Positions 1 to 46,673 of a stretch of DNA of 46,673 nt are shown here, one piece after another (position 1 is the first letter of the stretch; the number at the start of each line of letters is the position of its first letter). Location of the stretch: NCBI GenBank assembly GCA_019235715.1, contig JAFAKE010000095.1:1-46673 (forward strand). Direction: 5' to 3'. This DNA is from Vulcanimicrobiota bacterium (lineage in GTDB: Bacteria; Vulcanimicrobiota; Vulcanimicrobiia; Eremiobacterales; Eremiobacteraceae). Position numbers and translations under genes: made by a program. The notes under the pieces were generated by a model that saw only the letters and a program-made list of their open reading frames with translations, ran no database searches and was not told where the DNA came from.

Positions 1-1368
1 AACGAGGCGGCGCACCAGCAAGCGGCCGGCGGCGACGTCACGCTCGATGTGTCCGGCGCCGAGTTCTACGACACGCTGCTCAGCATCGCACCGTCACCGC
101 TCGATGCGAGCGTCATCTGGGTGGGCACGGACGATGGCCTCGTGCAGATCACACGCGACGGCGGCGTGCATTGGAGTGCCGTGACTCCTGCGGTCGCGCC
201 GTACGGCCGCGTCGAGAACATCGAAGCGTCGCCCTTCGCCGCCGGCAGCGCGTTTGTGACGGTGGACCGCCATTTGCTCGGCGATCGGAGGCCGCATATT
301 TTCGTCACCGACGACTTCGGCGCGACGTGGCATAGCATCTCGGCCGGCTTGCCCGCGGACCAATACGCGCACGTCGCGCGCCAAGATCCGCACAACGCCG
401 CGCTGCTCTTCGCGGGACTGGAACAAGGTATCTGGATATCGCTCGACCGCGGCGCGCACTGGCAGAGCTTGCAAGGCGACTTGCCGGTGGCCGCCGTGCG
501 CGATCTGCGCATCCAGCCCAGTGCAGGCGACTTGCTCGTGGCGACCCACGGCCGCGGATTCTACGTGCTCGACGATCTGACCGCGCTCGAGCAGCTTAAC
601 ACAGCAAAAGCGGCGGCCGCGTATCTCTTCGCCCCGCGCACGGCTTATGCGTGGTACCGCGGCTGGCTCACCATATACGGCGTGCAGCTCGGCGAGGGGA
701 GCGCGCCTGAAGGCATGTTCGTCGGCGAAAATCCGCCGGAGGGCGCGATCATCACCTATTACCTCGCACGCAAGCTTCCATCGGCGCCGCGCATTGAGAT
801 TCTTGATAGCGCGGGTGCTGTTGTGCGCGCGCTCACCGGTCCGAATCACGCCGGGCTCAACCGGCTCTCGTGGAACCTGACCGAAACGCCTCCGATGCAA
901 TGGCACGCGGCGAAAGAATGGAACCGCGGACCGGATGACGGTGCGACGGTCGTGCCCGGTGCGTACTTCGTTCGCTTGCGCCTCAACACAGCGCTCGACC
1001 AACGCGTCGATGTGCAGCCCGATCCGCGCGCCGCATGGACGCAGGCGGACTACGCGGCGCGCTATGAATTTTTGCATCAATTAAACGCCGAATTGTCGCA
1101 GATCGACGTAGTGCTCAACGCACTCGACGAGCGCGCGAAACGCGGAACCCTCAACGCGCGTGGGCGCGCGCTTTATGCGCAGCTGACCTCCAGCCCAGCC
1201 AATTCCGAGGACACGCTGCAACGCCCAAGCCGGCTGCGCGAACGCATTCAAGATCTCCAGGTGCCGCTTTCGCTCTCGATCGGTCCGCCGACGCCCGCGC
1301 AACACGATGAAGCGGCGGAGATCAAGGCGCAGTTCGACAGCCAGATGGCAGCATACGCAAAATCATAG
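1..1368 (+). CDS. BNR/VPS10-type beta-propeller protein, C-terminal part (5' partial)
   Basis: The reading frame is open from base 1 to a TAG at 1366-1368, so the N-terminus lies outside the window; 455 codons are visible. The first ~190 residues hold sialidase-type BNR (Asp-box) blades, seen as repeated S/T-x-D-x-G-x-x-W patterns such as TRDGGVHW, TDDFGATW and SLDRGAHW. Then come a segment ending in THGRGFYVLDD and a FlgD-like Ig fold (GAVVRAL, pGAYFVRL, DPR) typical of the C-terminus of secreted VPS10/sortilin-like 'glycosyl hydrolase' proteins. The family is usually exported and its substrate is unknown; no catalytic site can be assigned here. The gene is convergent with the TonB receptor gene across a hairpin. 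Confidence 0.75.
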   Translation, partial: NEAAHQQAAGGDVTLDVSGAEFYDTLLSIAPSPLDASVIWVGTDDGLVQITRDGGVHWSAVTPAVAPYGRVENIEASPFAAGSAFVTVDRHLLGDRRPHIFVTDDFGATWHSISAGLPADQYAHVARQDPHNAALLFAGLEQGIWISLDRGAHWQSLQGDLPVAAVRDLRIQPSAGDLLVATHGRGFYVLDDLTALEQLNTAKAAAAYLFAPRTAYAWYRGWLTIYGVQLGEGSAPEGMFVGENPPEGAIITYYLARKLPSAPRIEILDSAGAVVRALTGPNHAGLNRLSWNLTETPPMQWHAAKEWNRGPDDGATVVPGAYFVRLRLNTALDQRVDVQPDPRAAWTQADYAARYEFLHQLNAELSQIDVVLNALDERAKRGTLNARGRALYAQLTSSPANSEDTLQRPSRLRERIQDLQVPLSLSIGPPTPAQHDEAAEIKAQFDSQMAAYAKS

Positions 1369-1392
1369 GAGCGCGCTTTCTGAGCGCGCTCC
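1368..1392. terminator. Hairpin terminator between convergent genes
   Basis: A perfect 10-bp inverted repeat (GGAGCGCGCT, loop TTCTG, AGCGCGCTCC) begins at the last base of the upstream stop codon. On the plus strand no T-run follows. On the minus strand a TTTT stretch follows after six bases, so it may serve the TonB receptor gene better. It lies exactly between two convergent genes, which supports a bidirectional terminator. Confidence 0.7.
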
Positions 1393-1412
1393 CCGAGTAT
1401 GGGCCTTCGGCT

Positions 1413-4400
1413 TTAGATCCTCGTCGAGATGCTGAAGATCAGCTGGTGGTACGGGTTGATCGATTCGGGCGCGTATGGGTAATAACTGTCGCCGGTGTAT
1501 GCCGGGTTAACACCTGCAAACGAACCGCCGTTCGTGTAGAAGAAGTTGTCGCCGTATGAGACCACCTGTTTGCTGGACGGCACTTCCCATACATACCCGT
1601 GGTTTCCGACAATCGTAAAGACATTCGTGTAGAGCAGGCTCGCTTTGACGTTATGCGTGATGTCGCGCGACACCGCGAGGTTCATGGTCAGCCACCACGG
1701 GCCCTTAAATGCCCCGAGGCTGTCGAATTGGTGCGTGTAGGGGTCTGGCCCAAAGGTCACGTTGCCGTTCGGGTCCGGGAAATTCAATGGATCGCCGTAC
1801 GGGTTGCCCGACTGATAATTGAAGGTTGGCGATATCTCCCAGCCTTGATGCTGATAGGTCGCGTTAAGGTTGAGGACCCACGCGACGTCATACGAAGCAC
1901 CAGTATTCCCCGGTGACATGAACAGCGACGGCGGGTAATATCCGTTGGGATCGAACAGAGCATAGTTGGTGCCATAGAAGTTGTTGTAATTGGTGATTTG
2001 TTGATTCACCGTGTCGATAAAGTTACTGCCCCCGATCGGCGCCTCGAAGCGTATCTTCGAGTTGGTGTAGGTCGCCGAGAGGGTTCCGTTCCAGCCGTCG
2101 CCTTGGTGGTTGTCCGCTGCCAAGAACTCGAAGCCTGAGATCTTCGCGGCACCGAAGTTGTAGCCGGTTTCGAACGTCGGCTGCAGCGGGTTGACCGGGA
2201 GATTCAGGATCTGCCCGCGCGTGACCCGATAGAAGGGCGAGACCTTCATGGACATCCCGTTCTTGAAGTCGTGTTCGTACGAGGCATCGTAGTTAGTGCT
2301 GTCCTGCGGCTGCACGTTGTGAACCGCCGTGAACCCCAACCCGTCGTAGAAGTTGTTCAGCACGGCGACCGTGTCCGTCGCGCCCCATTGAGGAGCACCG
2401 ATGTATTCTTCGTATGCGGTTGCGGGGGGCTGGACGTAGCGGCCGACGGAAGCGCGGATGACGTCGGTCGCGCTGGCGGTGTACGTGATGCCGAGGCGCG
2501 GGCTGAAGTAGGTGTAGTTGAGCGAGCCCGACACGTTGGTCCAGTTCCCGGCGCCTGGCAGCGCGGACGCGCCGAACGTACCGTCGCCGCCTGACGCTGT
2601 CGGTCCGCTTGCGTTGAGGAAGATCGCGCACGGTTCGGTGGGCGCGTAGGCATAACCATGCAAGCAGGTGCCCGACTGGTTCTGCGCCAGCTCGGCGACG
2701 CCGTTCGGACCGGTGATCTGCAGGGGCATCAGCGGCACGACAAAGTCGTCCCAGCGGAACCCGACGTCGACCGTCCAGCGGTCGCTCGGACGCCACGTGT
2801 CGGCGATAGCGGCGTCGTACGTCGTCGGGCTGATACTATTGTAGTACGCGTATGGTCCGTTGATCTGCGCGACCGCTTCGGGGGTTCCGCTAAACGCACC
2901 CGTGCAACCGTAGTCAAGGCTGGCGGCGCCGATGCCGTAGTTCACCGTCGTCGTGGGGAAGCAGTTGACGAAATCATCAGGATACGCCGAGTTCGGAGCG
3001 TAGTTATAGCGCAGGCTGCGTTCCTGTAAGTAATCGACATCGGCACGGATGAGATGCTGCTGACTGAGCTGGTTCTGATAGTTCGCAGTGACGCCGCCGG
3101 CGTTGTCATGGAGATCGTAGAACGAGTCGCCCTGCCACACATTGGTGGCTTGGTTGAAATTCCACAACGAGTAGACCATGTAGCCGTACAGCCGCACGAA
3201 CGAAGACGGCGTTAACGCACGCGTGTAGCTAAGCTTTTCGATAGCCGACTGTGTGGTCTGGGAATCGAGATAGTTCGACGGCATGAGCCCGAGGCTCTGT
3301 CCGGATGTCGGCCATGTCAGCGTATAGTAGCTGCTGGGGTTCGTGTTGAGTGGCTGCGCGACCGGACCCGTATACAGCATCCCGTAGGGCCACGTCATGC
3401 CGCCGGGCGCTGTCGGACACGGGTTTGAAAGCACCACTTCGAAACCACAGTTCGCGATCACAGCCGGATCGACAAACGGACCCGAGTACAAGAATGGATT
3501 CCACGTGTAACCAGTGTTATAGAGCGCTTGCAGGTCGTCTGAGAGGCCGTTGTGTTCGATCGTCCAGTTCAGATTGATGACGCCGTCGGACATATGCGCG
3601 AGCGGGTTGAGGAAGCTTTGCCAGGCGCCGGATGAGATCGGCGCATTGAACGAATTCGGTGACGCGCAGGGGATCGTCCCCGTGATGATCACGTTGACCA
3701 GCGGACAGCCGGGGTCGTTCGCCGGCACGTTGATCGTCGTGTTGTCCAGGTTGGAAGAATTGCCGAAGTTGTAGCCGGCATTGATCCAGAGCAGCGATGC
3801 GTAATACGTGAAGCGCTTGTTCGGAGTACCGCCGTAGATGTCGGCTTGATACGTGTTGTTGAGCGCCGGCGTGCCGATGACGAACGTGAAGTCGCCCCCG
3901 CCCGGGTAACTGCCGCGCCGGATGATCTCGTTGATGTAGCCCGACATCGAGCGGCCTGCGTCGGCCGGCTCGCCGCCCGTATAGACCTCAAGGCTCGACA
4001 AGCCATTGGTCAAAAACGCCGTTCCGTTAGCCGAGTCGAATGCGCGATTCAGCGGAATGCCTTCGAGCTCAAACCCGATCTGGTCATTTGAACCGCCGCG
4101 CACGCTGAGCGACCCGTTGCCTGCGTAGCCGCCGCCGGTGCCGACGGTGCGCGTCACGCCCGGCAGCGAGCCGACGACGCCGTTCTGGCTGTACAGCGTT
4201 TCCGCGCCGCCTGCGCTTCCCTGATATGAGTTGATCTTCTGCGCATTGACCGTGTAGAGGTCGCCGGTGACGTTCTTGCTGACAAGTCCGGCTTGCGCGG
4301 TCGTCGTCACGCGTCCGATCGTATGCAACTCGGTGTGCATGACGATGTCGACGTGGCTGATCTGGTCGGCTTGCACCGTGATGCCGGGTACGCTCGTCGT

Positions 4401-4679
4401 CTGATAGGCTTGTTTGACGAGGGTGACGGTGTACGTGTCGGGCGACAAGTTGAGCAGTGAGAAGAAGCCCGAGCCATTCGTCACGCCGCTGGCGGTCTGC
4501 GATGGCGACGTCGCCGTCACTTTCGCCGCCGATACAGGAGCGTTGTGCTCGTCGAGCACTTTGCCGGAGATGACGCCCGTCGTGCCCGCATACGCGATCC
4601 GCGGCGGCGCGACCAATGGCAGCGCGACCACCAAAGCGCAAAGCCCAAGCATCCAAAGCGAAGAGCGAAGGGAATGCAT
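1413..4679 (-). CDS. TonB-dependent receptor with N-terminal carboxypeptidase-regulatory-like domain
   Basis: This is a 1088-residue outer-membrane receptor. Residues 1-31 form a signal peptide (hydrophobic run ending near AYAG). Residues ~34-118 are a CarboxypepD_reg-like Ig domain (GVISGKVLDEHNAPVSAAKV). A plug domain (~150-260) and a long Tyr/Asn/Gly-rich beta-barrel follow to the C-terminus. The transported substrate cannot be told from sequence. The ATG at 4679 was chosen because GGAGG at 4686-4690 sits six bases upstream; an in-frame GTG at 4682 is too close to it. A TonB receptor implies an outer membrane and a TonB-ExbBD system elsewhere. The gene follows the hut genes at a distance of ~196 bp, so it is probably transcribed separately. 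Confidence 0.85.
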   Translation of the reverse strand: MHSLRSSLWMLGLCALVVALPLVAPPRIAYAGTTGVISGKVLDEHNAPVSAAKVTATSPSQTASGVTNGSGFFSLLNLSPDTYTVTLVKQAYQTTSVPGITVQADQISHVDIVMHTELHTIGRVTTTAQAGLVSKNVTGDLYTVNAQKINSYQGSAGGAETLYSQNGVVGSLPGVTRTVGTGGGYAGNGSLSVRGGSNDQIGFELEGIPLNRAFDSANGTAFLTNGLSSLEVYTGGEPADAGRSMSGYINEIIRRGSYPGGGDFTFVIGTPALNNTYQADIYGGTPNKRFTYYASLLWINAGYNFGNSSNLDNTTINVPANDPGCPLVNVIITGTIPCASPNSFNAPISSGAWQSFLNPLAHMSDGVINLNWTIEHNGLSDDLQALYNTGYTWNPFLYSGPFVDPAVIANCGFEVVLSNPCPTAPGGMTWPYGMLYTGPVAQPLNTNPSSYYTLTWPTSGQSLGLMPSNYLDSQTTQSAIEKLSYTRALTPSSFVRLYGYMVYSLWNFNQATNVWQGDSFYDLHDNAGGVTANYQNQLSQQHLIRADVDYLQERSLRYNYAPNSAYPDDFVNCFPTTTVNYGIGAASLDYGCTGAFSGTPEAVAQINGPYAYYNSISPTTYDAAIADTWRPSDRWTVDVGFRWDDFVVPLMPLQITGPNGVAELAQNQSGTCLHGYAYAPTEPCAIFLNASGPTASGGDGTFGASALPGAGNWTNVSGSLNYTYFSPRLGITYTASATDVIRASVGRYVQPPATAYEEYIGAPQWGATDTVAVLNNFYDGLGFTAVHNVQPQDSTNYDASYEHDFKNGMSMKVSPFYRVTRGQILNLPVNPLQPTFETGYNFGAAKISGFEFLAADNHQGDGWNGTLSATYTNSKIRFEAPIGGSNFIDTVNQQITNYNNFYGTNYALFDPNGYYPPSLFMSPGNTGASYDVAWVLNLNATYQHQGWEISPTFNYQSGNPYGDPLNFPDPNGNVTFGPDPYTHQFDSLGAFKGPWWLTMNLAVSRDITHNVKASLLYTNVFTIVGNHGYVWEVPSSKQVVSYGDNFFYTNGGSFAGVNPAYTGDSYYPYAPESINPYHQLIFSISTRI

Positions 4680-4875
4680 CACAAGCCTCCAGTCGCAACG
4701 ATGCGGATAATGTAGACTTAAGCAGGGCTTACTCTTGCGGGACGACTGACCCTGCGTGCATCCGGAAGATGAGTGAGCTGGGAGAACATGTTTGAATTGC
4801 GCGCAGCGTTTGCCGAAAGACGTTCGGCGTCGTCTCGAACAGCTTTGTGGGCATACCCCATTTCTTCGGGTTGTC

Positions 4876-5397
4876 TCAGACGCGCACGAGACTTAGATGA
4901 TCGGCGATGAGCGAAAGCACGCGCTCGTAGTCTTCCGGGCTTGCAAAGTTCGAGCGTGAGACGTAGATCAGCGAACGGTGTATCTGCAAGATCACTCCGG
5001 TCGGCGTTGAGCGCGCTGCAGTGACCGCCTCCCAATCGAAATGCGAAGAAGAATGCGCCGAGCGCGAGTCGATGCCGGCCGCGGAAAACGTCATCGATTG
5101 ATCGCGTGGCTGGGCGAACTGCTGCGCAAGGCGCTTGCGAAACGCGATGAAGAAGCGCCACGGCATCAGCGCGATCGCGACCGCGCCGATACAAACGAAA
5201 AGCGGCCAGAACGAGCCCATGCCGAGCGGCCGCAAGAGCCACACAAACCCGCCGACGATGGCACAGACCAGGAGAACTCCGATCGCGATTAACGCGATGG
5301 TGGTGCGCCGGCGGATGAACGAAGGGAATAATGCGCGCGCGGCTTCGTCCGCATTCGGCCGCACCTGAATCGTGATGGCGCCGGCGGCGGCGTCCAT
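4876..5397 (-). CDS. YcxB-like two-TM membrane protein
   Basis: A 173-residue protein with two hydrophobic segments at about residues 33-55 and 60-80. A cytoplasmic C-terminal domain follows whose pattern (MTFSAAGIDSRS, HFDWEAVTAARS, LIYVSRSNF) resembles the YcxB-like domain (PF14317), a family of unknown function. It starts three bases after the hutU stop codon, so it is probably the last gene of the hut operon, although no role in histidine degradation is known for the family. The 196 bp between it and the TonB receptor start contain the receptor's RBS but no clear promoter or terminator. The family call is moderate; the membrane topology is clear. Confidence 0.65.
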   Translation of the reverse strand: MDAAAGAITIQVRPNADEAARALFPSFIRRRTTIALIAIGVLLVCAIVGGFVWLLRPLGMGSFWPLFVCIGAVAIALMPWRFFIAFRKRLAQQFAQPRDQSMTFSAAGIDSRSAHSSSHFDWEAVTAARSTPTGVILQIHRSLIYVSRSNFASPEDYERVLSLIADHLSLVRV

Positions 5398-5400
5398 GCC

Positions 5401-7052
<1,652 letters not shown>

Positions 7053-7056
<4 letters not shown>

Positions 7057-8585
7057 AGCACGCCGATCTCGGCCTCGACCGCGTGCACGAGTTCACCGCT
7101 GCCCACAAGTTCGCGCGTGACCGCGATGTCCTGCGAAAGATTACGATCCTCTTTGAGATGCGGCACGCGTTCGCGCACGAGCCGGTGCGCGACGGCGGTA
7201 CCCTTGCCGCACGTCAGCGGCGCGCGGAAGTCGAGCGCTTGGGCCGCCTCAAGCAACTCAATCGCGATGACGTTTTCGAGATTGCCGACGACCTGCTCGC
7301 ACTGACGCGCCGATATCGTGCCCATGCTGACGTGATCTTCTTGGCCCGCGGACGTCGGGATAGAATCGACCGACGCCGGATACGACAGCGTCTTATTCTC
7401 GGACACCAGCGCGGCCGCCGTGTATTGCGCGAGCATGTAGCCGCTATGCAAACCGTGACCCTCGGACAGAAACGGGGGCAGGCCTTCGAGGCCTTCGAGG
7501 AGTTTGTAGATGCGCCGCTCGGCGATCGATCCGAGCTCGGTGAGCGCCATGGACAGATAATCCATCGCCAGCGCGACCGGTTCGCCATGGAAATTGCCGC
7601 CTGTCAAAAACGAGGCGTCCTCGGGGATGACGATCGGATTGTCGGTCACCGAGTTCATCTCGATGACGAGCGTGTTCTCGACGGCGTGCAGCGCATCGCG
7701 CACCGCGCCGTGCACGACCGGAATGCAGCGGAACGAATACGGGTCTTGCACGCGGTCGCAATCGACGTGCGAGGCCAAGATGCCCGAGCCGCGCAGTAGG
7801 TGACGCATGTTGGCCGCGACGCGGGCCTGGCCCGGGTGCGGACGCAGCGCGTTCAAACGCTCGTCGAAGGCAGCAGCCGTTCCGAAAAACGCTTCAAGGC
7901 TCATCGCGCCCGCGATGTCAGCCGCCTTACACGCGAGCTCAGCACGGTAGGCGGTCAGCGCGCCGATGCCGGTCATGATCTGCGTGCCGTTGATCAGCGC
8001 AAGCCCTTCCTTAAAAGAGAGGACGACCGGCTTGAGATTCGCGGCACGCAGCGCGTCGCCGCCCGGCAGGCGCTCGCCCGCATACATCGCCTCGCCTTCG
8101 CCGATCAGCACGAGCGCCATGTGCGCGAGCGGCGCCAAATCGCCGGATGCGCCGACCGAACCCTTTGATGGGATGAGCGGCCACACGCGGCGGTTGAGCA
8201 TCTCGAGCAATAGGTCGATGATCTCCGCGCGCACGCCCGAATAGCCGCGCGCGAGTGAGTGTGCGCGCAATAGGACCGAGGCGCGCGTCGCGTCTTCGGG
8301 CAGCGGTTCGCCGACGCCGGTGCAGTGGCTCAAGACGAGATTGCGCTGCAGCTCGATCGCGTCTTTCGGATCGATCATGACGCTCTTGAGCCGCCCAAAG
8401 CCGGTCGTCACGCCGTAGATCTGCTCTCCAGCTTTGACCGTGCGTTCGACGAGATCGCGTCCTGCTTGCACGAGCGGGCGCACGTTGTCAGCGAGCTTGA
8501 CGTCGGTACCGCCTGTTGCGATGCTCTTGACCAAGGGAATCGTCAAGTTCGTCCCGTCGATGTGGACGAGGTGAGAGGTAAGCAC
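7053..8585 (-). CDS. hutH: Histidine ammonia-lyase
   Basis: Deaminates L-histidine to urocanate, the first step of the Hut pathway. The protein has 510 residues from the chosen GTG at 8585. The MIO-forming triad A146-S147-G148 lies in [11 protein letters not shown], and Tyr57 lies in YGVTTGFG. The open frame runs on upstream to 8813, but that part is not lyase-like and overlaps the divergent cmk gene; GTG 8585 gives the family length and the usual N-terminus ([12 protein letters not shown]). No strong Shine-Dalgarno site precedes it. It is divergent from cmk across 77 bp with no clear promoter, and hutU is translationally coupled downstream. Confidence 0.95.
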
Positions 8586-8662
8586 AATCCGTATTTCGTG
8601 ACGTAGACGCGGGCATCCGCTCGCGTGGAGACCACCGCGTGCGTGCGTCATCGCAAAGGAAC

Positions 8663-9349
8663 ATGCAGCCGCTTCAAATCGCCATCGACGGTCCGGTCGC
8701 ATCGGGCAAGAGCACGGTCGCCGCGCGCCTCGCGCAGCGCCTGCACTGCGCGTTCCTCGACACCGGGGCGTTATATCGCGCGGTCGCATGGCTTGCGCTG
8801 CAGCGCGGCACATCCTTAGCTGACGAACGCGCGGTGCTCGAGCTGCTCGAAGCGGAAACGCCCTCGATCGCTGCTCCCGGGCCGCAAGGACGCGCCGTGA
8901 TCGTCGCCGCCGGCAAAGAACTCGGTAACGAGCTGTTCACGCCTGAGGTGTCGCGCGCCGTTTCGTTGATCGCGGCCATGCCGGGTGTTCGCGACCGGCT
9001 TATCCCCGCACAGCGCGCCTTTGCCGACAAACGCAGCGTCGTCATGGCGGGGCGCGATATCGGCACCGTCATCTTGCCGCACGCCTCGATCAAGTTCTTC
9101 TTGACCGCCGCGCTTGACACGCGCGTCGGGCGACGGCAGCGCGAGCTCGAGGCGCGCGGGCTTGCGATCGACGGCGACGCCTTGCGCGCGCAAGTGCAGC
9201 GCCGCGACGCGCGCGACAGCGGGCGCGAGGTTTCGCCGCTCAGCAAGGCGCCCGATGCGATCGAGATCGACACGACGGACATGACGTTCGACGAGGTTGT
9301 GGACGAGCTCGAGCGTCTGGTGCGCGCCGCGACGACGCAGCGCGCGTGA
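8663..9349 (+). CDS. cmk: Cytidylate kinase
   Basis: Phosphorylates CMP and dCMP with ATP. The Walker A loop is IDGPVASGKST near residue 6; LDTGALYRAV, GRDIGTVI and the C-terminal IDTTDMTFDEVV are family signatures. The protein is 228 residues from the ATG at 8663, chosen because AAAGGA (8655-8660) lies just upstream and the P-loop then sits at the usual N-terminal position; an in-frame start at 8639 would add eight unsupported residues. Its TGA overlaps the GTG of plsC. The order cmk-plsC-ispH is a recurrent arrangement in bacteria. Confidence 0.93.
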   Translation: MQPLQIAIDGPVASGKSTVAARLAQRLHCAFLDTGALYRAVAWLALQRGTSLADERAVLELLEAETPSIAAPGPQGRAVIVAAGKELGNELFTPEVSRAVSLIAAMPGVRDRLIPAQRAFADKRSVVMAGRDIGTVILPHASIKFFLTAALDTRVGRRQRELEARGLAIDGDALRAQVQRRDARDSGREVSPLSKAPDAIEIDTTDMTFDEVVDELERLVRAATTQRA

Positions 9350-9939
9350 GTCTCTACGACCTCGTAAAGGCGGTGCTGCGCCCGAGCACGCGCGCGCTCT
9401 TCGACGTCAAGGTAAGCGGTGAGGACAACGTCCCGTCTGAGGGCGGCCTCGTCGTCGCCGCAAACCATCGCTCGTATCTCGATCCGCCGCTGCTCGGCAC
9501 CTGGTTTCCGCGCACCATTCATTTCATGGCGAAAGAAGAGCTTTTCCGGATCCCCGTTCTTGGGAGGGGCATTGCCGCGGTTCATGCGTTTCCGGTGACA
9601 CGCGACGCCGCCGACATCGGTTCTGTGCGGCGCGCACTGCGTATATTAAAGGAAGGCGGCGCGATCGGTATCTTCCCGGAGGGCACGCGCAATGTATCGG
9701 GCGACGCGAAGCACAAAGGCGGCGCCGTCCTGCTCGCGAGCAGCGCGCATTGCCCGGTCGTACCGGTTGGGCTCGTGCGCACCGCGCTCGCGACGAAACG
9801 CTTGCGTGCGAGTCACGTCGAAGTGCGCATCGGCACGCCGATGGTATTCCAGGGAAGCGCGCGCAAAGCCACGAAGGCGGAAATCGATGCGTGGACCGCG
9901 CAAGTCGCGGACGCCATCGAGAAGTTGACGAGCGGGTAA
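9346..9939 (+). CDS. plsC: 1-acyl-sn-glycerol-3-phosphate acyltransferase
   Basis: Acylates lysophosphatidate to phosphatidate at the inner face of the cytoplasmic membrane. The catalytic H-x4-D box is NHRSYLD (His41, Asp46) and the phosphate-binding box is FPEGTR (110-115). The 197-residue length is normal for the short bacterial form. The GTG start overlaps the cmk stop (GTGA). PlsX is encoded ~22 kb downstream; PlsY was not found in this window. Some cmk-linked paralogues acylate other lysolipids, so substrate is inferred from the family. Confidence 0.9.
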   Translation: MSLYDLVKAVLRPSTRALFDVKVSGEDNVPSEGGLVVAANHRSYLDPPLLGTWFPRTIHFMAKEELFRIPVLGRGIAAVHAFPVTRDAADIGSVRRALRILKEGGAIGIFPEGTRNVSGDAKHKGGAVLLASSAHCPVVPVGLVRTALATKRLRASHVEVRIGTPMVFQGSARKATKAEIDAWTAQVADAIEKLTSG

Positions 9940-9948
9940 AAACGATAG

Positions 9949-10806
9949 ATGGAAATCCTCAGAGCGCGCACCCAAGGATTCTGCTTCGGCGTCGAGCTGA
10001 CGTACAAGAAAGCGCTTGCGGAGACCGCGCAGCACGACGACGTGCACACGCTCGGCAACATCGTGCACAACCCGATCATCGTCAAAGAGCTTGACGATCG
10101 CGGTCTTATCAATATCGACTCGGTGGACGATATCGAATCCGGCACGCTATTCGTGCGCGCACACGGCTTGCCGCCGCAAACGCTTGAGAAAGCCGAGGCC
10201 AAAGGCCTGCGGGTCGTCGACGCGACCTGCCCGATGGTCACGCGCACGCAGAAACTCGCCAAGAAGCTGCAAGACGAAGGCCGCAGCATCATCATCCTCG
10301 GCGACCCGAATCATCCCGAAGTCAAGGGCATCGCCGGGCACGTACCCGGCGCGCTCATCATGAACGAGTGGCCGCAAGACGAGTCGCAGATCCGCAAGAT
10401 GCGGCGCATCGCGATCGTTTCGCAGAGCACCTTGAACGAGGACAAGTTCAAGGAGCTGGTCGGGCGCATCTCAGCGATCAACTACGAGACGCGCATCTAC
10501 AACACGATCTGTCCGGATACGCAGGGCCGCCAGTTGTCGGCGCGCGAGCTTGCGCGCGACGTCGACGTCATGATCGTCATCGGCGGCACCAAGTCGGCCA
10601 ACACTCGACATCTCGCCGAGATCTCGGAGGCCGAAGGCGCGAAAGCACACCTCGTCGAGCGGGTCGACGACCTGCAGCGCGAGTGGTTTAGCGGTCAAGA
10701 ACGCGTCGGCATCGCGACGGGAGCGTCGACGCCCGGTTTTCTCGCGGATGAAGTCGAGCAGCGCTTGCTCGAATGGTTCCCGACTGCAGAGTCAGTCGCG
10801 GTCTAG
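9949..10806 (+). CDS. ispH: 4-hydroxy-3-methylbut-2-enyl diphosphate reductase
   Basis: The last enzyme of the MEP pathway; it reduces HMBPP to IPP and DMAPP using a [4Fe-4S] cluster. The three cluster cysteines are visible: Cys12 (GFCFGV), Cys94 (DATCPMV) and Cys188 (NTICPDTQGRQ). Other family sites are the NIVHNP histidine, VRAHG, GDPNHPEV and GGTKSANTRHL. The length of 285 residues is normal for the short form. It starts ten bases after plsC. Its 3' end overlaps that of the convergent hpnG by 15 bp. It feeds the isoprenoid/hopanoid operon encoded on the opposite strand. Confidence 0.96.
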   Translation: MEILRARTQGFCFGVELTYKKALAETAQHDDVHTLGNIVHNPIIVKELDDRGLINIDSVDDIESGTLFVRAHGLPPQTLEKAEAKGLRVVDATCPMVTRTQKLAKKLQDEGRSIIILGDPNHPEVKGIAGHVPGALIMNEWPQDESQIRKMRRIAIVSQSTLNEDKFKELVGRISAINYETRIYNTICPDTQGRQLSARELARDVDVMIVIGGTKSANTRHLAEISEAEGAKAHLVERVDDLQREWFSGQERVGIATGASTPGFLADEVEQRLLEWFPTAESVAV

Positions 10807-11388
10807 CAGCGCCTTCGCGAGCACGCGCGCGGCGACGCGCGCGCACCGCGGTCCCTCACGAGCGATCCACCCGATTTGAGGCCACGCATCTGGACGCCAC
10901 GCGATCGTCCACGGCGCGAGCCACGCATCTGAGAGCTCGCGTGCCGGCGTATCCAACACCGCCCTGACGCACGCGATGCGCGGCGCGCGCACGAGACCTG
11001 TCTCCATATCGACCGCGATGCATCCACGCTGCAGCCAGGCGGCGCGCGACGCCCCGTTGACGAGCGCTTCACTCGTCAGCAGCATTCCCGCGTGCGGCTC
11101 GTGGCCCTCATCGCGCGCTGCGCGCATGAGCTGTGCGAACAGCTGCTCATCGCATTCCACGACGCGTCCATCCGAGGCCATCACGCGTTGGGCGATCACG
11201 ACAGAGCCGGTCGAAAGCTCCGGCGTAAGGCCGCCCGCAAGTCCGCACGTGATCACTGGACCATCGAACTCGGGTCTGTTGAGACGCTTCAAACGCACGC
11301 CGCATTCGATGATGCGCACATCGCGCCGCGGACCCAATGCGGCGCACACGGCTTGCTTTTCGATGCGCGTCGCCGCGAGAACCGTCAG
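10792..11388 (-). CDS. hpnG: Hopanoid-associated phosphorylase HpnG (possible CTG start)
   Basis: A member of the nucleoside phosphorylase/MTAN superfamily. In hopanoid clusters HpnG releases adenine from adenosylhopane to give a phosphoribosyl/ribosylhopane. Seen here: the glycine-rich loop ITCGLAGGL, the conserved VDMETG ribose-binding motif, and position last in the hopanoid operon. The first canonical start is GTG at 11349, but the frame is open upstream and encodes LTVLAATRIEKQAV, the expected first beta-strand and helix of the fold. I therefore place the start at CTG 11388, ten bases after the hpnA stop; no ATG, GTG or TTG lies in that stretch. From GTG 11349 the protein would be 185 residues. 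Confidence 0.8.
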   Translation of the reverse strand: MTVLAATRIEKQAVCAALGPRRDVRIIECGVRLKRLNRPEFDGPVITCGLAGGLTPELSTGSVVIAQRVMASDGRVVECDEQLFAQLMRAARDEGHEPHAGMLLTSEALVNGASRAAWLQRGCIAVDMETGLVRAPRIACVRAVLDTPARELSDAWLAPWTIAWRPDAWPQIGWIAREGPRCARVAARVLAKALLDRD

Positions 11389-11398
11389 TTGCGAGCGG

Positions 11399-12415
11399 TC
11401 AGTTGAGATATCCGTGGCCGCGATACCATGCGACGGCCCGTGCGAGCGCGGCCCGCACGGACGTCGGGTGAAAACCGAGCTCGTCGCGCGCCTTCGCGCA
11501 CTCGACGTGCATGCGCAGGCGAGACATGCGCACGCCCTCCAGCGGCACCATCGGCTCCGCCGCTGTCAAAAGTCGGCAGCGTGCTTCATCGGCGTACGCG
11601 AGTGCGATCGCGACGCCGTACGGAATCGTCCAACGCGGTACCGGCCGCGCGGTCGCTTCGCCGAGAGCCCGCCACAGCTCGTCGTAGCTGAGGTTCTCAC
11701 CGCCGATCAAATACCGTTCGCGTGCCCGGCCGCGCTGGAGTCCCGCCACGTGCGCTGCGGCGACATCTTCGACCGCCACAAGATTGAGGCCGCCGGTCGC
11801 CGGCGGCCGCGCGAAAATGCGGCCGCGCGCGAAATCCACGACGAGACGTCCGGTCGGCGTCGGCTTGGCGTCGCGTGGACCGACCGGCGTCGTCGGCAGC
11901 ACGAGCACGGTTTCGACACGCGCAGCGCCCGCGATGCGCTCTTGCAAGATCTTCGAGCGATGATACGCCGAATGATGTTCCTCCGGCGCGCGATCCGCTT
12001 CGGTCGCAAGATGCCCGTTGCGCGCCGGTCCGACCGTCGCCGAGCTTGACGTCACCACTGCGCGCTCGACGCCGGCGACGTAGGCGGCATCGAGCAGCGA
12101 AGCCGTGCCCGCGACGTTGACGCGCTCGATGTCGGCGCGCAAGCGCGGCGCGAACGAATACAGCGCCGCGCAATGCACGAGGTAACGGCAGCCGTCAAGT
12201 GCGCGCGCGAGCTCGCCCGAACGCGTGAGATCGCCCTCGACGATCTCGACGCCGCTCGGGACGACGTCCGGTCGCCGCCCACGCTCCTGCGTTGCGCCGT
12301 TGTGACGCACGAGCGCGCGCACGCGATAACCGGCGCGCAGCAGGGCGTCCGCCACGTGGCTGCCGACAAATCCGCTTGCGCCCGTTAGGAAGACGTAGTC
12401 GCTACTTGAGGACAG
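11399..12415 (-). CDS. hpnA: Hopanoid-associated sugar epimerase HpnA (possible CTG start)
   Basis: An extended short-chain dehydrogenase/reductase of the NAD-dependent epimerase type, found in hopanoid clusters with an unproven role in side-chain sugar processing. The Rossmann motif TGASGFVG is near the N-terminus, VTSSSATVG holds the catalytic serine region, and SAYHRSK holds the YxxxK pair. The first canonical in-frame start, GTG 12355, would remove the Rossmann glycines, and an in-frame stop lies just upstream in hpnH. The only usable near-start codon is CTG at 12415, inside the end of hpnH, giving 338 residues, a normal HpnA length. The start is inferred; the family call is strong. Confidence 0.85.
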   Translation of the reverse strand: MSSSSDYVFLTGASGFVGSHVADALLRAGYRVRALVRHNGATQERGRRPDVVPSGVEIVEGDLTRSGELARALDGCRYLVHCAALYSFAPRLRADIERVNVAGTASLLDAAYVAGVERAVVTSSSATVGPARNGHLATEADRAPEEHHSAYHRSKILQERIAGAARVETVLVLPTTPVGPRDAKPTPTGRLVVDFARGRIFARPPATGGLNLVAVEDVAAAHVAGLQRGRARERYLIGGENLSYDELWRALGEATARPVPRWTIPYGVAIALAYADEARCRLLTAAEPMVPLEGVRMSRLRMHVECAKARDELGFHPTSVRAALARAVAWYRGHGYLN

Positions 12416-13409
12416 CGGCCCGGACCATCTCTTTCAGCGAGCCCATCGTCGCCTCGACGGCCGTTGGTTCGTAGCCGCAATGCGCCATGCAATTCTCGCA
12501 CTTGGCGTGACGGCCGCGCCCGTACAATTCCCACTGCGTGTCTTCGACCAGCTCTTTATACGATTTCGCGTATGGCGCATCCGACATGAGGTAGCACGGA
12601 CGCTGCCAGCCCAGCACCGAATATGAGGGGATGCCCCACGCGGTGCACGAGAAATCGCGTTTCCCTTCAAGAAAATCCAAATAGAGCGGGCTGTGGTTGA
12701 GGCGCCACTTGCCGCGCCGTCCGCCGCGAAACGCTTCGCGGAAGATCGCGCGCGTACGCTCAACCCCGAGGAAATGCTCTTGGTCAGGCGCCTTCTCATA
12801 CGCAAAGCCGGGCGCGATCTGCATCATGTCGACGCCGAGCTCGTCGTTGAGAAAATCGAGCACGCCGCGGATGCTGTTCGCGTCGTCCTGGCCGAAGAAC
12901 GTCGAATTGGTGGTCACGCGGAAGCCGCGTTGCTTCGCCTCGCGCACGGCGGCGACCGCTTGATCGAAGATGCCGTCGCGGCACACCGACTCGTCGTGGC
13001 GCTCGCGCAAGCCGTCGATGTGCACCGACCACGCGAAATAGGTCGACGGCTTGAATTGATCGAGCTTGCGGCGCATCATGATCGCGTTCGTGCAGAGGTA
13101 GACGAAGCGTTTGCGCTCGATGATCGCCGCTGCGATCTCGCCGATCTCCTTATGGATGAGCGGTTCGCCGCCGGCGATCGAGACGATCGGCGCGCCGCAT
13201 TCCTCGACCGCGTCGATGCATTGCTGCACGCTGAGCCGGCGCGCGAGCACTTCATCGTTGTGCTGGATCTTGCCGCAGCCCGCGCACGCCAGGTTGCACT
13301 GATACAGCGGCTCGAGCTGCAAGACAAGCGGATACTTCTTGCGCCCGCGCATGCGCTGGCGCATCAAGTACGAGAAAACGGCTAATTTCTGCCGGAGCGG
13401 TACGCTCAT
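12402..13409 (-). CDS. hpnH: Adenosyl-hopene transferase HpnH (radical SAM)
   Basis: Joins a 5'-deoxyadenosyl radical to diploptene to make adenosylhopane, the first committed step of extended (C35) hopanoids. The radical SAM cluster motif CxxxCxxC is Cys38/Cys42/Cys45 (CNLACAGC). Further sites are IAGGEPLIH, and a C-terminal cysteine-rich stretch CENCMAHCGYEP typical of HpnH. The 335-residue length is normal. The ATG overlaps the shc stop (ATGA), so the two are translationally coupled. Its presence shows that the host is equipped to make side-chain hopanoids and not only diploptene. Confidence 0.95.
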   Translation of the reverse strand: MSVPLRQKLAVFSYLMRQRMRGRKKYPLVLQLEPLYQCNLACAGCGKIQHNDEVLARRLSVQQCIDAVEECGAPIVSIAGGEPLIHKEIGEIAAAIIERKRFVYLCTNAIMMRRKLDQFKPSTYFAWSVHIDGLRERHDESVCRDGIFDQAVAAVREAKQRGFRVTTNSTFFGQDDANSIRGVLDFLNDELGVDMMQIAPGFAYEKAPDQEHFLGVERTRAIFREAFRGGRRGKWRLNHSPLYLDFLEGKRDFSCTAWGIPSYSVLGWQRPCYLMSDAPYAKSYKELVEDTQWELYGRGRHAKCENCMAHCGYEPTAVEATMGSLKEMVRAAVLK

Positions 13410-15286
13410 GCGGTCTCCCGCGCGGTCAGATCGCCCACGTGCCGTCCGCGCATCTCAAGCTCGCGCTGCCGGTCCAGCGCCAGCGCCATCACAGGGAACA
13501 AGTGTCTGTACATATGATAGTTGATGTAGAAGTCCCTCGGAAATCCAGTGCCGGTGTGTTCGGGCTCTGGCCACGTGCCGCCGCTTTGCCGTTCGCGCAG
13601 ATAGTCGAGGCCGCGCGCGCACGCCGGATGGTCTTCAAAGCCGGCGCGCTGTAGGCCCATCACTGCCCAGGCCGTCTGCGACGCCGTGCTGCGTCCGATG
13701 CCGGCGAACGACGGGTCGACGTACGAGTGACAGGTCTCGCCCCAGCCGCCATCGCGGTTCTGGACGCCGGTGAGCCAGTGCGCCCCGCGCAAGGTCATCG
13801 CCTGACCCGCGTTGACCGCAGCGAGTCCCCAGATCGCGCACCACGTGCCATACACGTAATTGACACCCCAGCGGCCGAACCAGGAGCCGTCCGGACGCTG
13901 CGTGCGCTGCAGATATGCAAGGCCGCTGCGCACGTCGCGATCGCGTTCGCCGCGATCGAGCGCGCCAAGCATCTCGATGACGTGCGCGGTGACGTCTTCG
14001 GACGGAGGATCGATCATCGCGCCGAAATCCGCGAATGGGATGCGATAGGCGAGCTCGTTGGTGTTGTCGCGGTCGAACGCGGCCCAGCCTCCGTTGCTCG
14101 AGCGCATCGCGAGCGTCCAGCGCACGGCTTTATCGACAGCGGCGCGGACGACGTCCGGTTCGCCGCCTTCGAGCAGCGCGAGCACGACGACCGCCGTGTC
14201 GTCGACATCGGGATAGATGTCGTTGTCGAATTCAAACGCCCACCCGCCGCACTCGTCGAGCGCGCAGCGCACCTGCCAATCGCCCCCGCAGACGATCTGC
14301 TCGTCGAGCAGCCAGCGGATCGCCTTGCGCAACGCCGGATCTTCGCGCGGCACGCCCGCCATGCGCAACGCGCGCACGGCCCACGCCGTATCCCACACCG
14401 GCGACATGCACGCGGAGAAACGCCAGCCATCCGCATCGTCGACCGCAAATCTGTTCATGCCTTCGAGCCCCTTGCGCATCACCGGATGATCGAGGCCCAT
14501 GCCTTCAAGACTGAGCGCGATGAGTGAATAGACCCACGGCGGCTGTATGCCGCCCCAGCTGCCGTCGGCTTCTTGGCGTTCGATGATCCAGCGCGTCATG
14601 TGGCGGCGTGCGATGCTGCGTCCAGGCTTGACCGGAAGGCGCTCGTACGTCTTGAGCAATGCATCGAGCCACCAGAAGACGCCATTCCCGGGCACGCGTG
14701 CCATGCGCGCCTCGCTGCCGTTGACGATGATCTCGCTGAGCGAAACGCCGAGGTCGCGCACCGGGCGGCGCGCGATGACGATGGTGAGCGGCGCGATCGT
14801 GCCCCGCGCCCAGCAGGAGAAGCTGTAAAGATTGAACGGCACGCGCGACGGCAGAAATACGATCTCGGGCGGCATGGTCGGGATGCCAGACCATGGATAG
14901 ATGCCGAAAAGCGCGAGCCAGATCTTGGTGAACACGCGCGCTTCGGCGGCCCCGCCGAGCCGGCGGATGACGTCGAGCGCCTTCACCATCGGCGCGCTTT
15001 CGGGTGCGACGCCGAGCACCTTGAGCGCGGCGTACGTCTCGATCGTCGTGCTCAGGTCGGCCGGACCATCGTGATAGAGCGCCCAGGATCCGTCCTCACG
15101 CTGATAGCGCATGAAATGGGCGATCGCGCCGTCGCGAATCGCATCGAGCGGCAGCCCGAGAAAGCGCAGCAGCAGCACGTGCTCGGCGGTCATCGTCACG
15201 TTGGTCTCAAGCTCGCCGGTCCACCAGCCGTCAGGATGCTGATTTTCCAGCAGCCAGTCGATCCCGCGTTGTAGCGCGTCAGGCAA
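13406..15286 (-). CDS. shc: Squalene-hopene cyclase
   Basis: Cyclises squalene to hopene/hopanol at the membrane. The protonating DxDD motif is D360-V-D-D363, and many QW repeats of the form GGWG/DGSWFGRWG are present throughout (for example EDGSWALY, EADGSWGG, RDGGWGE). The length of 626 residues fits the family. The TTG start at 15286 overlaps the hpnE stop by eight bases; the first residues (ALQRGIDWLLENQHPDGWW) form a complete N-terminus, so TTG is supported. It is the key enzyme linking hpnCDE upstream to hpnHAG downstream. Confidence 0.97.
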   Translation of the reverse strand: MPDALQRGIDWLLENQHPDGWWTGELETNVTMTAEHVLLLRFLGLPLDAIRDGAIAHFMRYQREDGSWALYHDGPADLSTTIETYAALKVLGVAPESAPMVKALDVIRRLGGAAEARVFTKIWLALFGIYPWSGIPTMPPEIVFLPSRVPFNLYSFSCWARGTIAPLTIVIARRPVRDLGVSLSEIIVNGSEARMARVPGNGVFWWLDALLKTYERLPVKPGRSIARRHMTRWIIERQEADGSWGGIQPPWVYSLIALSLEGMGLDHPVMRKGLEGMNRFAVDDADGWRFSACMSPVWDTAWAVRALRMAGVPREDPALRKAIRWLLDEQIVCGGDWQVRCALDECGGWAFEFDNDIYPDVDDTAVVVLALLEGGEPDVVRAAVDKAVRWTLAMRSSNGGWAAFDRDNTNELAYRIPFADFGAMIDPPSEDVTAHVIEMLGALDRGERDRDVRSGLAYLQRTQRPDGSWFGRWGVNYVYGTWCAIWGLAAVNAGQAMTLRGAHWLTGVQNRDGGWGETCHSYVDPSFAGIGRSTASQTAWAVMGLQRAGFEDHPACARGLDYLRERQSGGTWPEPEHTGTGFPRDFYINYHMYRHLFPVMALALDRQRELEMRGRHVGDLTARETA

Positions 15287-16568
15287 CGCTCGATTCTCCT
15301 TGCGTGACGATCGCCGCAGCCGCAGAGCGCCCGCTGATCACCGCGGATTCCATTGTGTCAGGCCAGCCGGTATTCGTCCATGAACCCGCGACCACGACAT
15401 TGTCCAGCGCCGTGCGTGCGCCTGGTCGCGTGGTGCCGGCGCGTGCCATGAACGTCGCGGCCGGCGTGCGCGTCGCCGCGCCGTCTTCGAGCGAAGCGTC
15501 GAGCAGGCCCGGGAGCAGCGCTCGCGCCTCGCTCCAGCACAGATCGATCAGCTCGCGGCTCGGCTTGCCGACGTATTCCTCCGCAGCGCTCATGCTGGCG
15601 CACAAGTAGCCGGGCGCTTTTTCAAAGATCCATTGGATCGGCGAGTCGAGCAGCGCAGCGAAATCAAAGCCGAGCGACCCGCGATCGTGCCATAAGTGGA
15701 CGTCGACGATGGGCAGCGAGTCGTATTGATCGAGCGCCGACAAGCCTGCGCGCGCCGGGTCGCCGAGCAGCTGCGCCAGTTGCGGTGGCGGCAGCGCCAG
15801 TACGACGGCGTCGAACTGCGGGCGCTCGCCGCCATCGAGCTCAAGCGCGAGCGCGCGATCGCCGCGCGCCGACAGCGCGAGCCCCGTGACCGGCGTTTCC
15901 AAGCGCACAAAATCCAAACGCGCGGCCGCGGCAGCCGCGATGTGCGCCAACGGCACGGTCGAATAACCGAAACGCGCTGCGCCCGCGTTCGCGAGAAACG
16001 CGGTACTCATGACAAACCCGGCATCGGCTGCGCTCATGCGGTCGAGCGGCGCATTCAGTGCCGGCACGAAAAACGGCCGCCAGAACGCGCGCAGCGCCTG
16101 TTCGTCTTGCCCGCGCTGCGCGAGCCAGTCGCCGAAAGAACTGCTGGAGCGTTGCGCGCTGGCCGCTCCAGCTAAAGCGCGCGCGACGCGCATCTTCGAG
16201 TTCCACCCGAGATGACGATAGCCCGCGAACGACGCGATCATGTGCAGCGGAGCCGGAAGCCGCCCCGCGCGCAGCCGGCTGATGACGCCGCTACGCGAGA
16301 TGACGACCGCTTCAAATCGCTCTTGCAGATGGAGATGCGTTCCCATGCCGACGCGTTCGACAAAATCGATGAACTCGGTGCAGCAGCCCAAAAAGACGTG
16401 CTGCCCATTGTCGACTTCGTGTCCGCCGGCGACGAACGATGTCGCACGCCCGCCGAGCAGCCGGCTGCGCTCGTACAGCGTGACCTCGCAACCTGCGTCG
16501 TGCAGGTCGAGCCCCGCAGCGAGGCCTGCAAGGCCCGCGCCGACGACCGCTACCCTGCGCGCAGCCAT
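15279..16568 (-). CDS. hpnE: Hydroxysqualene dehydroxylase HpnE
   Basis: A FAD-dependent amine-oxidase-fold enzyme that reduces hydroxysqualene to squalene, the last step of the three-enzyme HpnCDE squalene route. The dinucleotide-binding motif GAGLAG is at residues 10-15, followed by LYERSRLLGGRATSF and DNGQHVFLGC, both typical of HpnE. The C-terminal FAD site appears as VVAGSWTNTGWPDTMESAVISGR. Length 429 residues. The ATG overlaps the end of hpnD by 19 bases. Confidence 0.93.
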   Translation of the reverse strand: MAARRVAVVGAGLAGLAAGLDLHDAGCEVTLYERSRLLGGRATSFVAGGHEVDNGQHVFLGCCTEFIDFVERVGMGTHLHLQERFEAVVISRSGVISRLRAGRLPAPLHMIASFAGYRHLGWNSKMRVARALAGAASAQRSSSSFGDWLAQRGQDEQALRAFWRPFFVPALNAPLDRMSAADAGFVMSTAFLANAGAARFGYSTVPLAHIAAAAAARLDFVRLETPVTGLALSARGDRALALELDGGERPQFDAVVLALPPPQLAQLLGDPARAGLSALDQYDSLPIVDVHLWHDRGSLGFDFAALLDSPIQWIFEKAPGYLCASMSAAEEYVGKPSRELIDLCWSEARALLPGLLDASLEDGAATRTPAATFMARAGTTRPGARTALDNVVVAGSWTNTGWPDTMESAVISGRSAAAAIVTQGESSVA

Positions 16569-17407
16569 GACTCAAGCACGACGCGCAGCTTTTCGATGCG
16601 TGACAGAGACGCGCGTGCGCGCAACGGGAGCTCCGGGTCGCGTTCGATTTTTCCGAGGATGCTGAAGTAGATGCCGGCCATCGTCTGCACGCACACCGCT
16701 GCGCGCCGCGGTATGTAGTCGGTGACGAGCAGCCCGCGTGCGAAAAGCGCACGCGCGCGCTGCGTCTCGAACTCGACGAGTGCGCGCCAGTTCGCGCTCG
16801 GGCGTCCTTCGAGCAGATAGCGCTCGGTGACGCCGAAGCGCTCGAGATCCTCGGCCGGCAGATAGATGCGCCCGAGCTGCGCGTCTTCGCGCACGTCGCG
16901 CAAGATGTTCGTCAGCTGCAGCGCAAGTCCCAATTCATCGGCGTGATCGAGCGCCGCCGGGTCGCTAAATCCGAAGATGCGCACGCACATGCGGCCGACG
17001 ACAGACGCGACGAGGCGGCAATACGTCTGCAGCTCGGCCCACGTCGCATAGCGGGCGCGGTACGAATCCATGTCGACGCCGTCGACCAGCGCGAGCAGCT
17101 CTTGCTCGGGAATGCCGTAGCGCGTCATCGCGTGCGCCAACACGTGCATGACCGGATCGGTGAACTCGCCGCGCGCGCAGGCGCGCACGCGTTCGCGCTG
17201 CGCCTCGAGCCGCTGCGCCAAACCCGAACGGCCGGGCGTGTCCGCCTCGTCGTCGACTTGACGCGCGAAATCGTACAGCGCGTAGATCGCGACGCGCTGA
17301 TCGCGTTCGAGCGAGATGAAGCCCCAATAGAAGTTCTTGGCCTCGCGCGAAGCCATGCGCTGGCAATAGCGCTCGGACTCGCGCAGCGTCAGCGCGGCGG
17401 CTGCCAT
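16550..17407 (-). CDS. hpnD: Presqualene diphosphate synthase HpnD
   Basis: Condenses two farnesyl diphosphates to presqualene diphosphate. A squalene/phytoene synthase-fold protein of 285 residues, with aspartate-rich motif 1 (YDFARQVDDEAD) and motif 2 (NILRDVREDAQLGRIYLP). The frame is open further upstream, to 17572, but that part runs antiparallel to no domain and overlaps hpnC; ATG 17407, one base after the hpnC stop, gives the normal N-terminus (SERYCQRMASREAKNFYWGF). Assigned as HpnD and not HpnC by similarity of motif 1 and by gene order. Confidence 0.92.
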   Translation of the reverse strand: MAAAALTLRESERYCQRMASREAKNFYWGFISLERDQRVAIYALYDFARQVDDEADTPGRSGLAQRLEAQRERVRACARGEFTDPVMHVLAHAMTRYGIPEQELLALVDGVDMDSYRARYATWAELQTYCRLVASVVGRMCVRIFGFSDPAALDHADELGLALQLTNILRDVREDAQLGRIYLPAEDLERFGVTERYLLEGRPSANWRALVEFETQRARALFARGLLVTDYIPRRAAVCVQTMAGIYFSILGKIERDPELPLRARASLSRIEKLRVVLESWLRAG

Positions 17408-17408
17408 G

Positions 17409-18260
17409 TCAGGCGGTTTCGGCGCGGCGCATATGCTGATCGCCACGGCGCGCGAGCCGCAGCAGCGCGCCGCCGAGCGTCTTTGCTTTGCCGGCGGCCG
17501 AGACCGCAGGGCGCTGCACGTCGGTGTGATATCCGCAGCGCTCAATCGCGGCGATGATGGCAAGGCCGCCAAGGCGATACAATGCCAGCTGGAAGCGCAA
17601 CGCCGGCGGAGCCATCGCTTCGAGGTCGTAGCCCGACGCGAGCAGGGTGCGCGCGCGCTCGCAATGCGCCTTGACGGCGCCGGCGATGCCGTCGCGAGAC
17701 ACCTCCGGCGCGAGCAGATAGCAACGTCCTTTGCCGCGGTCGACGCTCACGTCTTGCGCGAAATTCGCCAGCTGCAGACCGATGCAGACATCGTCCGAAA
17801 GCTGTTCCGCGTCCGCGCCGCCGATGCCGAACACTTTGAGGACCATGCGGCCGACCGGTGCGGCGGAGTGCTCGCAGTACGAGTGCAGCTCGGCCATGCT
17901 GTCGTAGTGATCGACTCGCTGGTCCTGGACGTTGGCCGCGATCAGATCGAGGAACGGCGCGGCCGGCATGTGCAGGCGCTCGACCGTTTCCTGCAATGCG
18001 ACCAGCACCGGGTGCACCGGCATACGGCCTTCGAACAGCGCCACGACCTCATCGCGCCAACGTTCGAGTCGCGTGAGCGCCGCATCGCCGCTCTCGTCTC
18101 CGAAATCGTCCGTCGAGCGGCAGAACGCGTAAATGCGCCGCAAGTCGCGACGGACGAGCGGATGCGCAAAACGCGAGGCGACGATGAAATTCTCGTAGTG
18201 GCCGCTGGCCATGCGCGCGCAGTACGCGTCGGCGGCGCTGCGTTCAAACGATTCGCTCAC
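17409..18260 (-). CDS. hpnC: Hydroxysqualene synthase HpnC
   Basis: Converts presqualene diphosphate to hydroxysqualene. A second squalene-synthase-fold protein (283 residues) with motif 1 in YAFCRSTDDFGDE and motif 2 in QLANFAQDVSVDRGKGRCYL; HYENF near the N-terminus is typical of HpnC. The GTG at 18260 overlaps the upstream stop codon (GTGA), making it the natural coupled start; the frame extends upstream without family sequence. With HpnD and HpnE it replaces the single squalene synthase used by eukaryotes and some bacteria. Confidence 0.92.
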   Translation of the reverse strand: MSESFERSAADAYCARMASGHYENFIVASRFAHPLVRRDLRRIYAFCRSTDDFGDESGDAALTRLERWRDEVVALFEGRMPVHPVLVALQETVERLHMPAAPFLDLIAANVQDQRVDHYDSMAELHSYCEHSAAPVGRMVLKVFGIGGADAEQLSDDVCIGLQLANFAQDVSVDRGKGRCYLLAPEVSRDGIAGAVKAHCERARTLLASGYDLEAMAPPALRFQLALYRLGGLAIIAAIERCGYHTDVQRPAVSAAGKAKTLGGALLRLARRGDQHMRRAETA

Positions 18261-19843
18261 GCACCGATGACCTGCACGACGACGTCGCGCTCGCGGCTCG
18301 AGCATAGCTCGATCAGGAAGATGCGCTGCCAGCGCCCGAGCGCGATCACGCCTTCAACGACCGGCAGCGTCTCGCTCGAGGACAGCAGCAGGTGGCGGCA
18401 ATGCGAGTGGCCGTTGACGGGTTCGTCGGGCGCGACGCCGACGCGCCGTGGGATGTCGTCGTGCTCGTAGGCGCCATTGCCGGCCGGCGCGACCCGTTCG
18501 AGGAAGCGCTCGAAATCGCCGAGCAGCAATTCTTCGTTCTCGTTGATGCGAATAGCGGCCGTGGTGTGCGTGGAATAGACATGCACGAGCCCGTTGCGCA
18601 CACCCGAACGCTTCACGGCTGCCGCCACGTCTTCGGTGATGTCGTGGAACTTGCTCGCACCCTCGGTGCGATAGTGAAGCCGCTCGCTGCGCAGCGCGGC
18701 GTCGCCGTCGTCGCGGCGCCGGCAGCGCGGCGTTGCGCGCAAGTGCGCGAGCGTTTTGGCGCCGACGCCGAACATCGCGATGCGCAAGACCTCTATCCAC
18801 TCGCGCGCCAAGTCTGCAGCCGCCTGTTCGCCTGCGGCAGCCGCGCGCAAGAACGGCCCGGCGATGCCGACGAGGTCCGCGCCCAGCGCGATCGCCTTTG
18901 CGATGTCGATGCCGTCGCGGATGCCGCCGCTCGCGAAGATGTGTTTGTCGGGCGCGACGCGGCGCGCATCGCGCAGGCACTCCGCGGTCGAGATGCCCCA
19001 ACCCGCAAAAGAGGCGGCGACGCGATTGCGCCACGCGGCCTCGATGCGGTGGCGCTCGACTTCGCTCCAGCTGGTGCCGCCCGCGCCGGCGACGTCAATC
19101 GCGCTGACGCCGGCGCTGAAAAGCTGTTCGACGACGTCGGAAGCGATGCCCCAGCCGACTTCCTTGACGATGACGGGACGCTCGAGGCGCGCGCACACCT
19201 CTGCGATGCGTCCGAGCAGACCGTCGAAACATGTGTCGCCGTCCGGTTGCAGCGCTTCTTGCAGTGCGTTGAGATGCAGCACGAGCGCATCGGCGGACAG
19301 CATGTCTACCAGACGTCTGCATTCTTCGACGCCGCAGCCGCGATTGAGCTGCACGGCGCCGAGATTCGCGAACAGCAATGCGTCAGGCGCAAGCGGGCGC
19401 ACGTTGAATGTATCAAGCAGCTCCGGATGTTCGAGCAATACTCTGCCCGATCCGAGGCCCATCGCCAGGCCGGCACCCTGCACGACGCGCGCAAGCGTGC
19501 GGTTGATCTCGCGCGCTTCGCTGGTGCCGCCCGTCATGCACGAGATCAAGATCGGCGCTGCGAGGCGGCGTCCGAACAACTCCGTGGACGTTTCGATGGC
19601 GTCGAGGTCGACCTCCGGCAGCGCGCAATGCACGAAGCGATACGCGTCAAAGCCGTTGTCGATGCCTTTGCTCGCGACATCGTCTTCGATGTTGATCCGG
19701 ATGTGATCGGCCTTTCTGGACGCGGTGCCGCCATCGACCGGCGCAAGGCTGCCGTTTCCAGTGCGCGCGCGGCGATTGACAAAAGCAGATCCTATTGACG
19801 CGAACGTGCTTACCGCCTTGTTATCGAACGCGTTTTGCCACAT
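18257..19843 (-). CDS. fni: Type 2 isopentenyl-diphosphate isomerase fused to a YjbQ (UPF0047) domain
   Basis: Residues ~43-375 are a type 2 (FMN-dependent) IPP isomerase: RKADHIRIN, the APILISCMTGGT loop, LHLNALQEALQPDGD, VKEVGWGI, DVAGAGGTSW and a C-terminal FMN-phosphate loop (FASGGIRDGIDIAKAIALGADLVG). It interconverts IPP and DMAPP. Residues ~386-528 form a complete YjbQ domain (FHDIT, HTTAAIRINENE, GNGAYEHDD, GHSHCRHL, LGRWQRIFLIELC), a family with weak reported thiamine-phosphate-synthase activity and no settled role. Both domains are in one frame with no stop and no ATG/GTG/TTG at the junction. ATG 19843 was chosen because GAGG lies nine bases upstream; it overlaps the preceding gene by 23 bases. 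Length 528, against ~340 for the isomerase alone. Confidence 0.88.
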   Translation of the reverse strand: MWQNAFDNKAVSTFASIGSAFVNRRARTGNGSLAPVDGGTASRKADHIRINIEDDVASKGIDNGFDAYRFVHCALPEVDLDAIETSTELFGRRLAAPILISCMTGGTSEAREINRTLARVVQGAGLAMGLGSGRVLLEHPELLDTFNVRPLAPDALLFANLGAVQLNRGCGVEECRRLVDMLSADALVLHLNALQEALQPDGDTCFDGLLGRIAEVCARLERPVIVKEVGWGIASDVVEQLFSAGVSAIDVAGAGGTSWSEVERHRIEAAWRNRVAASFAGWGISTAECLRDARRVAPDKHIFASGGIRDGIDIAKAIALGADLVGIAGPFLRAAAAGEQAAADLAREWIEVLRIAMFGVGAKTLAHLRATPRCRRRDDGDAALRSERLHYRTEGASKFHDITEDVAAAVKRSGVRNGLVHVYSTHTTAAIRINENEELLLGDFERFLERVAPAGNGAYEHDDIPRRVGVAPDEPVNGHSHCRHLLLSSSETLPVVEGVIALGRWQRIFLIELCSSRERDVVVQVIGA

Positions 19844-20936
19844 ACTCTGCAACCTCGACGAATTCTGCGACGCGCGCCGGCACAAGGCCGGCCGCTTTGA
19901 TCTCTCGGATCGCCCTCGCCGCGTAGTGTTGTGGAGCCGATGCCGTAAGCTCGGGGCCGCCTGCCGCCTCGAGCAGCGCGCGTATCTGCCGCCCCGCGTC
20001 GCGCACTCCGGAGCCGAACAACTCGCGCAGCCGCTCGCGCTGCACCGGTTTCATCGCGGAAAAAGCCGCGACGATCGGAAACGTGAGCTTGCGGCGAGTG
20101 ACATCTCCTTCCGAAGACTTGCCGGTCGCCGAGGTGTCGCCCCACACACCCAACCAGTCGTCGCGGATCTGAAACGCCTTGCCGAGCAGTTCACCCGCTT
20201 TGCGGAATCGCTGCGCGGTTTGATCGGACGCGCCTGACATCACGGCGCCGGTCTGCAAGCTCGCGCCGAGCAAGGCGCCCGTCTTGAAGCCGACGACGCG
20301 CAGGTACGCGCGCACCGACGCTTCCGGCCGGCCCTCCATGCGCAGATCGAGGCACTGGCCTTCGACGGTGACAAGCGTCGCGTCGGCGATGATGCGCGCG
20401 GCGCGCAGCTGGCGTTCGGGATAGGGACCGCTTGCGGTCAACGAGCGCATTGCGAGCGCATGCAACGCGTCGCCGGCGTTGATGCCCTGCGGCGCGCCCC
20501 AGATCGCCCATACGGTCTCACGATGGCGCCGCATGCGGTCACCATCTTGGATGTCGTCGTGAACCAGCGTGAAGTTGTGGGTCCACTCGAGGGCCGCAGC
20601 AACCGGCAGCGCGAGCACCGCATCGCCGCCGCTCGCCTCGCACGCCCACAGGCAGAGGCTTGGACGCACGAGCTTGCCCGGCGACGCATCATGGCTGTGG
20701 CCGCCGGCATCGATCCATCCCATATGGTAGGAGGTCATCGTGCCGGCAAGCGAGCTTTGCGGCAGGGCATTCGCGCGCAAATAACGCGCGATGTCGCTTG
20801 TATAGCGGCTCAACACGCTCGGGCTTATGTTCGTCGTCTCTACATGCGCTGCGAGCGCGGGTGATGATGACATCGAAGAGCCGCGGTTCCCCATCGTCAC
20901 GGTCGGCACCGCCGTTTTCTGCCGTCCCGCGCGCAT
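19821..20936 (-). CDS. Polyprenyl diphosphate synthase (probably farnesyl or geranylgeranyl)
   Basis: A trans-isoprenyl diphosphate synthase of 371 residues, first gene of the hopanoid operon. The first aspartate-rich motif is DDIQD (127-131, within LVHDDIQDGD) and the second is IRDDWLGVWGD; GKLVRPSL supplies the IPP-binding Gly-Lys...Arg. Phe at -5 before the first motif suggests a short product, fitting FPP supply to HpnD, but chain length cannot be fixed by eye. The start is uncertain: ATG 20936 has GAGCGAGG directly upstream with very short spacing, while ATGs at 20894 and 20873 are also in frame. It is divergent from the GT-C gene across ~166 bp, which should hold both promoters; no clear -35/-10 pair was found there. 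Confidence 0.88.
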   Translation of the reverse strand: MRAGRQKTAVPTVTMGNRGSSMSSSPALAAHVETTNISPSVLSRYTSDIARYLRANALPQSSLAGTMTSYHMGWIDAGGHSHDASPGKLVRPSLCLWACEASGGDAVLALPVAAALEWTHNFTLVHDDIQDGDRMRRHRETVWAIWGAPQGINAGDALHALAMRSLTASGPYPERQLRAARIIADATLVTVEGQCLDLRMEGRPEASVRAYLRVVGFKTGALLGASLQTGAVMSGASDQTAQRFRKAGELLGKAFQIRDDWLGVWGDTSATGKSSEGDVTRRKLTFPIVAAFSAMKPVQRERLRELFGSGVRDAGRQIRALLEAAGGPELTASAPQHYAARAIREIKAAGLVPARVAEFVEVAEYVAKRVR

Positions 20937-21102
20937 AACCTCGCTCGACCGGACATGCCGATAGACGAATGGAAGGGCCGGCGTGCGCGATGCGCGTCAT
21001 CACGATTGCGGCGATCGGCGACTCTTGTCGTACGCCGAAACCAATCGCGCATTGCATCCGAACAGCAGGTTGGACGCGTCCCATCAGGAGAACCGATAAG
21101 TC

Positions 21103-24100
21103 GTGTCACAGCGCACCGCGGCAGGACCCAAGCCGGTCCCACAAGCCGCGAGCCAGGGCCGTCCTCCCGCGAGCGACCGCGCGAACGAACCAAGCGGCGC
21201 GGCGGGGACGCCGCTCACACGGAAAGAGATCGTGAACATCGCCGCCCTTTGCGCGGCGGCGTTCGTTTTGCGGCTCATCCCGATCACGCTTGTCGGCCAC
21301 GCCGTCGACATCTCGACGTTCGAGAACTGGATGCTGGTCCTCGGGCAGTACGGGCCGTGGGGTTTTTACACGCACGTCCAGTTCATCGACTATCCGCCGG
21401 GCTACATGTTGTTCCTATGGGCCGCGGCCGGACTGCACTGGGTGCTCGACCACCTCGGCCTTGCCGCGCACGGCATCGACACGATGCTCATCTCGATCAA
21501 GATGCCGGCGATTCTCGCAGATATCGGGTTGGTCTATCTCGTCTACCTGATCATGCGGCGCAACTGGTCGACCCAGATCGCGTTGGTCGGAGCCGCGATC
21601 ATCGCGGCCCTCAATCCGGATATCGCATTCTTGTCGGCGTATTGGGGACAGGCCGACTCGGTCGGGGCCGTTTTCGTCGTGTGGGCGATCTACCTGGCGC
21701 TGACCGAACGATTTGAATTCGCGTGGGCAAGCCTCGCGTTCGCCATCTTGATCAAGCCGCACCCGATCGCGCTCGTGCCGCTGTTCGTGCTGTGGCAGCT
21801 GCGCCGTCAAGGCGTGACCTGGCGGCTCGCCGCGTTTCCGGTCGTGAGCTTGCTCGTCGCGTATCTCGGAACAGTTCAGTTCACCCCGTTCCCATCGCTG
21901 ATCGAAGGCGCGATCAGCGCCGCTTCGCAGTTACCGCATCTCGTCGCGCTGCCCATCGCGATCGTCCTCGATTTCTTCAAAAATCCGCTCGACGTGTTCC
22001 AATGGCTCTACGCCGCGTACGCGCACGGGCGCGACGGCTATCCATACAATTCCGTCAATGCGTTCAACTTATATTCGATGAAGAACGACTTCTGGCAGCC
22101 CGACCAGCAGCCGGTCACACCGACGATCTTCGGCATGCACTTGAATCTCGGACCGCTGTGGCTGTGGGGCGTCGGCATCTTCACCGGCTTCCTCATCGCC
22201 TTTGCCATGCGCCAATGGCGTACGACCGGCTCGGACGTCTCGCGTCAGGAGGCCGAGAACAGCTTCATCTTCGCATGCTTCCTCGTGATGCTCGGCTACT
22301 TCATGCTGCTGACGCGCATGCACGAGCGCTACATCTTCACCGCGGTCGTGCTCGTGACGCTCGTGCGGCCGCTCGGGCCCATCCCACGCATCGTCACGCT
22401 CGCGCTCGCGTGCACCTTCATGATCGATTTGTTATACGGCCTCTATTATCTGAAGACGCCGTCGATGGATCTCAACCCCTTGCTCGTGCACTCGATGTCG
22501 ATCATCAACGTCGTGTGCTTCTTCGCAGTGTCGAGCGTGTACCTGATCGACGAATTCGACGCGGCGGTGAAGTCATGGTTTGCAGGCGGCCGGGCGCCGC
22601 GCGCACCGCCGGCGCCGCCACGGCGCAGCCCGCAATTGCTCGAAGGCCTCATCGGTTTCACGCGCACCGATTGGTGGGTCGCTACCGGCTTGACCGCGGC
22701 GACTGCGTTCTTGCTGCTTTTCCGCATTAGTGCGCCGAACTCGCGCATTTTCGATGAGATCTATTACGCGCGCTCAGCGCAGGAGTATCTCAAGCACCAA
22801 GTCGTGTACGAGTCGACCCATCCGCCGCTCACCAAGCTCAGCATGGCTGCGACCGCGTGGTTCTTCCAAATCGCGCTGCCGGCGTTCGGTGCGTGGCTGT
22901 CCGCGCATGGCCTGTCATTCGGCGAATTTTTTGTGCGCAACCAGGTTGGCGATCCGGTAAGCTCGCGCGTGGCGTGTGCGCTGGTGGGCATCGCGACCGT
23001 TCCCGTCCTCTATGCCTTCGCAAAGCGCATGTTCGCATCGACGCCGGCCGCGATCGTCGCCTGCGTGTTGCTTCTGACGAGCGGCTTTTTCTTCGTGCAG
23101 GCGCGCACCGCGCTGCCCGACATCTTCGTCGGCTTTTTCTCGCTCTGCGCGCTGTACTGCGGGTATCGCTACTTCACGTCGGCGCAGATCGTGCGCCGCA
23201 GCGGTGGCTCGTACCCCGACTGGCAGTCCGTCGCAGCACTGGCGGGGGTCGTGATCGTCATCATCGCGTTCGTCGCGATCGAGGTCGCATACTACGATCC
23301 AAGCAAGGCTCCGCCCGGGCCTTCCTGGTACGCGTATCTGGCCTTTATCGCGATCATGACGACGTTCTCGATTTGGTGGGCCCTGCGCTCGCGGCGCGAA
23401 CATCGCGATGGTGATACCGTCGTATATCCGGATGGTTCGGTCGCGCGCGAACAGACGCTTGAGTTCGCGTCGGGTCAGCGTAAGCCGCTCAAGAATGCGT
23501 CCTTCGATGACGGCACGCAGCGCGTCGTGTGGAATAACGACGGCGCGCAAGCCGTTGAGGGCGACACGACCGTCCGCTGGCAAGCCGACGGCGCGATTCA
23601 CGCGATCGTCGGCGGTACGGAGTTCGCAGACAGACAGCAATGGGGCATCTGGCTGGTGCTCACCGCTCTTTCGCTGGGCGCGGTGTGTTCGAGCAAGTGG
23701 TATGGTTTGTTCGACGCTGCGACGCTGACGCTCGCCGCCGTGCTGGTGACCGCACAAAGCTTCCTGCCGACGTATTGGCGTTGGCGCGCCGAAGCAGCCG
23801 GCGATCTGCCGCGACGCCTCTTGTGGGGCAATCCGCTTTCGTGGCGCATCCCGTTGATCGTGTCGACCGTCGCCGTCATCGGCGTGGTCCTGTATGGCGC
23901 GTGTTACATCCCCTATTTCACGCTCGGCCAGACGTGGCAAGATATCTTAAGCTCGCAGTACGGGATGTACGTCTATCACGCGACGATCAAAGCGACGCAC
24001 GTCTACGCCTCGAAATGGTGGACGTGGCCGCTCGACCTGCGCCCGGTCGCCTACTACTATCAAACCTTGTCCAAGCCAAGCGATCCCGTGCAGATCGTCG

Positions 24101-24552
24101 CAGAGGTCCTTGCGCTGCCGAATCCGTTCGTGTGGGTCGCGGGTGTGATCACCGTGCCCGTTTCGGCTTGGCTCGCATGGCGCGAGCGCCACAAAGGCAT
24201 GCTCATCGTCGTGGCCGCATGCTTCTTGCACTGGATCCCGTGGGTCGCATCGCCGCGCATCGACTTCCAGTACAACATCTACAATAATACGGCGCTCGTG
24301 TGTCTGTGCACGGCGTATGTGCTCTTGCGCCTGTGGCGTTGGGCGCGCGCGAAGGAGAAGACCGATCCGAATTTCTTGTTCGCGGTGCGCCTTGCGGTCG
24401 GCGCGTATGTGGCGTTGTGCATCGTCGGATTCGCCTACTTCTACCCGATCCTGGGCGCGCTGCCGATCACATACAACAGCTGGCGCGACCACATGTGGCT
24501 GCCCTGGGGCTGCGGCCAAGGGCAGAAGGAAGACTGCATCGGCTGGATTTGA
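21103..24552 (+). CDS. Double GT-C membrane glycosyltransferase (Gpi18-like + PMT-like)
   Basis: A 1149-residue polytopic protein made of two GT-C modules. Module 1 (~45-500) has the signatures HAVDISTFENW, GFYTHVQFIDYPPGY and AYWGQADS seen in Gpi18-like/DUF2029 mannosyltransferases. Module 2 (~519-1149) looks like the protein O-mannosyltransferase family (PMT/GT39): FDEIYYA (Phe550-Asp551-Glu552), STHPPLTKL, QARTALPDIF and a C-terminal four-TM part ending GQGQKEDCIGWI. A soluble, polar segment (~762-846) interrupts module 2. GT-C enzymes use polyprenyl-phosphate sugars at the outer membrane face; acceptor and sugar are unknown. GTG 21103 has AGGAG upstream at 12 bases. The GT2 gene directly downstream probably makes its donor. 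Confidence 0.85.
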   Translation: MSQRTAAGPKPVPQAASQGRPPASDRANEPSGAAGTPLTRKEIVNIAALCAAAFVLRLIPITLVGHAVDISTFENWMLVLGQYGPWGFYTHVQFIDYPPGYMLFLWAAAGLHWVLDHLGLAAHGIDTMLISIKMPAILADIGLVYLVYLIMRRNWSTQIALVGAAIIAALNPDIAFLSAYWGQADSVGAVFVVWAIYLALTERFEFAWASLAFAILIKPHPIALVPLFVLWQLRRQGVTWRLAAFPVVSLLVAYLGTVQFTPFPSLIEGAISAASQLPHLVALPIAIVLDFFKNPLDVFQWLYAAYAHGRDGYPYNSVNAFNLYSMKNDFWQPDQQPVTPTIFGMHLNLGPLWLWGVGIFTGFLIAFAMRQWRTTGSDVSRQEAENSFIFACFLVMLGYFMLLTRMHERYIFTAVVLVTLVRPLGPIPRIVTLALACTFMIDLLYGLYYLKTPSMDLNPLLVHSMSIINVVCFFAVSSVYLIDEFDAAVKSWFAGGRAPRAPPAPPRRSPQLLEGLIGFTRTDWWVATGLTAATAFLLLFRISAPNSRIFDEIYYARSAQEYLKHQVVYESTHPPLTKLSMAATAWFFQIALPAFGAWLSAHGLSFGEFFVRNQVGDPVSSRVACALVGIATVPVLYAFAKRMFASTPAAIVACVLLLTSGFFFVQARTALPDIFVGFFSLCALYCGYRYFTSAQIVRRSGGSYPDWQSVAALAGVVIVIIAFVAIEVAYYDPSKAPPGPSWYAYLAFIAIMTTFSIWWALRSRREHRDGDTVVYPDGSVAREQTLEFASGQRKPLKNASFDDGTQRVVWNNDGAQAVEGDTTVRWQADGAIHAIVGGTEFADRQQWGIWLVLTALSLGAVCSSKWYGLFDAATLTLAAVLVTAQSFLPTYWRWRAEAAGDLPRRLLWGNPLSWRIPLIVSTVAVIGVVLYGACYIPYFTLGQTWQDILSSQYGMYVYHATIKATHVYASKWWTWPLDLRPVAYYYQTLSKPSDPVQIVAEVLALPNPFVWVAGVITVPVSAWLAWRERHKGMLIVVAACFLHWIPWVASPRIDFQYNIYNNTALVCLCTAYVLLRLWRWARAKEKTDPNFLFAVRLAVGAYVALCIVGFAYFYPILGALPITYNSWRDHMWLPWGCGQGQKEDCIGWI

Positions 24553-24554
24553 CG

Positions 24555-25283
24555 GTGGCATCGCTCTCGATCTTTTTTCCGGCCTTCAACGAAGAAGCGA
24601 TCATCGAACGCACGGTGCACGGCGCGCTCAAGGCGGCGCAGGCGAACGGCGCGGACTACGAGGTCATCGTCGTCGACGACGGCAGCGCGGACGCGACCGC
24701 GCAGATCGTGACGCGGCTTGCGCAGGAGGATCCGCACGTGCGGCTTGTGCGCCATGCGACCAATCGCGGCTATGGCGCGGCCTTGCGCACGGGCTTCGCG
24801 AGCGCGACCAAAGACCTGGTGTTCTTCTCCGATGCCGACGGCCAATTCGACCTTGGCGAACTGCCCGCGACGCTCGAGCTCGCCAGCGCCAGTCCGGTGG
24901 TGGCCGGCTATCGCATCAAGCGCAGCGATCCGTGGCATCGGCTCTTCATCGCGCGCAGCTACCGGCTGATCGTATGGCTCGTGTTCGGTCTGCGCGTGCG
25001 CGATATCGACTGCGCGTGGAAGATGCTCCATCGCGACGCGCTTGCGCGCGTCGAACTCGAATCGAACGGCGCATTCATCAGCTCTGAGCTGCTCATCAAA
25101 TTGAAGCGGGCCGGCGTGCCGCTGACGCAAATCGGCGTTCATCATTACCCGCGCACGACCGGCGTATCGAAAGGCGCCACGCCGATGGTGATCCTGCGGA
25201 CGATCCGCGACATCATCCGCCTGCGCCTGGGGATGCCGCTCGCGCCGCGCCAGCCGCAAGAGGCCGGCGCCGCACCGCGCTGA
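24555..25283 (+). CDS. GT2 glycosyltransferase, dolichyl/polyprenyl-phosphate mannose synthase-like
   Basis: A GT-A family 2 enzyme (242 residues). FFPAFNEEAIIERT and VIVVDDGSADAT bind the nucleotide sugar, SDADGQFDLGEL holds the DxD, and VRDIDCAWKML and HHYPRTTGVSKGA match the DPM1-like group that loads mannose or glucose onto polyprenyl phosphate. No C-terminal TM pair is seen, so it resembles the soluble DPM1 type. The start is taken as GTG 24555, just after the previous stop; TTG 24549, overlapping that stop, is an equal alternative. It probably supplies the lipid-linked donor to the GT-C protein upstream. Confidence 0.85.
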   Translation: MASLSIFFPAFNEEAIIERTVHGALKAAQANGADYEVIVVDDGSADATAQIVTRLAQEDPHVRLVRHATNRGYGAALRTGFASATKDLVFFSDADGQFDLGELPATLELASASPVVAGYRIKRSDPWHRLFIARSYRLIVWLVFGLRVRDIDCAWKMLHRDALARVELESNGAFISSELLIKLKRAGVPLTQIGVHHYPRTTGVSKGATPMVILRTIRDIIRLRLGMPLAPRQPQEAGAAPR

Positions 25284-25293
25284 ACACCACCAT

Positions 25294-26055
25294 ATGTCCG
25301 GTCACTCGAAATGGCACAACATCCGTCTGCGCAAGGGCAAAGTCGACGCGCAGCGCGGCCAGCTGTTCACAAAGCTGAGCAAGGAGATCATCGTGGCCGC
25401 GCGTTCGGGATCTCCGGATCCCGAGGCGAACTTCCGGCTTAAGATGGCCGTCGCCAAAGCGCGCGACAACAATATGCCGGTCGATAACATCAAGCGCGCG
25501 ATCGCGCGCGCGGCGGGCGCAGGCAAAGGCGACGCCTTCGAAGAGATGCGCTACGAGGGCTTTGGCCCTGCCGGCGTTGCGGTGATCGTCGATGTGGTCA
25601 CTGACAACCGCAACCGTACCGCGTCGGAGATGCGCTACATGTTCTCGCGCAACGGGGGCAATCTTGGTGAGACGGGCAGCGTCGGCTGGTCATTCGAAGA
25701 GCGCGGGGTCATCTCGATCCCGACGACGGGCATCTCAGAAGACGATCTGCTCGAATGTGCCGTCGTGGACGGTGTCGTCGACGTCAAAGCGGAGGGCGAC
25801 ACGGCCGACATCGTCACGGAGCCGCGCGCGCTCGGGCACGCGCGCGATGAGATCGAGCGAACGCTGCTCGCGCCACGCGGCCTCGCCGTCACATCGGCAT
25901 CTCTCGAACTCGTCGCCAAGAACCAGGCACCCGTGCCGCGCGAGTCCGCGGCGGCGGTGCTCAAGCTCCTGGACGCGTTGGAGGAGCACGACGACGTCAC
26001 GCATGTCTATTCGAACGCGGACATCGCGGTCGACGTCCTCGAAGCGCTCGCGTGA
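25294..26055 (+). CDS. yebC: YebC/PmpR-family protein
   Basis: A 253-residue full-length YebC/TACO1-family protein with the invariant N-terminus SGHSKWHNI, then KLSKEIIVAAR and the central RYEGFGPAGVAVIVDVVTDNRNRT. The family was described as DNA-binding regulators and more recently as ribosome-associated factors that help translation through proline stretches. In many bacteria it sits next to ruvC; here ruvCAB is absent and the gene overlaps a PASTA protein gene (GTGA). No Shine-Dalgarno site is evident upstream of the ATG. Confidence 0.94.
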   Translation: MSGHSKWHNIRLRKGKVDAQRGQLFTKLSKEIIVAARSGSPDPEANFRLKMAVAKARDNNMPVDNIKRAIARAAGAGKGDAFEEMRYEGFGPAGVAVIVDVVTDNRNRTASEMRYMFSRNGGNLGETGSVGWSFEERGVISIPTTGISEDDLLECAVVDGVVDVKAEGDTADIVTEPRALGHARDEIERTLLAPRGLAVTSASLELVAKNQAPVPRESAAAVLKLLDALEEHDDVTHVYSNADIAVDVLEALA

Positions 26056-27182
26056 GTTCGACCGGACCGACGAAGCGCCGGCGCAGCGCCGGCTATTCCA
26101 TTCCGCCTCCGAAACGGCCAAGCCGCCGGGGCATATCACCCGGGCTCATCGTCGCGCTGTCGCTCTTACTCGTACTGATCGTCCTGGTCAGCGTCGGCGC
26201 CTATCGATTGTTCGCGCCGGCCGGCAGCCCCGTCGAATTGCCGGACTTCGCGGGCATGTCGCTCGACGTTGCGCAGAGCGTCGCCGATCGCGCCGGCGTC
26301 AGTTTGCGCGTCGTCGCGCATCATAACGACGACAAGATCGGCAAAGGAGATGTCGTCGGTCAATTTCCGGCGGCCGGCGAGCACGTGCGCCGCGGCCGCA
26401 TCGTCGACGTCGTGGTGTCCGACGGTCCTGCTGCGACAAGCGTCCCCGACCTTGGCGACCTCTCGTTGCGCGACGCCCAGATCGCGTTGGGCAACGCGCG
26501 CTTGAGCCTCGGCAACGTCACCAAGCAGAAGAGCGACACCGTGGCGGCGGGGCGGATTTTGTCGCAGGATCCGATCGCGCTCACCGATGTGGCGGTCGGG
26601 TCGCGCGTCGACGTCGTCGTCGCCCAAGGCCGCCCTCAAGTGTACGTGCCGAACTTCGTCGGCCTGTCGCTGGCCTTCTCGCAAACCGCGGCGAAACAGG
26701 CGGGTGTTTCTCTCGGACCGCCGCTGTGGCTGCCGATCGCAAAGGATGCGAAACCGCGCGGCATCGTGATCGCACAAGATCCGCTTCCAGGCCAGCCGCT
26801 GGGCACGGGCGACAAAGTGATCTTGCATGTCAGCGGCGGCGCGCCGCCGACGCCGACGCCTTCGCCGACCGCCACGCCGACCGAAGCTCCGGTCGCGCAA
26901 ACGCCGGCTCCGGAGACGGCCTCGCCGCCCGTGCAACCGAGCGGCGAGGGCAGCCCGTCTGCCGCTCCCGTTGCGCGTTCGCTGCGCATCCAAGTCGCGT
27001 TGCCGCAGCTCGCCTCTGCAAAACGCGTGCGCATCGCACTGGTCGATACGACCGGCTCGCACGATTTGTACGATGAGACGACAAAAGGCGGCGTCACACT
27101 GCAGCTCGACATCACGGTGACCGGTCAAGGCAGCGTGCAGACGTACATCGACGGCGTGCTGACCACGACCACCAACCTCTAA
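26052..27182 (+). CDS. Membrane-anchored PASTA-domain protein without kinase
   Basis: A 376-residue protein: a basic, Pro-rich cytoplasmic N-terminus (1-29), one TM segment (~30-53), three PASTA repeats (about 60-124, 126-192, 195-262, each ending in a VVVSDG/VVVAQG/ILHVSGG type strand), a Pro/Thr-rich linker (~265-312), and a small C-terminal beta-rich domain (~313-376). PASTA repeats bind peptidoglycan fragments in PknB/PrkC kinases and PBPs; here there is neither kinase nor transpeptidase. A cell-wall-sensing or structural role is inferred. The GTG start overlaps the yebC stop; rpe follows after 34 bases. Confidence 0.85.
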   Translation: MSSTGPTKRRRSAGYSIPPPKRPSRRGISPGLIVALSLLLVLIVLVSVGAYRLFAPAGSPVELPDFAGMSLDVAQSVADRAGVSLRVVAHHNDDKIGKGDVVGQFPAAGEHVRRGRIVDVVVSDGPAATSVPDLGDLSLRDAQIALGNARLSLGNVTKQKSDTVAAGRILSQDPIALTDVAVGSRVDVVVAQGRPQVYVPNFVGLSLAFSQTAAKQAGVSLGPPLWLPIAKDAKPRGIVIAQDPLPGQPLGTGDKVILHVSGGAPPTPTPSPTATPTEAPVAQTPAPETASPPVQPSGEGSPSAAPVARSLRIQVALPQLASAKRVRIALVDTTGSHDLYDETTKGGVTLQLDITVTGQGSVQTYIDGVLTTTTNL

Positions 27183-27216
27183 GGGGATTGAGGCGGCCGC
27201 TGCGAACGCCCGCACC

Positions 27217-27870
27217 ATGAAGATCGAGCCTTCGCTGCTGTCGGCTGACTTCGCCGATATCCGCGCGCAGATCGAGCTTGTCGAGCGCGCCGGCGTAGAC
27301 GGTCTGCACATCGACGTGATGGACGGTCATTTCGTGCCCAACATCACGTGGGGCCAGAAGGTCACCAAAGACCTGCGCAAGCTGACGAAGCTGACGTTTG
27401 ACGTGCATCTCATGATCGAAGAGCCCGAGCGCTACGTCGCAGAGTTCGCTCAAGCAGGCGCTGACATCATCAGCGTTCACTGGGAAGCGACTGTTCACGC
27501 GAATCGCCTGGTCACCAATATTAAGGAACTCGGCGTACGCGCCGGCCTTGCGATCAATCCAGCGACGTCGTTGAGCGAACTCGATCAGATCCTCCCGTAT
27601 ATCGATATCCTGGTCGTGATGAGCGTGAATCCGGGTTTTGGAGGACAACCGTACGTTCCGACGTCCACCGAGAAAGTGAGAGCAGCGCGCGCGCTCATCG
27701 ACGGGCGCGGCTTGGATATCGAGATCGAAGTCGATGGCGGCGTCACGCTCGACAATATCGCCGACGTCGCCCGTGCAGGCACGGACATCGCAGTCATGGG
27801 CGCCGGCATTTTCGCCACGCCGGATCCGGCAGCGACGATCGTGCGCGCCCGCTCTTTATGCGCCGGCTGA
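27217..27870 (+). CDS. rpe: Ribulose-phosphate 3-epimerase
   Basis: Interconverts ribulose-5-P and xylulose-5-P in the pentose phosphate pathway. A 217-residue TIM barrel with family motifs PSLLSADFADI, LHIDVMDGHFVPNITWG (metal His and Asp), DVHLMIEEPERY, MSVNPGFGGQ and EVDGGV, and the phosphate loop AVMGAGIF. The length is normal. No strong RBS is visible before the ATG. It overlaps thiL by 13 bases. Confidence 0.96.
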   Translation: MKIEPSLLSADFADIRAQIELVERAGVDGLHIDVMDGHFVPNITWGQKVTKDLRKLTKLTFDVHLMIEEPERYVAEFAQAGADIISVHWEATVHANRLVTNIKELGVRAGLAINPATSLSELDQILPYIDILVVMSVNPGFGGQPYVPTSTEKVRAARALIDGRGLDIEIEVDGGVTLDNIADVARAGTDIAVMGAGIFATPDPAATIVRARSLCAG

Positions 27871-28895
27871 GCGATCGCGAGGCGAGCTCGAGCCTAACCG
27901 AAGACGAACTCGTCGCGCGCATCGCCGAGGCGCTGGCGGCGCCCCCGCGCGCGCTGCGCGTCGGCATCGGCGACGATGCCGCAGCTTGGAAGACGCATCC
28001 GCATCATCTGAGCCTGCTGACGACCGACATGCTCGTCGACGGCGTGCACTTCCGCCGCGCGCAGACAACGCCGCAAGCGCTTGGACGCAAGGCGCTGGCG
28101 GAGAATCTTTCCGACATCGCCGCGATGGGCGGCACGCCGGCGGTCGCTGTCGTCGCGCTCGGTCTGACGGCCGATGTCGATGACGATTGGATCCGCGGGT
28201 TCTACCGCGGCATGGCCGCGCTTGCGAACAGCGCATCCTGCGCGATCGCAGGCGGCGATATCGTGCGCGCACCGGCACTCACGATTGCGCTCACGGTGGC
28301 AGGAGAGGTGCGGGCAAGCCGGATGCGCACGCGCGCAAACGCAAAAGCGAACGACGTCGCTGCGATCACGGCGCCGCTCGGCCGAGCCGCTGCTGGGCTC
28401 GCGCTTATCGATGCGGCAAAGCCGTTGCATCTCGATCCAGCGATCGCCGCTTCCTTGCAGCAGGCCTATTTCGAGCCGCGAGCGCGCTTGCGCGAGGGAC
28501 GGTACTTCGGGTCGCGGCGCGCGGTGCACGCGCTCATGGACCTATCCGACGGGCTCTCGACGGACGGCGCACGTATGGCGCGCGCGTCGCACCTCGACCT
28601 CGTGCTCGATGCGGGTGCGCTTACGCCGGGCGACGACGTCGTCGCGGTCGCGCAGCAGCGTGAACTGGACGCCGTTGATCTTGTCCTCAACGGCGGAGAT
28701 GACTACGAGCTGCTGGCAGCCATCGATGCGCGCGCGTACAAACACGTGGCCGACGGATACCGCAAGCGTTTTGGGCGTCCGCTCATCGCGATCGGCCGAT
28801 TCGTGAGCGGCGACGGGAGCGTCTGGATCGAACGCTCGGGCAAGCGAGAAGCAGTCACCTCCTCCGGCTACGATCACCTGCGCAGGCTGCGCTAA
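27858..28895 (+). CDS. thiL: Thiamine-monophosphate kinase
   Basis: Phosphorylates thiamine monophosphate to the active cofactor thiamine diphosphate. A 345-residue ThiL with GIGDDAAAW, TTDMLVDGVHF, ENLSDIAAMGG, DLSDGLSTDGARMA and NGGDDYELL, the metal- and ATP-binding sites of the PurM/ThiL fold. It starts inside the end of rpe. No other thiamine gene is adjacent, apart from the YjbQ domain 8 kb upstream on the other strand, whose link to thiamine is uncertain. The 77-bp gap after it holds a small hairpin (CGTTGC-TAAC-GCAACG) without a T-run. Confidence 0.94.
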   Translation: MRRLSDREASSSLTEDELVARIAEALAAPPRALRVGIGDDAAAWKTHPHHLSLLTTDMLVDGVHFRRAQTTPQALGRKALAENLSDIAAMGGTPAVAVVALGLTADVDDDWIRGFYRGMAALANSASCAIAGGDIVRAPALTIALTVAGEVRASRMRTRANAKANDVAAITAPLGRAAAGLALIDAAKPLHLDPAIAASLQQAYFEPRARLREGRYFGSRRAVHALMDLSDGLSTDGARMARASHLDLVLDAGALTPGDDVVAVAQQRELDAVDLVLNGGDDYELLAAIDARAYKHVADGYRKRFGRPLIAIGRFVSGDGSVWIERSGKREAVTSSGYDHLRRLR

Positions 28896-28972
28896 GCGCG
28901 AGACGAAACGTCGCCGTACCGCGTTGCTAACGCAACGGCAGTACTCGTTTACGTCCGACGGAGGATGTCCCC

Positions 28973-29722
28973 ATGCCATTGCTTGTCGCCATCGTGTCCC
29001 TCGTCGTCGGTGCGGCCACAGGCCCAACAAATGCCGTGAATCAGATGGCGGCCATTCCGGCGATCACATCCCTGTCCAAGCAGCAGCGCGAACAGCTGCC
29101 GGCGAGTACGAAGGTTTCGGTCGGCAAATACGTCGTGACGCTGGGAGCGCTGCGCAACGAACATCTGCAGCGAGCGACGAACATTTCGATGGCTGCCGGC
29201 TTAGGGACGTCAGCGCTTAAGCTCTTGAATGCAGGCCCGGTCTACAAGGAAGTCGGCAATCTGCATTTGTCCGCGAGCAATCTCATCGCGCTGCTTCAAC
29301 AAACGCCGGTCGTCGAGCCGCCGGGCACATATTCGCAGACGGCGCTCGACATGCAAAAATTCTGCAACGCCGCGCAAGCGACCGTCTGTCTCTACTATCC
29401 GCCCTCGACGACGCTTTTCCAGGGCGGCGGTTGGGCTGAGAACATCGACCCGTATATCACCGACAAATCGGTCTGCAATTCACAGGGCGGCATGCTGCTG
29501 CAGAGCGGCTGCCAGTACAATTACAACACGTGGTACGAGGCGCAGTTCAATCCAGGATCGGGGTTCGCATCGAAAGTCGACTGCAATTCGACCTATTGGA
29601 CGGTGACCGCGATCGACAAACATGGGGCGGTGGTCGTGAACTCGGTCATCCCGCTCGGCACCACGTTCACAACGGGCGGTGTGGCGGCGCACTGCCTCGT
29701 CCGCGTGTGGGTGCAGCCCTAG
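28973..29722 (+). CDS. Exported protein of unknown function
   Basis: I do not recognise this 249-residue protein. The first ~20 residues (MPLLVAIVSLVVGAATG) are hydrophobic and small-residue rich, like a signal peptide but without the usual basic residues. The first half is helical and polar. The second half is rich in Tyr, Asn, Gly and Cys (six cysteines, as in CNSQGG, GCQYNYNTWY and DCNSTYW), suggesting disulfides outside the cytoplasm. GGAGG at 28960-28964, eight bases before the ATG, is one of the best Shine-Dalgarno sites in the window. It is convergent with rpmB. Confidence 0.75.
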   Translation: MPLLVAIVSLVVGAATGPTNAVNQMAAIPAITSLSKQQREQLPASTKVSVGKYVVTLGALRNEHLQRATNISMAAGLGTSALKLLNAGPVYKEVGNLHLSASNLIALLQQTPVVEPPGTYSQTALDMQKFCNAAQATVCLYYPPSTTLFQGGGWAENIDPYITDKSVCNSQGGMLLQSGCQYNYNTWYEAQFNPGSGFASKVDCNSTYWTVTAIDKHGAVVVNSVIPLGTTFTTGGVAAHCLVRVWVQP

Positions 29723-29727
29723 TAGCT

Positions 29728-29919
29728 TTAGACCGCGCGCGCGACGCGCCGGGATTTCAAGCAGGTCGTGCAGACGCGCGCCGTCTTGACGGTGCCGCCT
29801 TCTTTGATGCGGATGGATTGCAGATTCGGTAGCCAGCGACGACGCGTTTTACGCATCGAGTGACTGACGTTGTTGCCTGACGCGGGGCCTTTGCCGCACA
29901 CGTCGCAACGCTTGGCCAT
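29728..29919 (-). CDS. rpmB: Ribosomal protein L28
   Basis: A 63-residue bL28 with [10 protein letters not shown] at the N-terminus, the [11 protein letters not shown] core and a second CxxC (VCTTCLKS), so it is the zinc-ribbon form (CxxC...CxxC). The ATG at 29919 has AAAGGA eight bases upstream; the open frame continues to 29985 but upstream sequence is the promoter region. It stands alone, convergent with the unknown exported gene and divergent from fakA. Confidence 0.96.
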
Positions 29920-29955
29920 GAGGGTTCCTTTCGGACGGACAAGAATGACCACGGT

Positions 29956-29985
29956 ATAGTACCATAGCCGGGACGGTCGCTTCAA
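29956..29985 (-). promoter_or_regulatory. Putative sigma-70 promoter of rpmB
   Basis: On the minus strand, TTGAAG (29980-29985) and TACTAT (29956-29961) are 18 bases apart, each matching four of six consensus positions. Transcription would begin about 30 bases before the rpmB start codon. A plus-strand TATAGT at 29955-29960, reading toward fakA, overlaps this -10. Confidence 0.5.
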
Positions 29986-29999
29986 GAGGAAACGCCTGC

Positions 30000-31616
30000 G
30001 TGCAAGTAATCGCTTGCGACGGAACGCTATTCGCCGACTTCCTGGTCGCGGGCACCTACTTCTTGCGTAAATACCGCTCGGTCGTCAACGATCTCAACGT
30101 CTTTCCCGTGCCCGACGGCGACACCGGCACGAACATGTTCTTCACCGTGCGCGCGGCGATGGTCGAAGCCCACAAACAGCACACGAGGTCGCTCAAGGAC
30201 GTCGCCGCCGCGGCCGCCCAGGGGTCATTGATGGGCGCGCGCGGCAACTCGGGCGTCATCATCTCACAGATGTTCCGCGGTTTTGCGCACGCGGTGCGCC
30301 ACCGCGACGCGATCAACACGCTGGAATTCGCGAGCGCGCTCGCCGACGGCGTGCAAGCCGCGCGCAAAGCGCTGCTCAAGCCGGTCGAAGGCACGATCCT
30401 TTCGGTCGCGGGTGCGGCGGCCAACGCCTGTTTCAAGGCCGCTGCTGCTGAGCCGGATTTCTACGCCGTGCTGCACGCGACGGTCGATGCGGCGAACGAA
30501 GCGCTTGAGAAGACGCCGGAACAACTGGCCGTGCTCAAGGAAGCAAAGGTCGTCGACGCGGGCGGCCAGGGTTTTGTCTACTTCATGGAAGGCATACTGC
30601 GCATGCTGCCGGGGCGCTCGCCGTACACGACCGCGTTCCCGCGCAACCCGGTGCGGCGCACGACGTTCACGAGCAAGCAGACGGTCGAAACGCATCGCTT
30701 CTGCACCGAATTCGTCATCAATCAGACGGCGACGCAGCCCGATGCATTGCGCGCGCTGTTGACGCCGCACGGAGACTCGCTCATCGTCGCCGGCGGCGAC
30801 GGCACGATCCGCGTGCACCTCCACACCGACTATCCCGAAAAAGTCGCGGACATGGCGCGCGAGCACGGCGACGTCTCACGTCTGAAGATCGACAATATGG
30901 AAGAGCAGCATAACGTGCTGGTGGTCGATCGCGAGTCGAAGCCGCGCGGCATCGTCGCCGTCGCGCCCGGCGAGGGTTTCGCCAAGATCTTCAAAGAGCT
31001 TGGCGCCGATGTCGTCGTCATCGGCGGCGCGACGATGAACCCATCGGTCAAAGACCTGCTCGTCGCGGTCAACAAAGTGCTCGCCCCCGTCGTGTATCTG
31101 CTGCCCAACGACAAGAACATCATGCTCGCGGCAAAAGAAGTCGACGCGCTCACCGAGCGCCGCATCGTCGTGTTGCCGACGCCCACCGTTGCCGACGGCG
31201 TCGCGGCGATGTTCGGGCTGCTCAACCATCCCGACGATCCGAACGTCAGCGCCGATCAGGCGCTCGCCGATTCAATGGTCGCCGGCAGCGGCTCGATCTT
31301 CCGCGCAGGACGCGATGCGCAGATCGGCGGCGTGTCGGTGACGCGCAACGAACTGGTCGGCGCGCTCGAAGGGCGCAACGGCCACGCCGAGCGGCTCGTG
31401 GAAGGACCGGATGCAGCCGCCATCGCAGTCGCGATGGTGCGCGCTTCCGTGGAGTCAGATCCATCGCTGGTGACGCTCTATTACGGACACGCGCGCCGGC
31501 GCAAAGAGGCAGAAGCGATCGCGCAGACCCTAAAGGCGCAATTCCCATCCGCGTCGGTTGAAGCATATTACGGCGGGCAACCCACTTCGGACTACGTGAT
31601 CTCCATTGAACGATAG
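30000..31616 (+). CDS. fakA: Fatty acid kinase catalytic subunit FakA (DAK2/DegV-fusion, YloV-like)
   Basis: Phosphorylates fatty acids carried by FakB to give acyl-phosphate. The 538-residue protein has an N-terminal DAK2 kinase domain with the metal/ATP site [14 protein letters not shown] (Asp39, Asp41), [12 protein letters not shown], and VDAGGQGF; a middle domain, and a C-terminal DegV-like domain with [13 protein letters not shown] at the end. GTG 30000 follows AGAGG by ten bases. plsX overlaps its end by 11 bases and a DegV-family gene follows, so the whole acyl-phosphate module is in one unit. Confidence 0.92.
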
Positions 31617-32631
31617 CGACGTCGTCATCGCGATCGACGCGATGGGCGGCGATTTGGCTCCCAATGCGATTGTCGCGGGCGCGTGCCGCGCCGCGCGCGA
31701 TTTCGGCTGTCGCGTGCTGCTCGTCGGCGATGAAACCCGCATCAATGCGCAGCTGCGCCGCGAGCGCGGGCGAGCAAACGTGCAGGTCGTCGCGGCGGCT
31801 GAAGTCGTCGCGATGGACGAGCTGCCTTCGGCGGCCGTACGCCGCGGCGGCGCGACCTCGATGGGCAAGGCGATCGATCTCGTACGCGAGGGCGCTGCTC
31901 ACGCCGCCTTCAGCGCCGGCAACAGCGGCGCGTTCCTGGCCCTGGCGACGATCCGGCTGGCGCGACTGCCCGGTATCGCGCGCCCCGGCTTCGCAACCGC
32001 GTGGCCCGCGCACAAGGGACCGATGTTGCTCGTCGACGCGGGCGCGAACGTCGATTGCAGACCAGAATGGCTCGTGCAGTTCGCATTGATGGGCACCGCA
32101 TATGCGCGTGCCGTGCTCGGCATCGACGAGCCTAAGGTCGGATTGCTGTCGGTCGGCGAGGAAGAGAGCAAAGGCAACGCGCTCACCGCTCAGACATTTC
32201 CGCTGTTGGAAGCGGCGCCGATCAACTTCATCGGCAACGTTGAAGGCCGTGACCTTCTCTTGGGCGACGCTGACGTCGTCGTGGCGGACGGCTTTGTCGG
32301 CAATGTGGCGCTGAAGACCGCGGAAGGCGCAAGCGAATACATCTTCAAGCTGCTGCGCGACGCGATCGAGCGCGGGCCGCTGCACGTCAAAGCCGGTGCT
32401 TCGATGCTGCGCCCGGTTTTCCGCAGTGTGCGCGCACGTTTGGATCACCGCTACCATGGCGGCGCACCGCTGCTCGGGGTGCGCGGCAACTGCATCATCG
32501 GGCACGGCCGCGCTGACGACGTCGCCGTGTATCACGCGTGCAAGATGGCGTTGCGCGCGGCGCGTCACGATCTGGTGGGTTCAATCGAGCGCTTGCTCGC
32601 GCCGCAAGCGGCGGCACAGGTCTCGGGTTGA
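31606..32631 (+). CDS. plsX: Phosphate acyltransferase PlsX
   Basis: Interconverts acyl-ACP and acyl-phosphate, the donor for PlsY in glycerolipid synthesis; a peripheral membrane enzyme. The 341-residue sequence has IAIDAMGGDLAPNAIV, FSAGNSGAFLA, LLVDAGANVDCRPE, GLLSVGEEESKGN and GFVGNVALKTAEG, all PlsX signatures. The TTG start at 31606 lies within the end of fakA; the frame begins with the family N-terminus, so it is well supported. fabD/fabH, the usual neighbours, are absent; instead fakA and a DegV gene flank it. Confidence 0.95.
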   Translation: MNDSDVVIAIDAMGGDLAPNAIVAGACRAARDFGCRVLLVGDETRINAQLRRERGRANVQVVAAAEVVAMDELPSAAVRRGGATSMGKAIDLVREGAAHAAFSAGNSGAFLALATIRLARLPGIARPGFATAWPAHKGPMLLVDAGANVDCRPEWLVQFALMGTAYARAVLGIDEPKVGLLSVGEEESKGNALTAQTFPLLEAAPINFIGNVEGRDLLLGDADVVVADGFVGNVALKTAEGASEYIFKLLRDAIERGPLHVKAGASMLRPVFRSVRARLDHRYHGGAPLLGVRGNCIIGHGRADDVAVYHACKMALRAARHDLVGSIERLLAPQAAAQVSG

Positions 32632-33467
32632 GCGCGAAGGTCGCGATCGTCACCGATTCCATCGCGGATCTCGGCGAGCTGGCCGTGGAAATCACCGTCG
32701 TGCCGCTGACCATCACCTTCGGCTCGCAACAGTTCACCGACGGCGTCGACCTGACCGCCGAACAATTCTACGACAAGCTCGAACACGACCATGACCAGCC
32801 AAAAACCGCTCAACCCGCGCCTGCCGCATTCGCCGATGCGTACCGGCGCTTGCTTGCGGGCGGCGCCGAACACATCGTGTCGCTGCACGCCTCAGCCGAA
32901 CTGTCCGGCACGTACAACTCTGCGTCGCTCGCCGCACAGCAGGTGGCGCCGGACCGCATCACGGTCATCGACACGCGCAACGCGTCGGCCGGCGAAGGGC
33001 TGCTCGTGCTGTGCGCGCGCGAACAAGCAGCGCGCGGGGACAGCGTCGACGCGATCGTCGCGCAGGCGCGCGCCGACATCCCAAACGATCTTTTGTTCGC
33101 AGCGATCCCCACGCTGACGTACCTCGCGCGTGGCGGACGCATTGGTCCGCTGCAAAGCCTGCTCGGCAATGTGCTGCAGATCGTACCGATCATCACGCTC
33201 AAAGACGGACTTGTCGCAGAGCACAACAAAGTGCGAACCTTCGCGCGCGCGGTCGACCAGATCATAGACATCGTCGCATCGAGAGTGCCGCAGAAGCGCC
33301 ACGCGCGCTGCGCGGTGATGCACTCGGTGGCCCCGCAGCTCGCGCAGAAGGTGTGCGAGAGGCTCGAGGCCGCGATCGAGCCGGCGAGCATGATCACGAC
33401 GTGCGCCGGACCGACTGTCGGCACGCACGCCGGGCCGGGCGCCGTCGGCGTATTTTTCATCCCCTGA
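32628..33467 (+). CDS. fakB: DegV-family fatty-acid-binding protein (FakB-like)
   Basis: A 279-residue DegV protein. KVAIVTDSIADL, the PLTITFG strand, SAELSGTYNSA, DTRNASAGEG and YLARGGRIGP are the family's fatty-acid-binding signatures; the second Ser of the usual SS(x)LSGTY is Glu here. DegV proteins (FakB) carry a fatty acid to FakA for phosphorylation. The TTG at 32628 overlaps the plsX stop (TTGA) and gives the standard N-terminus; the longer open frame upstream lies within plsX. Ligand preference cannot be predicted. Confidence 0.88.
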   Translation: MSAKVAIVTDSIADLGELAVEITVVPLTITFGSQQFTDGVDLTAEQFYDKLEHDHDQPKTAQPAPAAFADAYRRLLAGGAEHIVSLHASAELSGTYNSASLAAQQVAPDRITVIDTRNASAGEGLLVLCAREQAARGDSVDAIVAQARADIPNDLLFAAIPTLTYLARGGRIGPLQSLLGNVLQIVPIITLKDGLVAEHNKVRTFARAVDQIIDIVASRVPQKRHARCAVMHSVAPQLAQKVCERLEAAIEPASMITTCAGPTVGTHAGPGAVGVFFIP

Positions 33468-33486
33468 TCTGTAAGGATTGACCGCG

Positions 33487-33966
33487 ATGCGCAAAGTCAA
33501 CACAGACATGCTCGAAGAGCTCACCTGGTCCTCGCCGCAAGGCAAATTCAAGGGCGCAGGCAAGCAAGTCTCGGAGGCGCTCGGCCGCAAGCCGAAGTCG
33601 ACGGATCTTATGGACCGTCATCCGTTCGATGTCGAGATATTGCGCGTGGCGCCCGGCCAGATGCCATACCCGTATCACTCGCACAGTGCACAGTGGGAGT
33701 TCTATCATGTGATCTCGGGCTCAGGCACTGTGCGCCACGAGGGTGGCTCGGATCCAATCACGGCAGGCGATGCATTCATATTCCGGCCGGGTGAAGCGCA
33801 TCAACTGATCAACAGCGGCAATGCCGATCTCGTCGTGTACGTGATCGCGGATAATCCGATAGGCGAGTCATGGCATTATCCCGACAGCGGCAAGATCGGC
33901 GTCCAGGCCCCTAAACGCATGCTCGCGCGCACCGCGCCGCTCGACTACTTCGATGGCGAGGAATAG
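33487..33966 (+). CDS. Single-domain cupin protein
   Basis: A 159-residue protein with one cupin barrel at about residues 45-120. Cupin motif 1 is YHSHSAQWEFYHVISGSG (metal-binding His pair and Glu), and motif 2 is FRPGEAHQLINSG. Such proteins bind a metal and may be sugar isomerases, dioxygenases or sensors; no substrate is evident. ATG 33487 is chosen because AGGA at 33474-33477 lies nine bases upstream; a TTG at 33478 would fall directly on that site. It overlaps hemW by 14 bases. Confidence 0.85.
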   Translation: MRKVNTDMLEELTWSSPQGKFKGAGKQVSEALGRKPKSTDLMDRHPFDVEILRVAPGQMPYPYHSHSAQWEFYHVISGSGTVRHEGGSDPITAGDAFIFRPGEAHQLINSGNADLVVYVIADNPIGESWHYPDSGKIGVQAPKRMLARTAPLDYFDGEE

Positions 33967-35131
33967 CTCGTCCGTCTACGTCCATCTGCCGTTTTGCGAT
34001 CGCATCTGCCCGTATTGCGACTTCGCCGTCGTAGAATTCAAGCAGGAACGCGTCGCGCGTTATCTCGCAGCTCTGCACCAGGAGTTGGCGTCCTGCCCGC
34101 AGCCCGCTGCGGTCAGCTCAGTATATCTTGGCGGCGGCACGCCATCGGCGCACACGCAAAGCGAGATCGCGTCGCTGCTCGCAGCGCTGTTCGCGCATTT
34201 CGGCATCGAGCGCGGCAGCGTCGAATGCACGCTCGAGGCGAACCCGTCGCGCAACGCGAGCGCGCTCGCAGGCTTCCGCGCCGCGGGCGTCACGCGTTTG
34301 TCCATCGGAGTCCAGTCTTTTGAGGATCTCGAGCTGCTGCGCTTGGGCCGCGAACACAGCGCGCGCGATGCGAAAACGTTTGTCACCGCTGCGCGCAAAG
34401 CGGGTTTCGCGAACGTCAATATCGATCTGATCGCGGGTGTGCCGGATCAGACGAGCGCGTCGTTCGCGCGCACGTTGGAACGGGCGATCGCGTGCGAGTC
34501 CGATCACGTCTCGGTGTACGCGCTGACGATAGAAGAAGGAACCCCATACGCGAATTGGTTTGCGCGCAGGCCGGAGCGGTTCCCGAATGACGATCGCGTC
34601 GCCGATCTGCTCGAGCAAGCCGAGAGCACGCTCGAAGAAGCGGGATACGTGCGCTACGAGATCTCCAACTACGCAAAACCCGGTTGCGAAAGCGTTCATA
34701 ATCTCGGCTACTGGCGGCAACAAGACTGCGTGGCCCTCGGCATGTCCGCGTCGGGATACGACGATGGACTGCGCTATCGCAACGTGCGCGGTTTCGAAGC
34801 GTATTGCGATGCGATCGAGCGCGGTGGTTCGGCTCGAGAAGATGAAGAGCGGCTCTCGACGCAGGCGCGGATCGGCGAAGCGGCGATGCTCGCATTGCGC
34901 ACGCGCGAGGGTATACGGGACAGCGATTTCCGCGACCGCTTCGGCATCGAGGCGCGCTCGTTTTTCAGCGACGCCATCAATAAATGTCGTCAGGCGGGCT
35001 TGCTCGAAGAGAACCCTCACGGGGTCCGGCTTTCTCCGCGGGGACGGCTTCTGGCCAACACCGCTTGTTCTGAATTCTTACATCCTTCATTCTTACCGGC
35101 CCCCGCCGGTCTTGGGCAAACTACTTCTTAG
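33953..35131 (+). CDS. hemW: Radical SAM heme chaperone HemW (formerly annotated as oxygen-independent coproporphyrinogen oxidase-like)
   Basis: A 392-residue radical SAM protein. The cluster motif is CDRICPYCDF near residue 15, YLGGGTPS and LTIEEGTPY are HemW signatures, and the C-terminal HemN-like domain ends near GRLLANT. HemW binds heme and delivers it to respiratory enzymes, and lacks coproporphyrinogen oxidase activity in tested cases. Its last ~18 residues extend past the usual end and overlap the next gene by 20 bases. In many bacteria it lies near hrcA-dnaK; here it precedes the yacL-like block. Confidence 0.9.
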   Translation: MARNSSSVYVHLPFCDRICPYCDFAVVEFKQERVARYLAALHQELASCPQPAAVSSVYLGGGTPSAHTQSEIASLLAALFAHFGIERGSVECTLEANPSRNASALAGFRAAGVTRLSIGVQSFEDLELLRLGREHSARDAKTFVTAARKAGFANVNIDLIAGVPDQTSASFARTLERAIACESDHVSVYALTIEEGTPYANWFARRPERFPNDDRVADLLEQAESTLEEAGYVRYEISNYAKPGCESVHNLGYWRQQDCVALGMSASGYDDGLRYRNVRGFEAYCDAIERGGSAREDEERLSTQARIGEAAMLALRTREGIRDSDFRDRFGIEARSFFSDAINKCRQAGLLEENPHGVRLSPRGRLLANTACSEFLHPSFLPAPAGLGQTTS

Positions 35132-36167
35132 AACTATCTTCGCGCTGCTGTGCGGATTGCTCGGCTTGGTCGCAGGGATCGAGCTCGGGCATATTCCTGC
35201 GCTCGCCGCGCAGACAGGCACGCTCGCCCGGCTGCGCGACGTCGGCATACCGGCCCTTATCGCGCTGATCGGCGTCGCGCTGTCGCCATACATCGCCAGT
35301 GCCTTCGAACGCATCTCGAGCGCATTCGAAGAGGCGATCGTCAAGATGGCGCCGGCCGAGGCCCTCTCTGGGGCGATCGGGCTGGTCATCGGCCTGGTCG
35401 TGGCGTTCTTGGTCCGCGACATCTTCGCGCCGGTGACTCAATGGCCGCGCTTGGGACCGATAATATCGTTCGTCATCTACATCCTCATCACGCTGTTCTT
35501 CGCCTATACGGGCATCCGCATCGGCCTGCGCGTGCGCGCTTCGAGCTGGATGAGAAGCGGACCGCATGACGGCACCGCGCCGCCCAAGCTGCTCGATACT
35601 TCGGTCATCGTGGACGGGCGCATCCTCGAGGTTGTCGACGCTGGTTTCATCGAGGGCCGTCTACTGGTCCCCAAGTTCGTGCTCAAAGAACTCCAAGCGA
35701 TCGCGGATTCGTCGGATTCGATGCGCCGTGCGCGCGGGCGGCGCGGACTCGAGGTGCTCAACCGCTTGCGCGACACGTCAGGCCGCCTTGAGATCATCGA
35801 TCGCGATGCGCCGGAACGCGACGTCGACAGCAAGCTCGTGACAGTCGCACGCGATCTCGACGCGCCGATCCTCACCAACGATTACAATCTCAATCGCGTC
35901 GCGCGTCTGCAAGGGGTGACCATCCTCAATGTCAACGAGCTCGCCAACGCGATCAAACCAGTCGTCCTGCCGGGCGAAGAGATGTCGGTCAACATCATCA
36001 AGGACGGCAAGGAGCAGAATCAAGGCGTCGGCTATCTCGAGGACGGCACGATGATCGTCGTGGAGAACGGCAAACGCCTGATCGGGGAGACGGTTGGGGT
36101 ACAGGTGACCTCGGTTTTGCAGACCGCGGCGGGGCGCATGATCTTCGCCAAACCCAAACGCGCGTGA
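35112..36167 (+). CDS. PIN/TRAM-domain membrane protein (YacL-like)
   Basis: A 351-residue protein with about four TM segments in the first ~140 residues, then a PIN nuclease fold beginning KLLDTSVIVDGRILEV (conserved Asp residues) with PILTNDYNLNRVA, then a C-terminal TRAM domain (~290-350). This is the Bacillus YacL architecture, whose cellular role is unknown; PIN folds are typically metal-dependent RNases and TRAM binds RNA. TTG 35112 starts just before the first TM; no good RBS was seen and the start overlaps hemW. It begins the block ispD-ispF-gltX-cysE-cysS-rlmB-sigH found in the same order in Bacillus. Confidence 0.88.
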   Translation: MGKLLLRTIFALLCGLLGLVAGIELGHIPALAAQTGTLARLRDVGIPALIALIGVALSPYIASAFERISSAFEEAIVKMAPAEALSGAIGLVIGLVVAFLVRDIFAPVTQWPRLGPIISFVIYILITLFFAYTGIRIGLRVRASSWMRSGPHDGTAPPKLLDTSVIVDGRILEVVDAGFIEGRLLVPKFVLKELQAIADSSDSMRRARGRRGLEVLNRLRDTSGRLEIIDRDAPERDVDSKLVTVARDLDAPILTNDYNLNRVARLQGVTILNVNELANAIKPVVLPGEEMSVNIIKDGKEQNQGVGYLEDGTMIVVENGKRLIGETVGVQVTSVLQTAAGRMIFAKPKRA

Positions 36168-36847
36168 ACATCGCTGCAGTTGTCGCCGCTGCCGGTCGCG
36201 GCAACCGGCTGGGCAAGCCTAAGCAGCTGCTCGAGCTCGGCGGAAAACCGATGGTCGCTTGGTCGCTCGAACTTTTCGAGCGCACACAGGCCATCAACGC
36301 CATCTACATCGCGTGCGAAACGGACGAGCGTGCGCGGTTCGAGGCGCTCGTGCATGAGGTTGCGCCGAGCAAAGGACGCGCGGTTGTCGTAGGCGGTGCA
36401 ACACGTCAGGCGTCGGTGCATGCCGCGCTGTCGGAAATCGCGCTGCCCTGCGATCTGGTCGTCGTGCACGATGGGGCGCGGCCTTTCTTGCGCGCAGACG
36501 TGCTCATGCGCGCGATCGCAGCAGCGCACCACGGCGTGAGCGCGGTCGTCGGTGTTCCGGTCAAGGATACGATCAAGGAGGTGCGCGCAAGCTCGATCGA
36601 GCGGACGATTCCGCGCGAGACGCTGTGGGCGGCGCAGACGCCGCAAGTCTTTCCGTATGACGTGCTGATCGCTGCGCACGCGCGCGCGCTCAGCGATGGC
36701 GTCCAAGAGACCGACGATGCGGCGCTGGTCGAGCGCCTTGGCGCTCCCGTCACCGTCGTCATGGGTTCGTACGACAACATCAAGATCACGACGGCCGAGG
36801 ATTTGGAAATGGCGCAGCTCAGGGCGCGATCCGAGGCACGGGTATAG
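36164..36847 (+). CDS. ispD: 2-C-methyl-D-erythritol 4-phosphate cytidylyltransferase
   Basis: Third step of the MEP pathway, making CDP-methylerythritol from CTP and MEP. The 227-residue protein has the nucleotide-binding AAAGRGNRLGKPKQLLEL, VVVHDGARPF, VPVKDTIKEV and the ETLWAAQTPQVF motif. The GTG start overlaps the upstream stop (GTGA). It is directly followed by ispF, as in most bacteria. Confidence 0.95.
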   Translation: MNIAAVVAAAGRGNRLGKPKQLLELGGKPMVAWSLELFERTQAINAIYIACETDERARFEALVHEVAPSKGRAVVVGGATRQASVHAALSEIALPCDLVVVHDGARPFLRADVLMRAIAAAHHGVSAVVGVPVKDTIKEVRASSIERTIPRETLWAAQTPQVFPYDVLIAAHARALSDGVQETDDAALVERLGAPVTVVMGSYDNIKITTAEDLEMAQLRARSEARV

Positions 36848-36849
36848 CG

Positions 36850-37347
36850 ATGCGGATCGGATTCGGATTCGATGCGCACCGTCTTGTGAACGACCGGCCG
36901 CTCGTGTTGGGCGGCGTCCGCGTGCCGCACGACAAGGGTCTGGAGGGTTTTTCAGACGCAGATGTACTGATGCACGCGCTCATCGACGCGGTCCTCGGCG
37001 CAGCAGCGCTGGGCGATTGCGGCACGCATTTCCCTGCAGGCGAAGCGCGCTTCGCAAACGCGCACAGCCTCAAACTGCTCGAGCTTGCTATCGGCATGGT
37101 GCGCCGCGCGGGTTGGCAGGTAGGCAACGTCGACTGCACCATCGTCGCGGAGAGGCCGGCGCTCGCGGGGCATCTTGGCGCCATGCGCGCCATCATCGCC
37201 AACGCGCTGCAGATACCGGAAGCCGCATGCAACGTCAAGGCTAAACATACGGAGGGGCTGGGCTTCACCGGTTCGGGCGAGGGGATGGCTGCATTTGCGG
37301 TCGCGATGCTCCAACCATCCGAGCAGACGGCGCACGAGGTGAGATGA
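36850..37347 (+). CDS. ispF: 2-C-methyl-D-erythritol 2,4-cyclodiphosphate synthase
   Basis: Cyclises CDP-ME 2-phosphate to MEcPP in the MEP pathway. The 165-residue protein has the zinc ligands in GFGFDAHRL and LMHALIDAVLGAAALGDCGTHFP, and the C-terminal AKHTEGLGFTGSGEGMAAFAV signature. It starts two bases after ispD and its end overlaps gltX (ATGA). It is monofunctional and not fused to IspD. Confidence 0.96.
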   Translation: MRIGFGFDAHRLVNDRPLVLGGVRVPHDKGLEGFSDADVLMHALIDAVLGAAALGDCGTHFPAGEARFANAHSLKLLELAIGMVRRAGWQVGNVDCTIVAERPALAGHLGAMRAIIANALQIPEAACNVKAKHTEGLGFTGSGEGMAAFAVAMLQPSEQTAHEVR

Positions 37348-38816
37348 CGAACGACGAGACCGTGCGCGTGCGTTTTGCGCCTGCGCCGACCGGATCGCTT
37401 CATGTCGGCGGTGCGCGCACGGCGCTTTTCAATTATCTTTTCGCGCGGCGCGCGCGCGGCGTGCTGGTGTTGCGTTCCGAGGACACCGACGTGGGTCGCT
37501 CCAGCCTCGATTCCGAGCTTGCCATCCAAGACGACCTGCGCTGGCTCGGGTTGAGCTGGGATGAGGGCCCGGACATCGGCGGTCCATACGGGCCATACAG
37601 ACAGACGGATCGCGTCGACCGCTACGGTCTCAGTGCTGCGCGCTTGCTCGAAACCGAGCAAGCGTATCCATGCTACTGCACGCCGCAGGAGCTCGAAGAA
37701 GAACGTAAAGCGGCCGAGGCTGCCGGACACATGCCGCGCTATTCAGGCAAGTGCCGGGACCTGAGCAGAGCACAGCGCGCTGATCTGGAAGCGCAAGGGC
37801 GCAAGCCCGCGATCCGCTTCACGATGCCGCAGCGCGATGTCTATGTCGAAGATCTCGTGCGCGGCGCCGTCCATTTCCCGGCCGGTTCGATCGGCGACTT
37901 CGTCATCATGAAGTCGGACGGCAATCCGGCCTACAATTTCGCCGCGGTCGTCGACGACAGTGAAATGGAGATCAGCCACGTCATTCGCGCCGACGAACAC
38001 CTGCCGAACACGCCGCGCCAAGTATCGCTCTACGAGGCGCTCGAGCTGCCGCTCCCGCTCTTCGCGCACGTGTCGATGATCCTCGCGCCCGATCACCAAA
38101 AGCTGTCGAAGCGGCACGGCGCGACGTCCGTCGCCGAATATCGCGACCAAGGGTACGTACCCGAGGCGCTCGTCAACTATCTCGCGCTGCTCGGCTGGTC
38201 GCCGGGCGATGACCGCGAGTTCTTCACCCTTGACGAGCTCGTCGAGCGCTTTTCGCTCGAGCGCGTGACGAAGAGCCCGGCGGTCTTCGACCACGCAAAG
38301 CTGCGCTGGTTCAACGCGCACTATCTGCGCGCGCTGCCGCGCGATGAGCGCACCGAACTCTTCGCGCGCTGGGCAGCGCAGGATCCGCTGGTCGCACAGG
38401 CTCCGGATCTTAAGGATCCGCTGTGGCGCGGGCTGCTCGCCGACGCGATGACGGATCATGTGGAAACGCTCGATCAAGTGCCGGCGCTTGCGGTGGACGT
38501 GTTGCGCGATGACGTGCATATCGATACCGCAATGCGCGGCGAGCTCAACGATCCGGTCGCGCGCGAAATCGTGCAAGAGCTTGCGGCGGTCGCCGCAGGC
38601 TCTTCAGATCGCGCCGCGTTCGCACAGGCGTCTTCGAAAGACGCACTCGCGCAGCTCGGCGCGCGCCATAGCGTGAAGGGGCGCGCCCTGTTTCACCCTA
38701 TCCGCGTCGCGGTGACGGGACAAGAGCGCGGCATCGAGTTGCCTATTCTACTGCCGCTGCTAGGACCGCAGCGTGTTGCCAAGCGAATTCGGTCAGCGCT
38801 TTCAGGCCTCAAATAG
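37344..38816 (+). CDS. gltX: Glutamyl-tRNA synthetase
   Basis: Class I aminoacyl-tRNA synthetase charging tRNA-Glu. The HIGH motif is in PAPTGSLHVGGARTALFN and the KMSKS-type motif is KLSKRHG; SWDEGP and YPCYC(T) are also visible, the last being part of a zinc-site region. Length 490 residues, normal. It is the discriminating or non-discriminating form; which cannot be told by eye. The final codons overlap no other gene; a beta-propeller remnant follows after 31 bases. Confidence 0.96.
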   Translation: MTNDETVRVRFAPAPTGSLHVGGARTALFNYLFARRARGVLVLRSEDTDVGRSSLDSELAIQDDLRWLGLSWDEGPDIGGPYGPYRQTDRVDRYGLSAARLLETEQAYPCYCTPQELEEERKAAEAAGHMPRYSGKCRDLSRAQRADLEAQGRKPAIRFTMPQRDVYVEDLVRGAVHFPAGSIGDFVIMKSDGNPAYNFAAVVDDSEMEISHVIRADEHLPNTPRQVSLYEALELPLPLFAHVSMILAPDHQKLSKRHGATSVAEYRDQGYVPEALVNYLALLGWSPGDDREFFTLDELVERFSLERVTKSPAVFDHAKLRWFNAHYLRALPRDERTELFARWAAQDPLVAQAPDLKDPLWRGLLADAMTDHVETLDQVPALAVDVLRDDVHIDTAMRGELNDPVAREIVQELAAVAAGSSDRAAFAQASSKDALAQLGARHSVKGRALFHPIRVAVTGQERGIELPILLPLLGPQRVAKRIRSALSGLK

Positions 38817-38847
38817 CTCCAGACCACACGCATCACAAAAGGGGGAA

Positions 38848-39159
38848 ATGTCGCGTCTATCCTGCGCTGGATATGCGGGCAACATCTACGTCTCGCTTTT
38901 CGCTGCCAACACGATCAACGTGTTCGCCGCCAACGCGACAGGCAACGTGGCGCCGATACGAAGTATTTCCGGCGCGAGCACAGCTCTGGCAGATCCGCCC
39001 GGTTTGGCGGTCGATCCGACAGGCAAGTTGTACGTCACTAATTTCCAAGGCCCGACCCTCACCGAGTACGCCGCGGGTGCCAATGGGAACGTCGCTCCGG
39101 TAGTGACGATACCCGGAGCTGCGACCGGCTTCAGCCAACCCATCTCGGTATCGTTCTAG
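38848..39159 (+). pseudogene. NHL/SMP-30-like beta-propeller remnant
   Basis: 103 codons with two propeller blades: GNIYVSLFAANTINVF...NVAPIRSISG and LAVDPTGKLYVTNF...NVAPVVTIPG. Complete proteins of this kind are secreted, have many blades and begin with a signal peptide; here only about two C-terminal blades exist and the first 10 residues (MSRLSCAGYA) are neither blade nor signal. GGGGG three to seven bases before ATG 38848 looks like an RBS, so it may still be translated. The position, between gltX and cysE which are adjacent in Bacillus, suggests a decayed insertion. The 192 bp that follow to cysE hold only a possible -10 box. Confidence 0.55.
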
Positions 39160-39296
39160 GAGCGGCAAGGAACCTGCGGGACGGGAGGCACGTAACCTCG
39201 GCGCGCGAACCCATTGGCACTATGGCTTTTGCCACGTCCTGCTGTTGTTGACCGGCGCCTGGCTGGACACGCCCGGTCGCGCGCCCGCCGCGCGCA

Positions 39297-39302
39297 TATA
39301 AT
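39297..39302 (+). promoter_or_regulatory. Possible -10 box upstream of cysE
   Basis: A perfect TATAAT in a very GC-rich stretch, 49 bases before the cysE ATG. No -35 element lies at 16-18 bases; TTGACC at 39248-39253 is 43 bases away and no extended -10 TG is present. A promoter here would give cysE-cysS-rlmB its own transcription after the propeller remnant. Confidence 0.35.
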
Positions 39303-39351
39303 AAAGGATACAACCCGCCAAAACGGCTTGGGGACCCGCAGGACGATTAGG

Positions 39352-40029
39352 ATGCAGAAAGACTCGATTTTCCGCCAGGTCAGGCGCGATTGGCGCGCTT
39401 GTTTCGAGCGCGATCCGGCAGCGCGCAACGCGCTCGAAGTGCTGCTCGCCTATCCGGGTTTCCACGCGCTCTTCTGGCACCGCATCCTGATCCATCCGCT
39501 GCATCGATTGGGCCTGCCCGTCATCCCGCGCGTGCTTTCCAACTTCTCGCGTTTCCTCACGGCTATCGAGATCCATCCGGGCGCCGAGATCGGAGCGGGA
39601 CTTTTCATCGATCACGGCTCGGGCGTCGTCATCGGCGAAACCTCGGAGATCGGGCGCGACTGCACGTTATACCAAGGAGTCACTTTGGGCGGCACATCGC
39701 TGCGCCGCGAAAAGCGTCATCCGACGCTTGAAGATCGCGTGATCGTCGGTGCGGGCGCGGCCATTCTCGGCGCGATCGTCGTCGGTGCCGGTTCCAAGAT
39801 CGCCGCCGGCGCCGTCGTTGTGAAATCCGTGCCGCCGGACTGCACGGTCGTCGGCGTACCCGGCCGCGTCATCTACCAGAACGGCAAGCCGGCCGATCCG
39901 GTGCTGCCACGCGTCGACATGCCCGATCCGGAAGGCGATGCGATCGCGGCGTTGGCGCAGCGCGTCGAAGCGCTTGAGAACGTCGCCCGCAAACTAGAAG
40001 AGGCGGATGGCACTACGACTCTACAATAG
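39352..40029 (+). CDS. cysE: Serine O-acetyltransferase
   Basis: Acetylates serine for cysteine synthesis. The 225-residue protein has an N-terminal helical part (DPAARNALEVLLAYPGFHALFWHRI) and a left-handed beta-helix with hexapeptide repeats and the CysE signature FIDHGSGVVIGETSEIG, then TLYQGVTLGGT with the active His. The ATG at 39352 fits the normal N-terminus; the frame is open upstream but carries no family sequence. No T-box leader, as seen before Bacillus cysE, was recognised. The last 23 bases overlap cysS. Confidence 0.94.
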   Translation: MQKDSIFRQVRRDWRACFERDPAARNALEVLLAYPGFHALFWHRILIHPLHRLGLPVIPRVLSNFSRFLTAIEIHPGAEIGAGLFIDHGSGVVIGETSEIGRDCTLYQGVTLGGTSLRREKRHPTLEDRVIVGAGAAILGAIVVGAGSKIAAGAVVVKSVPPDCTVVGVPGRVIYQNGKPADPVLPRVDMPDPEGDAIAALAQRVEALENVARKLEEADGTTTLQ

Positions 40030-41482
40030 CCGCACGCGCTCGTTAGAACCATTCGCGCCCTTACAAGCAGGGCGCGCCAGCATATATGTGTGCGGCATGA
40101 CGCCGAGTTTCCATCCGCATCTCGGGCACGCACGCACGTTTCTCACGTTCGATGTGCTGCGCCGCCATCTCATGGCGCGCGGTTACGAGGTCACCTACGT
40201 CCAGAACGTCACCGACATCGACGACCGGATCATCGAGCGCGCGGCCACCGAAGGCGTTCCTTGGGATGACATCGTCAGCCGCTATCTCGCGGAGTACGAG
40301 GCGTGCGCGCAGCGCCTTGGCCTGCTCAAACCGGATCATGAGCCGCGCGCGACGCGCGAGATGAGCGCGATCGTGGACATCGTCAACGGCCTCGTGCAAA
40401 AGGGAGCCGCATACGAATCCGGCGACGGCGTGTACTTCGCTGTCGAAGAGGGCGCGTTTCCGCATTACGGCGAGCTGAGCCATCAGAGCATCGACGAGCT
40501 GCGGGCCGGCGTGCGCGTCGCGGTGCGCGAAGACAAGCGCGGCCGGTTGGACTTCGCGCTATGGAAGAAAGCAAAACCGGGCGAGCCGACATGGCCGAGC
40601 CCGTGGGGCCCGGGCAGGCCCGGATGGCACATCGAGTGCTCGGCGATGGCGCGTAAATATCTTGCCGACCAGATCGATATCCATGGCGGCGCGGCGGATT
40701 TGATCTTCCCGCACCATGAGAATGAGGTCGCGCAGACCGAGACCTATACCGGCAAGGTGCCGATGGCCAATTTCTGGGTGCACGCCGGCCTGCTCAACGT
40801 CGACGGACAGAAGATGAGCAAATCTCTGGGCAACTTCACGCCGCTCACGCAGATCCTGGATCGCTATCCTGCGGCGGTGGTGCGCTATCTGTTCTTGCAG
40901 ACGGGCTATCGCAAGCCGAGCAATTTCACCGCAGAGTCGATCGACGCTGCCGGCAAGGGTTTGCGCGGTCTGTATGCCGATCTCGACGCGCTGCGCGCGC
41001 GCGCAAAATCGAATGCAGCGCCGGGCTCTCGCAGCCCGGCTCCCTCGCCGGCGTCGCTCGAAGAATTCGATGCGTACCTCGATGACGATCTCAACACTGC
41101 AGGCGCCGTCGGCTGGCTGCAGACCTACGTCAAGTGCTCGCTCAAAGACGGCGGCGCCGACGCATCAATTGTCGTCGCCACGGCGCAGCAGTGCCTCGAG
41201 CGTTTTGGATTGCCGTCCGATGCTGAGTCCGCCGGTCTGACCGCGACCTCGTCGCAGGTCAAACTCAACAAGGCCGCGCGCATGGAACTGTCGATCATCG
41301 CCGGCGAACGCGAAGCCTCCGATCTCGAGTTGGTCGAGAAGGTCATCTCCGCGCGCGACGACGCGCGTAAGGCGAAGGACTGGGCGAAGTCCGATCGCTT
41401 GCGCGATGCGCTCGCGCGCGCGGGCATTGCGGTCAAGGATACGCCGTCCGGCGCGCAATGGAGCGTCGATGGCAGAAGCTGA
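40007..41482 (+). CDS. cysS: Cysteinyl-tRNA synthetase
   Basis: Class I synthetase charging tRNA-Cys. Zinc ligands and HIGH motif appear in YVCGMTPSFHPHLGHARTF, then GWHIECSAMA, FPHHENEVAQTE and the KMSKS loop (GQKMSKSLGNF). The 491-residue length is normal. Its ATG lies inside the end of cysE, and rlmB starts inside its own end, so cysE-cysS-rlmB are translationally linked. Confidence 0.96.
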   Translation: MALRLYNSRTRSLEPFAPLQAGRASIYVCGMTPSFHPHLGHARTFLTFDVLRRHLMARGYEVTYVQNVTDIDDRIIERAATEGVPWDDIVSRYLAEYEACAQRLGLLKPDHEPRATREMSAIVDIVNGLVQKGAAYESGDGVYFAVEEGAFPHYGELSHQSIDELRAGVRVAVREDKRGRLDFALWKKAKPGEPTWPSPWGPGRPGWHIECSAMARKYLADQIDIHGGAADLIFPHHENEVAQTETYTGKVPMANFWVHAGLLNVDGQKMSKSLGNFTPLTQILDRYPAAVVRYLFLQTGYRKPSNFTAESIDAAGKGLRGLYADLDALRARAKSNAAPGSRSPAPSPASLEEFDAYLDDDLNTAGAVGWLQTYVKCSLKDGGADASIVVATAQQCLERFGLPSDAESAGLTATSSQVKLNKAARMELSIIAGEREASDLELVEKVISARDDARKAKDWAKSDRLRDALARAGIAVKDTPSGAQWSVDGRS

Positions 41483-42251
41483 CGAGACGATCGTCGGCGT
41501 CCACTCGGTGATCGAGGCGCTCACGGGTGGTGAAGATGTGAAAGCCGTCATCGTCGGCGAGCGGCGCCGCGACGATCGCGCGCTCAAAGAGCTTATCGAC
41601 CGCGCGCGCAAACGCGGCGTTCCGGTGCAAACGCAACCCGAAGCATGGTTCAGACGCTTCGGGGACGTGCGCCATCAACGCGTCGCGGCGCGTGTCGCGC
41701 CATTCGAGCACGCAGACTGGGCGGAGATGAAAAAGAGGCTGGCCACAAAAGCGGACGCGCTTGTGGTCGTCGCCGATCACATCGAGGACCCACAAAACCT
41801 CGGCGCGATCATGCGCGCCGCGGAGGCTGCGGGTGCCGACGCGCTCGTCGTCCCCGACCGACGCAGCGCCGGTGTTACCGCGGCAACGAGACGGGCTGCG
41901 GCGGGCGCCGCGTCCCATTTGCCGGTGATCCGCGTCCCGAACATCGTACGTACCATAGAAGAACTAAAACAGGACGGCCATTGGGTCAACGGCTTGACTG
42001 CCGCGCCTGCCGCCCGGGCATATACGGAAGTGGATTTCCGGGGGAACTGCACGCTGGTGGTCGGGAGCGAGGGGAGCGGCCTCGGCCGTTTGGTAGCCGA
42101 GCGTTGCGACACCCTGATCGCCATCCCGATGCTGGGAAAAGTGGCGTCGCTCAACGCCGCGACAGCCGTTGCGGTGGTGCTGTACGAGGCGGTCCGCCAG
42201 CGCCGCCAGCCGCTTGTGAAAACTGGCACGAGCCGTCCCGTGAATCCTTGA
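41469..42251 (+). CDS. rlmB: 23S rRNA (guanosine-2'-O-)-methyltransferase RlmB-type
   Basis: A 260-residue SpoU/TrmH-family (SPOUT) methyltransferase. An N-terminal substrate-binding domain (GVHSVIEAL...) is followed by the catalytic part with the three SPOUT motifs: DHIEDPQNLGAIMRAAEAAG, LVVGSEGSGLG and IPMLGKVASLNAATAVAVVLYE. RlmB 2'-O-methylates G2251 of 23S rRNA; other TrmH-type targets are possible. ATG 41469 overlaps the end of cysS. Its stop codon overlaps the -35 of the sigH promoter. Confidence 0.92.
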   Translation: MAEADETIVGVHSVIEALTGGEDVKAVIVGERRRDDRALKELIDRARKRGVPVQTQPEAWFRRFGDVRHQRVAARVAPFEHADWAEMKKRLATKADALVVVADHIEDPQNLGAIMRAAEAAGADALVVPDRRSAGVTAATRRAAAGAASHLPVIRVPNIVRTIEELKQDGHWVNGLTAAPAARAYTEVDFRGNCTLVVGSEGSGLGRLVAERCDTLIAIPMLGKVASLNAATAVAVVLYEAVRQRRQPLVKTGTSRPVNP

Positions 42252-42276
42252 CGAAAGAGGACCCTCCCCCTATAAT
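42248..42276 (+). promoter_or_regulatory. Near-consensus sigma-70 promoter of sigH
   Basis: TTGACG (42248-42253) and TATAAT (42271-42276) are separated by 17 bases: five of six and six of six matches at optimal spacing, the strongest promoter seen in the window. The -35 overlaps the rlmB stop codon. Transcription would start near 42283, leaving a leader of about 58 bases before sigH. Confidence 0.8.
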
Positions 42277-42284
42277 CGGTAGGG
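42268..42284. promoter_or_regulatory. Inverted repeat over the -10 of the sigH promoter
   Basis: CCCTA (42268-42272) and TAGGG (42280-42284) form a perfect 5-bp inverted repeat with a 7-base spacer that spans the -10 box and likely start point. The position suits a repressor operator; the short arms mean chance is possible. Confidence 0.35.
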
Positions 42285-42340
42285 ACATAACGCAGGCATA
42301 ATGATGCCACGATCAGGGCCGGGAGGTTCGAGAAACTACA

Positions 42341-42988
42341 TTGGGGGCACTTCATCAAACGGAAGAAACCCTGGACTACAGCGAGCGAGCAGACGAAGAA
42401 CTCGTCAATGCGGCCAAGTGCGGCGACAACTTGGCGATGGAGTTTCTGCTCAACAAGTACAAGAACTTCGTTCGCATCAAGGCCAAGAGCTACTTCCTCA
42501 TCGGCGCAGACCGCGAAGATATCATCCAAGAAGGCATGATCGGCCTCTACAAGGCCGTGCGCGACTTCCGGGCGGATAAGCTTTCGTCGTTCCGCGCGTT
42601 CGCGGAGCTGTGCATCACGCGTCAGATCATCACGGCCATCAAGACGGCCACGCGTCAGAAGCACATCCCGCTCAATCAGTACATCTCGCTCAACAAGCCG
42701 ATCTACGACGAGGACAGCGAGCGCACGCTGCTCGACGTCATGGCGAGCGCCAAGATGTCGGATCCCGAAGAGCTGGTCATCAACCAGGAGGTTTCGGAAG
42801 ACATCAAGGAGCGCATCCAGGAGAACCTGAGCGACCTCGAGTCGCAGGTGCTGCTGAGCTATCTCGAGGGCAAGTCATACCAAGAGATGGCGCGCGACCT
42901 GAATCGCCACGTCAAGTCGATCGACAACGCGTTGCAGCGCGTGAAGCGCAAGATCGAGAAGAACCTCAGCGAGGTTGAGCTCTACTAG
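42341..42988 (+). CDS. sigH: RNA polymerase sigma factor of the SigH (sigma-30) family
   Basis: A 215-residue sigma-70-family factor closely resembling Bacillus SigH. Region 2 is very well kept (YFLIGADREDIIQEGMIGLY, AFAELCITRQIITAIKTATR), and region 4 has SYQEMARDLNRHVKSIDNALQRVKRK. In Bacillus SigH drives the switch to stationary phase, competence and sporulation; here its role is unknown. The start is TTG 42341, the only usable in-frame codon; GGGAGG lies 14 bases upstream, a long spacing. The gene ends the yacL-to-sigH block, has its own promoter and is followed by a strong terminator. Confidence 0.93.
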   Translation: MGALHQTEETLDYSERADEELVNAAKCGDNLAMEFLLNKYKNFVRIKAKSYFLIGADREDIIQEGMIGLYKAVRDFRADKLSSFRAFAELCITRQIITAIKTATRQKHIPLNQYISLNKPIYDEDSERTLLDVMASAKMSDPEELVINQEVSEDIKERIQENLSDLESQVLLSYLEGKSYQEMARDLNRHVKSIDNALQRVKRKIEKNLSEVELY

Positions 42989-43026
42989 CGCATCGGCGAG
43001 CCGCGCGCGAGCGGATCGAGTCCAGG

Positions 43027-43058
43027 AGCGGTCGAGGCAACTCGACCGCTTTTCGTTT
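43027..43058 (+). terminator. Rho-independent terminator after sigH
   Basis: A perfect 10-bp stem (AGCGGTCGAG / CTCGACCGCT) with a GCAA tetraloop is followed by TTTTCGTTT, the clearest intrinsic terminator in the window. It lies 39 bases after the sigH stop and closes the long plus-strand housekeeping run. Confidence 0.9.
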
Positions 43059-43066
43059 GCGCTACG

Positions 43067-43591
43067 TCACGCGCGCTTCTTGAATTGCTGCGGGTCGTAG
43101 TTCAGCGCGTACGGACGCGGTGTGTCCTTCCACCAGTCGCTGTAGTCGTTGAGCCACTCGAAGTTCTCGAAGAGGAACTCGTTGTCGTTATACTTCCGCC
43201 AGTGCAGGACGAATGGCTTGATCGTGGCCCAGCGCTGGCGCAGCGTCCAGCCCACGGCGTCGACGATCAGCGTCACGTCCAGGACCTCACGCCGAGCCAG
43301 GCAGGCGATCGTTTCCACGAATTGCCCGACCTGCGCGAGCGCCCGCTCGTCGGCTGAGCCGAAGAACTTCTCCTTGATGTCCTCGTCGGTCGGATAGCGC
43401 TGGTCGACGCCGCGCAGCTGCGTGAAGACGTTGACGACTTCGGTCGACGTAAGGCGATCAATCGCGTCCAGGATGGCGAGCGCGTTGCGCTCGTGCTCCA
43501 TCTGGCGTACCTGGCGCGCGAGCATGTACGTCGTGAAGACCACCGTCGCAAAAGCGATGATCAGCGATGCGATCGGGACGACTTGATCCAA
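43067..43591 (-). CDS. Small single-TM protein, DUF4760-like
   Basis: A 174-residue protein with one N-terminal TM segment (~5-25, VPIASLIIAFATVVFTTYML) and a helical cytoplasmic domain containing AILDAIDRLTSTEVVN and FVETIACLARREVLD. The TM plus helical arrangement resembles the DUF4760 type; the family name is tentative and no function is known. It is convergent with sigH, separated by the terminator. A shorter protein of similar plan lies at 45290-45670. Confidence 0.65.
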   Translation of the reverse strand: MDQVVPIASLIIAFATVVFTTYMLARQVRQMEHERNALAILDAIDRLTSTEVVNVFTQLRGVDQRYPTDEDIKEKFFGSADERALAQVGQFVETIACLARREVLDVTLIVDAVGWTLRQRWATIKPFVLHWRKYNDNEFLFENFEWLNDYSDWWKDTPRPYALNYDPQQFKKRA

Positions 43592-43653
43592 GCGCTAAAT
43601 ATCCCCCATGTCGAAATTGCGACCTTCGGCGGCGAGAATCTTTCCGGACGAGA

Positions 43654-44319
43654 CTAGCGAGTTAACACGTCGCGGATAGTGCTGCGGTGCAGACCATTGA
43701 GGTCGGGGATGACGCGCGAGGCCAACGCCAACGCGCTGTCGTCGGGTCGAAATTCGCGATTCGGCACCGCGACGACGGCGAGCCGGGCAGCATGCGCGGA
43801 GCGGATGCCGTTCGCCGAATCTTCGACCGCGGCGGTGCACGACGCCTGGGCGGACATCGTTTCGAGCGCGCGCAGATAAACGTCCGGCGCCGGTTTCCCG
43901 CGCTCGACCTCATCCGCTGAGATCACGGCTTCGAAGAAGCGGCGCCAACCCGTTCGCTCAAGCACCGCTGTGGCGACCGGCAGTGCAGCTGATGTTGCCA
44001 GCCCAAGTCGAAAAGATAGGGAAAGCTGCTCGAGCGCGTGCTGCGCGCCCGGTAAGATCGGCGGATTGACGAGTCGCTTCACCATCGCAGCCACGACCGC
44101 GTCCGCGATCTCGCGCGGTGGCATGTCAACTCCGAGAGTGGTGTGTATGTATTCAGCCCATTCGGTGGTGCGCATTCCGATCATGGTGCGTTGCGCATCT
44201 TCCCGCCAATGGCCGCCGTGTGATTCGACGAATTCGCGCCGCTCGGATCCCCAGATCTGCTCCGTCTCAACTAGGGTGCCGTCAAGGTCGAAGATCACGC
44301 AGCCCGGCTGACCTGTCAC
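43654..44319 (-). CDS. HAD-superfamily phosphatase, beta-phosphoglucomutase-like
   Basis: A 221-residue HAD hydrolase. Motif I is FDLDGTLVETE (nucleophile and acid Asp pair), motif II is ATSAAL, and motifs III/IV are RGKPAPDVYL and AVEDSANGI. An alpha-helical C1 cap lies between motifs I and II. This subgroup includes beta-phosphoglucomutases and sugar-phosphate phosphatases; the substrate is not predictable. It is transcribed apart from its neighbours; 114 bp upstream of it contain no clear promoter. Confidence 0.88.
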   Translation of the reverse strand: MTGQPGCVIFDLDGTLVETEQIWGSERREFVESHGGHWREDAQRTMIGMRTTEWAEYIHTTLGVDMPPREIADAVVAAMVKRLVNPPILPGAQHALEQLSLSFRLGLATSAALPVATAVLERTGWRRFFEAVISADEVERGKPAPDVYLRALETMSAQASCTAAVEDSANGIRSAHAARLAVVAVPNREFRPDDSALALASRVIPDLNGLHRSTIRDVLTR

Positions 44320-44433
44320 TGGCTACGACACGCAGCGCAAGCCACGCGCGTTTGATCGCAAGACACATGCGGCTGTGATGCTGCTTGGACGACTACTTGC
44401 CAGGGTTCGACGAGCGATGACGAACGCGTGGAT

Positions 44434-44976
44434 TTAAGGCTGGGCGGGGAGTGGATTGCGCGCCACGGCCTTATAGTCGGTCGCGCCGTATTTTTCCAAG
44501 ACGTCGTCGACGTCGTCGCGCCGCAGTTCGCCCGATGGCATCGATAGCGACAAAATGGCACCGCCGCCCATCACGATGCGCTGGTACGTCGCGGCTTGTT
44601 CCGCGCTGACACCTTGGTCGACCAGGAGGCCGACAATGCCGCCGGCGATGACACCCCCGACGAGCGTCCCGGCACCGGCGGCAATAGCCGTCGCTAGCGC
44701 GCCAGAACCCACCACCAAGCCCACGCCCGGGATGAAGAGACTCGCGAGTGCAGCTACGACGCCTACTCCCGCGCCAATCCCGGCGCCTTTGACAGCCCCG
44801 ACTGCCGCGTCAGCGGTCGTCGTCGTGGTGACACCATCGATTGATTGTTCGGTTTTGTCAACATTACCGATGACGATGCTGACGTCGGCGGGTTTCGCGC
44901 CGCGATCCAGCAGAGCGCCAGCGGCTTGCTCGGCTTGTGACGGTTCTCCAAATGCGGCAAAAATGGTCTCCGCCAT
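44434..44976 (-). CDS. YflT-like general stress protein with glycine-zipper segment
   Basis: A 180-residue protein. The N-terminal part (ETIFAAFGEPSQAEQAAGALLDRGAKPADVSIVIG) resembles the heat-induced stress protein YflT/GSP17M domain. The middle (~60-120) is a Gly/Ala-rich hydrophobic stretch (GAGIGAGVGVVAALASLF, GAGTLVGGVIAGGIVGLL) like a glycine zipper, probably membrane-associating. A C-terminal acidic helix (RRDDVDDVLEKYGA) follows. AAGGAG lies six bases upstream of the ATG. A role in stress is inferred from the family only. Confidence 0.75.
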   Translation of the reverse strand: MAETIFAAFGEPSQAEQAAGALLDRGAKPADVSIVIGNVDKTEQSIDGVTTTTTADAAVGAVKGAGIGAGVGVVAALASLFIPGVGLVVGSGALATAIAAGAGTLVGGVIAGGIVGLLVDQGVSAEQAATYQRIVMGGGAILSLSMPSGELRRDDVDDVLEKYGATDYKAVARNPLPAQP

Positions 44977-45021
44977 GCTTTCTCCTTCACGTCTGCTTCG
45001 GCGCTTGGTGTGACAGATTCA

Positions 45022-45052
45022 GCTATACCCTGCGCGCGCAAGCTCAAATCAA
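45022..45052 (-). promoter_or_regulatory. Possible promoter of the YflT-like gene
   Basis: On the minus strand TTGATT (45047-45052) and TATAGC (45022-45027) stand 19 bases apart, about 45 bases before the start codon. The spacing is long and the match is only fair. Confidence 0.35.
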
Positions 45053-45146
45053 GGAACTGTCAGCCACAGCAAAGGCCAAGCCAATCTTTCGACAAGCAGC
45101 GGGCGTCGGGGGTCGCGAGTCGAAAACAGCTTTTGACCATTATCGA

Positions 45147-45218
45147 GCCGGCGTAGCTCAGGGGTAGAGCAGCGGTTTTGTAAACCGCGGGTCGGGAGTT
45201 CAAATCTCTCCGCCGGCT
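45147..45218 (+). tRNA. tRNA-Thr (anticodon UGU)
   Basis: A full cloverleaf can be folded: acceptor GCCGGCG/CGCCGGC, D-stem GCTC/GAGC, anticodon stem GCGGT/ACCGC with loop TTTGTAA (anticodon TGT), variable loop GGGTC, and a T-arm GGGAG/CTCTC with loop TTCAAAT and one G-U pair. The discriminator is T and the CCA end is not encoded. TGT reads ACA and other ACN Thr codons. Confidence 0.95.
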
Positions 45219-45289
45219 GTCTGACTTTCTAGCGAAACACCACCTTTGGAACGTTCATCGTCATCGCTGCCACCGCGATCGCGGCTCTT

Positions 45290-45670
45290 GTGCAACTACG
45301 TCACGCTCGCGGCAGCAAACAAATCGCGGCGCTCGCCGAATTGCAGGATCAACCCCAGACTGCCAAGTTCGAAGCGGCGGAACACACCGTAAGAACCGAG
45401 CTGGAAGCGAAGCTCAAAGATCCCGAATTTCGGTATCAGTGTAGCCACCGAGCCGCACGGACTCCCGAAACTCGCTTGTTCATGTCCAAGATCAACACCG
45501 TCGGGAACTTCTACGAAAATATGGGACTGCTCATGAAGTCGGGGTTGGTCGATCGCGATCTTCTCTTAGACACGTGGAGTGGACAAATACCAGCAACCTG
45601 GGAGCGGCTCTCTCCATTTCGCATTCTCACCCCGCAAGACTGGCTCTCGAATCATGCTAAGGGCGCATAG
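45290..45670 (+). CDS. 5'-truncated membrane-protein remnant, DUF4760-like
   Basis: 126 codons from a GTG at 45290. The frame is open back to a TAG at 45230, and the upstream codons encode a clear TM segment (TTFGTFIVIAATAIAALVQL), yet no ATG, GTG or TTG precedes it. A start at GTG 45290 would leave out the membrane anchor. The rest (NFYENMGLLMKSGLVDRDLL, ATWERLSP) resembles DUF4760-type proteins; the name is tentative. The frame begins 14 bases after the tRNA-Thr gene, so the true 5' end was probably lost by recombination at the tRNA. It may be a pseudogene. Confidence 0.5.
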   Translation: MQLRHARGSKQIAALAELQDQPQTAKFEAAEHTVRTELEAKLKDPEFRYQCSHRAARTPETRLFMSKINTVGNFYENMGLLMKSGLVDRDLLLDTWSGQIPATWERLSPFRILTPQDWLSNHAKGA

Positions 45671-45761
45671 ACTTGCCGTCCCGGAAGGGCGGACCGGAGC
45701 AAGGATTTATTGTGTTATATAGTCAATTCTCCGAACAAAACCCCTTAAGCGAGCGTGAATT

Positions 45762-46268
45762 ATGACAGAAAATCCTGAAATCGATGCCCTTGACCTGAAG
45801 CTGCTCGAAGCGCTCCAGAACAATGCGCGCTCGACCTTCGCGGAGCTCGGCGACATCGTCGGTCTCAAGGCGTCCTCCGTCCATGACCGCGTCAAGCGCC
45901 TAGAGGCGCGCGGCTACGTGCGCCGCTATTCGGCGCAGCTTGACGGCCAGCGGCTCGGCATATCGCTGACCGCATTCGTCAGCTGCTACACCTCGGCTGA
46001 CACCGGCTACGACGAGTTCAACGAGGCGGTCAAGCAATTGCCGGAAGTCTGCGAAGTCCATAGCGTCGCCGGCGAAGAGACGTACTTCCTCAAGGTCATG
46101 ACGCGCTCGACCGGGCATCTCGACGATTTCCTCACGCGCCTTAAGCAGATCAAGGGTCTCGTGCGCAGCAAGACGATGATCGTGCTGTCGACGCCGTTTG
46201 AGCGCGGTGGCATCGCGTTGGGCAGTGCGCAGGCGCAACCGGTTCGCCGCCTGCAAAGGGTAAGCTAA
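45762..46268 (+). CDS. Lrp/AsnC-family transcriptional regulator
   Basis: A 168-residue regulator with an N-terminal winged HTH (IDALDLKLLEALQNNARSTFAELGDIVGLKASSVHDRVKRLEARGYV) and a C-terminal RAM/AsnC effector-binding domain (GYDEFNEAV, VCEVHSVAGEETYFLKVMT). These proteins sense amino acids and form octamers. The promoter region (45700-45761) is unusually AT-rich (TTATATAGTC), suiting a regulatory site, but no clear -35/-10 pair was found. The next gene, a lysine 2,3-aminomutase-like enzyme, starts nine bases after its stop and may be its target. Confidence 0.9.
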   Translation: MTENPEIDALDLKLLEALQNNARSTFAELGDIVGLKASSVHDRVKRLEARGYVRRYSAQLDGQRLGISLTAFVSCYTSADTGYDEFNEAVKQLPEVCEVHSVAGEETYFLKVMTRSTGHLDDFLTRLKQIKGLVRSKTMIVLSTPFERGGIALGSAQAQPVRRLQRVS

Positions 46269-46277
46269 GACAAGCCA

Positions 46278-46673
46278 TGGCGAAGACCGACATCACCGTG
46301 CCGACTATAGAAGCCGCTCCGCACGCGCTCAAGCCTCCGGCGGGTCCCGAAGCGTTCGAGCACATGCAATTCCGCGACGGCGAGTTCTGGCGCGAGATCC
46401 CCGCATACAAAGACGTCGACGAGACGACGTTCCTCGATTGGCTCTGGCAGAGCAAACACTCGGTCAAGTCGCCGGATGAGCTGATGGCGACGATCCAAGG
46501 TTTGGTCGAGCCTGCGTTCTTTGAAGACGTACGCCAAGGATTTCATCGGGCGCCGATGCAGGTGCGCATCTCGCCCTACATGATCGCTTCGATCGATTGG
46601 AAGAACCCGTACAATGACCCGATTCGCACGCAGTTCTTGCCGCTCGCATCGCGTCTGCTGCCCGATCATCCGC
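46278..46673 (+). CDS. Lysine 2,3-aminomutase-family radical SAM enzyme, N-terminal part (3' partial)
   Basis: 132 codons from ATG 46278 to the window edge. The N-terminus matches the KamA/AblA group: FWREIPAYKDVDETTFLDWLWQSKHSVKS, MQVRISPYMIASIDWKNPYNDPIRTQFLPL. The PLP lysine and the CxxxCxxC cluster motif would lie beyond the end, so the catalytic sites cannot be checked. KamA converts L-lysine to L-beta-lysine for lysine fermentation or the osmolyte N-acetyl-beta-lysine. The upstream Lrp-type gene suggests amino-acid control. Confidence 0.8.

Follow-up and report, generated by a model that had tools for sequence, protein, structure and literature searches.

Proteins of the YjbQ/UPF0047 family are found widely among bacteria and archaea, with 10 of the 14 control genomes used here encoding one, and, to our knowledge, the sole activity reported for the family is a weak side activity that was found by over-expression. 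Two described enzymes of isoprenoid precursor supply are IspH, which is an iron-sulphur reductase, and Fni, which is a flavoenzyme also termed the type 2 IPP:DMAPP isomerase (IDI-2). The latter interconverts IPP and DMAPP in dependence on FMN and Mg and carries an active-site H-x-N-x-x-Q-E motif. The YjbQ activity has been placed in thiamine synthesis, with the part of PMC11551756 that cites Morett 2008 mentioning a weak thiamine-phosphate synthase activity for the family and stating that, in E. coli, over-expressed yjbQ compensates for the loss of thiE.

The window, by which is meant the whole stretch of 46,673 nucleotides analysed here (contig JAFAKE010000095.1 of a Vulcanimicrobiota bacterium), contains a gene that joins Fni to YjbQ, an arrangement that occurs in some soil bacteria. 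The preliminary description placed a complete type 2 IPP isomerase and a complete YjbQ domain in one frame at 18257-19843, between a prenyl synthase and hpnC; the coordinates are correct, the gene is on the minus strand, and its position was confirmed with neighbours identified by profile. The genes lie tightly packed on the same strand in the order prenyl synthase, fusion, hpnC, hpnD, hpnE, shc, hpnH, hpnA and hpnG-like, with ispH convergent at the end of the operon:

19821-20936, minus strand: polyprenyl (short-chain) diphosphate synthase (PF00348, 195 bits), overlapping the start of the fusion gene by 23 bases
18257-19843, minus strand: fni-yjbQ fusion gene, 528 amino acids, with its ATG at 19843
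18728-19717, minus strand: type 2 IPP:DMAPP isomerase domain, residues 43-372 (TIGR02151, Foldseek, HLNALQE)
18680-18727, minus strand: linker of about 16 residues (373-388), variable among fusions
18260-18679, minus strand: YjbQ/UPF0047 domain of the isoprenoid-linked clade, about residues 389-528 (PF01894, TIGR00149, pLDDT)
17409-18305, minus strand: hpnC (profile match), starting inside the end of yjbQ with a 49-base overlap
16550-17572, minus strand: hpnD (profile match)
15279-16568, minus strand: hpnE (TIGR03467, 360 bits)
13406-15286, minus strand: squalene-hopene cyclase, shc (TIGR01507, 717 bits)
12402-13409, minus strand: hpnH (TIGR03470, 518 bits)
11399-12355, minus strand: hpnA (TIGR03466, 273 bits, under the cut-off of 368)
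10792-11349, minus strand: hpnG-like phosphorylase (TIGR03468, 63 bits, under the cut-off)
9949-10806, plus strand: ispH (LytB; PF02401, 277 bits), overlapping hpnG by 15 bases

The best match of the prenyl synthase at 19821-20936 on the minus strand is NF041169 (family 2 encapsulin cargo polyprenyl transferase; 297 bits, under the cut-off of 450). Elsewhere in the window, a urocanase and an aromatic amino acid (histidine) ammonia-lyase form a pair on the minus strand (5401-8813) that probably has a role in histidine use.

Both halves of the fusion match their families over the cut-offs, with no stop codon between them. The isomerase half scores 399.4 bits against TIGR02151 (cut-off, 281.3) over profile positions 2-333 of 338 and residues 43-372, and the HLNALQE at residues 190-196 matches H-x-N-x-x-Q-E, while the YjbQ half (residues 390-527) gives full-length matches to PF01894 (114.2 bits; cut-off, 27) and to TIGR00149 (104.6 bits; cut-off, 67.75), which reach as far as residue 527. 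Upstream of the ATG the reading frame continues without a stop up to a TTG at 19885, for an alternative ORF of 542 amino acids, and the ATG at 19843 was taken as the start because other fusions start at the matching position; the plus strand over 18257-19843 is broken by stops. For a structure of the fusion predicted from 64 related sequences the mean pLDDT is 88.9; most of each domain exceeds 90, and disorder is predicted in the first 37 residues only. Its top Foldseek hits among solved structures are IDI-2 enzymes, among them that of S. shibatae in complex with IPP (TM score on the target, 0.88). All of the family-invariant residues are kept in the YjbQ half (D401, T403, G418, H426, T428, D443, H461, N477, H481, G503 and R517), whereas two thirds of the fusions, this one (Cys 514) among them, carry a Cys where the ELD(G) motif otherwise has a nearly invariant Asp. 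Specific to the clade are an extra loop of about 10 residues before the NGHSH motif and the residues H479, R432 and R519.

The fusion is a real, conserved architecture. It is present in 4 of the 14 genomes of the window's family, spread over four genera, and these are exactly the genomes with a squalene-hopene cyclase over the cut-off; the remaining 10 have neither the fusion nor the cyclase, and one of them belongs to the same genus and is 97% complete. Across 149 Eremiobacterota genomes, Fni occurs in 72 and the fusion in 4. A sample of 301 Chloroflexota genomes contained five further full fusions (G504, G100, G101, G099 and G560) and two more that are either split or truncated at the edge of a contig; the sample was assigned to Chloroflexota through members that it shares with a sample of Dehalococcoidia. 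As the fusion is also carried by three further members of the family and by Chloroflexota genomes, and so by many independent assemblies, an assembly artefact was ruled out as its source. In one Chloroflexota genome (G102:C101:10671-12145, locus L056), Fni-YjbQ runs in two frames, with the break within the Fni part, from either a frameshift or a sequencing error. Two observations had been named beforehand as ones that would speak against the preliminary description, relatives encoding the domains as separate neighbouring genes with a stop at the junction and fusions outside an isoprenoid context; no such relatives were found, and hopanoid genes are present on every fusion-bearing contig in a scan of one genome per species. 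Five loci in the database (L047, L048, L051, L054 and L055) are labelled Bacillota or Proteobacteria, and at least the label of L048 is wrong, since it is the same contig as that of G009 from the window's own family.

The closest relatives without the fusion have no clade-type YjbQ at all. A related, hopanoid-producing family of the Eremiobacterota (f2) encodes Fni alone, directly before hpnC, and likewise has no clade-type YjbQ. Fused YjbQ domains group together weakly in the YjbQ tree (support 71/0), a single clade of fused Fni domains was rejected (AU test, p = 0.008), and the single Fni genes of f2 are nested among the fused ones. The simplest reading, and the one that fits these trees best, would be a single fusion event, after which f2 lost the YjbQ half, with transfer also possible. 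None of the four f2 Fni genes inspected is followed by a YjbQ remnant, and an apparent extension beyond the stop of such genes was rejected as a remnant and is hpnC sequence. Because many Eremiobacterota that produce hopanoids possess the isomerase and lack the YjbQ half, the latter is accessory to the pathway and dispensable for making hopanoids. Mean pN/pS, taken over seven fusions, is 0.33 in the isomerase, 0.37 in YjbQ and 0.88 in the linker; purifying selection on the YjbQ half is as strong as on the isomerase half and does not extend to the linker, so the YjbQ half is kept for a function of its own and not simply carried along.

The company kept by relatives of the fused domain points to what that function may be. 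One genome per bacterial and archaeal species was scanned with four fused YjbQ domains, yielding 80 loci, the ten best of which are Fni fusions (one broken, L056). The next-best are stand-alone yjbQ genes of the Bipolaricaulota and Chloroflexota, 45-59% identical to the fused domain; they lie for the most part in hopanoid operons and are immediately preceded by ispH (TIGR00216, 249-260 bits). In a tree of 100 YjbQ domains, a branch with support 95/85 parts 80 clade rows from 20 general ones, and the second, stand-alone YjbQ of the window's genome (32% identical to the fused domain) falls among the latter. Of the 70 loci whose clade-type YjbQ is full, 10 have Fni before or fused to it and 38 have IspH immediately upstream (together 48 of 70 with one of the two directly before YjbQ). 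At nine more, some other isoprenoid gene lies within 2 kb, and at 13 there is no such gene; these counts are not independent, as the loci are related and most come from Bipolaricaulota. The weight therefore rests on the association persisting while gene order and phylum change. Typical orders are prenyl synthase, hpnH, hpnG, ispG, shc, ispH, yjbQ and DUF116 in Bipolaricaulota; hpnC, hpnD, hpnE, ispH, yjbQ, prenyl synthase and hpnH in Dehalococcoidia; and prenyl synthase, fni-yjbQ, hpnC, hpnD, hpnE and shc in Eremiobacterota. An isoprenoid gene within 2 kb was found at none of nine general YjbQ loci. The 13 unlinked clade members belong to Chloroflexota, Bipolaricaulota, Woesearchaeota and Moraniibacteriota, and one of them is cut by a contig end.

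Single ORFs that join IspH to YjbQ, with both domains over the cut-offs, were present at two loci:

L072:7092-8423: IspH-YjbQ, 443 residues, on a complete Dehalococcoidia chromosome
L106:7071-8414: IspH-YjbQ, 447 residues, Dehalococcoidia

The Fni and IspH fusions fall in different parts of the clade and thus represent two separate fusion events. Two other candidates for an IspH fusion were rejected: in G251 the two genes share a frame and are separated by one TGA, and in L078 the long frame is a read-through that is not the frame of IspH. Two further genes were observed near clade members, a DUF116 gene (PF01976) after yjbQ, often with overlapping ends (L071:8390-8842 and most Bipolaricaulota loci), and, on a Dehalococcoidia chromosome, an ORF of 239 residues between SHC and yjbQ with no match in Pfam or NCBIfam (L108:7229-7945).

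On the basis of sequence and gene context, the clade likely serves isoprenoid precursor supply, with IPP, DMAPP or both as its ligand, because Fni and IspH share no fold or cofactor and have IPP and DMAPP in common. In the window, the fusion protein would tether a YjbQ module that handles a C5 prenyl diphosphate to the IPP:DMAPP isomerase, near the start of the hopanoid operon, a reading to which we give an even chance. The site formed by His, Asp, Asn and Arg may bind the diphosphate and activate it for displacement, by analogy to the weak thiamine-phosphate synthase side activity, in which diphosphate is displaced from an activated carbon; such chemistry would suit the allylic DMAPP. The module might transfer the prenyl group to an acceptor, dispose of excess C5 diphosphate by hydrolysis, or sense the ligand so as to give feedback on the partner enzyme; all three would fit. 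Catalysis by the clade on DMAPP or IPP is possible, at roughly a third in our estimate, and the proposal of a dedicated isoprenoid YjbQ subfamily that converts the IPP or DMAPP supplied by IspH or Fni, with the fusion channelling the C5 unit, is tentative and on the doubtful side. The earlier suggestion that YjbQ acts on isoprenoid diphosphates has gained strong circumstantial support from relatives that lie behind or are fused to ispH in other phyla, and an isoprenoid-diphosphate role is now much better supported than when it was first put forward; the control of flux into squalene that was suggested alongside it would be a possibility only.

Several other explanations would account for part of this pattern. 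A fused YjbQ that is a thiamine-phosphate synthase could lie near MEP genes because DXS needs thiamine diphosphate and DXP feeds both pathways, and it would be in keeping with the substitution of high-dose E. coli yjbQ for thiE (cited in PMC11551756) and with the lack of a ThiE over the cut-off in all 16 Bipolaricaulota genomes tested that have an IspH-linked YjbQ. Against this, 15 of the same 16 genomes also lack ThiC, and so the pyrimidine unit by the usual route, and have kept the IspH-linked YjbQ, while ThiC and ThiE are both present in the four Eremiobacterota fusion genomes and in the Dehalococcoidia G069, G070, G077 and G081. Clade members are placed behind ispH or fni and not beside thi genes; the YjbQ copies near thiC and thiE are of the general type. 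Three Dehalococcoidia (G069, G081 and G070) have both, a clade copy in the hopanoid operon and a general paralogue that is close to thiE and no more than about 2.5 kb from thiC, so that two YjbQ copies keep different company in one genome:

L169:3550-4005: general-type YjbQ near thiC/thiE
L170:2153-2611: general-type YjbQ near thiC/thiE
L171:3273-3743: general-type YjbQ near thiC/thiE

Given the distribution of ThiC and ThiE and the general type of the thi-linked copies, the fused domain is unlikely to have a role in thiamine synthesis. A YjbQ with no reaction of its own could instead act as a trimeric scaffold or stabiliser, keeping its partner, whether the isomerase or IspH, close to the prenyl synthase and the enzymes of squalene synthesis, or building a large assembly from oligomers whose symmetries differ; several YjbQ crystal entries contain 3 or 6 chains, an octameric type 2 isomerase structure has been solved (3vkj), and the linker is short and variable. 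We consider this improbable, in that the invariant D401, T403, H426, T428, D443, H461, N477, H481 and R517 are kept, as for a working site, and most clade members are separate proteins. The fusion could also be functionally meaningless, an unrelated yjbQ of an isoprenoid operon having been joined to its neighbour through loss of a stop codon, an easy event given gaps of about 40 to 130 bases between ispH and yjbQ and the single in-frame TGA of G251, but this is improbable in view of two separate fusions with Fni and IspH, retention across genera and two phyla, the strong purifying selection, and the isoprenoid neighbours that the clade keeps though the surrounding gene order changes. Very unlikely, finally, is that the clade YjbQ is itself an IPP/DMAPP isomerase in genomes where IspH lacks such a partner. 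No Fni exceeded the cut-off in any of the 35 genomes whose clade member is unfused, nor did an IDI-1 in any of the 36 clade genomes tested, but such an activity would be redundant in a fusion with Fni, and missing Fni says little because only 16 of 289 Dehalococcoidia have it; absence is the background state there, and loss of IDI was set aside as an uninformative sign of replacement.

Should the isoprenoid reading hold, a part of the YjbQ family would gain a function and a physiological substrate, and hopanoid producers an overlooked component in their supply of isoprenoid precursors; if the clade proves to be a dedicated enzyme, it would represent a further step, or a point of control, where the pathway branches off to squalene and hopanoids. 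Two separate fusions to IPP/DMAPP enzymes, together with an operon link over three phyla, name a small set of substrates. We know of no YjbQ with demonstrated activity on a prenyl diphosphate, and a literature search, which left most subscription journals outside its reach, returned no paper pairing YjbQ with isoprenoids; the fusion architecture is unreported as far as the literature searched shows. The Fni and YjbQ families themselves are known, and what is new here is the isoprenoid company of the YjbQ relatives.

Compared with described type 2 isomerases (Fni, IDI-2; TIGR02151; 2zrw, 3b03, 1vcg and 1p0k), the isomerase half is a full-length match over the curated cut-off with HLNALQE in place, and is 35-43% identical to the closest solved enzymes by structural alignment; unlike ordinary members it bears a C-terminal YjbQ, as do only 4 of the 72 Fni-bearing genomes of the phylum. 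The YjbQ half is likewise full-length relative to YjbQ/UPF0047 (PF01894, TIGR00149; 1ve0, 2p6h, 1vmh and 1vmj) and keeps the invariant His, Asn, Asp, Thr and Arg, whereas it departs from ordinary members in belonging to a separate clade, in the extra loop before NGHSH, in a Cys for Asp and in its fusion to an isomerase. Every core gene of the known hopanoid operon, hpnCDE-shc-hpnHAG, is present and in order, with the difference that the fusion gene lies between the prenyl synthase and hpnC. The nearest counterparts are the unfused YjbQ copies that follow ispH in Bipolaricaulota and Dehalococcoidia (L057, L061, L069 and L104), which belong to the same clade, lie in hopanoid operons and, like the fused copy, are directly downstream of an enzyme that yields IPP and DMAPP; their partner is IspH, actually fused only in L072 and L106, whereas that of the window copy is Fni.
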